The notes beneath the pieces are model-generated. The model saw only the letters and a list, made by a program, of their open reading frames with translations, was not told the origin of the DNA and searched no databases. A DNA stretch of 64,000 bases from Brucella pituitosa (lineage in GTDB: Bacteria > Pseudomonadota > Alphaproteobacteria > Rhizobiales > Rhizobiaceae). The translations under genes were made by a program, and so were the position numbers. Positions 1 to 64,000 of the stretch are shown here, one piece after another. Within the stretch, counting starts at the first letter, position 1. Each line of letters opens with the position of its first letter. The stretch covers positions 1,054,001 to 1,118,000 of the forward strand of contig NZ_PYSY02000001.1 in the NCBI RefSeq assembly GCF_003049685.1, given 5' to 3'.

Positions 1-14
1 GCAAGGGCATCTGA
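1..14 (+). CDS. nuoJ: NuoJ, last codons (partial)
   Basis: The first bases read as an in-frame tail (Lys-Gly-Ile) ending in TGA at 12-14, eleven bases before nuoK. In this operon nuoJ always precedes nuoK, so this is most likely the 3' end of the complex I subunit J gene. The call rests on gene order only, since three residues carry no family signal. Confidence 0.5.
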
Positions 15-24
15 GGATAAGAAT

Positions 25-333
25 ATGGAAATCGGTATTTCTCATTATCTGACCGTTTCAGCCATCCTGTTTACACTTGGCGTTTTCGGTATCTTCTTAA
101 ACCGCAAGAACGTCATCGTTATCCTGATGTCTGTCGAGTTGATCCTCCTCTCGGTCAATCTCAATTTTGTGGCGTTTTCTTCAGTGCTCGGCGATATGGT
201 CGGGCAGGTTTTCGCACTCTTCGTTCTGACTGTTGCAGCTGCAGAAGCGGCTATCGGTCTGGCAATTCTCGTTGTTTTCTTCCGTAATCGCGGTTCCATC
301 GCGGTGGAAGACGTCAATGTTATGAAAGGTTGA
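25..333 (+). CDS. nuoK: NADH-quinone oxidoreductase subunit K
   Basis: NuoK is a small membrane subunit of respiratory complex I and part of the proton-pumping arm in the inner membrane. The 102-residue product has the expected length and three hydrophobic spans. It keeps the two buried glutamates known to matter for proton transfer in this family, here about E38 (in MSVELILL) and E74 (in AAAEAAIG). A GAGGA sequence lies just before the ATG. It sits between the nuoJ tail and nuoL, 7 bases from the latter, so it is translated as part of the nuo operon. The identification is secure. Confidence 0.97.
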
Positions 334-340
334 CGGGCAA

Positions 341-2335
341 ATGCTCTATAACGCGATCGTCTTCCTTCCGCTTATTGGCTTTCTTATTGCCGGTCTTTTC
401 GGCAATAAGATTGGCGCCAAGGCGAGTGAATACATAACTTCCGGCCTGATGGTGATCGTCGCGATCCTGTCATGGGTTGTCTTCTTTCAGATCCCGCTTG
501 GCCACGATGCCGAAACGGTCCGTATCCCTGTGCTTCATTGGGTGACGTCTGGTTCGCTGTCGTTCGACTGGGCTCTGCGTGTTGATACGCTGACTGGCGT
601 CATGCTGGTCGTGGTGAACTCGGTGTCGGCTCTCGTGCATATCTATTCGATCGGATACATGCACCACGACCCACATCGCCCGCGCTTCTTTGCCTATCTG
701 TCGCTGTTCACCTTCGCCATGCTCATGCTGGTTACGTCGGACAATCTGATCCAGATGTTCTTCGGCTGGGAAGGTGTGGGTCTGGCATCTTATCTTCTGA
801 TCGGTTTCTGGTTCCAGAAGCCTTCGGCAAATGCCGCCGCAATGAAGGCTTTCGTGGTCAACCGTGTTGGCGACTTCGGCTTCCTGCTCGGTATCTTCGG
901 CCTGTTCGCGCTGTTCCAGTCGGTTGATTACAACACGATCTTTGCTGCTGCTGCGAATTATCTGCCTGCAGAAGGTGCTGCCGATACCGGTGCGGTTGTT
1001 CTCAACTTCCTTGGCTATGAACTGCACAAGGAAACTGCGCTGACCGTTGTTTGCCTGCTGCTCTTCATGGGTGCGATGGGTAAGTCCGCGCAGTTCCTGC
1101 TGCACACATGGCTTCCTGACGCGATGGAAGGCCCAACACCTGTTTCCGCACTTATTCACGCGGCAACAATGGTGACCGCGGGTGTGTTCATGGTTGCGCG
1201 CCTGTCGCCGATCTTTGAACATTCGCATACAGCATTGCTTATCGTGACGATCATTGGCGCAACGACAGCATTCTTTGCTGCAACCGTTGCGCTCGTGCAG
1301 AACGACATCAAGCGCGTTATCGCTTACTCGACCTGTTCGCAGCTTGGTTACATGTTTGCGGCTCTTGGCGTCGGCGCTTACGGTGCAGCGGTATTCCACC
1401 TCTTCACGCACGCCTTCTTCAAGGCACTTCTGTTCCTATGCGCCGGTTCGGTTATCCATGCCGTATCGGACGAGCAGGACATGCGTCGCATGGGTGGTCT
1501 GCGTAAGCTGATCCCGATTACCTACTGGATGATGATGATCGGTACTGTCGCGATCACAGGTCTGGGTGTACCGGGCACGATTATCGGTACGGCTGGCTTC
1601 TTCTCGAAGGACGCCATCATCGAGTCGGTCTTTGCATCGCACAGCCTCGCTTCGGGTTACGCCTTCACGCTTCTGGTTATCGCAGCGATGTTCACAAGCT
1701 TCTATTCATGGCGTCTGATTTTCATGACTTTCTATGGCAAGCCCCGCGCTTCTGCTGAAGTCATGCATCATGCTCATGAATCGCCGCCAGTGATGCTCGT
1801 TCCGTTGATGCTTCTTGCTGTTGGCGCTTTGTTTGCAGGTTTTGTGTTCAAGGAATACTTCTTCGGCCACGAATATGCAGAGTTCTGGAAGGGCGCGCTT
1901 TACACGGCTCCGGGCAATGAAATCCTGGAACATTATCATCATGTTCCGCTGTGGGTTAAGTTGTCGCCGTTCATCGCAATGCTGATCGGTCTGGTTACGG
2001 CCTGGGTGTTCTACATCCGCGCACCACACATTCCGAAGACACTCGCAGAGCGTCATCGCGGTCTGTATCAGTTCCTTCTCAACAAGTGGTACTTCGACGA
2101 ACTGTATGACCTGATTTTCGTCCGTCCTGCACGTTGGCTCGGCCGCTTCTTCTGGAAGGTCGGCGACGGCAAGATTATTGACGGATACGGTCCTAACGGT
2201 GTCGCTGCACGCGTTCTTGATGTTACAGGTCGCGTTGTGAAGCTGCAGTCTGGTTACCTTTATCACTACGCATTCGCGATGCTTATCGGCGTCGCCGCGC
2301 TCGTCACCTGGATGATGCTCGGGAGCTCTCTCTGA
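341..2335 (+). CDS. nuoL: NADH-quinone oxidoreductase subunit L
   Basis: NuoL is the largest antiporter-like subunit of complex I and forms the distal proton channel and the long lateral helix. The 664-residue protein is almost entirely transmembrane. It carries the family signatures [18 protein letters not shown] near residue 145 (conserved Glu) and [20 protein letters not shown] near residue 250 (channel Lys/His region), plus the C-terminal lateral-helix part. Its TGA stop overlaps the ATG of nuoM by one base (TGATG), which indicates translational coupling. Length and motifs are normal. Confidence 0.98.
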
Positions 2336-3843
2336 TGACCGATTGGCCAATTCTATCTACGGTCACATTTCTGCCGCTCGTCGGCGCCTTGTTGATCCTT
2401 CTCATCAAGGATGACAGCGAAGCCTCGCGTCGCAACATCAAGAATGTTGCGTTGCTGACTACGGTTTTCGTTTTCATTCTCTCTCTGGTTGTCTGGGCTG
2501 GGTTTGATAATTCAAATCCGGGCTTCCAGATGGTCGAACAGGTTGACTGGCTCGGTGGTGGCATTTCCTACCACATGGGCGTTGACGGCATTTCGATGCT
2601 TTTCGTCGTGTTGACTGCTTTCCTCATGCCTTTCTGCGTGCTGGCAAGTTGGGTCGCCATCGATAAGCGCGTCAAGGAATACATGATCGCGTTCCTTATT
2701 CTGGAAACGCTCATGATCGGCGTGTTCTGCGCGCTGGATCTGTTCCTGTTCTATGTCTTCTTTGAAGCGAGCCTTATCCCGATGTTCATCATCATCGGTG
2801 TCTGGGGTGGCAAGCGCCGCGTTTATGCGAGCTTCAAGTTCTTCCTATATACGCTGCTCGGCTCGGTGCTGATGCTGATCGCGATCATGGCAATGTACTG
2901 GCAGGCCGGTACGCTCAATATCGTTGAACTGCTGAAATACGACTTCCCGGCAGGTATGCAGACGTGGCTATGGCTGGCATTCTTCGCGTCCTTCGCAGTC
3001 AAGATGCCAATGTGGCCGGTTCATACATGGTTGCCGGATGCGCACGTTGAAGCACCAACAGCAGGCTCGGTCATTCTGGCCGGTATCCTTCTGAAGCTCG
3101 GCGGCTATGGTTTCCTGCGTTTCTCGCTGCCGATGTTCCCGCTGGCATCTGCCGATTTCGCTCCGTTCGTCTTTGCACTCTCGGCAATTGCTATCGTCTA
3201 CACCTCGCTTGTGGCTCTGGTGCAGGAAGATATCAAAAAGCTGATCGCATATTCGTCGGTTGCGCACATGGGCTATGTCACCATGGGTATCTTCGCAGCC
3301 AATGAGCAGGGCGTGCAGGGTGCAATCTTCCAGATGCTCTCGCACGGTATCGTTTCGGGCGCGCTCTTCCTTTGCGTCGGCGTGATCTATGATCGTATGC
3401 ATACCCGTGAGATTTCGGCCTTTGGCGGTCTCGTCAACAACATGCCGAAATATGCCGTTGCCTTCCTCATCCTGACGATGGCGAATGTCGGTCTTCCGGG
3501 TACGTCGGGCTTTATCGGTGAATTCCTCACGCTGTTCGGTGTCTTCCGCGTCAATACGTGGGTGGCTCTGTTCGCAACTTCGGGTGTGATCCTGTCGGCA
3601 GCCTATGCGCTGTGGCTCTATCGCAACGTGGTGTTTGGTGCGCTGACCAAGGAAAGCCTCAAGGGCCTTCTCGATCTCAGCCCGCGTGAAAAGCTGATCC
3701 TTTATCCGCTTGTGGCCCTCACCATTTTCTTCGGTGTGTATCCAGTGCCGGTCTTCGATGCGACCGCAAGCGCTGTGCATGCACTGGTTAATCATTACGA
3801 CGCAGCGCTGGCGAATGCCGCTAGCGCTTCGCTGGCGCAGTAG
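2335..3843 (+). CDS. nuoM: NADH-quinone oxidoreductase subunit M
   Basis: NuoM is the second antiporter-like proton-pumping subunit of complex I. The 502-residue membrane protein has the conserved FEASLIPMF motif near residue 140, whose Glu is essential in the family. The [21 protein letters not shown] segment lies near residue 225. The start overlaps the nuoL stop by one base. NuoN follows after 16 bases. Nothing is unusual about length or composition. Confidence 0.98.
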
Positions 3844-3859
3844 TAAAGGCAAAGGCCCG

Positions 3860-5296
3860 ATGCAAACCGACCTGATTGCTTCCCTGTCTCTCGCAGCTCC
3901 CGAGGTTCTCCTCGCGCTGAGCGGGCTGGCATTGCTTATGATCGGCGTGTTCTCCGGAGAGCGCGCCTCCACACTCGTCAATGGGCTTGCTGTTGCCGTT
4001 CTGATTGCTGCACTGGCTCTTGTCGTTATCTTCCCGCACAACGGCACCGCTTTTGGCGGTGGCTTTGTGAACGATGGTTTTGCGCGTTTCATGAAGGCGC
4101 TGACATTGATCGGCTCCATCGTGACGCTCGTTATGTCTGTCGGCTTTGCGCGTGAAGAAAAGTTCGACAAGTTCGAGTTCCCTGTGCTGATCGTGCTTGC
4201 AACACTTGGCATGCTCATCATGGTGTCGGCATCCAACATGCTGACGCTCTATATGGGCCTCGAACTGCAGTCGCTTGCACTCTATGTGCTTGCAGCATTC
4301 AATCGTGACAGCGTTCGTTCGACAGAAGCTGGCCTCAAGTACTTTGTTCTGGGCGCGCTTTCTTCGGGCATGCTGCTTTACGGTATCAGCCTTGTTTACG
4401 GCTACACCGGCCATATCGGCTTTGCAGAAATCGCCAGCTCCATTTCGGGTGGCGAACGTCAGCTTGGTCTGGTGTTCGGTCTGGTGTTCATTCTGGCAGG
4501 CCTGTGCTTCAAGATTTCCGCTGTTCCATTCCATATGTGGACGCCGGACGTTTATGAAGGCTCGCCAACACCAGTAACCGCTTTCTTTGCCGCCGCTCCC
4601 AAGATGGCTGCAATGGCTCTGATCGTTCGTGTGGTTGAAGGCGCTTTTGCTCCTGTCACCCATGACTGGCAGCAGGTCATCACTTTCGTTGCAATTGCTT
4701 CGATGGTGCTGGGTGCCTTTGCCGCTATTGGTCAGCGCAACATCAAGCGCCTGATGGCTTACTCGTCGATCAGTCACATGGGCTATGCGCTCGTCGGTTT
4801 GGCAGCCGGTACGGTTGTCGGTGTTCGCGGCGTCGCCCTTTACATGGCGATTTACCTCGTCATGACGCTTGGTAGCTTTGCTTTCATCCTGTCCATGCGG
4901 ACGAAAGAAGGCAATGTCGAACAGATCGAAGATCTGGCAGGCCTCTCGCGTACCAACCCGGTTATGGCAACCATCATGACCATGATGCTGTTCTCGCTTG
5001 CTGGTATCCCGCCGCTCGCTGGCTTCTTCGGTAAGTGGTACACCTTCATGGCTGCGGTTGAAGTGGGTCTCTATCCGCTCGCAATCATCGGTATCGTCGC
5101 TTCCGTTGTTGGTGCGTTCTATTACCTGCGCATGATCAAGATCATGTGGTTCGATGAACCGGTAACGACTTTCGTTCCTGCAGCAATCGAGCTGCGTCTG
5201 GTACTGCTCGCTTCGGGTGCGTTCGTTCTGTTCTACGGATTGATCGGTGGCTGGCTCGGCGGTTTGGCTGAAACTGCAGCCAAGACGTTCTTCTGA
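3860..5296 (+). CDS. nuoN: NADH-quinone oxidoreductase subunit N
   Basis: NuoN is the third antiporter-like subunit and closes the nuo operon. I place the start at the ATG at 3860 ([18 protein letters not shown]), giving 478 residues, the usual size. The open frame continues upstream inside nuoM, but that part is not NuoN-like. Fourteen or so transmembrane stretches are visible, with the motif [19 protein letters not shown] near residue 225 and [20 protein letters not shown] near residue 295. birA begins two bases after the stop, so it is probably cotranscribed. Confidence 0.97.
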
Positions 5297-5298
5297 GC

Positions 5299-6129
5299 AT
5301 GACAATGAATAAGGCCGCAGGTGATGGCATGGGTTTCACGCTGGCACCTGCGGCTTTAGCAGACGAATACCGACTGGAGTTCTTTCCAGTCGTTGGTTCT
5401 ACCAATGCAGAGGCGCTTGCACAGGCTAATGCCGGTGATGCAGGGCGCCTCTGGTTCGTTTCTCCCAAACAGGAGAGCGGACGAGGGCGCCGTGGCCGTA
5501 CATGGACCGCGCCCGAAGGCAATCTCGCCGCTACTCTGCTTCTCGTTGATCGCTTCGATCCGAAAACTGCTGCCACGCTCGGTTTTGTTGCAGGTCTCGC
5601 CTTGGCGGATGCTGTTGATGCCGTTTTGCCGGAAGCGGTGGTTGCCAAAGTGAATGTCGCGCTCAAATGGCCGAACGATGTTCTGGTTGATGGTGCAAAG
5701 CTTTCCGGGATTCTGCTTGAATCAACGATGCTCCCTAGTGGATGCTTCGGAATAGCGATTGGCATGGGCACAAACGTTGTCGCAGCTCCTGAAGGCTTGC
5801 CCTATACCGCGACCTCTATCAACGGATTGGGCGGCAATACGGATGCCGCAACGCTGTTTCTGGCACTTTCCGATGCATGGTGTCACTATTACCGCATCTG
5901 GGATGAGGGGCGGGGATTGAACAATATCCGCGAGCTTTGGCTCAAGCGCGCGCATGGTCTTGGTCAGCCCGTTGTGATGCAGTTGAATGGCCGGATTATT
6001 GAAGGCGTTTTTGAAACAATCGATTCGGAATGTCGGCTGGTCATCCGTGAGGACGACGGAACACGCGTCCCGGTGACTGCAGGCGATGTCTATTTTGGAA
6101 CAGCGGCATCAGTTAAAGCCGTTTCCTGA
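5299..6129 (+). CDS. birA: biotin--[acetyl-CoA-carboxylase] ligase
   Basis: This enzyme activates biotin with ATP and transfers it to the carrier lysine of acetyl-CoA carboxylase and related carboxylases in the cytoplasm. The 276-residue protein has the biotinyl-5'-AMP binding loop GRGRRGRTW at 61-69 and KWPNDVLVDGAKLSGILLE from residue 123. A small C-terminal SH3-like region includes the usual basic/acidic strand pattern. There is no N-terminal helix-turn-helix, so it is a monofunctional ligase and not the repressor type of E. coli. It follows nuoN by two bases, a placement common in Rhizobiales. Confidence 0.94.
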   Translation: MTMNKAAGDGMGFTLAPAALADEYRLEFFPVVGSTNAEALAQANAGDAGRLWFVSPKQESGRGRRGRTWTAPEGNLAATLLLVDRFDPKTAATLGFVAGLALADAVDAVLPEAVVAKVNVALKWPNDVLVDGAKLSGILLESTMLPSGCFGIAIGMGTNVVAAPEGLPYTATSINGLGGNTDAATLFLALSDAWCHYYRIWDEGRGLNNIRELWLKRAHGLGQPVVMQLNGRIIEGVFETIDSECRLVIREDDGTRVPVTAGDVYFGTAASVKAVS

Positions 6130-6212
6130 CAGGTTATGTGTGCAAAATACGCTTAAGTTGATGCCATTCCGGGCTTGCAAACTATCGGTAGTCGGTTCAA
6201 CAGAGGCATAAT

Positions 6213-6318
6213 CAGAGCATCTTCGGCGAAGAGTTGGTTTCTTCTCCGGAACAGGATGCATGCTATATCAAAAAGTTAGAGTGTTAAGCTGAATCAATTT
6301 GATAAGAAGGCACTCTAA
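6213..6318. repeat. degenerate two-part palindromic repeat upstream of rnj
   Basis: A decayed copy of the two-module repeat seen at 33168 and 52900. Module A (AGAGCATC ... GGATGCATGC) spans about 6213-6265. Module B runs from TTAGAGTG at 6276 to CACTCTAA at 6318, with an interior resembling the GATTCAAT core of the copy at 33725. It makes up most of the gap between birA and rnj and lies just upstream of the rnj ribosome binding site. Confidence 0.5.
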
Positions 6319-6343
6319 AACGAAGTTAGAACAGGGAGGCATT

Positions 6344-8020
6344 ATGCCCCGCTCACCATCGACGCAATTTGTCTTCCTGCCTCTCGGCGGTGTCGGCGAA
6401 ATCGGCATGAACCTCGCCATGTATGGCTTTGGTCCTGAAGACAATCGTGAATGGATCGTGGTCGACATGGGCGTAAGCTTTGCCGGACCTGAACATCCAG
6501 GCGCGGATCTGATCCTGCCTGACATTCGGTTTCTCGAGGCCGAGAAGAACAATCTGCGCGGTATCATCATTACGCATGCGCACGAAGACCATTACGGTGC
6601 ACTGCTCGATCTTTGGCCTCGCTTGAAAGCACCGGTCTATGCGACGCCATTCACGGCGGGTCTGCTTGAAGCGAAGCGCCAGTCTGAATTTGGCGCGCCA
6701 GAAATTCCAATTACGATATTCAAAGCTGGCGAAAGTTTCGAAGTCGGTCCCTTCAAGCTCGAAGCCATTGCCGTTACGCACTCGATTCCTGAGCCTGTTT
6801 CGCTTGCGATCACCACACCACTTGGCACGGTTGTTCATACGGGCGACTGGAAGATGGACCCCGATCCTTCCATGGGGCCGCTGATCGACGAAGCGCGGTT
6901 CCGCGCAATCGGTGATCGTGGGGTTCTGGCGCTGATCTGCGATTCCACCAATGCAATGCGTGAGGGTGAATCTCCTTCTGAGCGTGAAGTCGGTGATAGC
7001 CTGCGTGAGCTGATTGAGAATGCACGCGGTCGCGTGGCTGTTACAACCTTCTCGTCCAACGTCGGTCGTATCCGTTCCATTACGGAAGCAGCACGCGATG
7101 CCGGACGTCAGGTGCTGGTGGTCGGCCGTTCGATGAAGCGCACGATCGCTGTCGCAACAGAGCTTGGTTATATGGAAGGCCTGCCGGAGTTCCTAAGCGA
7201 AGATGATTACGGCTATATTCCGCGTGAAAATGTCGTGATGATCCTGACGGGCAGTCAGGGTGAACCACGTGCAGCACTCGCGAAGCTGGCGCGCGATGAA
7301 ATGCGCAGCATCGCATTGTCTGCCGGTGACACGGTCATTTTCTCGTCGCGCCCGATTCCGGGTAACGAGAAAGCCATTCTCGACATCAAGAACAAACTCA
7401 TCGATCAGGGTATCAAGCTGATTAGTGATGATGATGCGCTTGTGCATGTTTCCGGCCATCCGCGTCGCAGTGAACTCAAGCGCATGTATTCCTGGGTACG
7501 CCCGAGAATTCTCGTGCCGGTGCACGGCGAAGCCGCACATCTGGTTGCGCAGGGTTCATTGGGTGCCATGGAAGGCATTGAAGAGATTGCACAGGTTCGC
7601 GACGGCGATATGCTGCGCCTTGCACCAGGCAAGGCAGAAATCATCGATGAAGCGCCGGTTGGCCGTATCTACAAGGACGGCAAGCTGATCGGTGACGAAG
7701 ACGAAATTGGCATGGTTGAGCGTCGCAAGCTCGCTTTTGTCGGCCATGTCGCTGTTTCTGTTCTGCTTGATCGCGATTTCAAGATTATGGACGAGCCGGA
7801 TCTCGTCGCATTCGGCCTCCCGGAAGAAGATGGGCAGGGCGATCTGATGGAAGATATCCTGCTTGACGCTGCTATCGAGGCCATCGACAGCATTCCGCGC
7901 GCACGCCGTAAGGATCTCGAAGTGGTTCGTGAATCGGTCCGCCGCGCTGTTCGCTCTGCGACAAATGAGGCATGGGGCAAAAAGCCGGTAGTGACGGTGT
8001 TTATCAACCGGATAAAGTAG
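6344..8020 (+). CDS. rnj: ribonuclease J
   Basis: RNase J is a metallo-beta-lactamase/beta-CASP nuclease that acts in rRNA maturation and mRNA decay with endo- and 5'-3' exonucleolytic activity. I use the ATG at 6344 because GGGAGG sits just before it, which gives 558 residues. The open frame extends 15 codons further without support. The zinc motif HAHEDH is at 78-83, with further metal ligands around HTGDWKMD and the beta-CASP motifs in HVSGHPRRSELKRM and VPVHGE. The C-terminal domain typical of RNase J is present. It is first in a small group with mce and a DUF1467 gene. Confidence 0.96.
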   Translation: MPRSPSTQFVFLPLGGVGEIGMNLAMYGFGPEDNREWIVVDMGVSFAGPEHPGADLILPDIRFLEAEKNNLRGIIITHAHEDHYGALLDLWPRLKAPVYATPFTAGLLEAKRQSEFGAPEIPITIFKAGESFEVGPFKLEAIAVTHSIPEPVSLAITTPLGTVVHTGDWKMDPDPSMGPLIDEARFRAIGDRGVLALICDSTNAMREGESPSEREVGDSLRELIENARGRVAVTTFSSNVGRIRSITEAARDAGRQVLVVGRSMKRTIAVATELGYMEGLPEFLSEDDYGYIPRENVVMILTGSQGEPRAALAKLARDEMRSIALSAGDTVIFSSRPIPGNEKAILDIKNKLIDQGIKLISDDDALVHVSGHPRRSELKRMYSWVRPRILVPVHGEAAHLVAQGSLGAMEGIEEIAQVRDGDMLRLAPGKAEIIDEAPVGRIYKDGKLIGDEDEIGMVERRKLAFVGHVAVSVLLDRDFKIMDEPDLVAFGLPEEDGQGDLMEDILLDAAIEAIDSIPRARRKDLEVVRESVRRAVRSATNEAWGKKPVVTVFINRIK

Positions 8021-8045
8021 CTCTGTTTTCGGGAGAAGGACACTG

Positions 8046-8450
8046 ATGCTTGAACGCCTGAACCATGTCGCAATCGCGGTGCCAGATATAAAGGCTGCTT
8101 CCGCGCTTTACAGCAGCCAATTAGGCGCGAAAGTAACCGCGCCACAAGCCTTGCCTGAGCATGGTGTTACGGTGGTCTTCATCGATGTTGGCAATACCAA
8201 GATCGAATTGCTAGAGCCATTGGGTGAGGGATCACCCATTACCTCCTTCCTCGAAAAAAATCCATCTGGCGGCATGCATCACCTCTGCTATGAGGTTGCG
8301 GATATCATCGCGGCCCGAGATCACCTCAAAGCCGAAGGCGCGCGCGTCCTCGGCAATGGTGAGCCAAAGATTGGTGCGCACGGCAAACCTGTTCTGTTTT
8401 TGCATCCCAAGGACTTCAATGGGACACTGATCGAACTGGAGGAGGTATAA
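8046..8450 (+). CDS. mce: methylmalonyl-CoA epimerase
   Basis: It interconverts the (2R) and (2S) forms of methylmalonyl-CoA in propionate metabolism. The 134-residue product is a single VOC (vicinal oxygen chelate) unit pair with LNHVAIAVPDIKAA at the N-terminus and MHHLCYEV in the second half. These include the metal-binding His residues, and the terminal Glu-containing strand is GTLIELEEV. Length is typical. It lies 25 bases after rnj and two bases before a DUF1467 gene, so the three are probably one transcript. Confidence 0.93.
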   Translation: MLERLNHVAIAVPDIKAASALYSSQLGAKVTAPQALPEHGVTVVFIDVGNTKIELLEPLGEGSPITSFLEKNPSGGMHHLCYEVADIIAARDHLKAEGARVLGNGEPKIGAHGKPVLFLHPKDFNGTLIELEEV

Positions 8451-8452
8451 TC

Positions 8453-8722
8453 ATGTCCTGGGTTTCAGGCATCGCGATTTATTTTGTCATCTGGTGGACG
8501 ACGCTTTTTGCGCTTTTACCGGTCGGCTTGAGAACACAAGCAGAAGAAAATGACGTCACGTTAGGTACGGTTGCCAGTGCTCCTGCGAAGCCACGCATCG
8601 GACTCGCATTTCTGCGTACAACTCTGGTGGCTACGGTTATCTTCGGCCTTTACTATTACATGACGCAGGTCAAAGGTTTCGGCCTTGACGATATCCCGCA
8701 CTTCTTCCCTGATCTGAAGTAA
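8453..8722 (+). CDS. DUF1467 family membrane protein
   Basis: A small inner-membrane protein of unknown function. Its 89 residues begin with MSWVSGIAIYFVIWWTTLFA, a long hydrophobic helix, followed by LLPVGLRTQ and a second span near residues 58-75 (FLRTTLVATVIFGLYYY). The WWTTLF..LP pattern is what I associate with DUF1467. Its position two bases after mce is common in Rhizobiales, but this gives no firm function. A hairpin terminator follows at 8765. Confidence 0.85.
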   Translation: MSWVSGIAIYFVIWWTTLFALLPVGLRTQAEENDVTLGTVASAPAKPRIGLAFLRTTLVATVIFGLYYYMTQVKGFGLDDIPHFFPDLK

Positions 8723-8764
8723 AAGCGGTCGTTCGATCATACTTATTTTTCTGATTTGACGGAG

Positions 8765-8791
8765 CGGTGCCTAAAAATTAGGCGCCGTTTT
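8765..8791 (+). terminator. terminator after DUF1467 gene
   Basis: A ten-pair stem (8765-8774 with 8778-8787, one G-T pair, AAA loop) is followed by TTTT. It ends the rnj-mce-DUF1467 transcript. Confidence 0.7.
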
Positions 8792-9044
8792 GCGTTGAGC
8801 AAGGGGCGCATTTTATTGGAGCATGCCGTGAATCTAAAACTTACTATTTCAGCATAACTGTTTGAATAGATAGACAATTAGCGATGCGAGATACTCCATT
8901 TTTATGGAGATTTTACGAAATGGAAGCGCGCCAAATTTACGCTTGGAGCATAGCGCTGACCATCATTGCAACTGAAAAATAATTAGAAAATCAACGACTT
9001 GTGTTGCGAATGAGATCTCTGCAGTCGGTGGTCGCGTTAAAGCC

Positions 9045-9072
9045 AAAAAAAAAGCAAGGCTTACGCCTTGCT
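9045..9072 (-). terminator. strong minus-strand terminator of the orphan RNA
   Basis: The stem AGCAAGGC/GCCTTGCT with loop GTAA is followed on the minus strand by nine consecutive T residues (9045-9053). No minus-strand protein gene of credible size lies upstream, which implies that the transcript is a small RNA or leader. Confidence 0.88.
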
Positions 9073-9290
9073 AGTCGAATACGCGTTCGACCCGTTTCCA
9101 TTTTACTGGCGGCGGCGGAATTTCGCGCCTGGATCCATCCTCCCAAGACTTTGACCGCGTGAGACAACGGTTTCATTCCGTTGTTAGGCTTGTTGCCGAA
9201 AAAAATAGCGGACTGCACAGCTTTTGTCACCAAAAATCTTTCGAGACGTCATATTTCCTTCGCATTTTTTTCTGTTCTAGTATCTCAGAT
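9045..9290 (-). ncRNA. orphan structured leader-like RNA with strong terminator
   Basis: On the minus strand, AAGGAAAT precedes an ATG at 9252 that opens a 22-codon ORF (to 9184, containing VRYFFRQQA at its end). The stop codon runs into a perfect hairpin (ACAACGG/CCGTTGT, 9164-9184). Next comes GGGAGG directly followed by an 11-codon ORF (9138-9103, MDPGAKFRRRQ). A second hairpin follows (GTCGAA/TTCGAC, 9074-9091), then a terminator. This architecture resembles an amino acid or polyamine leader such as the proteobacterial speF element, but no decarboxylase gene lies downstream on this strand. The class name is a guess. The structure itself is visible. Confidence 0.5.
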
Positions 9291-9524
9291 ACATAATACA
9301 TTGAAAATTAAAGTGAATCCTCAGATGGTCTTTGGGCATCTCTTTTAATACGTACATCAATGATGGTTGTGGACGGTAAAAAGGCTGCTCAGTAAAGCGA
9401 AGCGGAGCGGGTTTTCAACAGCGGCATAACCCGTTATGAAACCGGCAAGTTTGCTTAATTTTTGCCTGATTCTACACACACTCAGTTGTTACTCAGGCAA
9501 TCTCTCTCTTGATCGGTGGTCACG

Positions 9525-10847
9525 ATGCGTCTGTCGCAGTATTTTTTGCCCATTCTGAAAGAAAATCCAAAGGAGGCAGAAATTGTCTCCCACAGGTTGA
9601 TGCTGCGCGCCGGTATGATCCGGCAGCAGTCGGCAGGCATCTATTCATGGCTCCCGCTTGGTCTGAAGGTCCTCAACAAGGTCTGCAACATCATTCGTGA
9701 AGAGCAGAATCGCGCTGGTGCCAACGAAATTCTGATGCCGACGATCCAGTCCGCCGATCTTTGGCGTGAAAGCGGTCGTTATGATGCCTATGGCAAGGAA
9801 ATGCTGCGCATTCAGGATCGTCAGGAGCGCGAAATGCTCTTCGGGCCGACCAATGAGGAAATGGTTACGGACATTTTCCGTTCCTATGTGCGCTCCTATA
9901 AGGATCTGCCGCTCAATCTTTATCATATTCAGTGGAAGTTCCGCGACGAAGTGCGTCCGCGTTTCGGCGTGATGCGTTCGCGCGAGTTCCTTATGAAGGA
10001 CGCCTATTCGTTCGACCTCGATTATGAGGGCGCGAAAATGGCTTACTACCGTATGTTCGTCTCTTACCTGCGCACTTTTGCCCGCGTCGGCCTGCAGGCG
10101 ATCCCAATGCGTGCGGATACCGGCCCGATCGGTGGCGATCTTTCGCACGAGTTCATCATTCTTGCAGAAACGGGCGAAAGCCAGGTTTATTGCGATAAGG
10201 CTTATCTCGATCTGGCGGTTCCGGGTGCTGATACGGATTTCCGTAATGACGCACAGCTGACGGATATCGTTACGCGCTGGACGACGCCTTACGCGGCAAC
10301 AGATGAAATGCACGACGAAGCAGAATGGTCGGCGGTGAAAGCTGACGATCAGGTTTCGGCTCGTGGTATTGAAGTTGGTCACATCTTCCATTTTGGCACC
10401 AAGTATTCCGAACCAATGGGTGCAAAGGTGCAGGGACCTGATGGCAAGGAACACCTCGTATCGATGGGTTCTTATGGTATTGGCCCGTCGCGTCTGGTTG
10501 CAGCTGCGATTGAAGCTTCGCACGATGAAGCAGGCATCATCTGGCCAAAGGCAATCGCACCGTTCGGCGTTGGCATTGTCAACATGAAGCCCGGCGATGA
10601 GGGTTGTGACGGCGTGAGCGAAAAGCTCTATGAAGCGTTTACCAATGCTGGGATTGATCCACTGCTGGATGATACGGACAATCGTCCGGGTTCCAAGTTT
10701 GCGACAATGGATCTGATCGGTCTGCCTTATCAGGTGATCGTCGGTCCACGCGGCGTTGCTGCGGGCGAAGTCGAAGTCAAGGATCGCAAGACGGGTGAGC
10801 GTCAGAACCTCACTGTTGAAGCGGCAATCAACCTTTTGACGGCTTAA
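9525..10847 (+). CDS. proS: prolyl-tRNA synthetase
   Basis: It charges tRNA-Pro with proline in the cytoplasm. The ATG at 9525 ([20 protein letters not shown]) gives 440 residues. A GTG nine bases upstream is less likely. This is the short alphaproteobacterial/mitochondrial form without the large editing insertion. Class II motifs are visible: motif 1 region [14 protein letters not shown], motif 2 [20 protein letters not shown], and motif 3 [11 protein letters not shown]. The anticodon-binding domain is at the C-terminus. lolC follows by two bases. Confidence 0.97.
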
Positions 10848-10849
10848 AC

Positions 10850-12166
10850 ATGAGCAATGCGGCGGCAGCAAAATCTGACGGCAAGCAGAAGGTATCCAGC
10901 AAGGCGCCTTCTTCTGGTCCGTTCTCAGGCTATGAGCGGATGATCGCATGGCGCTATTTGCGAGCGCGCCGCCGCGAGACGTTTATCTCGGTCATTGCCG
11001 GTTTTTCTTTCACTGGCATCATGCTTGGTGTTGCCACGCTCATCATTGTTATGGCGGTGATGAACGGGTTTCGTGCCGAGCTTTTGAACCGCATTTTGGG
11101 TATCAATGGCCACCTCATCATGCAGCCGATGGATCGGCCTCTTGATGATTATGCGAGCCTCATCCAGCGCATAGATGGGATCAAGGGTGTCCAGTTCGCT
11201 ATTCCTGTGGTCGAGGGGCAAGCCCTCGTTCAGGGTAACATCGGTGCTGGCACCGGTGCATTGGTACGTGGTCTTCGCGAAGAGGATCTTGACAAGCTCA
11301 AGCTTGTTTCCACGAATGTAAAACAGGGCACATTGAAGGGCTTCGATCAGAGCGGCGGCGTGGCAATTGGCACCCGTATGGCTGAAAATCTCGGCCTTTC
11401 TATTGGCGATTCACTGCGCGTTATCTCACCCGATGGTGACGTCACGCCTTTTGGCGTCAATCCACGCGTGAAGGCCTATCCGATTGTTGCAATCTTCGAG
11501 ATCGGCATGTCGGAATATGATGCGTCAATCGTCATGATGCCGCTCTCAGAGGCGCAGCTTTTCTTCAATCAGGAAGGCAAGGTGCAGTCGCTGGAGATAT
11601 TTGTCGATAACCCCGACAAGGTGGATGCAATGCGTGCGCCTGTCGAAGAAGTAGCAGCCCGCCAGATTTCTCTGGTGGATTGGCGCCAGCGTAACCAGAC
11701 TTTCTTTTCGGCGCTACAGGTCGAACGTAATGTCATGTTCATGATCCTGACGCTGATCGTGCTTGTCGCTGCGCTCAATATCATCTCCGGTCTCATCATG
11801 CTTGTGAAGGACAAGGGGCACGATATCGCTATCCTGCGCACCATGGGTGCAACGCGCGGCGCGGTGATGCGCATATTCCTGATGACTGGCGCTGCCATTG
11901 GTGTGACGGGGACGCTTGCAGGCGTCGTCTTAGGCGTTGTCGTATGCCTTAATGTTGAGCGTCTGCGTGAGTTCTTCTCTTGGCTTTCGGGTACAACATT
12001 GTTCAATCCGGAACTTTATTTCCTGAGCACGCTACCCGCGAAGATGGATGTTGGTGAAACATTGTCCGTCATAGCAATGGCTTTGATCCTTTCTTTTATT
12101 GCCACCATTTTGCCGGCATGGCGCGCTGCTAAGCTCGATCCGGTCGAAGCCCTGAGGTATGAATAA
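10850..12166 (+). CDS. lolC: lipoprotein-releasing ABC transporter permease LolC
   Basis: This is an inner-membrane permease of the LolCDE machine, which extracts outer-membrane lipoproteins and hands them to LolA. The 438-residue protein has one transmembrane helix near residue 50 ([20 protein letters not shown]), a large periplasmic domain, and three C-terminal helices. The MacB/FtsX-type coupling motif [20 protein letters not shown] is near residue 320. A single LolC/E-type gene here, not a lolC/lolE pair, fits species using a LolF-like homodimer. The stop overlaps the lolD start. Confidence 0.95.
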
Positions 12167-12849
12167 TGGCGGCTGAAATCATTCTGCGTCTGGAAAATGT
12201 CAGCCGCGCCTATAAGGAAGCTGATCGCGAACTCGTTATTCTCAAGGACGCGAACTTTACACTGCGTCGCGGCGAGATGGTCGCGCTCGTTGCACCATCT
12301 GGTGCGGGCAAGTCGACTTTGCTGCATACAGCCGGTCTGCTTGAACGCCCGGACAGCGGCGATGTCATTATTGATGGCCGTTCATGTGGTGGTCTGTCGG
12401 AAGACGAGCGTACAGCGGTTCGTCGCAACGATGTCGGCTTTGTCTATCAGTTCCATCATCTGTTGCCGGAATTTTCAGCCCTTGAAAATGTGATGATGCC
12501 GCAAATGATCCGTGGTTTGCCGCAGAAGGCAGCATCAGTACGTGCACAGCAGCTGCTCGATTATATGAAGATCGGCAAGCGTGCGTCTCATCGTCCCTCG
12601 GAGCTTTCCGGTGGTGAGCAGCAGCGCGTCGCGATTGCGCGTGCGGTTGCCAATGCGCCTCTGGTATTGTTGGCCGATGAGCCGACAGGCAATCTCGATC
12701 CGACGACCTCGTCTTATGTCTTCGGTGCGCTGGAAGCACTTGTGCGTCAGTCGGGCCTTGCAGCTTTGATTGCAACGCATAACCACGAACTGGCCCGCCG
12801 TATGGATCGTCGTGTGACGCTTCGCGAAGGCAAGGTCGTCGACGTCTAA
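12166..12849 (+). CDS. lolD: lipoprotein-releasing ABC transporter ATPase LolD
   Basis: This is the cytoplasmic ATPase that drives lipoprotein release with LolC. The 227-residue protein has Walker [10 protein letters not shown] around residues 43-51, a Q-loop in [11 protein letters not shown], the ABC signature [14 protein letters not shown] near residue 144, Walker [13 protein letters not shown], and the switch His in IATHNHELA. The [11 protein letters not shown] segment after the Q-loop is typical of LolD. The start overlaps the lolC stop by one base, so the two are translationally coupled. Confidence 0.97.
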
Positions 12850-12858
12850 TCAGTCGCC

Positions 12859-12896
12859 TATCAAGGGGCGATGCGCAAAGCGCTCGCGCCTTGATA
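12859..12896 (+). other. hairpin after lolD
   Basis: TATCAAGG and CCTTGATA form an eight-pair stem extended by partly paired GGCG/CGCG around a GC-rich loop. There is no T-run, so it could stabilise the 3' end or assist Rho-dependent termination. Confidence 0.35.
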
Positions 12897-13020
12897 TGTA
12901 GACAAAACTTCCCCCTCATATCTTGTTTGTTCAACGCCGGTGGCCATGCTGCCGGCGATTGCACGTTTATTTTTCGTAAACCTTAAATACATGCATCTAT
13001 AAGAACGGGTGTTGACATTA

Positions 13021-13035
13021 GAACAAAAATGGAAC
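13021..13035 (+). promoter_or_regulatory. LexA (SOS) box
   Basis: GAAC-N7-GAAC is an exact match to the alphaproteobacterial LexA operator. It lies 38 bases upstream of the small membrane-protein ORF at 13074. It is flanked by TTGACA at 13012-13017 and a possible TATAAG -10 at 12998-13003, so LexA bound here would block transcription of the small gene. Confidence 0.82.
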
Positions 13036-13073
13036 AAAAAATAAACATACGTGAACAAAGAGGAGTTATTCCA

Positions 13074-13160
13074 ATGACCGATCTCGTCTACGACGTTTTG
13101 TCTTTCGTCTCCGTCAGCCTGTTCGTTGCCACTTTCGCCATCTGGGTAAGTGTAATCTGA
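13074..13160 (+). CDS. 28-residue SOS-controlled membrane protein (SidA-like candidate)
   Basis: A short gene with an excellent ribosome binding site (AGAGGAG at 13059-13065, 8 bases before the ATG) encodes 28 residues starting MTDLVYDVLSFV and ending IWVSVI. Apart from a short acidic N-terminus the whole chain is one hydrophobic helix. A perfect LexA box precedes it. In Caulobacter the SOS-induced inhibitor of cell division SidA is a 29-residue single-span inner-membrane protein acting on the division machinery, and from memory its gene is next to dnaE, as here. Size, topology, LexA control and position all agree, but residue similarity could not be tested. A GGGTTC/GAACCC hairpin follows at 13172-13189. 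Confidence 0.72.
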   Translation: MTDLVYDVLSFVSVSLFVATFAIWVSVI

Positions 13161-13379
13161 AAACGTGATAAGGGTTCTTCTGTGAACCCCGTTGATTGTA
13201 ACGACCGTCGCTCTGGACTTCGTTGCCGTATTCCCCGAAACTGGCGTAGTGGGCGATAAGAGTCGCCCGTTACCGGGTGCAGCTCTCATTGAATGAGACG
13301 TGCCCGGACGGCGCTGGGACATGATTTCGCTATCATGGTATGGCAGTGCTTTCAGCTCTGTATAGATCGGGGAAATAGA

Positions 13380-16300
13380 ATGAGTGATACAGCAAGCATT
13401 GCAGCGGGCGAGGGCAAGTCGTCACCTCGTTTCGTCCATTTGCGGGTACATTCTGCCTATTCCTTGCTTGAAGGCGCATTGCCTGTCGGCAAGATCATCA
13501 AACAGGCGATTGCCGATGAAGCACCGGCCATCGCGATAACTGATAGCAATAATCTTTTTGGTGCACTGGAATTTGCGCAGAAGGCGTCGAAAGACGGTTT
13601 GCAGCCAATTATCGGTTGTCAGCTGGACTTGGGGTTTGGCGATCACAATGATAACAGCCGCAGTGCCAATCGCCGACTGGTTCTCGATTTGGCGCCTGTT
13701 GTTTTGCTCGCTTCGACCGAAGAGGGCTATGCGAATATCGTTAGGCTCGTCAGCCGTGCCTTCCTTGATACTCCGTCGGGCGATCCGGTTCACATCGAAG
13801 CAAACTGGCTATCCGGCTTGTCCGATGACGTCATTGTGCTTTCGGGTGGACAGCTCGGTCCAATCGGACGGGCTTTTGCTGCAGACCGCCCGGACCGTGC
13901 AGAAGCACGTCTGGCGTTTTTGAAAGAAGCTTTTGGAAATCGGCTATATGTCGAATTGCAGCGACAATCCGGCTATGACCGTGCGCTTGAGGCGAAGACT
14001 GTTGAGCTCGCCTATGCGATGGACTTACCGCTTGTTGCAACCAATGAAGCCTTCTTCCTCAAGGCGGAAGACTTCGAGGCACATGACGCGCTGCTTGCTA
14101 TTGCCGAAGGGCAAATCCTTTCCAATGATGATCGCCGCCGTCTGACACCGGATCATCATCTCAAAAGCCGCGCAGAAATGGCGGCTCTATTTGCAGACCT
14201 GCCGGAAGCACTCGAAAACACGATTGAAATTGCCGAACGTTGCAGCTGGTTCACGCAGACGCGTCAGCCCATTCTGCCGCGCTTTACTGGTGAGTCTGAT
14301 GATCCAGAGGCAGGTATTCAGGCCGAAGCCGAAGAGCTGGCCCGACAGGCGCGTGAAGGCCTGAAGATGCGGCTGGAAACTGCCGGTCTTGCCGAAGGAT
14401 ATACGGAAGAACAATATGCCGAACGTCTCGATTACGAGATTGGCATTATCACCCGCATGAAGTTCCCGGGTTACTTCCTGATCGTTGCGGACTTTATCAA
14501 ATGGGCGAAGTTGCACGGCATTCCAGTCGGGCCGGGACGTGGTTCAGGTGCTGGCTCTCTCGTCGCTTACGCATTGACTATTACCGACGTCGACCCACTA
14601 AGGTTTTCGCTGCTGTTTGAGCGCTTTCTTAATCCAGACCGCGTATCGATGCCCGATTTTGATATCGACTTCTGTCAGGAACGCCGCGAAGAAGTCATTC
14701 GCTACGTACAGGAGAAATATGGGCGCGATCAGGTCGCACAGATCATAACTTTCGGAACGCTTCAGGCGCGCGCTGTGCTGCGCGACGTGGGACGCGTTCT
14801 CGAAATGCCTTACGGGCAGGTTGACCGTCTTTGTAAGCTGGTGCCGCAGAACCCGGCCAATCCGGTGTCACTGGCGCAGGCTATTGAGACAGAGCCGAAA
14901 ATCAATGAAGAGCGCGAGAAAGAACCGGTCGTCGGTCGTCTTCTCGATATGGCGCTGAAGCTTGAAGGGCTTTATCGCCACGCCTCAACGCACGCTGCCG
15001 GTATTGTGATTGGTGATCGGCCTCTTTCTGAACTCGTGCCAATGTATCGCGATCCTCGTTCGGATATGCCGGTTACTCAGTTTAACATGAAGTGGGTCGA
15101 GCAGGCGGGACTGGTCAAGTTCGACTTTCTCGGTCTGAAAACGCTCACCGTGCTGGAAACAGCCGTCAAGCTTGTTGCGCGTAAAGGCATTGAAATTGAC
15201 CTTACGCGCCTGCCGTTCGATGACGCACTGACTTATGAAATGCTTTCGCGCGGCGAAACCGTCGGCGTGTTCCAGGTTGAAAGTGCGGGCATGCGCAAGG
15301 CGCTGCTCGGCATGCGTCCTGACCGGATTGAGGACATTATTGCGCTTGTGGCGCTTTATCGTCCGGGTCCGATGGAGAATATCCCGACCTATAATGCGCG
15401 TAAGAACGGTGAGGAGGAAATCGCCTCCATTCACCCGAAAATCGACGGCCTTATCAAGGAAACGCAGGGCGTTATCGTCTATCAGGAACAGGTTATGCAG
15501 ATCGCGCAGGTGCTTTCGGGCTATTCGCTCGGTGAAGCTGACCTTCTGCGTCGCGCGATGGGTAAGAAGATCCGCGAGGAGATGGACAAGCAGCGCGTTC
15601 GTTTCGTCGATGGTGCGATTGAAGGCGGTGTCGACAAGGCGCAGGCGAATATGATTTTCGACCTGTTGGCCAAGTTCGCTGACTATGGCTTCAACAAGTC
15701 TCATGCCGCAGCCTATGCAATCGTGTCTTACCAGACCGCCTATATGAAGGCGCATTATCCAGTCGAGTTCCTCGCGGCTTCGATGACCTACGATATGTCC
15801 AACGCCGACAAGCTCAACGATTTCCGCCGCGAGGCCAATCGTCTGGGTATCGATGTGGTGACACCATCTGTCATGACTTCCTTCCGCCCGTTTGAAGTTG
15901 GCGAAAAGAAGATTTTCTACTCGTTGGCAGCGATTAAGGGCGTTGGCGAAGCGGCTGTGGACCATATCGTCAATGTGCGGGCTGAGAAGCCGTTTGAAAG
16001 CCTTGAGGATTTCTGCGAGCGTATTGATCCGAAAATCGTCAATCGACGTGTGATGGAAAGCTTGATCAATGCGGGCGCGCTCGATTGTTTTGGGCGTGAT
16101 CGCGCTGCAATGAGCGCGGGCATGGATCGCATCATGGGCTTTGCGCAGCGCACTCAGGAAAATGCGGCCAGTGGTCAGTCCGACATTTTCGGTCTTTCGG
16201 GAGCGCCAAAGGAACAATTGATCCTGCCACAGGCCGCTCCCTGGTTGCCGTCAGAAAAGCTGCACCGCGAATTCCAGGCGGTAGGCTTTTATCTATCTGC

Positions 16301-16868
16301 TCATCCGCTGGACGAATATCGTCAGGTTCTCGATCGTATGCGCGTTCAGAGTTGGGCAGATTTCTCGGCCGCTGTGAAGCGCGGTGCAAATGCAGGACGT
16401 CTGGCGGGCACTGTCACCACGCGTCAGGAACGCAAAACGCGCACTGGCAACAAGATGGGTATCGTGCAGCTTTCCGATGCCAGCGGTCAGTTTGAAGCTG
16501 TGCTTTTCTCCGAAGGTCTTGCGCAGTATCGCGATCTTCTCGAAAGTGGTAAATCGGTGGTCATCACGGTTGCCGCCGAAAACCGTCCGGAAGGCATAGG
16601 CTTGCGTATCCAGACGGTACAATCGCTGGAAGATGAGGCATGCCGGATGCAGAAGGCGCTCCGGCTTTATCTTCGCTCCGCTGAAGCTTTGAAGCACATC
16701 GTGCCGCATTTCAACACGCGTGGCGATGGTCAGGTGAGCCTTATCGTGATCAAGGAAGAAGGCCAGCGTGAAGTTGAGATCGAACTTCCGCATCGCTATC
16801 GTGTCAGCCCACAGATCGCCAGCGCCATGAAGGCAATTCCCGGTGTCGTGGAAGTCGAACTGGTTTAG
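13380..16868 (+). CDS. dnaE: DNA polymerase III subunit alpha
   Basis: This is the catalytic subunit of the replicative polymerase. I use the ATG at 13380 (MSDTASIAAGEG) because GGGGA lies before it, giving 1162 residues. The open frame runs 29 codons further upstream. The N-terminal PHP domain starts at FVHLRVHSAYSLLEG. The polymerase core carries the catalytic aspartates in MPDFDIDFCQERREEVI near residue 425. Helix-hairpin-helix elements and the C-terminal OB fold (RLAGTVTTRQERKTRTGNKM) follow. Its length and OB fold mark it as DnaE1, not the SOS polymerase DnaE2. Its TAG stop is also the first three bases of a palindromic repeat. Confidence 0.97.
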   Translation: MSDTASIAAGEGKSSPRFVHLRVHSAYSLLEGALPVGKIIKQAIADEAPAIAITDSNNLFGALEFAQKASKDGLQPIIGCQLDLGFGDHNDNSRSANRRLVLDLAPVVLLASTEEGYANIVRLVSRAFLDTPSGDPVHIEANWLSGLSDDVIVLSGGQLGPIGRAFAADRPDRAEARLAFLKEAFGNRLYVELQRQSGYDRALEAKTVELAYAMDLPLVATNEAFFLKAEDFEAHDALLAIAEGQILSNDDRRRLTPDHHLKSRAEMAALFADLPEALENTIEIAERCSWFTQTRQPILPRFTGESDDPEAGIQAEAEELARQAREGLKMRLETAGLAEGYTEEQYAERLDYEIGIITRMKFPGYFLIVADFIKWAKLHGIPVGPGRGSGAGSLVAYALTITDVDPLRFSLLFERFLNPDRVSMPDFDIDFCQERREEVIRYVQEKYGRDQVAQIITFGTLQARAVLRDVGRVLEMPYGQVDRLCKLVPQNPANPVSLAQAIETEPKINEEREKEPVVGRLLDMALKLEGLYRHASTHAAGIVIGDRPLSELVPMYRDPRSDMPVTQFNMKWVEQAGLVKFDFLGLKTLTVLETAVKLVARKGIEIDLTRLPFDDALTYEMLSRGETVGVFQVESAGMRKALLGMRPDRIEDIIALVALYRPGPMENIPTYNARKNGEEEIASIHPKIDGLIKETQGVIVYQEQVMQIAQVLSGYSLGEADLLRRAMGKKIREEMDKQRVRFVDGAIEGGVDKAQANMIFDLLAKFADYGFNKSHAAAYAIVSYQTAYMKAHYPVEFLAASMTYDMSNADKLNDFRREANRLGIDVVTPSVMTSFRPFEVGEKKIFYSLAAIKGVGEAAVDHIVNVRAEKPFESLEDFCERIDPKIVNRRVMESLINAGALDCFGRDRAAMSAGMDRIMGFAQRTQENAASGQSDIFGLSGAPKEQLILPQAAPWLPSEKLHREFQAVGFYLSAHPLDEYRQVLDRMRVQSWADFSAAVKRGANAGRLAGTVTTRQERKTRTGNKMGIVQLSDASGQFEAVLFSEGLAQYRDLLESGKSVVITVAAENRPEGIGLRIQTVQSLEDEACRMQKALRLYLRSAEALKHIVPHFNTRGDGQVSLIVIKEEGQREVEIELPHRYRVSPQIASAMKAIPGVVEVELV

Positions 16869-16912
16869 AGCCCATCCCGAAAACCGTTTCACACTTTTCG
16901 GGATGCGCTCTA
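16866..16912. repeat. palindromic repeat, single module
   Basis: TAGAGC...CCCGAAAA...TTTTCGGG...GCTCTA forms a near-perfect palindrome between convergent dnaE and the NmrA-type gene. Its first bases TAG are the dnaE stop codon. It is the same family as the copies at 33168, 44852 and 52900. Confidence 0.85.
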
Positions 16913-16969
16913 AATCTATCGATTTACTTCACGGAAACCGGGCGGTTGTCCGCCCGGTCGTAATTGATC

Positions 16970-17611
16970 TTAGTAAGCAGCAGTGAAACGCTGGCGAATA
17001 TGCTTACCCTGTTCCGCTTCATCGACGATCGCAACGGCCAGATCTTCAACTGAAATTTTGCTTTCGCCCTTGTCGTCAAAAACAGGCTGGTCTGCACCAA
17101 GGCGATATTTGCCTGTACGTTCGCCGGGCTGGAGAATGATGGCAGGTGAAACGAATGTCCAATCCAGGTCCTTCTCTTCGCGCAGTTCGTTGAGTGCCTG
17201 ACGTGCGCCCAGCGCACCTTCCTTCCATTCGGCAGGAAACTCAGGGGAGTCCACGAGCTGATGGCCATTGATCTCAAGGCTACCTGCACCGCCAACTGCG
17301 ATCAGACGCTTCACGCCTGCTTTTTTGGCAGCTTCATTGATGGAACGGCTGCCGTTGATGTGGTTTTCGCGAATATTGGCGTCTGCCCAGCCGGGATTGA
17401 ATGCTGAAATGACGATGTCGCTGCCAGCAATCTGCTTTGCGAGCGCATCGGTGTCGAATACGTCGGTCTTTACAGCAGTCACATTATCGAGTTTCGCAAC
17501 CTTATCCGTATTGCGGACCAGGGCGGCGACACTGTGGCCGCGTGATGCAGCTTCCTTGAGGACGGCAGCGCCAACAAAACCTGTAGCGCCGATCAGTGCG
17601 ATTTTAGCCAT
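16970..17611 (-). CDS. NAD(P)-binding NmrA/YwnB-type oxidoreductase
   Basis: This is a short-chain-type Rossmann protein of 213 residues. The dinucleotide motif is IALIGATGFVGAAVL at 4-18, and an acidic turn lies at the end of the second strand region. The pattern VKRLIAVGGAGSLEI near residue 100 matches atypical SDR proteins of the NmrA/YwnB group, which bind NAD(P)H and often lack the usual Tyr-Lys pair. The substrate is unknown. It diverges from an HxlR regulator, which suggests induction by electrophiles or redox stress. ATG is preceded by AAGGAAAA. Confidence 0.85.
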   Translation of the reverse strand: MAKIALIGATGFVGAAVLKEAASRGHSVAALVRNTDKVAKLDNVTAVKTDVFDTDALAKQIAGSDIVISAFNPGWADANIRENHINGSRSINEAAKKAGVKRLIAVGGAGSLEINGHQLVDSPEFPAEWKEGALGARQALNELREEKDLDWTFVSPAIILQPGERTGKYRLGADQPVFDDKGESKISVEDLAVAIVDEAEQGKHIRQRFTAAY

Positions 17612-17672
17612 GACATTTTCCTTTCAGTTCCAATCATAGAAGTGATATTTAATAATCAGGTTCTTTATGGTA

Positions 17673-17682
17673 ACTAGGTAGT
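17673..17682. promoter_or_regulatory. possible HxlR operator
   Basis: ACTA-GG-TAGT lies between the divergent NmrA-type and HxlR genes. HxlR proteins bind short inverted repeats of this general kind in divergent promoters. This is a positional inference only. Confidence 0.3.
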
Positions 17683-17804
17683 CGATACGCAGAGCCTTGT
17701 GAAGAACGCACTTTTTCATGGTTAGGGTACATGGAAGTAACTGTGTCGCTGACAAGAGCGGTCAGTCGAGAATGAAGCGGCAGAAGCATGCCCAAGGAGA
17801 CAGA

Positions 17805-18227
17805 ATGACGATCACCACACGCCCGGATGCCAAAACGCCGTTATTGTCGTCGACGGCTGCGTTTCAATCCGACCCAGAAGGTGAAGGCCTATGTCCAATC
17901 CGCGAAGTGCTTGACCGGGTGGGAGATACGTGGAGCATTCTCGTTGTCTTCAACTTGCAAACAGGCTCCATGCGTTTCAACGCGCTGCGGCGAGCGATTG
18001 AGGGTATTTCCCAACGGATGCTGACTGTTACCTTGCGTTCGCTCGAGCGTGATGGGTTAGTGGCACGCCATGTGCGTCCGACCTCACCGCCTGAGGTCGA
18101 GTATTCCTTGACGGAGCTCGGCCATTCACTGGCGGTGCCGATTGATGTTCTCGGGCAATGGGCAGTCAAGAATCGTAAGGAAATGCGGGAAGCCCGTTCA
18201 CGCTTTGATGGCGAGGCAGAAGAATAA
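17805..18227 (+). CDS. HxlR-family transcriptional regulator
   Basis: This is a winged-helix regulator of the HxlR type. I start at the ATG at 17805, preceded by AAGGAGA, giving 140 residues. The family hallmark Cys is C30 in LCPIREVLDRVGDTWSILV, followed by RFNALRRAIEGISQRMLT (recognition region) and the wing VEYSLTELG. Many HxlR members sense aldehydes, quinones or oxidants through that Cys. It is transcribed divergently from the NmrA-type oxidoreductase and probably controls it. Confidence 0.92.
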   Translation: MTITTRPDAKTPLLSSTAAFQSDPEGEGLCPIREVLDRVGDTWSILVVFNLQTGSMRFNALRRAIEGISQRMLTVTLRSLERDGLVARHVRPTSPPEVEYSLTELGHSLAVPIDVLGQWAVKNRKEMREARSRFDGEAEE

Positions 18228-18259
18228 GGAACCTGATACGGGTGGACTCGTTACTCTCC

Positions 18260-18356
18260 TAGAGCGTGTCGCGCTTAATCGCACCCATGGCGCTCGCTCT
18301 AGATTCTTTTAACTGTCGCATGTTCACGAACGCTAAATGAATCCATTTAGCTGCGA
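18260..18356. repeat. paired palindromic repeat upstream of DUF3008 gene
   Basis: TAGAGCG...CGCTCGCTCTA (18260-18301) resembles module B of the dispersed family. It is followed by a cruciform-capable segment, GTCGCA (18314) with TGCGAC (18356) enclosing CTAAATG/CATTTAG. It occupies most of the gap between the HxlR and DUF3008 genes. Confidence 0.6.
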
Positions 18357-18383
18357 CATGCTTTAGCCAAGGGAGTAATAACA

Positions 18384-18581
18384 ATGCCAGCAAAATCACA
18401 GGCTCAGCAAAAAGCTGCCGGTGCCGCACTTGCCGCCAAGCGCGGCGAGATCAGGAAAAGCGAGCTGATCGGTGCTTCAAAAGAAATGTATGAATCGATG
18501 ACTGAGAAAGAACTCGAAGAATTTGCAGAGACCAAGCACAAAGGCTTGCCAGAGTATGTCTCGGATAAAAAGAGCAACTGA
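18384..18581 (+). CDS. DUF3008 family small protein
   Basis: This is a 65-residue, highly charged soluble protein starting MPAKSQAQQKAAGAALAAKR and containing SKEMYESMTEKELEEFA. The family is recognised by this N-terminus and the MYESMTEKELEEFA core. Its function is unknown, though such proteins are often abundant under stress or in stationary phase. AAGGGAG precedes the start. It probably has its own promoter because a repeat separates it from the regulator upstream. Confidence 0.88.
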   Translation: MPAKSQAQQKAAGAALAAKRGEIRKSELIGASKEMYESMTEKELEEFAETKHKGLPEYVSDKKSN

Positions 18582-18618
18582 TTAAAAGTCAGTTGCTCCG
18601 ATAGGCGGCAAACAACGC

Positions 18619-19044
18619 TTACTTTGCGCCTTTTCCGGGTGCCAGTTCGATTGCCTTAAGCTTGCCACCAGTTATGCCGCAGCGCAGGGTGATCGTATCC
18701 CATTGTGTGCCGCCGCTTTTTGTACGGGCTTCACCGGGTACTGAAATAACGGCAGAAACCTTATTCGCGTCTTTGGCGCTGAACTTCGATGATTTGTCGT
18801 TGGTTGTAGCAGCAGCGATATCGTCCTTGGTAAAGCCGAGACGATCATATTTCTTGCTCTTCTTCACATAGTCATAGGCGCTCGCGATGCAATCAGCCAC
18901 TTGCGGTGATGCTTGCTGGTCTTTTACGAGGGTCTGATAATTCCCTGTGAAATCCTTTGAACGCTTGGGTACGGCGTCTGCATGGGCAGCACCTGCGATT
19001 CCGAGAGTGAAAATTGCAGAAAGTATAATCTGGGTCGATTTCAT
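18619..19044 (-). CDS. hypothetical exported protein
   Basis: I do not recognise the family. The 141-residue product begins MKSTQIILSAIFTLGIAGAAHA, a clear Sec signal peptide with cleavage after AHA. The mature part is basic and contains two Cys residues (in VADCIASAYDY and TLRCGITGG), which could form a disulfide in the periplasm. AAGGAAG precedes the ATG. The frame extends 15 codons upstream but without signal-like sequence. It stands alone between DUF3008 and the hairpin elements. Confidence 0.8.
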   Translation of the reverse strand: MKSTQIILSAIFTLGIAGAAHADAVPKRSKDFTGNYQTLVKDQQASPQVADCIASAYDYVKKSKKYDRLGFTKDDIAAATTNDKSSKFSAKDANKVSAVISVPGEARTKSGGTQWDTITLRCGITGGKLKAIELAPGKGAK

Positions 19045-19147
19045 GGATCGCTTCCTTTGAAAAGCCACCGCGCAAATTGCGGTAAGCAAAATCGATAATG
19101 ACGATGCTATTAGAAAGGTAGTTTTGGTTTTTTAATGGTGCCCCCAC

Positions 19148-19225
19148 CTAGTGTGGTGGATTTGAAGTTCCTATCAGTTGTGTTGCATCCACGTTTAGGA
19201 ACTTCAAATCCGTAAACCACACTAG
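19148..19225. repeat. hairpin element 1 with CTAG ends
   Basis: A long inverted repeat. The arms CTAGTGTGGT plus a 16-base arm (19148-19173) pair with 19196-19225, leaving a 22-base loop and a four-base bulge. The ends are CTAG. No ORF lies inside. It looks like a non-autonomous palindromic mobile element. Confidence 0.75.
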
Positions 19226-19238
19226 ATTCAATATCATA

Positions 19239-19314
19239 CTAGTATGGCTTGGAGCCCGAAATTCGTTCAAACGGTTGCTTTATGGTGTGACGAATTCCGG
19301 GTTCGCCATACTAG
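19239..19314. repeat. hairpin element 2 with CTAG ends
   Basis: This is a second inverted repeat 13 bases from element 1. CTAGTATGGC...ATTCGT (left) pairs with ACGAAT...GCCATACTAG (right) with a few mismatches and a roughly 25-base loop. Arm sequence differs from element 1 but the size (76-78 bases) and CTAG ends are the same. Confidence 0.72.
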
Positions 19315-19326
19315 CTCCAGATTATC

Positions 19327-20316
19327 TTATTGGCAGATTCGAGCAAGGCAGGATTTGCCATGACATCCCTGATCCAGATGCATATTTGTGCGGTGGGCAG
19401 CATCGCCGTCGGGGCCGATCACGGTCATGAAAAGCTTACAACTTGCGCCATGCACGGCACGCCAGAAAGCCTTTTCCTTTTCTGATCCATTCCAGCCGCT
19501 TTCAAGTTCGGTTTTGGACCCATCCGAGAACTTGAATGACATGATATCGAGCGCATTAGCGAATGCATGTTCAGAAACGCGGCCTGTCGATGCACCATTC
19601 ACATTACGACATTGATAATCTGATCCGGTGCCAATTTCGGTGATCTTGATGCTATCGCCATATACTTTCCTGGCTGCATCCTTAACGTCTGTAGACCATT
19701 CGGCGAGCGTGACAGCCATGGCGCAGTTTGTCGTGACTGCATTCGCAAATTCTAACGGTTCGACTTTGCCAATAGCAGTGAGTGAGAGCGGCGAACGCGC
19801 ACTGCATTGCGAACCATCTTCGATCGGTGGCAAAAGTTTCCCCTCCACGTCGCCTGCCATCAATGCCGGACACGATACCTGATAAATACGCTCGGCCTTT
19901 TTGGGTTCAGGCTGTTCATCGACGGGCTTGGCTTGTTCCATAGGTTTTTCGGGCTTCTTTTCCGGCAGTGGCGTTGCATTATTGGCGGGCGCAGGCGCGG
20001 GAGCCGCCACAGCAGGCTCTTTTGTCTCTTCGCGTGCTGGTGCAGGCGTTGGCACCGGAACAACACTTAATGACGGCAAAGCCTTGCTCTGGGTGGAAGG
20101 GGGAGCTTTTGATTGCTGGCGCTTGATGTTACGCTTTTTCTTTGAGCGTTTTTGGGGAGACGGCTGCTTTGTGTTGCCGCTCAGCACTCTTTCAATGAAG
20201 GTCTGTGCATTTGCTGTTGCAGGTCCGGTCATATTTTCAATCGGGAGCACCGTGACTGCGACAGCCAGGAGACAGGTGGTAATACTCTTTTGAAAGAAAG
20301 AGAAAGAAACGGCCAT
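19327..20316 (-). CDS. extensin-like C-terminal domain protein, exported
   Basis: The ATG at 20316 sits six bases after AGAGG. A GTG six bases upstream would overlap that site. The 329-residue protein has a Sec-type signal near residues 1-38, then a low-complexity Pro/Ala/Lys linker (about 45-135). The C-terminal extensin-like domain (from YQVSCPALM) contains several Cys and the segment GRVSEHAFANALDIMSFKFSDG plus HRTNMHLDQGCHG. The SxHxxxxALD and HxD elements resemble zinc peptidases acting on peptidoglycan stems, so a cell wall role in the periplasm is likely but unproven. Confidence 0.85.
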   Translation of the reverse strand: MAVSFSFFQKSITTCLLAVAVTVLPIENMTGPATANAQTFIERVLSGNTKQPSPQKRSKKKRNIKRQQSKAPPSTQSKALPSLSVVPVPTPAPAREETKEPAVAAPAPAPANNATPLPEKKPEKPMEQAKPVDEQPEPKKAERIYQVSCPALMAGDVEGKLLPPIEDGSQCSARSPLSLTAIGKVEPLEFANAVTTNCAMAVTLAEWSTDVKDAARKVYGDSIKITEIGTGSDYQCRNVNGASTGRVSEHAFANALDIMSFKFSDGSKTELESGWNGSEKEKAFWRAVHGASCKLFMTVIGPDGDAAHRTNMHLDQGCHGKSCLARICQ

Positions 20317-20700
20317 GTTCACCTCTTTTGATAGCGAGCGCTATGGCCTAATGTCGAAGGGGTACTTGTCGTTCCTTCACACTTGATGGCAGGTCGTTGC
20401 ATTTAGTCTGTAAGGGATATCAACGCGCATCTCACCCGAAAACGGCTTTGCACTTCTCTGGATGCGCGATAAACGGCTGAAATGGCCGAAAATCAGGGCT
20501 TCAGCCTTGACAAGATGACACTGCAATGACTAAAAGCCGCCATCGCTGGAGCCCAAACGCTCCGGCGTTTCATTTGACGTGTCCCGTGGATGAAGTTGCG
20601 CTCGCGTACTTCATCCTGTCAGTCCTTGAAAACCAAGGGCAGAGGAGGGCGCGTTTCCTATCTGTGCCGCAAGGCGCACCAACTTTTTAAAGGAAATGCG
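20317..20700. other. gap upstream of rpsD with repeat remnant and hairpins
   Basis: It contains a decayed palindromic repeat (20430-20473, CCCGAAAAC...TGGATGCGCG), a hairpin AAACGC-TCCG-GCGTTT (20555-20570), and a perfect nine-pair stem GGATGAAGT/ACTTCATCC (20588-20616). An SD (AAAGGAAA) precedes the rpsD ATG. The two hairpins lie where an rpsD leader would be. No additional protein gene is apparent. Confidence 0.55.
20430..20473. repeat. degenerate palindromic repeat
   Basis: CACCCGAAAACGG...CACTTCTCTGGATGCGCG is a decayed module A of the dispersed repeat family. Confidence 0.4.
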
Positions 20701-21318
20701 ATGAGCAAGCGCGAATCCGCTAAGTACAAAATTGATCGCCGTCTTGGCGAAAACATCTGGGGCCGTCCGAAGTCCCCTGTAAACCGTCGTGAATATGGCC
20801 CAGGCCAGCACGGTCAGCGCCGTAAGGGCAAGCTGTCTGACTTCGGTGTACAGCTCCGCGCAAAGCAGAAGCTCAAGGGCTTCTACGGCGATATCTCGGA
20901 AAAGCAGTTCCGCAAGACCTATGACGAAGCAGCTCGCCGCAAGGGTGATACCGGTGAAAACCTCATCGGCCTGCTCGAATCGCGTCTGGATGCTGTTGTG
21001 TACCGCGCAAAGTTCGTTCCAACGATCTTCGCTGCGCGCCAGTTCATCAACCACGGCCACGTGAACGTGAACGGTCGCCGCGTCAACATTCAGTCGTTCC
21101 GCCTCAAGGCTGGTGACGTTGTTGAAGTTCGCGAAAAGTCGAAGCAGCTCGTCATCGTTCTCGAAGCAGTTTCGCTCGCAGAACGCGATGTTCCTGACTA
21201 CGTTGAAGTCGATCACAACAAGATGGTTGCGACCTTCGCACGCGTTCCGGTTCTGGGCGACGTTCCATACGCCGTTCAGATGGAACCAAACCTCGTCGTC
21301 GAATTCTATTCGCGTTAA
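20701..21318 (+). CDS. rpsD: 30S ribosomal protein S4
   Basis: S4 is a primary 16S rRNA binding protein that nucleates 30S assembly. The start at 20701 ([20 protein letters not shown]) follows AAAGGAAA and gives 205 residues, the normal length. The S4 RNA-binding domain is present ([20 protein letters not shown]). It is a single-gene unit here, outside the alpha operon, as usual for alphaproteobacteria. A terminator follows at 21356. Confidence 0.98.
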
Positions 21319-21350
21319 TTCTGAGCCTCTAGCTCAGTCTGCAGAAATAA

Positions 21351-23121
<1,771 letters not shown>

Positions 23122-23123
23122 AC

Positions 23124-23151
23124 AAAAGCCCGCCAAATGGCGGGCTTTTTA
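23124..23151. terminator. bidirectional terminator
   Basis: AGCCCGCC-AAAT-GGCGGGCT is flanked by AAAA on the left and TTTTT on the right. It lies between convergent genes and can stop both. Confidence 0.9.
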
Positions 23152-23159
23152 ATTGATGA

Positions 23160-24413
23160 TCAGATCGGCTTGTTGTGCGGCTTGAACATTTTGCCACGCT
23201 CGGCAATCAAAACACAAATGAATGCGATGAAGCCTAAGACGCAATAGCCAGCGGCAACGGGTGTCGTTGTTCCATCAAAAGACTGCCCGATAACGGCACC
23301 AAGTGCGGCACCGATAACCGTCTGCGCGAAGCCCAGAACGGAAGAGGCTGTACCGGCAACTTCACCGAGCGGTTCCATAGCAAGCGCATTGAAGTTGGCT
23401 GTCACGAGGCTGAATGAGAACATGATGGTCATGTAGATCGTCATCAGCATCCAGAACGGCACAGGGCCTTTCATGGCCACTGAAAGGACAACCCAAAGCA
23501 GGCTAAAGCCAACGAATACCAGCAGCATGGTTTGCGAGATTCGGCGCATTCCGTAACGCCCGACAAGGCGCGAATTGAGGAATGACGCGAGTGCAAGCGT
23601 CATTGCCACAGCCGCGAAAGCCAGTGGGAACATGGTGCCGAGCTGGTATATGCCCACGAAAATCTGCTGTGCGGAGTTGATGTAGCCAAACAGCGCACCG
23701 AGGATGAAGGACGTACCGAGCATATAGAAAAGAGCGACACGGTTGGAGAGGACGATGCCGAAACCTCCGATGATGCTCTTGACTGTAAGCGGGCGGCGGT
23801 GATCAACGGGTAGCGTTTCTGGCAGGCGGATATAGGCCCAGACGGCGACAATAGCCGCCATGATCGCCATTGAGAGGAAGATCAGGTGCCACTCGCCGAA
23901 CAGCATGATCAGCTGTCCTGTGGCGGGTGCAATGACTGGCAGGATCATGAAAACCATCATGACAAGCGACATGACTTCCGCCATCTGGCGTCCGGCAAAA
24001 CGATCACGTACAACGGAAACGGCAATAACACGGGTTGCCGCAGCGCCAAGTCCCTGTAATACGCGCAAGACAATAAGCGTCGTAAAATCGGTGGCAACAG
24101 CAGCACCCAGCGCTGCGAGAATATAGATCGCCAGACCGCCGAAAAGCGGCAGTCGCCGACCGAAGCGATCGCTCAGTGGACCATAAAACAACTGCGAGAC
24201 GCCAAAGCCCAGCAAATAGGCTGTGATGACAAACTGCGCGTGGTTTTCGGTGAGAACCCCAAGGCTTGCTCCGATCTGCGGCAGACCGGGCAACATGATA
24301 TCAACTGCGAGCGCATTGATTGCCATGATTGCGGCGATAAGAGCAATAAATTCGGTGCGTCCGCGCATGGATGCTTTCTGGTCCGGCGAACCGTTCCTGA
24401 TGTCTAGCGGCAT
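23160..24413 (-). CDS. Bcr/CflA-type multidrug MFS exporter
   Basis: This inner-membrane proton-driven drug exporter has 417 residues with 12 predicted helices. The N-terminal half contains AINALAVDIMLPGLPQIGASL, characteristic of the Bcr/CflA subfamily. The MFS loop 2-3 motif is YGPLSDRFGRRLPLF near residue 78, and an antiporter-type Gly/Pro helix 5 is in IAPATGQLIM. AAGGAAT precedes the ATG. It is monocistronic. Actual substrates are unknown. Confidence 0.92.
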   Translation of the reverse strand: MPLDIRNGSPDQKASMRGRTEFIALIAAIMAINALAVDIMLPGLPQIGASLGVLTENHAQFVITAYLLGFGVSQLFYGPLSDRFGRRLPLFGGLAIYILAALGAAVATDFTTLIVLRVLQGLGAAATRVIAVSVVRDRFAGRQMAEVMSLVMMVFMILPVIAPATGQLIMLFGEWHLIFLSMAIMAAIVAVWAYIRLPETLPVDHRRPLTVKSIIGGFGIVLSNRVALFYMLGTSFILGALFGYINSAQQIFVGIYQLGTMFPLAFAAVAMTLALASFLNSRLVGRYGMRRISQTMLLVFVGFSLLWVVLSVAMKGPVPFWMLMTIYMTIMFSFSLVTANFNALAMEPLGEVAGTASSVLGFAQTVIGAALGAVIGQSFDGTTTPVAAGYCVLGFIAFICVLIAERGKMFKPHNKPI

Positions 24414-24530
24414 GACTGGTATTCCTTGGCAAAATTAGGTGCCACGTGCGGAGCATGCGGCGCAAGATCAGAGATTTCAAAAGCAAGTCTGGCGGGCGAG
24501 AGCCGCTTAGCCCGAATATCAGGCCAATAT

Positions 24531-24557
24531 AAAAGGCGCCAACAATCGGCGCCTTTT
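24531..24557 (-). terminator. terminator after grxD
   Basis: AAAAGGCGCC-N7-GGCGCCTTTT is a perfect ten-pair stem with T/A flanks. It lies just beyond the grxD 3' end and can also act on the plus strand. Confidence 0.85.
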
Positions 24558-24600
24558 AGAATAAAAGGGAGGCAAAAGCCGTATGAGGGGTAATTAATCC

Positions 24601-24933
24601 TCAAGCAGCCTTGGTGGCAATACCCTTGTCAGCAAAAAGTGTCTGCAACTCGCTTGACTGGAACATTTCGCGTACGATATCGCAACCGCCAATGAACTCG
24701 CCCTTTACATAAAGCTGAGGGACGGTTGGCCAGTTGGAATAGTCCTTGATGCCCTGACGGATTTCGTCGGAAGCGAGCACGTTCACGCCCTTATAGTCGA
24801 CTCCGAGGTAGTCGAGAATCTGTACGACCTGACCGGAGAAACCGCACTGTGGGAAGCCTGGCGTGCCCTTCATGAACAGCACGATATCGTTGGTCTTCAC
24901 TTCATTGTCGATAAAATCGTTGATTCCGGTCAT
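24601..24933 (-). CDS. grxD: monothiol glutaredoxin, Grx4 type
   Basis: This CGFS glutaredoxin stores and transfers [2Fe-2S] clusters, usually with BolA as partner. The 110-residue protein has FMKGTPGFPQCGFS with the single active Cys at residue 30, the WPTVPQLYVKGEFIGGCDI glutathione-binding region, and standard length. The ATG follows AAAGGAA. The bolA-like gene lies directly upstream on the same strand, which supports a Grx4-BolA functional pair. Confidence 0.96.
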   Translation of the reverse strand: MTGINDFIDNEVKTNDIVLFMKGTPGFPQCGFSGQVVQILDYLGVDYKGVNVLASDEIRQGIKDYSNWPTVPQLYVKGEFIGGCDIVREMFQSSELQTLFADKGIATKAA

Positions 24934-25197
24934 TTCAATTCCTTTCAGGATGCCGGTTCAAATCCCGGCCCGCGTAGGGAGAGGTTCTACCTCAATATAG
25001 TAAGCTGGGCTTTGGTAATCACCCTCTGGAGGTGAAAGCAAGTCAAATTAGCGCGAAAACAGGTCGTGTTGGGGGCAGCATCTTGCCGCAGGAAGAAAAT
25101 CACCGCCTCCAATCGTCACTTACGATGCTGCTCTGGTATATTTCATACTCAGATAGTTTCTTTCGCAAGCACAACAATCAGAGGCGGCGTATTTCAC

Positions 25198-25431
25198 TTA
25201 TTCCGGTACGCTGGTCTGAAGAGCGAGCGCATGAAGAACGCCGCCCATATTGCCCTTGAGGGCATCATAAACCATCTGGTGCTGCTGCACGCGTGACTTG
25301 CCGCGGAAACTTTCCGCAACAACTTCAGCAGCATAATGATCTCCGTCTCCGGCAAGGTCGCGGATCGTAACCTTTGCGCCGGGAATACCTTCGCGTATCA
25401 GTTTTTCGATCTCATGAGCGTCCATAGCCAT
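25198..25431 (-). CDS. BolA family protein
   Basis: This small partner of CGFS glutaredoxin acts in iron-sulfur cluster trafficking or iron sensing. The 77 residues carry the BolA core GDGDHYAAEVVAESFRGKSRVQQHQMVYDAL, with a conserved His near residue 32 and the RVQQHQ helix. ATG follows AGGAGA. It lies upstream of grxD with a 264-base spacer, so the two may be separate transcripts of one regulon. Confidence 0.93.
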   Translation of the reverse strand: MAMDAHEIEKLIREGIPGAKVTIRDLAGDGDHYAAEVVAESFRGKSRVQQHQMVYDALKGNMGGVLHALALQTSVPE

Positions 25432-25539
25432 GCAAATTCTCCTGCCTTTTCGGGCTTCTTCTTGTTTGTCTCGAATCGTAACGCATTATCGTTATACGTT
25501 AACCCCAATCTGTCTAACTTTTAAATCATAGACAAGCAA

Positions 25540-25569
25540 ACGCCCGGCACAGTGTTCCCGGCCGGGCGT
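25540..25569 (-). terminator. purL terminator
   Basis: ACGCCCGGC/GCCGGGCGT is followed on the minus strand by TTTG. It lies 30 bases past the purL stop. Confidence 0.8.
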
Positions 25570-25598
25570 CAATTGGTAACAGTTCCAACCGATAACGA

Positions 25599-27821
25599 TT
25601 AGTTGTCGACCGCAGCTTCACCGCTCATGAAGTCCGGGAACCAGCCTTCAAAAGCCTTGCTGAGATCAGCAACAGCAACGTCAACAGTGCCCGCGAATTG
25701 CAGGCGATCACCGCCAACTGTTCCGAGTACGCGGAATGGAATTCCGACGCCTTCGGCGTTCAATGCAATGAGCTTTGCCATCTCAGGCGTTGCGGCAATA
25801 ACATAGCGCGCCTGATCTTCACCGAAAAGAGCTGCATGAGGCAGGCCGTCACCCGCATCAAGCACAGCACCCTTGCCGGATTTGATCGCCATTTCGGCAA
25901 CTGCAATAGCAAGGCCGCCATCGGACAGATCGTGACAAGCAGTTACCTGACCATTGCGGATGGCTGAGCGAACAAACTCACCGTTGCGTTTTTCAAATGC
26001 CAGATCGACTGTCGGCGCAGGACCATCAGCGCGGTCGAACAAATCGCGCAGATAGACGGACTGGCCGAGATGTGTGCCGTCTGCGCCAAGAAGAACCAGC
26101 GTGTCGCCGTCCTGCATGCCGCCAATCTTAGCCATCTGCGACCAATCAGGGATGAGGCCAACGCCAGCAATGGTCGGCGTTGGCAGGATTGCCTGACCAT
26201 TGGTTTCGTTATAGAGCGAGACATTGCCGGATACGATCGGGAAGTCGAGTGCACGGCAGGCTTCGCCAATGCCTTCGATAGCCTTGACGAGCTGACCCAT
26301 GATTTCCGGCTTTTCAGGATTGCCGAAGTTCAGATTGTCGGTCGAAGCAAGTGGCTCAGCGCCGGTCGCAGTGATGTTGCGCCAGCATTCGGCCACCGCC
26401 TGCTTACCGCCTTCAAAAGGATCAGCTTCGCAATAGCGCGGAGTGACGTCAGACGAAAAAGCCAGAGCCTTTGTGTCGTGACCTTCAACGCGGATCACAC
26501 CGGCATCGCCACCAGGGATTTGCAGCGAGTTGCCCTGAATGAGCGTGTCATACTGTTCGTAAACCCAGCGGCGCGACGAACCATCCGGCGAACCGATGAG
26601 CTTGAGCAGCGCATCCGAATAGTCTTCAACCTGTGGCACGTTGCTGGCAGGCAGCGGTGCGTGCTTGCCCGGTTCCATCCACGGACGATCATATTCAGGA
26701 GCCTCGTCACCGAGTTCCTTGATCGGCAGGTTGGCGACTTCTTCGCCCTGATGGATGACACGGAAGCGCAGATCGTCCGTTGTCTTGCCGACAATCGCGA
26801 AATCGAGGCCCCATTTGCGGAAGATTGCCTGAGCTTCTTCTTCCATTTCCGGCTTGAGCACCATGAGCATACGCTCCTGGCTTTCAGACAGCATCATTTC
26901 ATAAGCCGTCATGTTCACTTCGCGGACCGGAACGTGGTCGAGAATGAGTTCGATGCCGAGGTCGCCCTTAGCACCCATTTCAACAGCAGAGCAGGTGAGG
27001 CCTGCTGCGCCCATATCCTGAATGGCGATAACTGCGCCCGAAGCCATCAGCTCAAGGCAGGCTTCCAGAAGGCACTTTTCAGTAAACGGATCGCCAACCT
27101 GAACAGTAGGACGCTTTTCTTCGATAGATTCGTCGAACTCAGCGGACGCCATGGTCGCACCACCAACGCCGTCGCGGCCCGTCTTGGCGCCGAGATAGAC
27201 AACCGGCAGGCCAACGCCCTTGGCTTCTGACAGGAAGATGCCGTCGTGCTTGGCAAGGCCCGCAGCGAATGCATTGACGAGAATATTGCCGTTGTAGCGC
27301 TTGTCGAAATTCACTTCGCCGCCAACGGTTGGAACGCCGAAGGCATTACCGTAGCCGCCAACGCCCGAAACAACGCCGGAAACAAGGTGGCGGGTCTTTG
27401 GATGATTTGGCTCGCCGAAGCGTAGTGCATTCATTGCTGCGACCGGGCGCGCACCCATGGTGAACACGTCACGCAGAATGCCGCCAACGCCAGTTGCTGC
27501 GCCCTGATAAGGTTCGATGTATGACGGGTGGTTATGGCTTTCCATCTTGAAGACGACGCAGTCGCCATCGCCAATGTCGACAACACCGGCATTTTCGCCG
27601 GGGCCCTGGATAACGCGTGGGCCGGTTGTCGGGAGTGTGCGAAGCCACTTCTTCGACGACTTGTAGGAACAATGTTCATTCCACATGGCCGAGAAAATTC
27701 CGAGTTCCGTGAAGCTCGGTTCGCGTCCGATCAGGTCGAGAATACGCTGATATTCGTCCGGCTTGAGGCCGTGGGCAGAGATAAGTTCCGGCGTGATGTC
27801 GCGCTTATTGGAAATAGTCAT
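25599..27821 (-). CDS. purL: phosphoribosylformylglycinamidine synthase subunit PurL
   Basis: This is the large synthetase subunit of the three-part FGAM synthase (PurL-PurQ-PurS) and catalyses step 4 of purine synthesis. The 740-residue small-form PurL has the ATP and metal motifs of the AIRS superfamily: [11 protein letters not shown] near residue 48, MESHNHPS near residue 95, and [19 protein letters not shown]. The partner genes purQ and purS lie 3 kb away on the same strand, separated by four unrelated genes. A terminator follows. Confidence 0.98.
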
Positions 27822-27952
27822 TGAGCTGAGGGACCCCGTGGCAGGCTGCGGTACCCGAAAACTTCTGCCGAAGGGCGGACACCTAAGGTTTCAAGGGGCC
27901 TCTTTAACCTAACTCTGTCAGAAGCGCGACAGGAAAATGCCGATTTCCCGGC

Positions 27953-29368
27953 TCAAATGCTGCCTTCATAGCCCACTTGTTCATTTTCCAGCAGCTGGCG
28001 CAAAGTTGTGAAGCCATTTTCGACCAGAGCGCGGTCTGTTGGCGAAGAAAACGCAATGCGAACCCGGTGGTACGTCCGATCAATACGCCCGGCTTTGAAC
28101 TCGTCTTCGTCATCGATCAGTAGTCCGTTTTCATAGGCGGCCGCTTTGAATGTGCTTGTGAGCCAGGGTTCCGGTAGTTTCAACCACAGGATTGGCACGT
28201 GAGGAGAAGAAACGAAGTCATAGCCGACAAAGATTTTGCGGGCCAGTTGCTCCCGCCACTCGATTTCAGCGGAACATTTGTCCAGCAATGCTGTAGCCTG
28301 TCCGGAAAGCACCATTTGAGCGGTCGTTTCAGCAAGCAGAAACGAAACGCCCCCTGTCATCAGCTTGTGAGTGACACGCAACCGCTGCGCACAATGCGGA
28401 GGGCAGGCGACCCATCCGCAACGCAAGCCGGCAGTCACAGCCTTTGAAAGACTGCCCAACAGGAATGTGCGTTCCGGCGCGATATCAGCGATTTTCGGTA
28501 TGTTTGATCGCGTCATGACCCCGTAGGTGTCGTCCTCGATGAGCCAGACATTGTGCCGTGCCGCGATATTGGCAATTGCAACCCGGCGCTCATAGGGCAT
28601 GGTCGCGAGCGTTGGGTTGTGGATGCTTGGCATCAGAAAAGCCATTGTCGGGTGCTGTTGATTGCAGACCCGTTCGAACTCTTCCGGGATCATGCCGTAT
28701 TCATCGCTTGCCGCAATCGCGACGCGGCGTCCGGCAATTTTCACGGACCGGCTCACTTGTGTGTAAGTGAGATCTTCAAAAACAATCCTGTCGCCGGGCG
28801 AGGTGAAAGCCGTAATCGCCGCAATTGCACCAGCATGTGCGCCGTTGGTGATAACAATATTGCTCGCATCGGCAGGCGCGTTCTCCTGATTAAGCCACTG
28901 CCTTCCGGCTTCAAGCCAATGTTGCGGGAAATGCCGCGTATAATTGACGACCTCGTGAGGGAAATTGCGAATGACAGACGCAATCAGCGGCTCAAGCACT
29001 GCGTTCTGTCCAACATCTGGTGCAGCAGTCGTATCGAAACGCCCCTTATCGAGCGGAGCATCCTGAACGCGCGTACCTGCAATGCCATCGCTCGAATAGG
29101 CAGGCGGCGCATTCTTGTCATCGGTCCTGCCCAGCACATAAGTGCCGCGTCCGACTTCGCCGGTTACAAGTCCGCGCTCATGCGCGAGAGCATAGGCTCG
29201 TCCTATTGTACCGATTGTCACCTTGAGATCAAAAGCGAGATTGCGCTGCGGCGGCAACTTCTGCCCGGCAGGCAGTGCGCCATCTGCAATCGCTTCCTCA
29301 ATGGCATCAGCCAATTGAAGATAGAGGGGGCCGGATTTAGCGGTGAGGTCTGGGAGCCAATTTGTCAT
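27953..29368 (-). CDS. MocR-type regulator (GntR HTH fused to aminotransferase fold)
   Basis: The 471-residue protein has an N-terminal GntR winged helix (LYLQLADAIEEAIADGALPAGQKLPPQRNLA, residues ~15-75). It is fused to a fold-type I PLP aminotransferase domain with the cofactor lysine in GSLSKAVTAGLRCGW near residue 320 and Asp in IEDDTYG. Such regulators bind PLP-linked ligands and usually control the divergent gene. Here a DUF1127 gene diverges, and repeats of ATACAAT are found on both sides. Ligand unknown. Confidence 0.92.
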   Translation of the reverse strand: MTNWLPDLTAKSGPLYLQLADAIEEAIADGALPAGQKLPPQRNLAFDLKVTIGTIGRAYALAHERGLVTGEVGRGTYVLGRTDDKNAPPAYSSDGIAGTRVQDAPLDKGRFDTTAAPDVGQNAVLEPLIASVIRNFPHEVVNYTRHFPQHWLEAGRQWLNQENAPADASNIVITNGAHAGAIAAITAFTSPGDRIVFEDLTYTQVSRSVKIAGRRVAIAASDEYGMIPEEFERVCNQQHPTMAFLMPSIHNPTLATMPYERRVAIANIAARHNVWLIEDDTYGVMTRSNIPKIADIAPERTFLLGSLSKAVTAGLRCGWVACPPHCAQRLRVTHKLMTGGVSFLLAETTAQMVLSGQATALLDKCSAEIEWREQLARKIFVGYDFVSSPHVPILWLKLPEPWLTSTFKAAAYENGLLIDDEDEFKAGRIDRTYHRVRIAFSSPTDRALVENGFTTLRQLLENEQVGYEGSI

Positions 29369-29383
29369 GGTAACAATATAAGC

Positions 29384-29411
29384 ATTGTATCGGTATTTGA
29401 GTCAATTGTAT
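29384..29411. promoter_or_regulatory. candidate MocR operator, site 1
   Basis: Two direct ATTGTAT repeats (29384-29390 and 29405-29411) start 21 bases apart, two helical turns, in the regulator's own promoter region. MocR proteins typically bind spaced direct repeats. Confidence 0.55.
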
Positions 29412-29476
29412 TTAAGCTGCCGAGCACTAAACCGGTGCAAAATAGTGGTTAAGCCCAGCAATGAAGGCTCTTTGCG

Positions 29477-29725
29477 ATGACATATGTGTCAATCAAGCGT
29501 GATGATATAGATACAATTGATACAATGCAGAAACGAGAAAGCGTTGTTGCTTGTACACAGCGCTCGTTCTGGCAGAATTTTGTTGATTGGTGTTCTCTGC
29601 GTCTGATGTTGCGTCGTAGCCGAATTCAATTGATGGATCTTACGGACGATCAGTTGCGTGATATTGGTATCACGCGCACCGACGCAGACAAGGAAGCGCG
29701 GAAAGTGCGCTTCCATATTCGCTGA
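29477..29725 (+). CDS. DUF1127 domain small protein
   Basis: The C-terminal half carries the DUF1127 signature RSRIQLMDLTDDQLRDIGIT (residues ~47-66), a small Arg-rich domain found in short Rhizobiales proteins linked to phosphate or stress physiology and RNA turnover. The frame opens at 29477 (82 residues). The ATG at 29525 (66 residues) is the alternative and sits next to ATACAAT repeats. Neither has a good ribosome binding site. It diverges from a MocR-type regulator. Confidence 0.85.
   Translation: MTYVSIKRDDIDTIDTMQKRESVVACTQRSFWQNFVDWCSLRLMLRRSRIQLMDLTDDQLRDIGITRTDADKEARKVRFHIR
29511..29526. promoter_or_regulatory. candidate MocR operator, site 2
   Basis: ATACAAT-TG-ATACAAT repeats, in opposite orientation to site 1, overlap the 5' part of the DUF1127 gene. 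Shared heptamers on both sides suggest that one protein binds both. Confidence 0.5.
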
Positions 29726-29734
29726 ATTTGAGCA

Positions 29735-30145
29735 TCAGCAATCTTTTTGGCCGGAAGCCCAGCGATTAATGTCTCTGGCGATACGATCGCCATGCGCCTG
29801 TTGCATCATTGGACCAAAAGCCTCGATACGGGCAGGGTTGCCTTGTGCCTGGACAACAAGCAGTGGCCGCCCTGCCAGATTGCGCGATGGAACCACCAGA
29901 AAACGTGGGCGCCCGGTAAACGAGTTGAGTTCCGGCGCAAGTGTATAGCCGCGGAAGTCCTTGTCCTTGGATTTGAACCAGCAGCTGTTTGCTCCCAGAG
30001 CAATGCGTTCCATGGTCGGGAGTGCTGCCTTATTGGAATCGATGGAAACGGGGCCGGGTGCAGGCTTTGGTGTACAAGCCGCCAACAGTGCAAGCGCTGG
30101 AAGTGCTACAAGCGCAATGGTCTTATTCTTCAAGGAAGGCTCCAT
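29735..30145 (-). CDS. small lipoprotein of unknown function
   Basis: The product carries a lipoprotein signal, LKNKTIALVALPALALLAAC, whose lipobox LAAC places the acylated Cys about residue 24. The mature part has a further Cys in GANSCWFKSKD and a C-terminal Cys, suggesting a disulfide. I do not recognise the domain. I give the ATG at 30145. A TTG at 30133, six bases after GGAG, would start the signal peptide more cleanly. The length of about 132-136 residues is consistent with an envelope protein. Confidence 0.8.
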   Translation of the reverse strand: MEPSLKNKTIALVALPALALLAACTPKPAPGPVSIDSNKAALPTMERIALGANSCWFKSKDKDFRGYTLAPELNSFTGRPRFLVVPSRNLAGRPLLVVQAQGNPARIEAFGPMMQQAHGDRIARDINRWASGQKDC

Positions 30146-30150
30146 CAATA

Positions 30151-30194
30151 CGTTTATCGGCAAGGCCATCAGGCGATTGGCTTGCCGATAAACG
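30151..30194. repeat. 44-bp perfect-arm inverted repeat
   Basis: The 14-base arms (30151-30164 and 30181-30194) are perfectly complementary around a 16-base centre. It lies between the GST gene end and the lipoprotein start on the same strand. No T-run, so it is not a classical terminator. It may be an operator or an RNA hairpin. Confidence 0.6.
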
Positions 30195-30255
30195 CGTAGA
30201 AACAAAGTGTTAAAGCGCCTCCCTAAAGAGTACGCCTTCTACTGGGTGGGATAAC

Positions 30256-30903
30256 TCAGGCAAGCTGCGGCATGAAAGCCTTCAACCCGTCACTCATCTC
30301 ATTCCATATGAGTTCGAACGCAGGGTCTTGCTTTGCTTTCACCGCATATGTGTCGAATTTTGGGTAAGCCGCCAGCAAATCATCTTTCCCCGAAAGCTTT
30401 TTGAGCGGCTCCATGAGAAAGCGTACAGGGACCAGCCATGCATCGGCAAGTGTTGGCGCGTCGTTGAGTGCAAAATCGTGATCGGTAAGGCGCGATTCAA
30501 CCACGCTAAGGCCTCTGTGAAGCTTGGTGAAAAGCCGCTCAATAGTGGCCTCATCCCTTTCAGGCTTGCTCTGAAGAATGAAGAGTTTCATCGCAGGGCC
30601 GAGAACTTCAAGTTCCGCTACACGCGCCAGAAGGCGGATCAACGCACGCTCGCGCGGGCTGCCGGGTAGAACGGGAGTGTCCGGGAAATGATCTTCCAGA
30701 TATTCCGCTATAACGGCTGCTTCAAATAATGTCTCGCCAGAGCCGGTTATCAGCACAGGGACACGCTTCAAAGGTGTCACATGAACGAAGTCTTCGGGAA
30801 ACGGATAGGGGAGACTAATTGGTTTGAACGGCAGTTCCTTGAGATAAAGAACACCGCGCACAAAAGCGGAATAGGGGGAGAGTGGGCGTGAATATAGCTG
30901 CAT
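30256..30903 (-). CDS. glutathione S-transferase family protein
   Basis: The 215-residue product starts MQLYSRPLSPYSAFVRGVLY with GGGGA before the ATG; the frame runs 16 codons further upstream. The N-terminal thioredoxin-like domain includes SPYSAFVR (the catalytic Ser/Tyr region), PLKRVPVLI (cis-Pro) and LFEAAVIAEYLED (Ser/Glu glutathione-binding region). The all-helical C-terminal domain follows. Substrate unknown. A detoxification role is usual. Confidence 0.9.
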   Translation of the reverse strand: MQLYSRPLSPYSAFVRGVLYLKELPFKPISLPYPFPEDFVHVTPLKRVPVLITGSGETLFEAAVIAEYLEDHFPDTPVLPGSPRERALIRLLARVAELEVLGPAMKLFILQSKPERDEATIERLFTKLHRGLSVVESRLTDHDFALNDAPTLADAWLVPVRFLMEPLKKLSGKDDLLAAYPKFDTYAVKAKQDPAFELIWNEMSDGLKAFMPQLA

Positions 30904-31037
30904 CGATATCGTTCCCCGATTCGGTTTATTCAGGAAGTATCTGACGATCAAGCTGCCACGATTTTGCGCAGGATGCTAGGCCTTGAGAAAGTGGTTCTCA
31001 TTTGCGGGCTCAATTGAAATGCTGAGTTTCAGGCAAC

Positions 31038-31072
31038 AAAAAATGGCCGCCGTTTTGCAACGAAGGCCATTT
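31038..31072 (-). terminator. purQ terminator
   Basis: AAATGGCC/GGCCATTT encloses a 16-base loop, followed by six T on the minus strand. It lies 25 bases beyond the purQ stop. Confidence 0.85.
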
Positions 31073-31097
31073 GATCTGTTTATCAGTGCTGTCTTGC

Positions 31098-31769
31098 TTA
31101 AGCTGCGATACCGAGTGCACCTGCAAAAAGTGCACGGCCATCATCGCCGCCATGTGCACCTTCAATCAGATTTTCAGGATGCGGCATCATGCCGAGAACG
31201 TTGCCGCGTGCATTGACGATACCAGCGATATCGTTGACGGAACCGTTCGGATTTGTGCCGTCTGCATAGCGGAACACAACCTGACCTTCACCTTCGACGC
31301 GCTTCAGTGTTTCTGCATCAGCAAAATAGTTGCCGTCGTGATGGGCAACCGGGCAACGGATGATCTGGCCTGGCTGATAACCGCGTGTGAACGAGGTATT
31401 CGCATTGCTGACTTCAAGCTTCACTTCGCGGCAGACGAACTTCAGCGACGTGTTGCGCATCAGCGCACCCGGCAGCATTCGTGCTTCGACGAGAATCTGG
31501 AAGCCGTTGCAGACGCCAATAACCATAACGCCCTTGTCGGCCTTCTCGCGAATGGCCTGCATTACCGGCATACGCGCTGCAATTGCACCGCAACGCAGGT
31601 AATCGCCATAAGAGAAACCGCCGGGAATCAGGATCAGATCAACATCATCGGGGATGCTCGTGTCTGTCTGCCATACGGTGATTGGTGCTTGACCGGAAAT
31701 CTTGGTGATGGCCGCAATCATGTCGCGGTCACGGTTGAGGCCCGGAAGAAGAACGACTGCTGCTTTCAT
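31098..31769 (-). CDS. purQ: phosphoribosylformylglycinamidine synthase subunit PurQ
   Basis: This is the glutaminase subunit supplying ammonia to PurL. The 223-residue class I amidotransferase has the catalytic Cys in [11 protein letters not shown] near residue 87 and the His/Glu pair in [11 protein letters not shown] near residue 197. Length normal. It follows purS by about 93 bases in the order purC-purS-purQ on the minus strand. Confidence 0.97.
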
Positions 31770-31862
31770 GGCGTTTTACGTCTCTTTGAATTTGAGTGCC
31801 CTTCAAATCCGCTGTGAAGCGGTGTGAAGGCGCGCAAAAAACTATATTTAAGCCGCAGCGCG

Positions 31863-32105
31863 TCAGGCGATGACGATTGCGTAATCTTCAATAACCGTGT
31901 TGGCGAGCAGCTTCTCGCACATGGTCTTGATTTCGGCTTCAGCTTTCGCCTTGTCCGAGCCTTCGAGTTCGAGATCGAAGACCTTGCCCTGACGGGCGGA
32001 ATTGATGCCTTCGAAGCCCAGGCTGCCGAGCGCGCCGACAATAGCTTTGCCCTGCGGGTCGAGAACGCCGTTCTTCAGTGTAACGGTGACGCGTGCCTTG
32101 ATCAC
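31863..32105 (-). CDS. purS: phosphoribosylformylglycinamidine synthase subunit PurS
   Basis: This small bridging subunit of FGAM synthase binds PurL and PurQ. The 80-residue product matches the family in size and in the pattern ITL/KNGVLDPQGKAIVGALGSLGFEG. The start codon is GTG, preceded by AGGA eight bases away. It sits between purC and purQ, as expected. Confidence 0.95.
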   Translation of the reverse strand: MIKARVTVTLKNGVLDPQGKAIVGALGSLGFEGINSARQGKVFDLELEGSDKAKAEAEIKTMCEKLLANTVIEDYAIVIA

Positions 32106-32140
32106 TCTGTAGTTCCTGCTGATTTAACTTAACAACAATG

Positions 32141-32172
32141 AAAACAGCCCGGAACGTGAGTTGCCGGGCTGT
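32141..32172 (-). terminator. hairpin between purC and purS
   Basis: ACAGCCCGG/CCGGGCTGT with an 11-base loop is followed on the minus strand by TTTTC. It lies just after purC, so it could reduce read-through into purS and purQ. Confidence 0.72.
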
Positions 32173-32180
32173 GCGGATTT

Positions 32181-32945
32181 TTACTTCACAAGCGTAGGGC
32201 CGGAAGGACGAGGCGTGTCGTTCTCGTTCATGATGCCGAGACGGCGTGCCACTTCCTGATAGGCCTCAACCAGTCCGCCCATATCGCGGCGGAAGCGGTC
32301 CTTATCGAGCTTGTCATTTGTGTTGACATCCCAAAGGCGAGCCGAGTCTGGTGAAATTTCGTCGGCAACAACGATACGCATCATGTCGCCTTCAAACAGA
32401 CGTCCGCATTCCATCTTGAAATCAACAAGCTGGATGCCGATGCCCAGGAACAGACCGGTGAGGAAGTCGTTGACGCGGATGGCGAGAGCCATGATGTCGT
32501 CGATTTCCTGCGGGCTGGCCCAGCCGAAAGCGGTGATGTGTTCTTCGGTGACCATTGGGTCATCAAGGGCGTCTGCCTTGTAATAGAACTCGATGATCGA
32601 GCGTGGCAGAACAGTGCCTTCTTCGAGGCCCAGACGCTTGGACATCGAGCCTGCGGCGACGTTGCGAACAACGACTTCAAGCGGGATGATCTCGACTTCC
32701 TTGATCAGCTGCTCACGCATGTTGAGGCGGCGGATAAAGTGGGTCGGAATGCCAATGCGGTTAAGCTGGGTGAAAATGTGCTCGGAGATGCGGTTATTCA
32801 ACACGCCTTTTCCGTCAACAACTTCATGCTTCTTCGCGTTGAACGCGGTTGCGTCATCTTTGAAGAACTGGACAAGAGTACCGGGTTCAGGGCCTTCATA
32901 AAGAATCTTGGCCTTGCCCTCGTAAATACGGCGGCGACGGTTCAT
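32181..32945 (-). CDS. purC: SAICAR synthase
   Basis: It converts CAIR and aspartate to SAICAR in purine synthesis. The 254-residue protein has the family motifs [11 protein letters not shown] (glycine-rich ATP loop), [21 protein letters not shown] and [10 protein letters not shown], plus [12 protein letters not shown]. It is the first gene of the purC-purS-purQ run, with a terminator-like hairpin after it and a repeat upstream. Confidence 0.97.
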
Positions 32946-33289
32946 GGCTTTTCTCGGATTTCCAAAAATGTGATGATCGGCTTTTGCCGCTATTCTCGCG
33001 GGCTACGTATAGCAATTGTGGGCTTTTAACAATCCTGCTTTGTACCCGTTCCCCCGTTTTAAGCGTTTCAGAGCCAGATAAATCAATAAAGTGATTTTTG
33101 GCTCTTGTATAATCTTGCGCCCCTTGCCAGCTTTAGGCAAGAGAACGGATGACGATCTCACATAACTTAGAGCGCATCCCGAAAAGTGCGAAACGGTTTT
33201 CGGAAAAGATGCGCGTTAAAATAAACATTTAGAGCGCGATCTGATTTAATCAGATCGAAACGCGCTCTAAAGTCCTGGGAGTTGTATGA
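32946..33289. other. gap between purC and the ATPase zeta gene
   Basis: The divergent promoters of purC and the DUF1476 gene lie here. The right third is a complete two-module palindromic repeat (33168-33270). I see no gene in the rest. Confidence 0.6.
33168..33270. repeat. two-module palindromic repeat
   Basis: Module A, TAGAGCGCATCCCGAAAAG...TTTTCGGAAAAGATGCGCG, is followed after a short A/T spacer by module B (33229-33270). Module B is the palindrome TAGAGCGCGATCTGATT/AATCAGATCGAAACGCGCTCTA. It is nearly identical to the copy at 52900-53003. Confidence 0.88.
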
Positions 33290-33613
33290 ATGGCCACTGG
33301 CATGGATGATCGCCGCAACGCTTTCGAAAGCAAATTCGCACTCGATGCTGAATTGCGCTTCAAGGCGGAAGCTCGCCGCAACAAGATTCTTGGTCTTTGG
33401 GCCGCAGAACTTCTTGGCAAGCACGATGCAGACGCAGAAGCCTATGCTCGTGAAGTTGTTGCCGCTGATTTCGAAGAAGCAGGCGACGAGGACGTCTTCC
33501 GCAAGCTGCGTGCCGATTTTGATGCAGCTGACGTGAAGGTGACGGACGAAGCCATTCGCGAGAAGATGTTCGCTTTCCTTGAGGAAGCCGTCAAGCAGGT
33601 CCAAAAGGACTAA
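33290..33613 (+). CDS. F1-ATPase zeta subunit (DUF1476), ATP synthase inhibitor
   Basis: Alphaproteobacterial zeta subunits bind F1 and block ATP hydrolysis, as shown in Paracoccus. The 107-residue helical protein has the family core MDDRRNAFESKFALDAELRF and KAEARRNKILGLWAAELLG. The inhibitory N-terminus is short and charged. GGGAG precedes the ATG at 33290. An ATG at 33302 is possible. It lies away from the atp operon, as usual. Whether this copy is strongly inhibitory cannot be told; activity varies between species. Confidence 0.9.
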   Translation: MATGMDDRRNAFESKFALDAELRFKAEARRNKILGLWAAELLGKHDADAEAYAREVVAADFEEAGDEDVFRKLRADFDAADVKVTDEAIREKMFAFLEEAVKQVQKD

Positions 33614-33622
33614 ATGATGTTT

Positions 33623-33655
33623 AGGGGCGGAAATGCAAAACGCATTTCTGCCCTT
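33623..33655 (+). terminator. hairpin after zeta gene
   Basis: A 14-pair stem (33623-33636 with 33642-33655, three G-T pairs) follows the stop by ten bases. The T-run is weak (ATCATTT), so efficiency is uncertain. Confidence 0.55.
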
Positions 33656-33662
33656 ATCATTT

Positions 33663-33765
33663 GGAACGCATCCCGAAAAGTGGGAACCGGTTTTCGGAAC
33701 AAGATGCGCGTAAAAACAAATAGCTAGAGCATTTCCATTGATTCAATCTGAACGGGAAGTGCTCT
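33663..33765. repeat. two-module palindromic repeat
   Basis: GGAACGCATCCCGAAAAGTG...TTTTCGGAACAAGATGCGCG is module A. TAGAGCATTTCC...GGAAGTGCTCT (33725-33765) is a module B variant with a GATTCAATC centre. It fills the space between the zeta gene and the aldolase gene. Confidence 0.82.
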
Positions 33766-33782
33766 TGAGTAGGGGAATAAGC

Positions 33783-34544
33783 ATGTCTTTGTCTTCGCGT
33801 CTTCGTGCCGGAGAAACAGTTCTTTCTGCATGGTCGTCCTTGCCGGAAGTGCTGACAGTAGAGGTTTTGGCGCATAGTGCTCTTGAAGCTGTAACGCTCG
33901 ATATGCAGCACGGCGGCCATGATGAGCAAAGTGTGTTGCGCAGCCTTGGATTGATCCTGAACGCAGGAAAGCCACCGGTCGTTCGCATTCCTGTCGGACG
34001 CTTCGATATGGCAAGCCGTGCGCTCGATTTTGGCGCACAGGCTGTTATCGCACCGATGATCAACTCGGTTGAAGATGCGCGTAAATTTGCCGCTGCTATG
34101 AAATATCCGCCGATTGGCGAGCGTTCGTGGGGTGTGTTCCGCGCCAATGCCGATTACGGCGCGCCGGGTTCGAATGACTATCTCGTGACGGCGAACCAGG
34201 ACACACTGGCTTTCGCGATGATCGAAACACGCGACGCATACGATGCACTTGATGCGATTCTCGATGTACGTGGCATTGACGGTGTTTTCGTTGGCCCAGC
34301 CGACTTCTCGATTGCCTGGAGTAATGGTCGTGAGGCCAATCCGAATTCGGAAGCTATCATTGAGCCGATTAGCATAATTGCACGGAAGGCAGCTGCTGCA
34401 GGAAAGTTTGCAGGCATTTATTCGCCTTCTGCGGAGTTTGCGCGTCGCTATATTCCACTTGGTTTCCAGTTTTTGACCCTGGGAAATGACGGCGGCTATA
34501 TTCGCCTAGGTGCGAAAACGCTTGTGGATGCTGTTCGCGCATAA
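33783..34544 (+). CDS. HpcH/HpaI-family class II aldolase
   Basis: This metal-dependent aldolase family cleaves 4-hydroxy-2-oxo acids to pyruvate (or related keto acids) and an aldehyde. The ATG at 33783 (MSLSSRLRAGETVLSAWSSL) gives 253 residues; the frame runs upstream into the repeat. Signatures: LDMQHGGHDE (active-site His region), GAQAVIAPMINSVEDAR, AMIETRDA (metal Glu) and GVFVGPADFSIAW (metal Asp). Its substrate is not evident. It stands alone after a repeat element. Confidence 0.9.
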   Translation: MSLSSRLRAGETVLSAWSSLPEVLTVEVLAHSALEAVTLDMQHGGHDEQSVLRSLGLILNAGKPPVVRIPVGRFDMASRALDFGAQAVIAPMINSVEDARKFAAAMKYPPIGERSWGVFRANADYGAPGSNDYLVTANQDTLAFAMIETRDAYDALDAILDVRGIDGVFVGPADFSIAWSNGREANPNSEAIIEPISIIARKAAAAGKFAGIYSPSAEFARRYIPLGFQFLTLGNDGGYIRLGAKTLVDAVRA

Positions 34545-34545
34545 G

Positions 34546-34577
34546 AAAAAAGCGGCAGATGGTTTGTCATCTGCCGC
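34546..34577 (-). terminator. terminator of RBBP9-type hydrolase gene
   Basis: GCGGCAGATG/CATCTGCCGC is followed by six T on the minus strand (34546-34551). It may also help end the convergent aldolase transcript, though the plus-strand T-run is short. Confidence 0.82.
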
Positions 34578-34629
34578 CTTAAAACATGTTCTGAATCTAT
34601 TTGATCAGAAATATCTGTAATTCATTGAT

Positions 34630-35196
34630 TTAGTGATGTTTTATCGGCTGGAGCTGAGTCATGAACTCAGCAAAAACCATGGAGCCTTCCGGCCATGGAC
34701 CGTGGCCAGACTCCGAATTGATGTGCCCGGATTCACCGGCATCGATCAACATCGCACCCCAATCCTTCACGACCTCTTCTGCGGCCTCAAAGCTGGAAAA
34801 CGGATCGTTGCGGCTGACGACTGTGATCGTCGGAAAAGGCAGACGCTCACGTGGATAAGGACCAAACGTCATAAGATGCTTGGGCCGGATCTTTTCATTT
34901 GAAACGTCCGGCGGCGCCACGAAAAATGCGCCAGCAACCTTATGCTGTATATGCGGTATGGCGTGGAGCGCTGTTGCAACGCCAAGCGAATGCGCAACCA
35001 GAACGATAGGCTTTGTGGCCTCATTGGCGGCTTTAACAAGCTGCGCCACCCAATCGTCCTTTACAGGTTTCGACCATTCGGCCTGCTCGACACGTCGCGC
35101 CGTCGAGAGTTTGCTCTCCCAACGGGTCTGCCAATGATCGGGGCCGGAATTGGTGTAACCGGGGATTATGAGGATATCTGTGTCTTTGACTTTCAT
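34630..35196 (-). CDS. RBBP9/YdeN-family alpha/beta hydrolase
   Basis: The 188-residue serine hydrolase begins with ILIIPGYTNSGPDHWQTRWE, the typical N-terminus of the group. It has the nucleophile elbow VAHSLGVA (Ser ~74), the Asp in VVSRNDPF, and His in ESGHINSESGHGPWPEG near the end. These proteins are small cytoplasmic esterases or peptidases with poorly defined substrates. Monocistronic with its own terminator. Confidence 0.9.
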   Translation of the reverse strand: MKVKDTDILIIPGYTNSGPDHWQTRWESKLSTARRVEQAEWSKPVKDDWVAQLVKAANEATKPIVLVAHSLGVATALHAIPHIQHKVAGAFFVAPPDVSNEKIRPKHLMTFGPYPRERLPFPTITVVSRNDPFSSFEAAEEVVKDWGAMLIDAGESGHINSESGHGPWPEGSMVFAEFMTQLQPIKHH

Positions 35197-35400
35197 GCCC
35201 CCTATTTAGAGGCGATTTCGCAGGTCTTCAAGCTTGGTCGTTGCCAACCCAGAAAAGTATTAAACGGCTTGGGATAAGAAGGGCACTCAGAGACGGCTAA
35301 CGCAAATGATGAACAGCTTGTTCGCTGATCGCTATCTTGTGTAACGCTCTCCAAATTGTGATCTTTAGCGGGAAGATAACTACGGAGAGGATTAACGACT

Positions 35401-36372
35401 ATGGCCATCAGCAGAAGAACTGTGCTTGGTTCTGCAGGCGCCGCCGTTATGAGCAATATTCTTTCCGCGCGGGCAGAAATGCCATCGAAGGAGAATGAAA
35501 TGACTGAGACACTGAAGACGGTCGCTGCCGAAAAGGTCGCTTCCACCAACATTGCAAAAAACGCTCCTTTGCCTTTCGCAATGACGACACCAGTGCGTGT
35601 AGCGCGTGTAGGCCTTAAGGCGCGCGATGCTGAGGGACTTGCAGAATATTATCGCGATGTTGTGGGTTTGCGCGAGATGGCACGTCGCGGCGCTTCCATT
35701 GTTCTGGGCGCAGGTGATCGCGAGTTGATGGAAATCGAACAGTTTTCCGCAGCTAAAGCCGACGATCCACGCAGCGCTGGCCTCTACCATACGGCATTTC
35801 TGTTGCCGACCCGTGGCGATCTGGCTCGCTGGTCGCGCCGCGCCATCGACAAGCAGCTACCTGTTGCCGGGGCGTCGGATCACAATGTCAGTGAAGCTAT
35901 TTATCTGACTGACCCGGAAGGCAATGGCATTGAGATCTATTCCGACCGCCCGCATAACACGTGGGAGTGGAATGGCGATCGTGTAAAGATGGGTACCGAA
36001 GCGCTCGACGTTAAAAACCTTCTCGACGTTATTGACTGTGAAGGTGGCGAATGGAACGGTGCACCGCAGAATACTGTCATCGGTCACGTTCACCTGCGCG
36101 TGGGCAATGCGAAGGATGCTGAAGCCTTCTGGCATCAGCAGTTGGGCTTTGACACCGTGCAGACCTATGGCGACAAGGCGGTTTTCCTGTCCACTGGTGG
36201 CTACCATCACCACATCGGCGCGAATGCCTGGCAGAGTTCAGGTGCTGGCAAACGCGATCAGGACCGCACTGGACTTGGATGGGTGGAGATGGAAGATACG
36301 CGTGGCGGTAATAACCACGTCTTCGAAGACCCATGGGGCAATGTGATCAATACGATCAAAACAAATGCCTAA
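35401..36372 (+). CDS. VOC-family dioxygenase-like protein with Tat-type N-terminus
   Basis: The 323-residue frame opens with MAISRRTVLGSAGAAVMSNI, which looks like a twin-arginine signal (SRRTVLG). Two glyoxalase/extradiol dioxygenase (VOC) modules follow, VRVARVGLKARDAEGLAEYY (~residue 65) and VIGHVHLRVGNAKDAEAFW (~residue 225). The HHHIGANAW segment resembles the CatE/YfiE group. A second ATG at 35500 has AAGGAG six bases before it and would give a 290-residue cytosolic protein. The ATG at 35401 has a weaker, more distant GGAGAGG. Which start is used decides the location. Confidence 0.85.
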   Translation: MAISRRTVLGSAGAAVMSNILSARAEMPSKENEMTETLKTVAAEKVASTNIAKNAPLPFAMTTPVRVARVGLKARDAEGLAEYYRDVVGLREMARRGASIVLGAGDRELMEIEQFSAAKADDPRSAGLYHTAFLLPTRGDLARWSRRAIDKQLPVAGASDHNVSEAIYLTDPEGNGIEIYSDRPHNTWEWNGDRVKMGTEALDVKNLLDVIDCEGGEWNGAPQNTVIGHVHLRVGNAKDAEAFWHQQLGFDTVQTYGDKAVFLSTGGYHHHIGANAWQSSGAGKRDQDRTGLGWVEMEDTRGGNNHVFEDPWGNVINTIKTNA

Positions 36373-36383
36373 TCTGGAATAAT

Positions 36384-36417
36384 AAAAGCCCCATGTTTTC
36401 AGAAACATGGGGCTTTT
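36384..36417. terminator. bidirectional terminator
   Basis: AAAAGCCCCATGTTT-TCAG-AAACATGGGGCTTTT is a perfect 15-pair stem between the convergent VOC and purB genes. Confidence 0.93.
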
Positions 36418-36439
36418 TTCGGACTCAATTTATGAAGCT

Positions 36440-37747
36440 TTATGCTTCACCAAATACCCGCTTGAAAATGGTATCCACGTGCTTGGTGTGATAGCCAAGA
36501 TCAAACTTTTCGCGGATCTGCTCTTCGGAAAGCGCTGCGCGCACTTCCTGATCAGCCAGCAACTCCTCGAGGAAGTCTGCACCCTGTTCCCAGACCTTCA
36601 TGGCATTGCGCTGCACGAGACGGTAGGAATCTTCACGCGAAACGCCAGCTTGTGTGAGTGCGAGCAGAACGCGCTGCGAATGCACGAGACCACGGAACTT
36701 GTTCATGTTTTTCAGCATGTTTTCCGGGTAGATCACCAGCTTTTCGACGACGCCAGCCAGACGGTTGAGCGCAAAGTCAAGTGTGATGGTGGTGTCCGGG
36801 CCAATTGCGCGTTCAACGCTCGAATGCGAAATATCACGTTCATGCCAGAGAGCGACATTTTCCATTGCAGGCACAACCGACATGCGAACCAGACGGGCGA
36901 GGCCGGTCAGGTTTTCGGTCAGAACCGGATTGCGCTTGTGTGGCATTGCCGACGAGCCTTTCTGGCCGGGCGAGAAGAATTCTTCTGCTTCCAGAACTTC
37001 CGTGCGCTGCATGTGGCGGATTTCGATTGCAACATTTTCAATTGACGAAGCGATAACACCGAGTGTTGCAAAGAACATAGCGTGACGGTCGCGCGGGATA
37101 ACCTGCGTTGAAACCGGCTCTGCTTCGAGACCGAGCTTTTCGCAGACATATTCTTCAACGCGTGGGTCGATATTGGCGAAAGTGCCAACAGCGCCCGATA
37201 CGGCACCGGTCGCAATTTCTGCTCGTGCAGCAACGAGACGTGCGCGGTTGCGTACCATTTCGGCGTAGAAACGGGCGAAAGTCAGACCCATCGTGGTCGG
37301 CTCGGCATGGATGCCGTGGCTGCGTCCGATACGAACACTGTCCTTATGCTCGAATGCACGCTTCTTGAGCGCTGCAAGCACGCGGTCCATGTCTGCCAGA
37401 AGCAGATCAGCTGCGCGAACGAGCTGCACATTGAGCGTGGTGTCGAGTACGTCTGACGAGGTCATGCCCTGATGCACAAAACGGCTGTCCGGGCCGATGA
37501 ATTCAGCCAGATGCGTCAGGAACGCGATGACGTCATGCTTGGTGACGGCTTCGATTTCGTCGATGCGCGCAACGTCGAACTTGGCGGCATCACCCTTTTC
37601 CCAGATGGTCTTTGCGGCTTCCTTCGGGATTACGCCGAGTTCGGCAAGCGCCTCACATGCATAGGCCTCAATTTCGAACCAGATGCGGAATTTGGTTTCG
37701 GGAGACCAGATGGCGACCATTTCTGGTCGGGAATAGCGCGGGATCAT
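36440..37747 (-). CDS. purB: adenylosuccinate lyase
   Basis: It cleaves SAICAR to AICAR and adenylosuccinate to AMP, both releasing fumarate. I start at 37747 (MIPRYSRPEMVAIWSPETKF) because AGGA lies seven bases before it; the ATG two codons upstream is too close. The 435 residues carry HQGMTSSDVLDTTLN (near 90), the SRHG-like RIGRSHGIHAEPT, and the signature GSSAMPHKRNP near residue 265. rpe lies upstream on the same strand. Confidence 0.98.
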   Translation of the reverse strand: MIPRYSRPEMVAIWSPETKFRIWFEIEAYACEALAELGVIPKEAAKTIWEKGDAAKFDVARIDEIEAVTKHDVIAFLTHLAEFIGPDSRFVHQGMTSSDVLDTTLNVQLVRAADLLLADMDRVLAALKKRAFEHKDSVRIGRSHGIHAEPTTMGLTFARFYAEMVRNRARLVAARAEIATGAVSGAVGTFANIDPRVEEYVCEKLGLEAEPVSTQVIPRDRHAMFFATLGVIASSIENVAIEIRHMQRTEVLEAEEFFSPGQKGSSAMPHKRNPVLTENLTGLARLVRMSVVPAMENVALWHERDISHSSVERAIGPDTTITLDFALNRLAGVVEKLVIYPENMLKNMNKFRGLVHSQRVLLALTQAGVSREDSYRLVQRNAMKVWEQGADFLEELLADQEVRAALSEEQIREKFDLGYHTKHVDTIFKRVFGEA

Positions 37748-37868
37748 GGGCATATCCTGTTTTGGCGGCCCGTCTGCCGGGCTGCAGGTCTTGGGTAAAG
37801 GGAATGCGCGGTGTTTAGCAGAGCCTGATGCTCAGCTCAACGCAATCCCCCGGAAAAGTGGCTTTAGA

Positions 37869-38540
37869 TTATCGTGCCGCTTCTGCGGCTTCACGAATGG
37901 CTTTGATATTGGCGCTGTAGCTCTCGACCGAGTTGCCTTTGTAAACGGCGGAACCGGCGACGAGAATATTTGCACCGGCTGCAACAACCGATCCGGCAGT
38001 CTCAGGCGTGATGCCACCATCCACTTCGATATCGATCGGGCGGTCGCCAATCATCTCACGCACGCGCTTAATCTTATCAAGCATCGGGGCGATGAACTTC
38101 TGGCCACCAAAGCCCGGATTGACCGTCATGACGAGCACGAGATCAACGTCATCAATGACGTTGGTCAATGCTTCGACAGGGGTTGCCGGGTTGAGCGCCA
38201 GACCAGACTTCTTGCCCAAAGCGCGAATGCTCTGGAGCGAGCGGTGTGTGTGCGCGCCTGCTTCGGCATGGATTGTGATCAGATCGCAGCCTGCATCTGC
38301 AAATGGCTCAAGATATGGATCGCAAGGCGCAATCATCAGATGCGTATCGAAGAAAGCCTTGGTGCGCGGACGAATTGCTTTCACCACCTGAGGACCAAAT
38401 GTAATGTTCGGAACGAAATGGCCGTCCATAACATCGATATGAATCCAGTCGGCACCGGCTTCAAGCACGGCATCGACTTCTTCGCCCAAGCGCGCAAAGT
38501 CTGCGGAAAGGATGGATGGGGCGATTGCGATAGGACGCAT
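37869..38540 (-). CDS. rpe: ribulose-phosphate 3-epimerase
   Basis: It interconverts ribulose 5-phosphate and xylulose 5-phosphate (pentose phosphate and formaldehyde routes). The 223-residue TIM barrel has [33 protein letters not shown] (metal His/Asp), [16 protein letters not shown] and [12 protein letters not shown]. Length normal. It lies between lpxXL and purB with its own spacing of about 85 and 120 bases. Confidence 0.97.
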
Positions 38541-38579
38541 AGTTGTCTCCCTGGCAGGATGTTTGTCACATCATAAAAT

Positions 38580-38612
38580 AAAAAAAGCGCCCGGCCATTT
38601 TTGACCGAACGC
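38580..38612 (-). terminator. terminator of the acpXL-lpxXL operon
   Basis: On the minus strand a ten-pair GC-rich stem (with several G-T pairs, loop AAAAAT) is followed by seven T residues, just beyond lpxXL. It separates the lipid A cluster from rpe. Confidence 0.8.
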
Positions 38613-38624
38613 AGATATTGAGTT

Positions 38625-39548
38625 TTAGCCCCAACGCTTGTGGAACCACATCCACTGGCCGGGATATTCGCGCACCCAGTCTTCAACGGTGTCGTTGAGA
38701 AGCTGCGCGGTTGCGGCGATGTCGATCTCGCCCTTTTCGTCGCGCGGGAGCTCCATACGCTCTTTCAGCTCCAGGCGATAGCGACCGCCGGGCAGGCGAA
38801 TGCAGCGCGCCGGATAGACATCGCAATCATACTGGCGCGCGAGCTTTGCCAGCAGCGGATTGGTCTTCACCGGACGGTTGAAGAAGGTTGAAGGAACGCC
38901 ACGCTGGAACTTCTGGTCCACCAGCATCCCGACATTACCATCAGTGTCCAGAACGCGGGCAAGAGACCAGGCGGCACCGGCCTTGGATGGCACAAGATGC
39001 CCCATATTGGTGCGGCGCGCCTTCAGAACTGTTTTGGCAATATAGGGATTGTTCGGCGGGCGGAAGAGGGCCGTAACATCAAGGCCAAATGTACCTGCGC
39101 AAATAGGCAGAAGCTCGAAATTACCGGTATGGGCGGTGAAGAAGATATGCGGCTTCTTCTCGTCACGCAGACGTTCAAAAATCGGAATGCCGTCGACTTC
39201 GATAAGACCCGGCTCGGGCGCATTCGGATCAAAATCGAAGATTGCATCGAGGAAGATATATTCCGCGAAAAGACGCGCCATCGAGTCCCACATCTCAATG
39301 GCGATCTTCTCAATTTCAGCGTCGCTCTTCTCCGGGTAGGCATGACGAAGATTGCTGGTCGCAACCTTATGCCGTGGCGTAAGTGGTCCCACTTTACGCG
39401 CAAACCATGCCGAAAAACGGATTGCGCTTTTAGCAGGCAGCAGACGCAGCAGTGCCAGCGTCACAAACACGGCCTGCGCCCAAAGCCAGTAGTTAAACTG
39501 CTTGAGCTTACGTGACCATTTGAAGAGAAGAAGCTTAATCTTGAACAT
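38625..39548 (-). CDS. lpxXL: lipid A very-long-chain acyltransferase LpxXL
   Basis: This LpxL/HtrB-family acyltransferase transfers the C28-type hydroxy acyl chain from AcpXL to lipid A at the inner-membrane face. The 307-residue protein has an N-terminal membrane anchor (FNYWLWAQAVFVTLALLRLL), the catalytic HX4E motif in FFTAHTGNFELLP near residue 140, and a DQKFQRGVPSTFF region. Its placement as last gene of the acpXL cluster identifies it as the LpxXL type rather than general LpxL. Confidence 0.93.
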   Translation of the reverse strand: MFKIKLLLFKWSRKLKQFNYWLWAQAVFVTLALLRLLPAKSAIRFSAWFARKVGPLTPRHKVATSNLRHAYPEKSDAEIEKIAIEMWDSMARLFAEYIFLDAIFDFDPNAPEPGLIEVDGIPIFERLRDEKKPHIFFTAHTGNFELLPICAGTFGLDVTALFRPPNNPYIAKTVLKARRTNMGHLVPSKAGAAWSLARVLDTDGNVGMLVDQKFQRGVPSTFFNRPVKTNPLLAKLARQYDCDVYPARCIRLPGGRYRLELKERMELPRDEKGEIDIAATAQLLNDTVEDWVREYPGQWMWFHKRWG

Positions 39549-39554
39549 AAAGGC

Positions 39555-40583
39555 TTAGTCGATCTGCAATACGATCTTGCCGAAGACGTCGCGGCCTTCC
39601 ATGCGCTTCAAAGCGGTGCCAATGTCATCAAAGCCGACAATGGTGTCGATAACCGGATGAACAACGCCCTGCGCCATTTTCTGCATAGCATCAGCCATGT
39701 TTTCCATGCGGCAACCGAAAGAGCCGAGGATTTTAAGCTGCTGCTGGAAAAGCTGCATCAGGTTCATGTTGGTTGAAACGCCGGAGGTCGAACCACAGGT
39801 GACGAGACGTGCGCCACGCTTCATGCAGAGCATCGAACCTGCCCAGGTGTCCGCACCGACATGTTCGAACACGACATCGACGCCCTTTTTCTTGGTGAGC
39901 TTGCGCACAACACCTTCAAAGCGGTCGACGCGATAATTGATGACGTGATCAGCACCGAGCGCCTTGGCCTTTTCGATTTTGTCGTCGGAGCCAACAGTGG
40001 TGATGACCGTGCAGCCCATTTTCTTTGCAAGCTGGATTGCAGCCGAGCCAATGCCTGAACCACCGGCCTGAACCAGAACAGTTTCACCCGGCTGTAGCTT
40101 GGCATTGTCAAACAGCATATGCTCGACCGTACCGAAGGTAACAGGAGCAACCGCTGCGCCAATGGCGTCAACGCCGGGAGGTGCCGGAACGAGCAAACGT
40201 GCTGGCAGATTGACTGCTTCACATGCAAAGCCATCGAGATGGAAGCCATGAACCCCGCCGACATGTTCGCAAAGATTGTCACGACCTTCGCGGCAGGCTT
40301 TGCAGAGACCACAGGTGCGTGCGCCATAAATCGAAACAAGCTGACCCGGCAAAACATTGGATACGCCCGGGCCGATTGCATCGACCACGCCGGAGGCTTC
40401 CGCGCCGATTACCAGAGGCATTTTGCGCTTGGCAAATGCCATGCCGCGCCAACCCCATACGTCGATATGGTTGAGTGCTACAGCCTTGATCTTCACTGTC
40501 ACTTCGCCATTGCCGGGTGCAGGTGGCGGTGCAATGTCGGTCATTTCGAGACGACGATCATCGAGAAGCTGCAAGGCGCGCAT
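39555..40583 (-). CDS. adh2XL: zinc-type alcohol dehydrogenase homologue of the VLCFA cluster
   Basis: This MDR-superfamily protein of 342 residues has the structural zinc site CGLCKACREGRDNLC (four Cys, near residues 92-107), a catalytic-domain GxxxxG, and a Rossmann motif VLVQAGGSGIGSAAIQLA. In Rhizobiaceae the equivalent gene in the acpXL cluster is thought to act on the long-chain acyl substrate, for example as an enoyl or keto reductase, but the reaction is not established. It overlaps nothing and is followed by lpxXL after six bases. Confidence 0.88.
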   Translation of the reverse strand: MRALQLLDDRRLEMTDIAPPPAPGNGEVTVKIKAVALNHIDVWGWRGMAFAKRKMPLVIGAEASGVVDAIGPGVSNVLPGQLVSIYGARTCGLCKACREGRDNLCEHVGGVHGFHLDGFACEAVNLPARLLVPAPPGVDAIGAAVAPVTFGTVEHMLFDNAKLQPGETVLVQAGGSGIGSAAIQLAKKMGCTVITTVGSDDKIEKAKALGADHVINYRVDRFEGVVRKLTKKKGVDVVFEHVGADTWAGSMLCMKRGARLVTCGSTSGVSTNMNLMQLFQQQLKILGSFGCRMENMADAMQKMAQGVVHPVIDTIVGFDDIGTALKRMEGRDVFGKIVLQID

Positions 40584-40605
40584 GAATTTATCCTTTTCAA
40601 GACAT

Positions 40606-40636
40606 AATCCCGGATAGCACTCGGCTTTCCGGGATT
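40606..40636 (-). other. intercistronic hairpin between fabF1XL and adh2XL
   Basis: AATCCCGGA/TCCGGGATT, nine perfect pairs, no T-run. It lies in the 80-base spacer inside the operon and may set relative expression or mRNA stability. Confidence 0.45.
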
Positions 40637-40663
40637 ACCGAGAATATATAATTTTTAGTCCGA

Positions 40664-41941
40664 TTAATTCGGATTAGCGGTCAATACAAGGCTGGTATTC
40701 TGTCCACCAAAGCCAAATGAGTTTGAAAGCACGGCGGAAACCCGTGCATCACGCTTCACATTCGGCACAACATCCAGCGGAATTGCCGGGTCCGGATTGT
40801 CGTAATTGATGGTCGGAGGCAATGTGCCTGTTTCAATCGTCAGCAGTGAGAACACCGCTTCAATCGCACCGGCTGCGGTCAGGGTGTGACCGATCATCGA
40901 CTTGTTGGACGATACCGGGATCGAAGAGAGCTGCTCGCCAAACACGGTTGAAAGAGCGAGATATTCCATCTTGTCGTTTTCAGGCGTCGAGGTGCCATGT
41001 GCATTGACATAGGAAAGCTGATCTTCGGTCAGGCCGGCATCTGCAAGTGCTGCGCGCACGGTTCCGATTGCAGGCGAGGCATCCGGCTTTGAGCGGGTGC
41101 GGTGGAAGTCGTCAGCCTTTTCACCGCAACCGGCGAGAATGCCCAGAACTTTTGCACCGCGTGCAATCGCACTTTCAAGCGATTCCATGACCAGCGCGCC
41201 CGAACCCTCAGCCATCGCAAAGCCGTCGCGATCCTTGGAGAAAGGCTTGGAAGCCTTTTCCGGCTTGTCGTTCTGGGTGGAAAGGGCTGAAAGCAGCGAG
41301 AAACGAATGAGCGATTCAGCCGATACCGAACCGTCTGTACCAATCGAGAGAACGCGGTCGCTTTCACCACGGCGAATAGCTTCAACACCAAGCTGGATCG
41401 CAGTTGCGCCCGATGCACATGCGGTCGACAGCGTTACCGGCAGGCCGCGTGTGCCAAAGGCTTCCGACAGGCGCTCGGCAATATAGCCAAACTGCGTTGT
41501 ATTGAAGAGTTCTCCCTGACGGGCACGACGGCAAGCTTCAAGCAGAAGCTGGTAGCTGGCCGGACCTTCATCCTTGATGCTCGCATCAAGAGCAAAACGA
41601 CTCTTCCAGTCGAGTTCAACGGGAGGTGCTGCGAGGAAAAGCGGACCGCCGAAATTGGTTACGGAAAGGCCGGACTGTGCAAGGGCTTCTTCGCCTGCAA
41701 GACGTGCGAGCGCCTCGGAGAGAGCAGAGGAGCCGACATTGCTTTCAGGCAGAAAGTCGACCGTACCGGAGAAGCGTGTCTTCAGGCTTTCCGTTGGAAA
41801 ACGGGTAATTTCATGAATGCCGGAGCGTCCGCCGGTAAGGGCCGCCCAGTTGTCCTGCTTGCCCTGTCCGAGTGAAGAAACAACGCCTGCACCCGTGATA
41901 GCAACGATGGGACGGCCGAGATGGTCTGTGTATTTGGTCAT
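40664..41941 (-). CDS. fabF1XL: beta-ketoacyl-ACP synthase of the VLCFA cluster, catalytic partner
   Basis: This is the condensing enzyme for elongation of the AcpXL-bound chain to about C28. The 425-residue KAS II-type fold retains the full active site: Cys175 in LSTACASGATA, His315 in NAHGTSTPEND, Lys347 and His352 in NKSMIGHTLTAAG. The start lies one base after the fabF2XL stop (TAAGATG), so the two subunits are translated together and probably pair. Confidence 0.95.
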   Translation of the reverse strand: MTKYTDHLGRPIVAITGAGVVSSLGQGKQDNWAALTGGRSGIHEITRFPTESLKTRFSGTVDFLPESNVGSSALSEALARLAGEEALAQSGLSVTNFGGPLFLAAPPVELDWKSRFALDASIKDEGPASYQLLLEACRRARQGELFNTTQFGYIAERLSEAFGTRGLPVTLSTACASGATAIQLGVEAIRRGESDRVLSIGTDGSVSAESLIRFSLLSALSTQNDKPEKASKPFSKDRDGFAMAEGSGALVMESLESAIARGAKVLGILAGCGEKADDFHRTRSKPDASPAIGTVRAALADAGLTEDQLSYVNAHGTSTPENDKMEYLALSTVFGEQLSSIPVSSNKSMIGHTLTAAGAIEAVFSLLTIETGTLPPTINYDNPDPAIPLDVVPNVKRDARVSAVLSNSFGFGGQNTSLVLTANPN

Positions 41942-41942
41942 C

Positions 41943-43124
41943 TTATGCTCTCACCAGCTTTGCGGCACCCTCAGCGCGGGTTGCGCCGACGGTGGTGACA
42001 ATGGCTTCGCCGATCGTTCCATCAATCGCCTTTTCAGACGGGCTTAATGGTGCGAAAGCCTCACCTTTCCAAACAGAAATAGCCGCGAGAGCCAGCGCCA
42101 ACGGGAACTGAGCTTCGCGCAAATGTCCGGTCAGGTTGGCAATGCCGCGATAAGCGGCGGAAATGCCCTCAAGTGCAGCTTTTTCGGCAGCCGTTGCGTC
42201 ATGCGCGCCGGAGGCACCAGAAACCACATATGCAGGCTCCTTGCCGCCATTGGCAGCAAGCACCAGTTCACGAACCGTCTTCGTGAGATCGGCAGCATCG
42301 CGACGAACCTGTGCACTTTCGATGTTTGCGATCTCCGCATAGGCGCGGGCACCGCGCTTTTGCGCATGGTCTGCGCTTTCAAGCACAAGGAACACGCCGC
42401 CAGAGCCGGAAATCATGCCGCCACCGGCGCTGCCTTCACGGTCCCATAGGGACGCCCAGCCATCATGCTTGAGCAATCCGCCAAGCTCATGGCCGAGAAT
42501 CATGTCGAAATGTTCTGAGTTATACGATCCACCAACCAGCGCATGCGTGCTCTGGCCAGAGCGAATGCGTGCTGCCGCTGTTTCAATCGCTGAAATGCCC
42601 GAACCTTCTTCGCCCATGAATGTGCGCGATGAGCCGGTCACTTTATGGACGATGGAAATATTGCCAGCCAGCAGATTGGAAAGCTGTGCCAGAAACAGGG
42701 TAGGGCGCAGCTCGGTCGAGAGTTTCTCGTTGAGCATCACACCGCGATCGTTACTGGTCCGGCCTTCTTCGAGAATCTGCATGTCGACGGTGATGTCGCG
42801 TTCGCCGCCACCGGCGCCCACGACCATGTCCATGCTTGCGCAAAGCGCTTCGTCGTCCTTGATACCGGCATCGTCAAGCGCAAGGCCTGCCGCATAGGTG
42901 CCAAGCCGCTGCCATGTTTCCATCTGGCGCTGGTCGCCACGCTTGGGGATTTGCAAACCCCAATCGACTTCGCCCAGTGGATGAACTGTGTATGGCGCAA
43001 AGGCTTCCTTTTCGAGGCGCGGTTCTGAACCTGCTTTGGAGAAAGCATTCCAATGCGCATCCAGTCCTTCGCCTAGCGAAGAGATGATGCCAATGCCGGT
43101 GATGACGACTTTATTGCTCTGCAT
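41943..43124 (-). CDS. fabF2XL: non-catalytic KAS homologue (chain-length-factor-like) of the VLCFA cluster
   Basis: The 393-residue protein has the overall KAS II fold (KVVITGIGIISSLGEGLDAH, DMVVGAGGGERD). The nucleophile region reads MGEEGSGISAIE where active enzymes have STACSSG. By my alignment the Cys is replaced by Glu173 and the first active-site His by Ser (SGASG for NAHG). The last His remains in LTGHL. Loss of Cys with retention of the fold is what chain-length factors of type II polyketide synthases show. I infer a KS-CLF-like heterodimer with fabF1XL. Known annotation usually calls it simply beta-ketoacyl synthase. Confidence 0.85.
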   Translation of the reverse strand: MQSNKVVITGIGIISSLGEGLDAHWNAFSKAGSEPRLEKEAFAPYTVHPLGEVDWGLQIPKRGDQRQMETWQRLGTYAAGLALDDAGIKDDEALCASMDMVVGAGGGERDITVDMQILEEGRTSNDRGVMLNEKLSTELRPTLFLAQLSNLLAGNISIVHKVTGSSRTFMGEEGSGISAIETAAARIRSGQSTHALVGGSYNSEHFDMILGHELGGLLKHDGWASLWDREGSAGGGMISGSGGVFLVLESADHAQKRGARAYAEIANIESAQVRRDAADLTKTVRELVLAANGGKEPAYVVSGASGAHDATAAEKAALEGISAAYRGIANLTGHLREAQFPLALALAAISVWKGEAFAPLSPSEKAIDGTIGEAIVTTVGATRAEGAAKLVRA

Positions 43125-43235
43125 GGTTCGGTCTGCCCGTAAATGCTGTGCTTATGGATTCTATGCGTGATCCAGAAACGGAATCAGGGCGAACACGGAT
43201 GTTCACCCTTCAATACCGTCAGCTTTCGCGGCTGG

Positions 43236-43517
43236 TCAGCCCTTTTTGGCTGCGACCAGCTCGTCGATCTTGGCGCAGAGATTCTTCAGAACGAAGTATT
43301 CTTCCGTCGGCGCTTTGCCTTCGTTCACTTCCTGCGTCCATTGTTCAAGCGGAATCTTGATGCCGAATTCTTTGTCGATCGCAAATACGATGTCGAGGAA
43401 GTCGAGGCTGTCGATGCCGAGATCATCGATAGTGTGGCTATCCGGCGTGATGGTGTCACGGTCGATTTCACTGGTTTCGGCGATGATGTCGGCGACTTTG
43501 TCAAAAGTAGAGGACAA
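43236..43517 (-). CDS. acpXL: acyl carrier protein AcpXL
   Basis: This dedicated ACP carries the very long chain hydroxy fatty acid of lipid A. The 93-residue acidic protein has the phosphopantetheine site Ser37 in [12 protein letters not shown] and a longer C-terminus ([16 protein letters not shown]) than housekeeping ACP (~78 residues), as for AcpXL. It is the first gene of the minus-strand cluster. A dehydratase gene fabZXL, present in the Rhizobium cluster between acpXL and fabF2XL, is absent here: the gap is only 111 bases. Confidence 0.96.
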
Positions 43518-43837
43518 GTTTCGATTCCTTTATTCTTGGCGATGCCACAACAGGCATACGTCTGAGTATCTGCGCGTGTCTAGCGTGTTTCCGGCGATAG
43601 GGAAAGTCATATTGCTTTCACAATAGCCAGAGCTTTGTTGGCGCATATAAGGTGCCTGCTACGTGAAGCGCAACATAAAGCGAATTACAAATTTTTGAAA
43701 TGTTTTGAAGTTCGTATCATGAATTGGGGCGAAAGCAATGTTTCATCCTTAGCATATCGAGCAGTTAGCCTCTTGCGCAGTGCGCGCCGATGCGGCTTGA
43801 TGCGGCTCTCAAAAACGCATCAGAATGGGCGAACAAA
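43518..43837. other. gap between acpXL and galM
   Basis: This holds the divergent upstream regions of acpXL and galM. I see no repeat, RNA or additional coding sequence. Several AT-rich stretches (43675-43710) could hold promoters. Confidence 0.5.
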
Positions 43838-44854
43838 GTGACAGCGGAAATTTTTGGATATGCACCGGACGGGCAGGCGGTTCATCGGCTCACAATCGCA
43901 AACGGTTCGCTGGAAGCGAAGATCATCACGTGGGGCGCAGCCGTTCAGGATTTGCGCATGGACGGGCATGATGCGCCATTGGTTATTGGCTATCGTGATT
44001 TTGCCGATTATCCGGCGCACTCGCCTCATTTAGGCGCAATTGCCGGTCGCTTTTCCAATCGCATCCGCAATGCGCGCTTTGAACTTGATGGGCAGACTTA
44101 CGAAGTCGAGGCGAATTTTCAGGGTATTCATAATCTGCATGGCGGCAGCAAAGGTCTTGGTAACCGGGTCTGGAAAGTCACCGGTTCAGGATCTGATTTC
44201 GTAACACTTGCGACACTCGCAGCCGATGGGGAGATGGGTTTTCCCGGTAATCTCAATGTAAGCTGTACCTATATGCTCAATGCAAAGGGTACGCTGATTG
44301 TGCGTCTTGAAGCCGTGACTGACAAACCTACAGTCTGCAATCTTCTCCATCACAGCTATTTCAATCTTGATGATGGTGGCGAGGGCGACATTCTCGATCA
44401 TCAGTTAAAGATCGAAGCTGGTGCCTACATGCCCGTCGATGAAGCGCTGATTCCGGATGGACGCATTTTGCCGGTCAGAGACACGCCTTATGATTTCCGC
44501 GATTTCCGTCCGATCCGTTTTGAGGAAGACGGCAAGCAGGTCGAATATGACAGCAATTTCTGCATGACTGCAGCGCGTGGTCCCTTGCGCCCCTGTGCGT
44601 CTGTTAAAAGTGCACGATCCGGCATTCGTCTTGATATCGAGACGACGGAGCCTGGCGTTCAGTTTTATGCTGGCAACACAATGGCCAATGATTGCATTGG
44701 CTTGACGGGCAAGCCTTACGGCAAACATGCAGGTTTCTGCCTGGAGCCGCAGGTCTGGCCGGGATCGCTGGAATATGCCTATGTTCCTCAGGCGATCTTG
44801 CGTCCGGGCGAAGTCTACGCCCAGACGAGCCACTTTACCTTCTCGCGGGATTAG
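43838..44854 (+). CDS. galM: aldose 1-epimerase
   Basis: It interconverts alpha and beta anomers of sugars such as galactose or glucose. The conserved pattern ITWGAAVQDLRM, the catalytic His in FQGIHNLHGGSKGL and LLHHSYFNLD, and Glu in HAGFCLEPQVWPGS are present. I prefer the GTG at 43838 (338 residues, MTAEIFGYAPDGQ). An ATG at 43790 adds 16 non-family residues. The stop TAG is the first bases of a repeat shared with the convergent kinase gene. Confidence 0.92.
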   Translation: MTAEIFGYAPDGQAVHRLTIANGSLEAKIITWGAAVQDLRMDGHDAPLVIGYRDFADYPAHSPHLGAIAGRFSNRIRNARFELDGQTYEVEANFQGIHNLHGGSKGLGNRVWKVTGSGSDFVTLATLAADGEMGFPGNLNVSCTYMLNAKGTLIVRLEAVTDKPTVCNLLHHSYFNLDDGGEGDILDHQLKIEAGAYMPVDEALIPDGRILPVRDTPYDFRDFRPIRFEEDGKQVEYDSNFCMTAARGPLRPCASVKSARSGIRLDIETTEPGVQFYAGNTMANDCIGLTGKPYGKHAGFCLEPQVWPGSLEYAYVPQAILRPGEVYAQTSHFTFSRD

Positions 44855-44932
44855 AGCGCGCTGCGCTCTAATTGTTTGTGTTGGCGCGCATCTTATCCGA
44901 AAAACGTTTCACACTTTTCGGGATGCGCCCTA
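44852..44932. repeat. palindromic repeat between galM and kinase gene
   Basis: TAGAGCGCG-CT-GCGCTCTA (module B, 44852-44871) is followed by module A ending CGGGATGCGCCCTA at 44932. The left TAG is the galM stop, and the right CTA is the reverse complement of the kinase gene's TAG stop. Confidence 0.85.
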
Positions 44933-45853
44933 AATTACCGCCTCATAAGCGGCGCGTGCGTGTTCCATAGGAGCAAGCGCGCCGCGAATTTCAACCACAC
45001 GAGCTGCAACGGCATGTGCTTTGCGTGCAGCTTCGACCGGCGATAAGCCTTCAATACGCGCGGCAAGATAACCACCGTTAAAGCTGTCACCAGCGCCGGT
45101 CGTATCAATCGCATTGGCTTTGACGGATGGAACGAGGGTTTGCTCGCCGTCTGCGATGATGAGTGCAGGCTCCGTGCCGTCCTTGACGACGATTTCCTTT
45201 ACGCCAAGACCGATAAGTCTTTCCGCACAGGCTTGAGCCGTTTCATCACCAAAGAGTGCCTGTTCATCGGGAAAGGTCGGCAGTGCTATATCGGCGACCT
45301 GCATTGCTTCGCTGATGATCTTCTTCGCCACTTCACGATCAGGCCAGAGCTGATGCCGGAAATTAGGGTCAAACGCAATGCGTGCACCTTCTTCACGGCA
45401 TTCACGTAAAATTTCGAACAAAGTTTCGCGGTGCTCCGGGAAGACAATGGCAATCGAAATGCCGGAGAAATAAATCATGTCGCGGCCGGTCAGGCTGGCT
45501 TTCAAGGCATTTCGGTCGCTTGCAAGGCGCCTTGCTGCTGCATCGCTACGCCAGTAGGTGAACGAGCGCTCTGCACCGTTGAGTGTGATCGCATATAATC
45601 CCGGATGGACGCCCTTGATGATGGGGCTTTGGGCAATGCCTATGCTATTCGATGTGAGGAAAGCGCGCTGCTTCTGCGAGAAATCATCCTCACCGAATGC
45701 GCTGACATATTCCACAGGATATGATTGGTCTGTCAGCGCGCGCATATACCAGGCGGTATTCAGCGTGTCGCCGGCATATCCCATGCGCCATTGATCATCG
45801 CCGTTACCTGAAAGCTCGATCATGCACTCACCGATCGACGCGAAGCCACCCAT
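44930..45853 (-). CDS. PfkB-family sugar kinase (2-keto-3-deoxygluconate kinase-like)
   Basis: The 307-residue ribokinase-type protein starts MGGFASIGECMIEL. I use the ATG at 45853, five to six bases after GGAG; another ATG two codons upstream lies right against it. It has YAGDTLNTAWYMRAL, the second PfkB signature DTTGAGDSFNGGYLAARIEG with the catalytic Asp, and FDPNFRHQLW, typical of KDG kinases. KDG phosphorylation in uronate or Entner-Doudoroff-type metabolism is likely but fructokinase-like substrates are not excluded. Confidence 0.85.
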   Translation of the reverse strand: MGGFASIGECMIELSGNGDDQWRMGYAGDTLNTAWYMRALTDQSYPVEYVSAFGEDDFSQKQRAFLTSNSIGIAQSPIIKGVHPGLYAITLNGAERSFTYWRSDAAARRLASDRNALKASLTGRDMIYFSGISIAIVFPEHRETLFEILRECREEGARIAFDPNFRHQLWPDREVAKKIISEAMQVADIALPTFPDEQALFGDETAQACAERLIGLGVKEIVVKDGTEPALIIADGEQTLVPSVKANAIDTTGAGDSFNGGYLAARIEGLSPVEAARKAHAVAARVVEIRGALAPMEHARAAYEAVI

Positions 45854-45983
45854 AGCCATCTCCTCATTTCTAACCGGACGTAGGCCTATACGAATTTGCA
45901 GTGATGTAAAATCCCGATGTTACCTCCCCTTTATCGACTTGCCACAATCTGCGTGTAACGATCCCGCCAAGAGAGGAATCACT

Positions 45984-46715
45984 ATGCGTTACGCGATTTA
46001 TTTCACGCCGCCTTCAGGCGATGCACTTTTGAAAGTTGCCGGCAATTGGCTTGGGCGAAGTGCATTTAGTGGGGAGCCGGTCAAGGTTCCTGCGATTCGC
46101 ACACTTGCAGCCGAAGATATTGTCGCGCTGACCGAAGAGCCGCGCCGCTATGGTTTTCATGGGACGCTAAAGGCACCTTTCCGACTGGATGAGACTTATC
46201 AGGAAAGCGATCTGCTTTCCGCGTTGATGTATTTTGCATCGTCGAGCGTGCCATTCGTTATTCCACGCTTGAAATTGCAGAACATTGGCCCGTTTTTTGC
46301 GCTCGTACCGGAAGACCCGGTGGCTGAACTCAACCAGCTTGCCAATGACGTGGTTGTTTCATTTGATCGTTTTCGGGCACCATTACGGGACGCGGAAATT
46401 GCCAAGCGTCGGCCAGAACGGCTGAGTGAAGCTCAGCGGCAGAATCTGGATCGCTGGGGTTATCCTTATGTTTTCGATGAGTTTCGGTTTCATATGACGC
46501 TGACCGGCCCAGTCGATGAAAAGCAGCGGCCACACGTCGAGCGCGTGCTCGATGATTTTTTTGCGCCTGTTCTGGATGATCCGGTTGAAATCGCCAATCT
46601 GGCACTTTTTGTTGAGCCGGAAAAAGGTGCGCCGTTCGAGATTCATTCGCTGCATCCGATGACCGGTGGTACTAAGGTGTCAAAACGGTCCTCACGGGCT
46701 GTGGGAAGGCCTTGA
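45984..46715 (+). CDS. DUF1045 phosphonate-operon protein, 2H phosphoesterase
   Basis: The ATG at 45984 follows GAGAGGA and gives 243 residues. Two HxT(L) motifs, HGTL at 59-62 and HMTL at 170-173, define a 2H phosphoesterase, a family that opens cyclic phosphodiesters or 2',5' bonds. The DUF1045 family occurs in phosphonate (C-P lyase) gene clusters. phnM follows three bases after the stop. A plausible role is cleaving the ribose 1,2-cyclic phosphate made by C-P lyase, in place of PhnP. That is inference. Confidence 0.85.
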   Translation: MRYAIYFTPPSGDALLKVAGNWLGRSAFSGEPVKVPAIRTLAAEDIVALTEEPRRYGFHGTLKAPFRLDETYQESDLLSALMYFASSSVPFVIPRLKLQNIGPFFALVPEDPVAELNQLANDVVVSFDRFRAPLRDAEIAKRRPERLSEAQRQNLDRWGYPYVFDEFRFHMTLTGPVDEKQRPHVERVLDDFFAPVLDDPVEIANLALFVEPEKGAPFEIHSLHPMTGGTKVSKRSSRAVGRP

Positions 46716-46718
46716 GGG

Positions 46719-47858
46719 ATGACGACGGAAACTGTTCTTAAGAATGCGAATATTGTTCTGCCTGACGAAGTAATCAGCGGTACTGTTAAAATAGCTGATG
46801 GTGTCATCGTTGATATTTCATCCGGCTCGTCCGTGTCTGGTGAGGACATGGAAGGGGATTATCTGACGCCGGGACTGGTTGAGTTGCACACTGACCATCT
46901 CGAAGGCCATTATGCGCCCCGCCCGAAAGTGCGCTGGAACCCGATTGCTGCGGTTCAGGCACATGACGCGCAGATTGCGGCTTCCGGCATTACGACAGTC
47001 TTTGATGCTTTGCGGATTGGCTTCGACGATGAAGCGCAGACGGGTATTGATGATATGCGCAAGCTGTCATCTGCAATCGCCGAGGGTCGCGAGGCAGGAC
47101 GTTTGCGCGCAGACCATTTTCTGCATTTGCGGTGTGAAGTTTCAGCCCCAGATTGCCTGAGCGCATTCGAGCGGTTTGGCGTGCATCCGCTGGTCAAACT
47201 GGTTTCGTTGATGGATCACGCACCGGGACAGCGCCAGTTTACGGATATCGAAACCTACAAATCCTACTACATGAGCAAGCTCAGAGTGACTGAAGAGGAA
47301 TTCATACGCTATTGCGAAAAGCGTATGGGCCAGTCACAGCAACATTCGGCACCGACCCGCAAGGCGATTGCCAGTGCTTGCCTTGAACGGGGTATCGTTC
47401 TGGCCAGCCACGATGACGCCACGGCTGATCACGTTGTAGAAGCAAGTACGCAGGGAATCCGTGTTGCTGAATTTCCGACAACACATCTGGCCGCCAAGGC
47501 ATCCAAGGAAGCGGGCATGTCGGTTCTGATGGGTGCGCCCAATGTGGTGCGCGGGGGCTCGCATTCTGGCAATGTTTCGGCGCGCGAATTGGCGGAAGCC
47601 GGTCATCTCGACATCATCTCGTCTGATTATATCCCGGCAAGCATGATGCAATCGGCATTTTTTATGGCCGATGTGATGGAACAAATTACGCTGCCGCAGG
47701 CAATCAGGCTGGTATCAAGCAATCCGGCAAAGGCCGTGGGCCTTGAAGATCGCGGTGAAATAGCGATTGGAAAGCGTGGCGATCTGGTGCGCGTGCAAAT
47801 CGCCGAACATGTGCCGATCATTCGCACCGTATGGCGCGAAGGACGGCGCGTGATCTAA
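46719..47858 (+). CDS. phnM: alpha-D-ribose 1-methylphosphonate 5-triphosphate diphosphatase
   Basis: PhnM removes pyrophosphate from the C-P lyase intermediate. The 379-residue amidohydrolase-type protein has the metal motif VELHTDHLEGHYAPRP near residue 54, SHDDATADHV near residue 230, and SSDYIPASMM near residue 303. It lies three bases after the DUF1045 gene. No other phn gene (phnG-L, phnN) is in the window, so the rest of the pathway must be elsewhere if active. Confidence 0.95.
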   Translation: MTTETVLKNANIVLPDEVISGTVKIADGVIVDISSGSSVSGEDMEGDYLTPGLVELHTDHLEGHYAPRPKVRWNPIAAVQAHDAQIAASGITTVFDALRIGFDDEAQTGIDDMRKLSSAIAEGREAGRLRADHFLHLRCEVSAPDCLSAFERFGVHPLVKLVSLMDHAPGQRQFTDIETYKSYYMSKLRVTEEEFIRYCEKRMGQSQQHSAPTRKAIASACLERGIVLASHDDATADHVVEASTQGIRVAEFPTTHLAAKASKEAGMSVLMGAPNVVRGGSHSGNVSARELAEAGHLDIISSDYIPASMMQSAFFMADVMEQITLPQAIRLVSSNPAKAVGLEDRGEIAIGKRGDLVRVQIAEHVPIIRTVWREGRRVI

Positions 47859-47878
47859 CACGCGCCGTACTCTTTGTT

Positions 47879-48553
47879 TCAGACCGAAGCATCTGCAAGC
47901 GACAACATGCCGGTTTCACCGTCAACGGACAGTTTTAACTCGCGGTAGCTGTTGATGCTTTTGTGTGATGTTTCAGGCGAATGCGGGTGCGTTGCGGTTA
48001 CGACAACGACGCTCGCACCTGCGGTTTCACCCGCGACAATGCCGGCCGGGGCATCTTCAAACACAAGACAATTGTGCGGATCGAACCCGAGCCTCTTTGC
48101 ACCGAGCTGGAAGCATTCAGGGCTTGGCTTGCCGCGCTCAACATCTTCAGCTGAAACAATTGTATTAGGCATTGGCAAGCCTGCGGCCTGCAAACGACGC
48201 CGCGCCAGTTCGATCGGTGCGGAGGTGACGATTGCCCAGCGGTTTTCTGGCAGCGAATTCAGGAAATCCAATGCGCCTTCAATGGCTACGATGCCATCCA
48301 GATCAGCCATTTCCGCATCCAGCAGGATTTTGGCTTCGGTGTCTGGATCAAGATGCGGCAGGCCCAGTCTGCGGACGGTATCGACTGCACGCACACCGTG
48401 AATGGTTGGAACGAATGTGACCGGATCAATACCATGACGGGTCGCCCATTCACCCCAGACACGCTCGGTTGCTGCAATGGAACTCAGCACTGTACCGTCC
48501 ATATCGAACAGAAAAGCGTCGAATGATTTGTTGAAGGGAGACAGGTCGGTCAA
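47879..48553 (-). CDS. HAD-superfamily sugar phosphatase-like hydrolase
   Basis: The 224-residue HAD subfamily IA enzyme has the nucleophile motif DMDGTVLSS (D17, D19), Thr/Ser in IVTSAPIEL, Lys in RGKPSPECF and the acidic motif VFEDAPAGIVAG. The pattern resembles sugar or polyol phosphatases of the YfbT type. The start is TTG at 48553 with GAGGA nine bases before. Convergent with phnM. Confidence 0.88.
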   Translation of the reverse strand: MTDLSPFNKSFDAFLFDMDGTVLSSIAATERVWGEWATRHGIDPVTFVPTIHGVRAVDTVRRLGLPHLDPDTEAKILLDAEMADLDGIVAIEGALDFLNSLPENRWAIVTSAPIELARRRLQAAGLPMPNTIVSAEDVERGKPSPECFQLGAKRLGFDPHNCLVFEDAPAGIVAGETAGASVVVVTATHPHSPETSHKSINSYRELKLSVDGETGMLSLADASV

Positions 48554-48917
48554 AATGAAGGTCCTCGAATTTTCGTGGCCAGATCGGGAGCCAGAATCAG
48601 GTGGGCTTGTTCGATTTTGATCTTAATGCGGAAATTTGGCTAAAGTCACAGTATTCAGCATATTGATCACTATTGCTCGCTTTTACCTCCGCCAAAGCAT
48701 GAAAAATCGGAGATGCTTCTTATATTGAAGAAGCTTGGCCCAACCGACAAAACTTGATCATTTGCTTCGTTTGTGGCTTTTTGCGCCACTTGATGCAGGG
48801 CGTTTCACCTCAGAGCCAGAAACATGGATGAATCGCATTCTCAGGATTGTTGTTTAAATGACTGAAATAAAAAATTAAAATCACAACTATCCAGATCACC
48901 GGTTCTCCGTTGCGCCT
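48554..48917. other. gap upstream of dusA
   Basis: The 3' 40 bases are an in-frame continuation of the dusA coding sequence (48879-48917: conserved PDHRFSVAP) without a start codon. The rest has no recognisable gene or RNA. A 13-codon ATG frame (48823-48864) is not supported. Confidence 0.6.
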
Positions 48918-49871
48918 ATGCTCGACTGGTCGGATCGGCATTGTCGATATTTTCACCGCCTGTTTTCCAAGCGCGCGTTGCTCTACACAGAGATGGTTGT
49001 TGCAGATGCTGCGATCCACGGCCCGCGTGAACGGCTCATGGGGTTTGATGCAACGGAACATCCCATAGCTCTTCAGCTTGGCGGTTCCGATCCGCTCAAA
49101 TTACAGGAAGCTGCGCGAATAGGCGCTGGCTTCGGCTACGACGAAATCAATCTTAATGTCGGCTGCCCGTCCGACCGTGTTCAGTCCGGCACATTCGGCG
49201 CTTGTCTGATGCAGACACCGGAAGTTGTTGCGCGTTGCGTCGCGGCCATGAAGGAGGTTGTATCAGTCCCCGTCACAGTCAAATGCCGGATAGGTGTTGA
49301 TGATCAGGACCCGGAAGTGGCGCTGGATGCAGTTAGCGATCAGGTGCTTGAAGCAGGTGCAGATGCGCTTTGGGTGCATGCCCGCAAAGCATGGCTGAAA
49401 GGTCTGTCTCCGAAGGAAAATCGCGATATTCCCCCGCTGGACTATGATCGTGTTTATCGTCTCAAACAACGTCTTGATACGGCATTTGTTGGCATTAATG
49501 GCGGTATAAGCACTCTCGAAGATACTGTTGCACATCTCAAGCATTTGGATGGCGTCATGCTGGGGCGTGCTGCCTATCATAATCCGGCATTGCTCGCTGA
49601 TGTCGATCATCTCATCTATGGGGATGATGAAAAGCCAACGGATATGGCAGAAATCATTGAGGCAATGTGCGAATATGTTGATCGGCACATTGCCGATGGC
49701 GGCAGGCTTTCTCACATAAGTCGTCACATGGTCGGGCTGTTCACGGGGCAACCCGGTGCGCGCCGCTGGCGTCAAATCTTGTCAACTGATGCTTCCAAGC
49801 CCGGCGCGAACAGCGATGTGCTGCGTCAGGCCTATGCGACTATTATGGAAGCTAGCAGTGAAGCTGCCTAG
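48918..49871 (+). CDS. dusA: tRNA-dihydrouridine synthase A (start problematic)
   Basis: DusA reduces uridines 20/20a of tRNA with FMN. The first in-frame ATG, 48918, gives 317 residues starting MLDWSDRHCRYF, which is the interior of the FMN-binding motif. Conserved family residues RFSVAP lie directly upstream in frame but the frame is closed by TAA at 48876 with no start codon between. So either an upstream substitution broke the start, or an unusual start is used. The rest is normal: NVGCPSDRVQSGTFGACLM (catalytic Cys), VTVKCRIGVDD, HARKAWLKGLSPKEN, GVMLGRAAYHNP. The TAG stop is the start of a repeat. Confidence 0.88.
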   Translation: MLDWSDRHCRYFHRLFSKRALLYTEMVVADAAIHGPRERLMGFDATEHPIALQLGGSDPLKLQEAARIGAGFGYDEINLNVGCPSDRVQSGTFGACLMQTPEVVARCVAAMKEVVSVPVTVKCRIGVDDQDPEVALDAVSDQVLEAGADALWVHARKAWLKGLSPKENRDIPPLDYDRVYRLKQRLDTAFVGINGGISTLEDTVAHLKHLDGVMLGRAAYHNPALLADVDHLIYGDDEKPTDMAEIIEAMCEYVDRHIADGGRLSHISRHMVGLFTGQPGARRWRQILSTDASKPGANSDVLRQAYATIMEASSEAA

Positions 49872-49972
49872 AGCTGTTCCCATTGAGATTTAGTGGTTGG
49901 GACCGCTCTATCTTTTTGTTTTACGCATTGTCCGACGCAAAACCACTTCGCACTTTTGCTGGGAATGCTTTA
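49869..49972. repeat. degenerate repeat supplying two stop codons
   Basis: TAGAGCTGTTCCC...GGGACCGCTCTA (module B-like) and ACGCATTG...GGGAATGCTTTAA (module A-like). The left TAG is the dusA stop; the right TTA is the reverse complement of the stop TAA of the protease gene. Divergent copy of the family. Confidence 0.6.
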
Positions 49973-50674
49973 ATCCATCATAATGAGCTGATCGCCACGA
50001 ACGCTGAAACCACCCAGCGTTTGCAGGAAGTTCATGCCGAGCAGGCTCCCGGTCATCAGCCCTTCCTGCGTCACCATTGCACGGATATTTTGCCGTTCAA
50101 TGTCACCGATCTGTAATTTCGCAATGGTTATGCTGGCGGCAGTTGCTCTGCCGTTCGCTGTGTTGATCGGCACGGAATAATTGAGCGATGACGTGTCGAT
50201 GCCTGCGCGCTCGGCGTCTTCCTTTGAAAGCACGACAGAAGACGCACCTGTATCGACAAGGAAATGCACGCGCGCATCATTGACGCGGCCATTGACCTCG
50301 AAATGCCCGTTGGCAGACTTTGCCAATGTTACTGTGAGGGACCCATCGGCGGCACGGCCTGAAATAGGGCTGCCGGGAATGAGCCCGGCCGTGATGCGGC
50401 TGCCCACATCCTGAAGCTCATAGCGATATTGATAGGCTGCGACGAGGCCGAGGATAATGACCGCCCACACGGCCATGTTACGGGCAAAGTCGCTGAGCTT
50501 AATCCCTGAACCAAGCAAGCCTGCTGCGAGCACGACGCCCCAAATGCCCATATAGGCAGCCTGACCAAAGGCATCATTGGCAATACCAAGCGTGGTTCCG
50601 CTGTCATCGTTCGCCATCAGCAGCAATATGACAACTGCAATTGCTGCAATCACGATCCAGAACAAACGCCCCAT
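49970..50674 (-). CDS. membrane-anchored retropepsin-like aspartic protease
   Basis: The 234-residue protein has three N-terminal hydrophobic helices (about 5-21, 41-56, 67-82), then a retropepsin-like domain with the catalytic motif DTGAS at 141-145 (HFLVDTGASSVVLSKEDA). It matches the clan AA proteases known in alphaproteobacteria. Only one DTG is present, so activity would require a dimer. Its start abuts the DUF1289 stop, so it is the last gene of cobS-DUF1289-protease on the minus strand. Substrate unknown. Confidence 0.88.
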   Translation of the reverse strand: MGRLFWIVIAAIAVVILLLMANDDSGTTLGIANDAFGQAAYMGIWGVVLAAGLLGSGIKLSDFARNMAVWAVIILGLVAAYQYRYELQDVGSRITAGLIPGSPISGRAADGSLTVTLAKSANGHFEVNGRVNDARVHFLVDTGASSVVLSKEDAERAGIDTSSLNYSVPINTANGRATAASITIAKLQIGDIERQNIRAMVTQEGLMTGSLLGMNFLQTLGGFSVRGDQLIMMD

Positions 50675-50865
50675 CAGCTTTCTTTCTTTTCCAGTATTTC
50701 ATGGCGCGCAGGTAAAAGCGCCATGATCGCTCGCCGTTGATCGTCGCCCATGGAAGACCATTCGGCAATTTCATCGAGTGTGCGGGCGCAGCCAAGACAA
50801 AATCCGGTCTGAATGTCCATCACGCATACCAGAATGCATGGCGATTCTATTGTTGCCGCGTTCAT
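50674..50865 (-). CDS. DUF1289 small Cys-rich protein
   Basis: The 63-residue protein carries four Cys at 10, 14, 23 and 26 in [20 protein letters not shown], likely binding zinc or an iron-sulfur centre. This pattern plus TLDEIAEW is the DUF1289 signature. Function unknown. It overlaps the protease gene and lies 18 bases after cobS. Confidence 0.9.
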
Positions 50866-50883
50866 GGGGCCAATGTGGTCACA

Positions 50884-51678
50884 TCAAAGCGCTGTGACAA
50901 GACCGAGCAGCACTGCCAAGGAACAGATTTGTTGCGCAGCGCCGAGGGTATCACCGGTTTGTCCGCCAATTTTGGACAGACAGAGTTTCGCAAAGCCAAA
51001 TAAAAGCACGATGCTGAAAATGAGCGCATTGATAAGAGCTGTAAACCCGCCAGCCGGGATGATGGTTACAACCATTATTGCCAGACCGATTGCACATGCG
51101 CAAACGAGCGTCTCCCATTTGGGGGCGCCGAGATTGTCTGCAAGCCCACCGGGACGAGCGGAGGGCAATCCATGCCACAGGGCGAGAATTGCAGCGCGAC
51201 TTGCAGCTTCTGCTCCGATCAGCGCGAGAACCGCGTAACATGCGCCAGCACGATCAATGATGGCGGCGAGCAGCGAAACCTTGATACCGGTCCAGATGAT
51301 GAGTGTGAGCGCCGCAAAGGTGCCAATCCGCGAATCTTTCATGATCTCAAGACGGCGATCTGGCGTTGAGGCACCAAAGAAGCCGTCCGCAGTGTCTCCA
51401 AGACCGTCTTCATGCAGCGCACCGGTCATCGCGGCCAGCATTCCGACCGCGATCAAGCTCGAAACAACCGCGGGAAGGTTGAGATAATCGGATACCAGAA
51501 GTGAGAGGCCGGCCAGAAGCCCAAGGACAGCGCCCGCCATTGGGAACGCGCGCATGCCCGTTTTCAGCGAATCGCCCAAACCTTCATCTGCGTCTGTAAG
51601 CCAGCTATGCGGCAAAGGCAGACGGCTCAGAAAGCCCAGAGAACGAATTGTGTCTCTTATGAAGCTGTTTCGCTGCAA
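50884..51678 (-). CDS. cobS: adenosylcobinamide-GDP ribazoletransferase
   Basis: It joins adenosylcobinamide-GDP and alpha-ribazole in the last part of cobalamin assembly, in the inner membrane. The 264-residue polytopic protein contains the CobS signature [16 protein letters not shown] with the metal Asp/Glu near residue 88, followed by [14 protein letters not shown]. The start is TTG at 51678 with GGAG seven bases before. It diverges from cobT and is followed by DUF1289. Confidence 0.95.
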
Positions 51679-51833
51679 CTGCTTGCTCCGCTTTAAGAAC
51701 TATAATGCTGCTGACCAGAATATTGGCCGCCAATAAGGTTTGGCGCAAAGAGGTGATTTGAAAAATTGACTAAGTGCTTATAGGACGAGCACAAGAGTTT
51801 TGTATCCTCCCTTAATTGATTGGACTAGACGAT

Positions 51834-52853
51834 ATGAGCGCCAGTGGCCTTCCTTTTGACGATTTCCGTGAACTCATCCGTAATCTGCCGGGACCTGATC
51901 TTGGTGCGGAAGCGGCTGTACGTGCGCGGGAAGCGACACTGACCAAGCCTGCTGGCTCGCTTGGGCAGCTTGAAGAGATTGTTGCGTGGCTCGCTGCATG
52001 GACTGGAAAGCCGGTTCCGCAGATCAATCGCCCTCTGGTCGCGGTCTTTGCAGGCAATCATGGAGTGACTGCCAAGAATATCACGCCCTTCCCATCAAGC
52101 GTGACTGCACAGATGGTTGAGAATTTTGCTGCAGGTGGTGCAGCGATCAACCAGATATGCATTGCTCACGATCTCGGTCTTAAGGTCTTTGACCTTGCAC
52201 TGGAGCATCCGACCGCTGACATCACCGAAGAAGCGGCAATGGACGAACGCACCTGTGCGGCAACCATGGCATTCGGCATGGAAGGCATTGCTGGTGGCAC
52301 AGATCTTCTCTGCATAGGTGAAATGGGTATCGGTAACACCACGATTGCTGCAGCTATTGCGCTGGCACTCTTTGGTGGGACAGCTGAAGATTGGGTCGGA
52401 CCCGGTACTGGTTCGACCGGTGACCTTTTGGAACGCAAGCTTGCTGCGGTTCGTGCCGCTTTAGCACTTCATCAGGCACATCTTAAAGATCCGCTGGAAG
52501 TTTTGCGTCGTCTGGGCGGACGTGAGGTCGCTGCCATGGCAGGTGCAATTCTTGCTGCACGCATGGAGAAAATTCCGGTTATCATTGATGGCTTTGTAGC
52601 CAGTGCAGCCGCTGCCGTACTTTACGCTGCAAATCCGGCAGCGCTCGATCATTGTCTCTTTGGCCATGTGTCGGCAGAGCCGGGCCATAGACTGATGCTT
52701 GAAAAGATGGGTAAAAAACCGCTTCTCGATCTCGGTATGCGACTGGGTGAGGGTACAGGTGCTGCTCTGGCGGCGGGTATCGTTAAGTCAGCCGCCCTTT
52801 GCCATAGCGGCATGGCGACGTTCGAACAGGCTGGCGTAACGGCCGGACAATAA
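51834..52853 (+). CDS. cobT: nicotinate-nucleotide--dimethylbenzimidazole phosphoribosyltransferase
   Basis: This enzyme makes alpha-ribazole phosphate from nicotinate mononucleotide and dimethylbenzimidazole, upstream of CobS. The ATG at 51834 (MSASGLPFDDFRE) gives 339 residues, the family length. A TTG 18 bases earlier is possible. Motifs: TKPAGSLGQLE, VAVFAGNHGV, LLCIGEMGIGNTTIAAA and GEGTGAALA with the catalytic Glu. Divergent from cobS; no cobalamin riboswitch is visible in the 155-base spacer. Confidence 0.96.
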   Translation: MSASGLPFDDFRELIRNLPGPDLGAEAAVRAREATLTKPAGSLGQLEEIVAWLAAWTGKPVPQINRPLVAVFAGNHGVTAKNITPFPSSVTAQMVENFAAGGAAINQICIAHDLGLKVFDLALEHPTADITEEAAMDERTCAATMAFGMEGIAGGTDLLCIGEMGIGNTTIAAAIALALFGGTAEDWVGPGTGSTGDLLERKLAAVRAALALHQAHLKDPLEVLRRLGGREVAAMAGAILAARMEKIPVIIDGFVASAAAAVLYAANPAALDHCLFGHVSAEPGHRLMLEKMGKKPLLDLGMRLGEGTGAALAAGIVKSAALCHSGMATFEQAGVTAGQ

Positions 52854-52860
52854 AACGAAA

Positions 52861-52886
52861 AGCCCGGAGAAATCTCCGGGCTTTTT
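52861..52886 (+). terminator. cobT terminator
   Basis: AGCCCGGAGA-AA-TCTCCGGGCT followed by TTTT, a perfect ten-pair stem seven bases after the stop. Confidence 0.92.
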
Positions 52887-52899
52887 CATATGTATTCTT

Positions 52900-53003
52900 T
52901 AGAGCGCATCCCGAAAAGTGTGAAACGGTTTTCGGACAAAGATGCGCGTTAAAACAAATATTTAGAGCGCCGATCTGATCCAATCAGATCGAAACGCGCT
53001 CTA
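52900..53003. repeat. two-module palindromic repeat
   Basis: Modules A (52900-52950) and B (52962-53003) in the same order and spacing as the copy at 33168-33270. It lies between cobT and the Lrp gene, ending seven bases from the Lrp stop. Confidence 0.88.
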
Positions 53004-53009
53004 AAAAAC

Positions 53010-53489
53010 TTAGTTGTTTTCTTTGTCCAGCACCATGTAGTCGAGCGGCAATTCGGTGGTGTACTTGATCTGCTCCATCGCAAAGGATGAGGACACATCA
53101 CGAATTTCGATCTTGCTGATGAGGCGCTTATAGAATGCGTCATAAGCCGCAATATCTGGCACTGCTACACGCAGCAGGTAATCGACATCACCACTCATGC
53201 GGTAGAACTCGATAACCTCAGGGAACTCCTGAACCACTTCCGAGAAGCGCTTCAGCCATTCATTGCTGTGCGAGCTGGTCCGTACAGATACGAATACGGT
53301 GACGCGTGTGTTGACGCGCACCGGATCGAGGATTGCGACGCGGCGTTTAATGACGCCGTCTTCCTCGAGTTTCTGGATGCGGCGCCAGCAAGGGGTTGTG
53401 GAGAGGCCAACCTTCTTGGCGACATCTGCTACCGCCAGTGTTGCGTCTTCCTGCAGTAAGCGCAGTATTTTTCTGTCGAGCCTGTCCAT
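53010..53489 (-). CDS. Lrp/AsnC-family transcriptional regulator
   Basis: The 159-residue protein has an N-terminal HTH (LDRKILRLLQEDATLAVADVAKKVGLSTTPCWRRIQ) and a C-terminal RAM ligand domain (FYRMSGDVDYLLRVAVPDIAAY). This combination is typical of amino acid-sensing regulators. The ligand and targets are not evident, because neither neighbour is an amino acid gene. Monocistronic. Confidence 0.94.
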   Translation of the reverse strand: MDRLDRKILRLLQEDATLAVADVAKKVGLSTTPCWRRIQKLEEDGVIKRRVAILDPVRVNTRVTVFVSVRTSSHSNEWLKRFSEVVQEFPEVIEFYRMSGDVDYLLRVAVPDIAAYDAFYKRLISKIEIRDVSSSFAMEQIKYTTELPLDYMVLDKENN

Positions 53490-53617
53490 ACGTTTTTTAT
53501 CCCGGTATTAGAAATCGTTTCCCGAACTTTCCGGATCAATGAAACTTCATACCTTATGGTTCGCATTCGCTCGAAATTACAGGAAATTTATTCCAATGAA
53601 AATAAAGGAACTAAAAT

Positions 53618-54250
53618 TTATTTTCTATCCATCAGCAGGTGGCGGACTTTTTCGCGAAGAAGGGGAACGACTTCCTGATCAAACCAGGGATTTCGTTTGA
53701 GCCAACCGCTGTTACGCCAGGATGGATGCGGCAGAGGCAAAACTGTTCGTCCCGCAGCATTCGGTGTTTCCATAAAGCTGCGCCAGTTCTGGACCGTTTC
53801 TGTGAGGCTCGTTTTGCGCCATTCGGGCAAATGATAGGCAAGCGCATATTGTCCGACGACCAGAATGAACTCGAGCTGCGGCATCGCAGCAAAGACGCGG
53901 TCATGCCACGTTGAACGACATTCGCGGCGCGGGGGGAGGTCGCCGCCATGTTTGTCATAACCAGGAAAGCAAAAACCCATTGGCACAATTGCGAAACGCG
54001 CCGGATCGTAAAACTCTTCGCGTGTTGTGCCGAGCCATTGTCTCAAGCGATCACCAGAAGGGTCATTAAAGGGCAGGGAGCTGTTATGCACACGAATGCC
54101 CGGAGCCTGCCCACAGATCGCAATGCGTGCGGTATCCGAGATTATGCATACCGGATTGGGTTCGTGCGGTAGAGGCGGCAGAAATTGAGGCGTGTCACGG
54201 CAAATGCGACAGGCCTGGATGGAGTGCCTTAGCCCGTCCAGATTTTCCAT
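53618..54250 (-). CDS. uracil-DNA glycosylase superfamily protein
   Basis: The 210-residue protein carries the superfamily motif A (AICGQAPGIRVHNSSLPFND) and motif B (LPLPHPSWRN), with a Cys pair CRICRD near residue 15. It may excise uracil or a related base, but the catalytic Asp position of active family members is not obvious and family placement is uncertain. It overlaps nothing and lies five bases after the nuclease gene, so the two form a short operon. Confidence 0.82.
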   Translation of the reverse strand: MENLDGLRHSIQACRICRDTPQFLPPLPHEPNPVCIISDTARIAICGQAPGIRVHNSSLPFNDPSGDRLRQWLGTTREEFYDPARFAIVPMGFCFPGYDKHGGDLPPRRECRSTWHDRVFAAMPQLEFILVVGQYALAYHLPEWRKTSLTETVQNWRSFMETPNAAGRTVLPLPHPSWRNSGWLKRNPWFDQEVVPLLREKVRHLLMDRK

Positions 54251-54255
54251 TATTC

Positions 54256-54927
54256 CTATTGGGCTCCAGACCAGAGAGAGTTTAACAGGGTAGAGACATA
54301 GCCTCTGATATAGCTGATCACATCGCTGATTACATCGGATGACGGCGCTTCGTGGCCTGTTTCAGCCTCCACATTTGGCTTCTGCTGCTCTTTGCGCCAT
54401 TGATACGGCACTTCAAAGCTGCCGGCCCAGATGCCACGTTTTTCTTGGCGGGCGACGGCCTCTTCGCTGCGGTAGTCGCCATAGGAGACAGCCCAGCCTT
54501 GTTCCACCATCCAACGGTTGAGATCAGTTTCACCAAGATAGCATCGACCGAGGTCGCGTCCGTACTTATCGAGGCCTTCTTTTTCGCAGCGAATCGAGGC
54601 TCCGCTGATTCTGCCGCGTAGCGCATTGCGCGCTTCCCGACCGCAGAGATAGGTGCGATAACCGGTCTGACAGCTTTGCTCCATCTCCGGTGCATCGATG
54701 CCGAGAAGGCGGATATGGACCTTATTGAGAATGACAGTATCGCCATCAATGACATAGACGGTGCCCGCCAATGATTCTTTGGGCTGACGGTTGACTGGCA
54801 GAGACACGATAATTGCAAAGAGAGCAGAAAAGATGAGCAAAGTTAAGAAGATGCTGCGGAAAGCTCCACCTCTTCTTCTTTGTCTTGTCTGATATGGTCG
54901 CCGGTAATAGCGCCGTCTGTTGCTCAT
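54256..54927 (-). CDS. membrane-anchored thermonuclease-like (SNase) protein
   Basis: The 223-residue product has a basic N-terminus, a signal anchor (SIFLTLLIFSALFAIIVSLP) and a staphylococcal nuclease-like domain. Catalytic residues are recognisable in VIDGDTVIL, VHIRLLGIDAPEMEQ and DKYGRDLGRCYL. It likely acts in the periplasm on nucleic acids. The C-terminus carries an additional ~40-residue tail. It is first gene of the pair with the UDG-like gene. Confidence 0.88.
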   Translation of the reverse strand: MSNRRRYYRRPYQTRQRRRGGAFRSIFLTLLIFSALFAIIVSLPVNRQPKESLAGTVYVIDGDTVILNKVHIRLLGIDAPEMEQSCQTGYRTYLCGREARNALRGRISGASIRCEKEGLDKYGRDLGRCYLGETDLNRWMVEQGWAVSYGDYRSEEAVARQEKRGIWAGSFEVPYQWRKEQQKPNVEAETGHEAPSSDVISDVISYIRGYVSTLLNSLWSGAQ

Positions 54928-55389
54928 TGTCCGATGCCCCTGACCTTCGTCAGATCATAACGCATCCGGCAGTTTTGCGAAATTCCATCGCTCTGGAAGT
55001 GATGCGTCGACACAACTAATTGGGGCCAACAACATTTGATTTTGTGTTGATTCAGCAACAGTCTTTACCATTGCTTTAGGCTAGAAAGACGGGAGACACA
55101 TTTTGCCCATTTCCCGCCACAAAGAAGCGTCACCGGATAGGAAAGGCAAAGGCCATTAACAACTCCGGGAAACGTTATTTCCCTCAGGACAGGACGAAAT
55201 GAAGAAAGACGCATTGTTTCACAACGATCCGTTTTCGGGCAGCGAAAAGACTGCTCTGTTTTCATTTTGCATTTCTGGCAATGGCCGAGCTTTATTCCGT
55301 CAAAATCGGGTCGCAGTCTTGACGAAAAGACAATGTACTCTGTCACTTATGTCATCAACTTCTACCCAATGTGAAAGACCGGCGTTGTG
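54928..55389. other. gap upstream of exoR
   Basis: The 462 bases contain the upstream region of exoR and a 63-codon frame (55199-55390) that ends in TGA overlapping the exoR ATG (TGATG). I see no repeat or RNA gene. Short inverted repeats (for example around 55165-55182, GGGAAACGTTATTTCCC) may be regulatory. Confidence 0.5.
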
Positions 55390-56181
55390 ATGCGTATTCG
55401 CAGTTTTTCATATCCCCTTATCGCTGCGGCACTTGGCTTGGCCATTGTCTGCAACAGCGCTTCGGCTTTTGATCTGAACGATGACTCCGAGAAATCACGG
55501 AGCCCGTTCGAGCTCTTCAAGTTTGGTTTCTCTGCCTATAAGAGCGGCCACAAGGATGAAGCCATCAAGGCGCTGCGTTATGCGGCGGAACGTGGTCATC
55601 AGGGTGCCAAGTGGAAGCTCGCTCGCATGTATGCCGATGGCGACGGTGTGGCAGAGGACGATTACGAAGCTTACCAGATTTTCGAAAAGATTGTCCGTGA
55701 CGGTGCGGAGCCGGGTTCTGAAAACGAGCCTTATGTCGCTGATGCGCTGGTCGCGCTCGCGGGTTACGTAAAGCGCGGTATTCCCGGTTCTCCGGTTAAT
55801 TCTGATCCAAAATTCGCACGTAACCTTTATGTGCAGGCTGCATCCAACTTTGGCGATCCGGCTGCTCAGTATGAGCTTGGCAAGATGCTGCTGGACGGCG
55901 AGGGTGGTGAACGCAATTCAATGCAAGCCGCCCGTTGGTTCCAGCTTGCAGCCAAGAAGGGGAATGCAAGCGCTCAGGCCATGCTTGGCAATATGCTGTT
56001 TCAGGCTGGAAAGACTGTTCGGGGCCTTGCCATGCTCACAGCAGCATTCGAACGTTGCCCGACGGAGGATTGCACCTGGATCCGCGATATGCAGGAACAG
56101 GCTTTCTCAATCGCCGGTGAAGCTGACCGCCGCAATGCCATAGCGCTCTCAAGCAACTACGTTGCCAAAGGCGACTTCTAA
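55390..56181 (+). CDS. exoR: ExoR-type periplasmic Sel1-repeat regulator
   Basis: The 263-residue protein has a signal peptide (to about 27, NSASA cleavage) and Sel1-like repeats. From memory it resembles rhizobial ExoR, particularly FELFKFGFSAYKSGHKDEAI, LARMYADGDGVAEDDYEA, VALAGYVKRGIP and ARNLYVQAAS. ExoR binds the periplasmic domain of the ExoS kinase and keeps the ExoS/ChvI two-component system (BvrS/BvrR in Brucella) off until proteolysed at low pH. The ATG at 55390 is used. The GTG immediately before is possible. xthA follows convergently. Confidence 0.88.
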   Translation: MRIRSFSYPLIAAALGLAIVCNSASAFDLNDDSEKSRSPFELFKFGFSAYKSGHKDEAIKALRYAAERGHQGAKWKLARMYADGDGVAEDDYEAYQIFEKIVRDGAEPGSENEPYVADALVALAGYVKRGIPGSPVNSDPKFARNLYVQAASNFGDPAAQYELGKMLLDGEGGERNSMQAARWFQLAAKKGNASAQAMLGNMLFQAGKTVRGLAMLTAAFERCPTEDCTWIRDMQEQAFSIAGEADRRNAIALSSNYVAKGDF

Positions 56182-56227
56182 AGCTGATCGATAAGCTTTG
56201 CCTTCTGTACGGCCCTCAATCGTGAGA

Positions 56228-57010
56228 TCATACGGACAATGTTACCGTCACAGGCACATGATCTGACGGCTTTTCCCACGCTCTGACGTGTTTTTCGATA
56301 TCTGTCGAAACGAAATGATTTGCCGCTTCCGGCGACAACATCAGATGATCGATGCGAATGCCATTGTTCTTCTGCCAGGCTCCGGCCTGATAATCCCAGA
56401 ATGTATAGACGCCGTCTTCATCGGTCGCTGCACGAACGGCTTCGGTGAAGCCCAGATTTTCAAGTCGGCGGAATGCCTGACGTGATTGCGGCTGAAACAG
56501 TGCATCACCGAGCCATTGCTGCGGGTTTTTCGCGTCGTTAGGCTCCGGGATGACGTTATAGTCGCCAGCAAGAACGAGCGGCTCTTCCAGTTCAAGTCGG
56601 CTTTTCGCCCAGGTCTCCAGCCTCTGCATCCAGGACAGCTTGTAGGGGAATTTCTCTGTATCGACCGGGTTGCCGTTGGGCAAATACAGCGACACGACAC
56701 GGAGAACACCCTTATCCGTCGAGAAAACGGCCTCAATGAAGCGTGCTTGTTCATCGCTGTCATCGCCGGGAAGCCCGCGATTGACCTCATCAGGCGACTT
56801 TTTGGAAAGAATAGCGACGCCGTTGAAGCCCTTCTGGCCATGCGTCTCGACATGATAGCCGAGCGCTTCAATTTCCAGTCGCGGGAACAGATCGTCCACG
56901 GACTTGATTTCCTGAAGGCAGGCGATGTCAGGCGACGATTCCTTCAGCCAATGCTGGAGGTTTTCGATACGCGCCTTGACGCCATTAATGTTCCATGTCG
57001 CGATTTTCAT
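56228..57010 (-). CDS. xthA: exodeoxyribonuclease III
   Basis: This AP endonuclease and 3'-5' exonuclease acts in base excision repair. The ATG at 57010 (MKIATWNINGVKARIENLQHW) gives 260 residues, usual for XthA; the frame runs 19 codons further with no family match. Metal and catalytic residues are in CLQEIKS (Glu), LAGDYNVIPEPND, and SDHVPV (His). It is convergent with exoR. Confidence 0.96.
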   Translation of the reverse strand: MKIATWNINGVKARIENLQHWLKESSPDIACLQEIKSVDDLFPRLEIEALGYHVETHGQKGFNGVAILSKKSPDEVNRGLPGDDSDEQARFIEAVFSTDKGVLRVVSLYLPNGNPVDTEKFPYKLSWMQRLETWAKSRLELEEPLVLAGDYNVIPEPNDAKNPQQWLGDALFQPQSRQAFRRLENLGFTEAVRAATDEDGVYTFWDYQAGAWQKNNGIRIDHLMLSPEAANHFVSTDIEKHVRAWEKPSDHVPVTVTLSV

Positions 57011-57164
57011 GATGAAATGATTAGGCGGAAGACGAGGCGAGGGCAAGCGCTGCCCTCTCTCCATCACAGAATTTCGACTCGGTCTGATTATTATTCAAAT
57101 GCCATTTGTATTGCCGCTTTTGCATTCCTATCTCCCAACTACAGTAGCCAAACAGGAGATTTGA

Positions 57165-57872
57165 ATGTTCGACGCCAAAAAGCTTCTCGACCAGTTTCTG
57201 GGATCACAAATTCCGGGCATGTCCGGAAGCGTTCGCGACAAGGCGGGGCAGGCCACTGATCTGGCCAAGAAAAACCCATTGGCTACTGGCGCAATTGCCG
57301 CAGCAATTCTTGGCACAAAGACCGGACGTAAGCTCGCTGGTAATGTAGCCACAGCAGGCGGTATCGCGGCAATCGCAGGTCTCGGATATCTGGCTTATAA
57401 GAACTACAAATCCGGCCAGTCACCGCAAACAGCCGAACAGCCAGTCGCAAAAGAGCCGGAATTGCTTCCGCCGCCTCCGGCAGATTCTCCATTCCATCCG
57501 CAGTCACCAGCCATGAGCAACAGTTTTGCATTGACGCTTGTGCAGGCAATGATTGCTGCCGCAAAGGCTGATGGCCACATTGATGATGCGGAACGCGCAC
57601 GCATCATGGAAAAGGTGCAGATTTCAGGCCTTGATGATGAAGCGGAAGCCTTCTTTGCGAAGGAACTCGCTGATCCGATTGATATCGATGCGTTGGTAGC
57701 CGCTGCTCAGACTGAAGAACAGAAGGTTGAGCTTTACACCGCTTCGCGTCTGACCATCGATCCTGACAGCCGTGCAGAGCGTGGATATCTCGATATGCTG
57801 GCTGGTCGTCTTGGTTTACCGGATGCGCTGGTCGACCATATCGATGCGACGGTTTCATCGGTTAAAGCCTGA
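57165..57872 (+). CDS. DUF533/TerB-like protein
   Basis: The 235-residue protein has a Gly/Ala-rich hydrophobic segment (about 45-85: ATGAIAAAILGTKTGRKLAG then AGLGYLAYKNY) and a C-terminal helical domain resembling the TerB/DUF533 group (FALTLVQAMIAAAKADGHID, DDAERARIM). A Pro/Ala linker joins them. The DGHID acidic motif is a TerB-like metal-binding feature. Function unknown; membrane association is likely. A terminator follows. Confidence 0.85.
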   Translation: MFDAKKLLDQFLGSQIPGMSGSVRDKAGQATDLAKKNPLATGAIAAAILGTKTGRKLAGNVATAGGIAAIAGLGYLAYKNYKSGQSPQTAEQPVAKEPELLPPPPADSPFHPQSPAMSNSFALTLVQAMIAAAKADGHIDDAERARIMEKVQISGLDDEAEAFFAKELADPIDIDALVAAAQTEEQKVELYTASRLTIDPDSRAERGYLDMLAGRLGLPDALVDHIDATVSSVKA

Positions 57873-57879
57873 TAAAACA

Positions 57880-57912
57880 AAACCGGCTGCGTAATGCAGC
57901 CGGTTTCTTTTT
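57880..57912. terminator. bidirectional terminator
   Basis: AAACCGGCTGC-GTAAT-GCAGCCGGTTT followed by CTTTTT, between convergent genes. Confidence 0.92.
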
Positions 57913-57928
57913 CGAATGCTGGAATTAA

Positions 57929-58255
57929 TCAGATCGCGAAACTTGTACCGCAGCCACAGGATGCCGTGGCGTTCGGATTGCGGATCTGAAACGATTGTCC
58001 CATCAGGTCATCGACAAAATCAATCTGGGAACCATCCATGTAAGGAACGGAGATTGAGTCGATCAGCACCTTGGCGCCATGCTTTTCGATGACGATGTCA
58101 TCATCGGATTGGTCATCAACCAGATCATATTTGTAAGAAAAGCCAGAGCAGCCGCCGCCCTCGACAGAAACGCGAAGTGCTGTTTTGCCCGGTTCGGAAC
58201 TGATAATTTTTGCAATCCGCTTGGCTGCGGATTCAGAAACGGTAATGTCTGTCAT
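57929..58255 (-). CDS. erpA: iron-sulfur cluster insertion protein ErpA/IscA
   Basis: A-type carrier delivering Fe-S clusters to apoproteins. The 108-residue protein has the three cluster Cys at 36 (GGGCSGFSY), 100 and 102 (CGCG). The N-terminus MTDITVSESAAKRIAKII and length are standard. It diverges from dgt, a gene order common in alphaproteobacteria. Confidence 0.95.
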   Translation of the reverse strand: MTDITVSESAAKRIAKIISSEPGKTALRVSVEGGGCSGFSYKYDLVDDQSDDDIVIEKHGAKVLIDSISVPYMDGSQIDFVDDLMGQSFQIRNPNATASCGCGTSFAI

Positions 58256-58431
58256 CTGCCTTGTTCCGCTTGCAATTGCGTGTGCCGGATTGAACCAATT
58301 GGGAATTGTCCAGAATTTCCAGAAAACGCGTACTTGCCTTCATGTTTAACTGATAGCTATGAACGCAACGTGTGGAAGTCAATGTCCACCTGAGTTTGAC
58401 GTAATCATATTACAGTGAGGAATGCATCGCA

Positions 58432-59658
58432 ATGTCCCCGGAAGGAATTGGATCGCTGGAAGGAATTGGCTTCGGTTATCGCGAACGCGCGCCCTATGCC
58501 TGCAATCCTGCCTTGACCCGTGGGCGGCTGGTTCCTGAGCCTGAAAGTGCAACGCGAACGCCTTTCCAGCGCGATCGAGACCGAATCATTCACTCGACTG
58601 CGTTTCGTCGCCTCAAACATAAGACGCAGGTTTTCATTGCCCATGAGGGCGATCACTATCGAACCCGTCTGACGCATACCATCGAGGTGGCGCAGATTGC
58701 CCGCGCCTTGGCGCGCGCTTTACGACTGGATGAAGACCTGGCGGAAGCTGTAGCACTTGTGCATGATTTCGGGCATACGCCGTTCGGTCATACCGGCGAA
58801 GACGCGCTCAATGAACGCATGAAGCCCTATGGCGGCTTTGATCACAACGCCCAGTCCCTTCGCATTGTGACGAAGCTTGAGCACCGCTATGCGGATTTCG
58901 ACGGACTAAACCTCTCGTGGGAAACCCTTGAGGGGCTGGTAAAGCACAATGGTCCACTGGTCGGCCCCTTTGCTACGCATTCAGATGAGCCGGTTCCACA
59001 GCCTATCCTGGATTTTAATGAGCGTTATGATCTCGAATTGTCGCGCTTTGCGAGTCTTGAAGCGCAATGCGCAGCCATTGCAGATGATATTGCTTACAAT
59101 GCTCATGATATCGACGACGGCCTCCGCTCTGGTCTGCTTAAACTAGAGGGACTCGATGAGGTGCCGCTCACAAAGCGCCTGCTGGATATCGTTAGAATGC
59201 GCTATCCGGCGCTTGATCCTGTGCGTACGGGCCATGAACTGGTCCGTCGGCAAATCACCATCATGGTCGAAGATGTGATTGCTGAATCGCAACGCCGTAT
59301 CACTGCTGCCAATCCTCAAAATTTGGAGGATGTGCACGCGCAACCACGCGCACTTGTGGGTTTCTCTGATGCAATGAGGGACGAAGAGAAAGCTCTGAAG
59401 CGCTTTTTGTTCAAAAACCTCTATTTCCACGAGAGTGTCGTTGTTCGCAGACATGGGGCCGACAAAATCGTGCAGGACCTGTTCGATATTTGTTTTGATG
59501 ATCCCGCTATCATGCCTGCAGAGTGGCAAACGGGCTGTGAAACACTTGATGAGGCGGGTCGTGCTCGCCGTGTTGCAGACTATCTGGCCGGTATGACTGA
59601 CAATTATGCAATGCGGGAACACCGACGATTGTTTGACCATACACCCGATTTAGCTTAA
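58432..59658 (+). CDS. dgt: deoxyguanosinetriphosphate triphosphohydrolase-like protein
   Basis: It hydrolyses dNTPs to the nucleoside and tripolyphosphate. The 408-residue HD-domain protein has [31 protein letters not shown] and the HD motif [17 protein letters not shown] near residue 115, and Asp in [14 protein letters not shown]. Start chosen because GAGGA lies nine bases before. Length and sequence match the short dGTPase-like family. argS follows 118 bases later on the same strand. Confidence 0.95.
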
Positions 59659-59776
59659 TCGGGTCGGGACGAAGCGGGTCCTGGAGCTTAAATGCGTCGG
59701 GATGTTTGCTATTTTTATGATGAGCCGACGCCGGAAATCGCAACCATAACCGGACGGAAGCCTGACAGGACGAACC

Positions 59777-61534
59777 ATGAATATCTTTGCAGATTTCGAC
59801 GCGCGTATTAAAAAAACGTTGCAAGATATTGATCTGAAAGCGAAAGATGGCGGCGATCTGGATTTGTCGCGTATCAGCGTGGAGCCACCGCGTGACGCCT
59901 CGCACGGTGATATTGCCACCAATGCTGCCATGGTGCTTTCCAAAGCTGTGGGCCAGAATCCACGTGAACTTGCCACCGCCATTGCCGATGCACTGAAGTC
60001 CGATAAAGATGTCGCCACGGTCGACGTTGCAGGTCCAGGCTTTATCAATCTGCGCCTGAAAGACACCTATTGGCAGCGCGAGCTGGCCGCTATGCTCAAT
60101 GAAGGCACCGATTTCGGACGCTCGAAGCTTGGCACCGGCACCAAAGTCAATGTCGAATATGTTTCGGCCAACCCGACAGGCCCGATGCATGTTGGCCATT
60201 GCCGTGGCGCTGTCGTTGGCGACGTGCTGGCAAATCTGTTGAAGTTTGCAGGCTTCGACGTCGTTAAAGAATATTATATCAACGACGCTGGCGCGCAGAT
60301 CGATGTGCTGGCACGTTCGGTTATTCTGCGTTACCGCGAAGCGCTTGGTGAAGAGATCGGCGAGATTCCGGCTGGTCTTTATCCGGGCGATTATCTCGTT
60401 CCTGTCGGCGAGGCGCTCGCCAAAGAATTTGGTAACAAGCTTCTCGAAATGCCGGAAGATGAAGCTTTTGCAATCGTCAAGGAACGCACGATCGACGCCA
60501 TGATGGCGATGATCCGCGCCGATCTTGACGCACTGAATGTGCATCACGACGTCTTCTATTCCGAGCGTAAGCTTCATGCTGATCATGCGCGCGTTATTCG
60601 CGCTGCGATCAATGATCTGACGCTCAAGGGCCATGTCTACAAGGGCAAGCTGCCGCCGCCGAAGGGGCAGCTGCCGGAAGAATGGGAAGATCGTGAGCAG
60701 ACCCTGTTCCGTTCGACCGAAGTGGGCGACGATATTGACCGTCCGCTGATGAAGTCTGACGGCACATTCACCTATTTTGCTGCTGACGTCGCTTACTTCA
60801 AAGACAAGTATGATCGCGGCTTCAATGAGATGATCTATGTGCTGGGCGCTGATCACGGCGGCTACGTCAAGCGTCTCGAAGCTGTTGCACGCGCTGTTTC
60901 TGACGGTAAGGCCAAGCTCACCGTTCTGCTTTGCCAGCTCGTAAAGCTGTTCCGCGATGGCGAACCCGTGCGCATGTCCAAGCGTTCGGGCGAATTCATC
61001 ACGTTGCGTGAAGTGGTGGATGAAGTTGGCCGCGATCCGGTTCGTTTCATGATGCTTTATCGGAAGAACGATGCGCCGCTCGACTTCGATTTTGCGAAAG
61101 TGACTGAGCAGTCCAAGGACAATCCGATCTTCTACGTGCAATATGCTTCGGCACGTTGTCATTCGGTATTCCGTCAGGCGGTCGACCAGCTTGGGCTGAG
61201 CGATCTTGATCGCGTATCGATGGCCGGACACTTTGACAAGCTGACCGATGAGAGTGAAATTGCACTCGTTCGCAAGCTCGCAGAATACCCGCGTCTGATC
61301 GAAGCTGCGGCGACGCATCAGGAGCCACATCGCCTCGCTTTTTACCTCTATGACCTCGCCAGCGCGTTCCATTCTCAGTGGAATAAGGGCACCGAGAACA
61401 CGGACTTACGTTTTATTAAGGTTAACGATCCAGAATTGTCTCTAGCAAGGCTAGGGCTAGTACAGGTCGTTTCCGATGTGCTGACGTCCGGTTTGACAAT
61501 AATCGGTGCGGATGCTCCAACGGAAATGCGCTAG
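59777..61534 (+). CDS. argS: arginyl-tRNA synthetase
   Basis: It charges tRNA-Arg. The 585-residue class I enzyme has the HIGH-type motif in [18 protein letters not shown] near residue 128, the KMSKS-like [17 protein letters not shown] near residue 400, the Arg-specific additional N-terminal domain, and the anticodon-binding DALR domain at the C-terminus. It begins 118 bases after dgt and is followed by the SPOR gene, an established order in Rhizobiales. Confidence 0.97.
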
Positions 61535-61596
61535 GACGGTTTCGTCATCCGCAAGTTCAACCAAGGTGTTGTGCGGATGTCGGTAAGTCAAAAAGA

Positions 61597-61632
61597 TGGA
61601 AGATCAACGAGGGTGCAAGTCGTCGATCTTCC
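61597..61632 (+). other. hairpin after argS
   Basis: GGAAGATCAACGA pairs with TCGTCGATCTTCC (one mismatch) with a loop of about ten bases. No T-run. It lies in the 202-base argS-SPOR gap and could be a weak terminator or RNA element. Confidence 0.4.
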
Positions 61633-61736
61633 TTCAGGCGCATGAAACTTCCGTCAACTTTTGCCCACATTGCCTCGCTACAACGTAATGTATCGAGACG
61701 TCTTGCGGCGTCCAGGGTTTGAGTTAGGAACACACC

Positions 61737-64000
61737 ATGACGGACAGCAGTGCTAATCCCCGTAATTACGGCGAGCGTCCGCTGCATGAAGACGATCCGC
61801 TAATGGAACTTTCGCGGATCATGGACTTCGGCGCGTCTGCTGATAACAACGTTGCGCGAAGTGAGTATCGTCCTGAGCCGAGTTTTGATTCTGGTGATGA
61901 CGCGCTCTCTTTTGATTTAGAACGCGAACTTCTTGGCGATTTTGGTGATTTCGCAGAGCCGGAACAGCAGTCGGCTCCATTGGCGCAAACGCCATATCAG
62001 GACACACATTCCTATCAAAATGCAGAGCCTCAGCTTCAGGAAGATGATCTTGCGTCGGCACTTGAAGAAGAGTTCGATCTTCATCTGGATGGGAATGCTC
62101 CGGTTGCTCCAACCGAATCGTTTGATTTCGTGGAAACGGATCGCTCCGAACCTGTGCCGCAGTTTGACTACAATGATTATTCAGAAGCGCGTACGGCTTA
62201 CGAAGAGAGCCATGCCGAACCCGGCTATGCCGAACCTGGTTATGCTGAGCCGCTTGCTGCCAGTGTACCATCTGAGCCTTTAGAGCAGGGCTATGTGGAT
62301 TATAGTCCAGCCACTGCTTACCAGCCGTCAGAAGCTCCGTATGTCGATCCATATGCGAACGAATCAGCAGTAGGTACAACTGCAGGCGATGATTGGGAAG
62401 TTCAGTCTGCTGAGCCGTTTGATACCAGCTATGCCGCAGCACCTACCCATCAGGCGCTTTCGCTTGAAGATGAGCTTGAAAGCCTTCTGTTCAGTGACGA
62501 GCCACAGGCGACAACTGTTCCTGAAGCCATCTATGAAGATGAACCACAGCAGTTCGCAGCATATACGCCTCGTTACGAGGAGCCAGCCGCAGAAGCGCCG
62601 TCTTATGCTGAGCCTGCTCATCACGGCGACGTCGAGCTCGATTTCGATGCCTTTCAGCTTGATGACCCACAGACCTATGAGCCGGTAGAAGCGGCGGCAA
62701 ATTTTGCGCCTGAACCACATGATACGCGCGAAGTTACTTCGCAAACGCAGGCTCCGATCTATCCGCATTACACGCTGAGCAACTTTGCGGCCGGTGCTGC
62801 TACGACAGGCGTACTTGCATCTGAACCTGTTCGGGCCGAAGTCGCTGGCTATGAACCGGAGCAGGCTGAGCTGGACGACGATTTTTCGTTCGACGACGAT
62901 TTCTCGTTTGAGAATGAGCAGAACTTCGTACCTGTTGCCGCTGAGGCAACAGAAGACGATCTTTCGGGCCTTGATGAAATCTCTTTGAGTGAAGATGATT
63001 TCGGGTTTGAACCGTCAGGTGACGCTCCGTCGTCTGTCGCTGCCAATGATTCGAACTTCTTTAGCGAAGAAGACTTCTTCAATGCAGATGATCTCGATTT
63101 GGCGTCAGAAGTTGAAGACGAGCAGGTCGGTGAACCTGTTTATGCCCATGCGACCTACAATGAAGAAGAGGCGCATCCTGCAACTCCAACCTTCACCAAT
63201 TACGCGGACCCACGTTCGGCTTTCGTTGCGCCTGCACCAGAAATTGAAACGCTGAGTGTCGCTGATAGCAAGGTTGAACAGACGCATTCGCTGGATTTGC
63301 CGGAAGTCAATTACGGCGAAGAAGAAGTAAATGCCGGTCTGACCGATCTGGAAACTGAATTTGCTGAAGTGTTCAACACTATCGGTGTTGATGAAACAGC
63401 CACAAAGACGGATGCGCAGAGCGAAGCCGACAAAGCTTTTGAGGATATTTTCCGTGAAAGCGCTTCGTCCTATATGCCAAATGCTGGCGTGGCAGCAGGT
63501 GCTGCTCTTGGTCTGGGTGCGGCAACGGCTGCAGCTGCGACCGCTTATGGACGCGCAAATCCAACAGCGCAGCCTCAGGCATCACAGGCCACTGTGGCAG
63601 ATGCTGGTGGTAGCAGCGATGATTTCTATAATCATTGGGCTGCACAAGGTGCTCAGACGATAGAGAGCGGCGAATTCGGCACACGTGCTGCCATGCAGCC
63701 AGAAGACGATCTTGGCAGCGCTGCTGAGGCTTACCGCAATCGTCCGGTTCGTGGTCGTCGTGGTCTGATCCTCGCAAGTGTTGCAGGCATTGCGGTTCTC
63801 ATTGGCGGCATCGGCTACCACTTCCTCGGTGGAAGCGGATCGGGTGAACCGGTTGTGATTCGCGCTGATAATCAGCCGATCAAAATACAGCCTGAAAATC
63901 CGGGTGGAGCGACTGTCCCTAATCAGGACAAGGCGGTCTATGATCGCGTCGCCGGTACATTGCCGAACAATCCAGAGCAAAAAGCTTTGATCTCTGCCGG
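61737..64000 (+). CDS. SPOR-domain protein, 5' part (partial at window end)
   Basis: The ATG at 61737 opens a frame that stays open to the end (754 codons seen). The N-terminus (PLHEDDPLMELSRIMDFG) is followed by about 650 very acidic residues rich in Glu, Asp, Ala, Pro and Tyr, including AEPGY-type repeats near residue 165. A transmembrane helix (GLILASVAGIAVLIGGIGYH, near residue 680) leads to a periplasmic part. This matches Rhizobiales SPOR-domain proteins located after argS, whose C-terminal SPOR domain binds denuded glycan strands at the division site. The SPOR domain itself lies beyond the window. Confidence 0.9.
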   Translation, partial: MTDSSANPRNYGERPLHEDDPLMELSRIMDFGASADNNVARSEYRPEPSFDSGDDALSFDLERELLGDFGDFAEPEQQSAPLAQTPYQDTHSYQNAEPQLQEDDLASALEEEFDLHLDGNAPVAPTESFDFVETDRSEPVPQFDYNDYSEARTAYEESHAEPGYAEPGYAEPLAASVPSEPLEQGYVDYSPATAYQPSEAPYVDPYANESAVGTTAGDDWEVQSAEPFDTSYAAAPTHQALSLEDELESLLFSDEPQATTVPEAIYEDEPQQFAAYTPRYEEPAAEAPSYAEPAHHGDVELDFDAFQLDDPQTYEPVEAAANFAPEPHDTREVTSQTQAPIYPHYTLSNFAAGAATTGVLASEPVRAEVAGYEPEQAELDDDFSFDDDFSFENEQNFVPVAAEATEDDLSGLDEISLSEDDFGFEPSGDAPSSVAANDSNFFSEEDFFNADDLDLASEVEDEQVGEPVYAHATYNEEEAHPATPTFTNYADPRSAFVAPAPEIETLSVADSKVEQTHSLDLPEVNYGEEEVNAGLTDLETEFAEVFNTIGVDETATKTDAQSEADKAFEDIFRESASSYMPNAGVAAGAALGLGAATAAAATAYGRANPTAQPQASQATVADAGGSSDDFYNHWAAQGAQTIESGEFGTRAAMQPEDDLGSAAEAYRNRPVRGRRGLILASVAGIAVLIGGIGYHFLGGSGSGEPVVIRADNQPIKIQPENPGGATVPNQDKAVYDRVAGTLPNNPEQKALISA

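What the first reader, a model, noticed from the sequence alone, without database searches (positions are those of the whole stretch)
13012..13160. SOS-controlled 28-residue membrane protein next to dnaE: a SidA-type division inhibitor
A perfect GAAC-N7-GAAC LexA box precedes an ORF of 28 codons with a textbook SD. The product is a short acidic N-terminus plus one transmembrane helix. Caulobacter SidA is a 29-residue, LexA-controlled single-span protein that blocks division during SOS. From memory its gene also neighbours dnaE. Such tiny genes escape standard annotation, so this may be an undescribed SidA counterpart in Brucellaceae.
Basis: partly seen in the sequence, partly recalled or inferred. 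Interest (0 to 1): 0.82.

Follow-up and report, generated by a model that had tools for sequence, protein, structure and literature searches.

The report
Overlooked SidA-type SOS division-brake gene
A tiny, overlooked gene that looks switched on by DNA damage encodes a 28-residue membrane protein that very probably halts cell division during repair, and relatives sit in the same place in many alphaproteobacteria, so a brake known from one model bacterium looks old and widespread.

Summary
ORF 13074-13160 (28 aa, one hydrophobic helix) follows a perfect LexA box (13021-13035) between lolD and dnaE. The bare GAAC-N7-GAAC motif is no rarer than chance. The combination is: 0 of 3640 shuffled intervals reproduce box + SD + ATG ORF, while 35 of 61 family genomes, 39 of 41 Caulobacter-genus genomes and 29 of 80 named loci have it before dnaE. 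All 35 genomes of the genus search keep ORF and box; pN/pS is 0.106 in frame, 1.12 and 5.69 out of frame. Of 24 family genomes lacking it at dnaE, 20 match elsewhere, two weakly; of 20 off-dnaE loci read, 16 have a perfect box and 11 lie beside lolE-lolD. Caulobacter relatives at this locus have 29-30 aa, fitting SidA. Best reading: an orthologue of SidA, the LexA-controlled FtsW inhibitor. Direct similarity to the Caulobacter peptides is only modest; division block and FtsW binding are inferred. NCBIfam, Pfam and PHROGs have no model for it. A same-genus prophage-like region carries a second SidA-like ORF. New member of a known kind, unexpectedly widespread.

The parts
13074..13160 (+). sidA-like ORF, 28 aa, MTDLVYDVLSFVSVSLFVATFAIWVSVI; short acidic N-terminus and one hydrophobic helix
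   Evidence: read; 35 of 35 genus genomes; pN/pS 0.106; profile E 1.3e-11 (this peptide is a row of the profile)
13021..13035 (+). LexA (SOS) box GAACAAAAATGGAAC
   Evidence: perfect box in 35 of 35 genus genomes; rank 3 of 100 listed genomic GAAC-N7-GAAC sites by spacer matrix
13012..13017 (+). -35-like hexamer TTGACA directly before the box
   Evidence: TTGAC before the box in 34 of 35 genus genomes; the sigma-70 scan found no promoter-like pair in 12900-13420
13053..13056 (+). third GAAC half-site, conserved; role unknown
   Evidence: [GA]TGAAC at 16-19 nt after the second half-site in 35 of 35
13060..13065 (+). Shine-Dalgarno GAGGAG
   Evidence: GAGGAG in 34 of 35 and GAAGAG in 1 of 35 genus genomes
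13172..13189 (+). terminator-like hairpin after the stop, weak T tail
   Evidence: 1 found, 0.7 expected in shuffles; found in 16 of 35 genus genomes by a simple pattern, so not generally conserved
12166..12849 (+). lolD, upstream neighbour
   Evidence: NCBIfam TIGR02211 E 3.7e-76, best match, below its curated cut-off
10850..12166 (+). lolE/lolC-type permease gene
   Evidence: NCBIfam TIGR02212 E 1.5e-157, above cut-off
13380..16868 (+). dnaE, downstream neighbour (likely start 13380; the mechanical ORF begins at 13293)
   Evidence: NCBIfam NF004226 and TIGR00594 above cut-off; ORF list

Best explanation
The ORF is an orthologue of Caulobacter sidA. In undamaged cells LexA sits on the box at 13021-13035, just after a -35-like hexamer, and keeps the gene off (inferred from the box). 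DNA damage activates RecA, LexA is cleaved, and a 28-residue peptide is made that inserts in the inner membrane by its single helix (hydrophobic stretch shown by sequence; insertion inferred). There it contacts the transmembrane part of FtsW and holds the FtsW/FtsI/FtsN complex in its inactive state, so cells elongate without dividing until repair is done (inferred from what is published for SidA; FtsW itself is present). Removal of the peptide and re-repression by LexA release the block (inferred).
For: Frame under strong purifying selection in 35 genomes: pN/pS 0.106, variable columns 10/1/24 at codon positions 1/2/3 of 27 codons. Box perfect in 35 of 35. Box-SD-ATG-ORF arrangement before dnaE in 35 of 61 family (own genome included), 39 of 41 Caulobacter-genus and 29 of 80 named loci, against 0 of 3640 shuffles. 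A profile matches elsewhere in 20 of the 24 family genomes that lack it at dnaE (two of the 20 weak, E 0.0012 and 0.006); of 20 off-dnaE loci fetched, 16 have a perfect box within 110 nt and 11 have lolE-lolD beside it. Gene order lolE-lolD-sidA-dnaE is shared with a Caulobacter-genus genome (L277). LexA present, SulA absent in the own genome and three others. FtsW residues A31, F145 and A246, where substitutions relieve SidA in C. crescentus (PMC4211646, passages), are identical in the own FtsW. An sORF in the 5'-UTR of dnaE1 of S. meliloti is translated by Ribo-seq (PMC10117765, passages), probably this gene.
Against: Sequence similarity to the Caulobacter peptides alone is modest: 119 of 5000 shuffles of the window peptide score as well against a Caulobacter-only HMM; the median family peptide (5.1 bits) lies below the decoy 99th percentile (7.1), with 10 of 35 above it; in the reverse test 21 of 30 are above. 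In a class-wide sample only 4 of 288 other genomes match the profile at E<=0.01, so it is not universal. The peptide lacks the R/K before the acidic residue that most relatives in A1 have, so topology is not clear from charge. FtsW residue identity may reflect general FtsW conservation (three proteins compared). No promoter-like pair was found by the sigma-70 scan. No induction, translation or division data exist for this organism here. The S. meliloti sORF's sequence could not be read.
Confidence: 0.8

Rival explanations
1. It is a regulatory leader peptide (uORF) whose translation tunes dnaE, and the LexA box serves to raise dnaE after damage.
For: It lies in the dnaE 5' region; the S. meliloti paper suggests uORF roles for such sORFs (PMC10117765, passage); in the Caulobacter genus the gap to the dnaE match is 27-62 nt in 34 of 40 loci, so co-transcription is likely there.
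Against: The encoded amino acids are conserved while third positions vary; the gap to the dnaE match varies from 14 to 577 nt; 20 of the 24 family genomes lacking it at dnaE match elsewhere, and 16 of 20 off-dnaE loci read keep a perfect box.
Confidence: 0.07
2. It is an SOS-induced membrane-acting peptide of the TisB/DinQ kind that disturbs the membrane rather than binding the divisome.
For: Size, single helix and LexA control fit; TisB is recalled, DinQ was seen only as an abstract in a search listing (PMC3567139).
Against: No Rfam match at gathering score in 12850-13400, and no further search for an antisense RNA was made; one conserved chromosomal locus and a shared pattern around (R/K)(D/E), (A/S)(L/F) and F17 suit a specific partner better; SidA acts on FtsW (PMC4211646).
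Confidence: 0.06
3. It blocks division but through another divisome part (for example FtsN or FtsI) because the partner has drifted.
For: In the two-hybrid assay SidA interacts with FtsN as well as FtsW (PMC4211646, passage); the C-terminal half varies widely among relatives.
Against: FtsW positions tied to SidA are identical in the own genome.
Confidence: 0.06

Closest known systems
SidA of Caulobacter crescentus (CCNA_02004)
   Same: 28 against 29 aa, one helix, LexA box, position after lolE-lolD and just upstream of dnaE; the ungapped alignment with the G392 peptide keeps an acidic residue 7, L9, V12-S13-V14 and F17-V18
   Different: 25% identity to the G392 peptide, the presumed C. crescentus copy; no basic residue at the N-terminus; 219 nt to dnaE here; function untested here
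sORF25 in the dnaE1 5'-UTR of Sinorhizobium meliloti (PMC10117765)
   Same: a translated small ORF at the same position in a rhizobium
   Different: its sequence and length were not readable here, so identity is likely, not shown; the main text does not contain SOS, LexA or SidA
DidA of C. crescentus
   Same: small single-helix division inhibitor acting on the FtsW/FtsI/FtsN complex
   Different: 71 aa, SOS-independent (DriD-controlled), binds FtsN (PMC4211646, passages)
YneA, ChiZ, SosA of Gram-positives
   Same: damage-induced membrane division inhibitors; YneA also interacts with FtsW (PMC13396833, passages)
   Different: larger and unrelated in sequence (recalled, not tested); ChiZ has a LysM domain
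SulA of enterobacteria
   Same: LexA-controlled division inhibitor
   Different: acts on FtsZ; no SulA match in the own genome

Membership tests
SidA | LexA box in the promoter region | tested here: met
   perfect box in 35 of 35 genus genomes, spacer rank 3 of 100 listed sites
SidA | about 29 aa with a single transmembrane helix | tested here: met
   28 aa, Kyte-Doolittle maximum 2.37 over 15 residues; 29 aa inner-membrane protein is from PMC4211646 (passage)
SidA | locus: after lolE-lolD and directly before dnaE | tested here: met
   sidA tag CCNA_02004 and dnaE CC1926; that these two tags are neighbours is recalled
SidA | sequence homology to Caulobacter SidA | tested here: inconclusive
   119 of 5000 shuffles score as well; intermediates from other genera align without gaps in the core; the published SidA sequence itself was not held
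SidA | damage-induced, LexA- and RecA-dependent expression | not testable with these tools
   no expression data held
SidA | binds FtsW and blocks division | not testable with these tools
   only FtsW presence and three residues checked
SulA | SulA domain PF03846 | tested here: not met
   0 of 4 genomes match; the control rings in E. coli only
DidA | about 71 aa and SOS-independent | tested here: not met
   28 aa with a LexA box
TisB/DinQ-type toxin with antisense RNA | known antisense RNA partner | tested here: inconclusive
   no Rfam family at gathering score in 12850-13400; an undescribed RNA is not excluded

The most novel reading that the evidence does not exclude
SidA is not a Caulobacter speciality but the ancestral SOS division brake of the lineage that holds Caulobacterales and Hyphomicrobiales: it arose in the gap of an old lolE-lolD-dnaE gene string, was kept through rearrangements that split that string, was lost in reduced genomes, and has been picked up by prophages that carry their own LexA-like protein, so that a phage may use it to arrest host division.
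Probability: 0.5. Interest if true: 0.72.

Novelty: new member of a known kind. Interest (0 to 1): 0.6.

Why it matters
In the listings and passages I saw, no paper names the effector of the damage checkpoint on division in rhizobia, and none describes SidA outside Caulobacter. The searches were made, in an open-access library that lacks the 2011 SidA paper, so earlier mention elsewhere is possible. This finding gives one candidate with a testable promoter and partner, may explain a translated sORF of unknown role at S. meliloti dnaE1, and offers 90 distinct natural peptides and more for mapping the SidA-FtsW contact. It also shows that a 28-residue gene under strong selection has no model in NCBIfam, Pfam or PHROGs.

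Tried and rejected
Judging the box by its motif alone: rejected, since GAAC-N7-GAAC occurs at chance level. First survey wrongly missed relatives in family genomes on the minus strand because those loci are not turned; redone with the strand corrected. One search translated the wrong frame of L105 and was not used. One search aligned the wrong frames for FtsW; redone. BLAST-like search with one 29-aa peptide over 289 class genomes gave 57 of 289 genomes at E<=1, partial matches that I did not use: too short to be specific. The profile over the same-sized class sample gave 5 of 289 at E<=0.01, the own genome included. DNA search of the interval in plasmids: no match. Phage tblastn with the prophage peptide: none; plasmids: two matches at E=7 judged chance. 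Hairpin 13172-13189 as a conserved terminator: 16 of 35 only. Structure prediction was not tried: the peptide is under the 30-residue minimum. PADLOC was not searched.

Rows dropped or special: in the named set 3 of 80 loci have under 300 nt before the dnaE match (L045, L052, L075) and are counted as negatives; in the family set L010 has 391 nt, and in the Caulobacter set L151 has 140 nt. One search added five by profile outside the rules (L025, L078, L088, L151, L226). In one search the best hit of L043 was a longer frame; the 32-aa start was used, the longer one. L105 (named set) and L122 (Caulobacter set) are the same place. Of the 20 family genomes with an off-dnaE match, 17 were read (18 loci); G018, G040 and G056 were not. 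One search left L065, L080 and L105 out of its 'other named' set.

Full report
What is there. One search shows, in order, lolD ending at 12849, TTGACA at 13012-13017, GAACAAAAATGGAAC at 13021-13035, GAGGAG at 13060-13065, and an ATG at 13074 opening a 28-codon frame that stops at 13160; dnaE starts at 13380. NCBIfam names lolE/C, lolD (best match, under its cut-off) and dnaE, and gives nothing for the 28 aa; Pfam and PHROGs give nothing either.

Is it more than chance? The bare motif is not informative: 1 in the window against 2.05 expected, 173 in the genome against 156 for the reversed pattern. The spacer is: a matrix built from 71 distinct perfect boxes before relatives of the ORF, leaving out L002-L004 (the window's genome, a same-genus genome and the nearest other genus), ranks this box 3rd of the 100 genomic sites that one search listed (of 173), and 127 of 200,000 random spacers do as well. 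The 1st-ranked site is upstream of ssb and the 9th beside uvrA, the 6th before recA, and the 15th before lexA. The others fetched (ranks 2, 4, 5, 7, 8, 10 and 14) lie at genes I did not identify; NCBIfam gave no name at 1e-10 for the two neighbours tested, beside the 2nd- and 4th-ranked sites. The whole arrangement (box with at most one mismatch, SD, ATG, 22-46 aa with a hydrophobic stretch) was found in 0 of 3640 dinucleotide-shuffled intervals and on 0 of 182 opposite strands, against 35 of 61, 29 of 80 and 39 of 41 real intervals; with perfect boxes the real counts are 32, 25 and 20.

Selection. One search covered 35 genomes of the genus, the own one included; 35 matched, and 35 keep the ORF. 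Twenty-seven distinct DNA versions encode 15 distinct proteins; pN/pS is 0.106 in frame, 1.12 and 5.69 in the other two frames; third codon positions vary in 24 of 27 codons, second positions in 1. In 15-nt bins identity to the window is 0.73-0.96 from 13015 to 13164, then 0.41-0.78 down to 13284 and 0.26-0.42 beyond; a second island of 0.85 lies at 12970-12984, which I did not follow. The box is perfect in 35 of 35, a TTGAC precedes it in 34, GAGGAG is kept in 34. A third GAAC at 13053-13056 is conserved in 35 of 35; I have no explanation for it.

Distribution. The dnaE-upstream interval was read in 61 family genomes, the own one included, in 41 genomes of the genus of G349, the genome of a Caulobacter sp. 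locus, and in 80 named contigs. With a box of at most one mismatch and any of three start codons, 35, 40 and 29 have the gene; a profile adds two, one and two. Named positives include Rhizobium, Neorhizobium, Ahrensia, Aureimonas, Bauldia, Bradyrhizobium, Ancylobacter, Tardiphaga, Devosia, Roseibium, Microvirga, Methylobacterium, Phenylobacterium, Brevundimonas, Caulobacter, Maricaulis, Hellea and Robiginitomaculum. Named negatives at dnaE include Mesorhizobium, Bartonella, Xanthobacter, Azospirillum and every record that I assign by its title to Rhodobacterales. The profile A1 (31 rows) over 61 family genomes matches 57 at E<=0.1; part of its rows came from these genomes, but the off-dnaE copies did not. 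Of the 24 family genomes without it at dnaE, 20 match elsewhere (G040 and G018 only weakly, E 0.0012 and 0.006) and 4 do not: three of 1.1-2.0 Mb and one 76% complete. Twenty off-dnaE loci were fetched, 18 from 17 of those genomes and two second copies. Sixteen of 20 have a perfect box within 110 nt, several with further half-sites in an 11-bp phase; 11 of 20 lie beside lolE-lolD. So in that group dnaE left and the small gene stayed with lolD.

Origin of the locus. In the named set plus the Caulobacter-genus locus L277, tblastn shows lolD at 50% identity or more beside dnaE in 17 loci with the gene and in 14 counted without it. That script did not carry L277 in its list of positives, so one of the 14 is really a positive with lolD; the corrected figures are 18 and 13. 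In 12 of the 13 lolD ends within 300 nt of the dnaE match. The simple reading is an old lolE-lolD-dnaE string into which the small gene was inserted; loss in the 13 is not excluded. In a class-wide sample only 4 of 288 other genomes match the profile at E<=0.01, so it is not general in the class; the profile may also be too narrow for remote relatives.

Is it SidA? SidA is a 29-aa inner-membrane protein, SOS-induced, that interacts with FtsW (PMC4211646, passages), tag CCNA_02004 (PMC10769358, passage); dnaE is CC1926 (PMC1839093, passage). That the two tags are adjacent is recalled. In the Caulobacter-genus genomes the gene before dnaE encodes 29 or 30 aa, with a box of at most one mismatch in 40 of 41. 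The published SidA letters were not held, so no direct comparison was made. Against a Caulobacter-only HMM the window peptide scores 7.7 bits, reached by 119 of 5000 of its shuffles; 10 of 35 family peptides exceed the 99th percentile of decoys and the median (5.1) is below it (7.1); in reverse 21 of 30 Caulobacter peptides exceed it; other named peptides exceed it in 14 of 26 and 20 of 26. Sequence alone is suggestive; with the shared locus, regulation and length, plus intermediates that align without gaps in the core, orthology is well supported.

Mechanism. The own genome has LexA (its profile match begins 58 nt after a GAAC-N7-GAAC), no SulA and one FtsW/RodA-family match. A31, F145 and A246 of FtsW are identical between G392, the own genome and G057. 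The paper reports FtsW(A31K) as strongly relieving SidA but not DidA, and F145L and A246T as relieving both. A 2026 paper predicts with AlphaFold 3, in models not of high confidence, that SidA contacts FtsW TM7 (PMC13396833, passages). I therefore infer division arrest through FtsW. Translation has possible support from a relative: an sORF in the dnaE1 5'-UTR of S. meliloti is among those detected as translated (PMC10117765, passages); I could not read its sequence.

Prophage copy. G016, of the same genus, has a second relative (MRDLLHDIASFVAVSTFIATFAVWAGYLAEKV, E 1.0e-7) about 0.75 kb before an exonuclease VIII gene and about 6 kb from a second LexA-type DNA-binding protein, with helicase-, HNH- and RecT-like frames around it (read by eye). 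It has no box of at most one mismatch within 110 nt, and its start overlaps the end of another small frame. The phage collection gave no match to it. Whether it acts on division is open.

Caveats. Literature searches cover an open-access library only, and papers were seen as listings or passages, none in full.

Noticed in passing
L276 (G016:C27:29000-42186), ORF at C27:37437: Prophage-like region in a same-genus genome carries a second SidA-like 32-aa ORF and a LexA-type DNA-binding protein (C27:31130-31321), with exonuclease VIII nearby.
   Followed up: partly
L239 (G059:C1:2113714) and L249 (G050:C16:109106): Two further family genomes carry extra SidA-like ORFs without a LexA box within 110 nt.
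   Followed up: partly
just after the ORF stop in L171-L173, L176, L177, L179, L180, L183-L185: In 10 of 35 genus loci, by eye, a different strongly folding sequence (gcatgtctcccaaaa...gacatgcg or similar) follows the stop where the window has its hairpin; looks like an inserted intergenic repeat.
   Followed up: no
window 13053-13056: A third GAAC, 17 nt after the end of the box, is conserved in 35 of 35 genus genomes; role unknown.
   Followed up: no
window 12970-12984: A short stretch upstream of the promoter is 85% identical across the 35 genus loci, between poorly conserved flanks.
   Followed up: no
family genomes G005, G006, G044: Three genomes of 1.1-2.0 Mb lack any SidA-like match, which suggests loss with genome reduction.
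   Followed up: no
PMC10117765: S. meliloti sORF25 in the dnaE1 5'-UTR is reported as translated with no assigned function in the passages seen; it may be this gene.
   Followed up: partly
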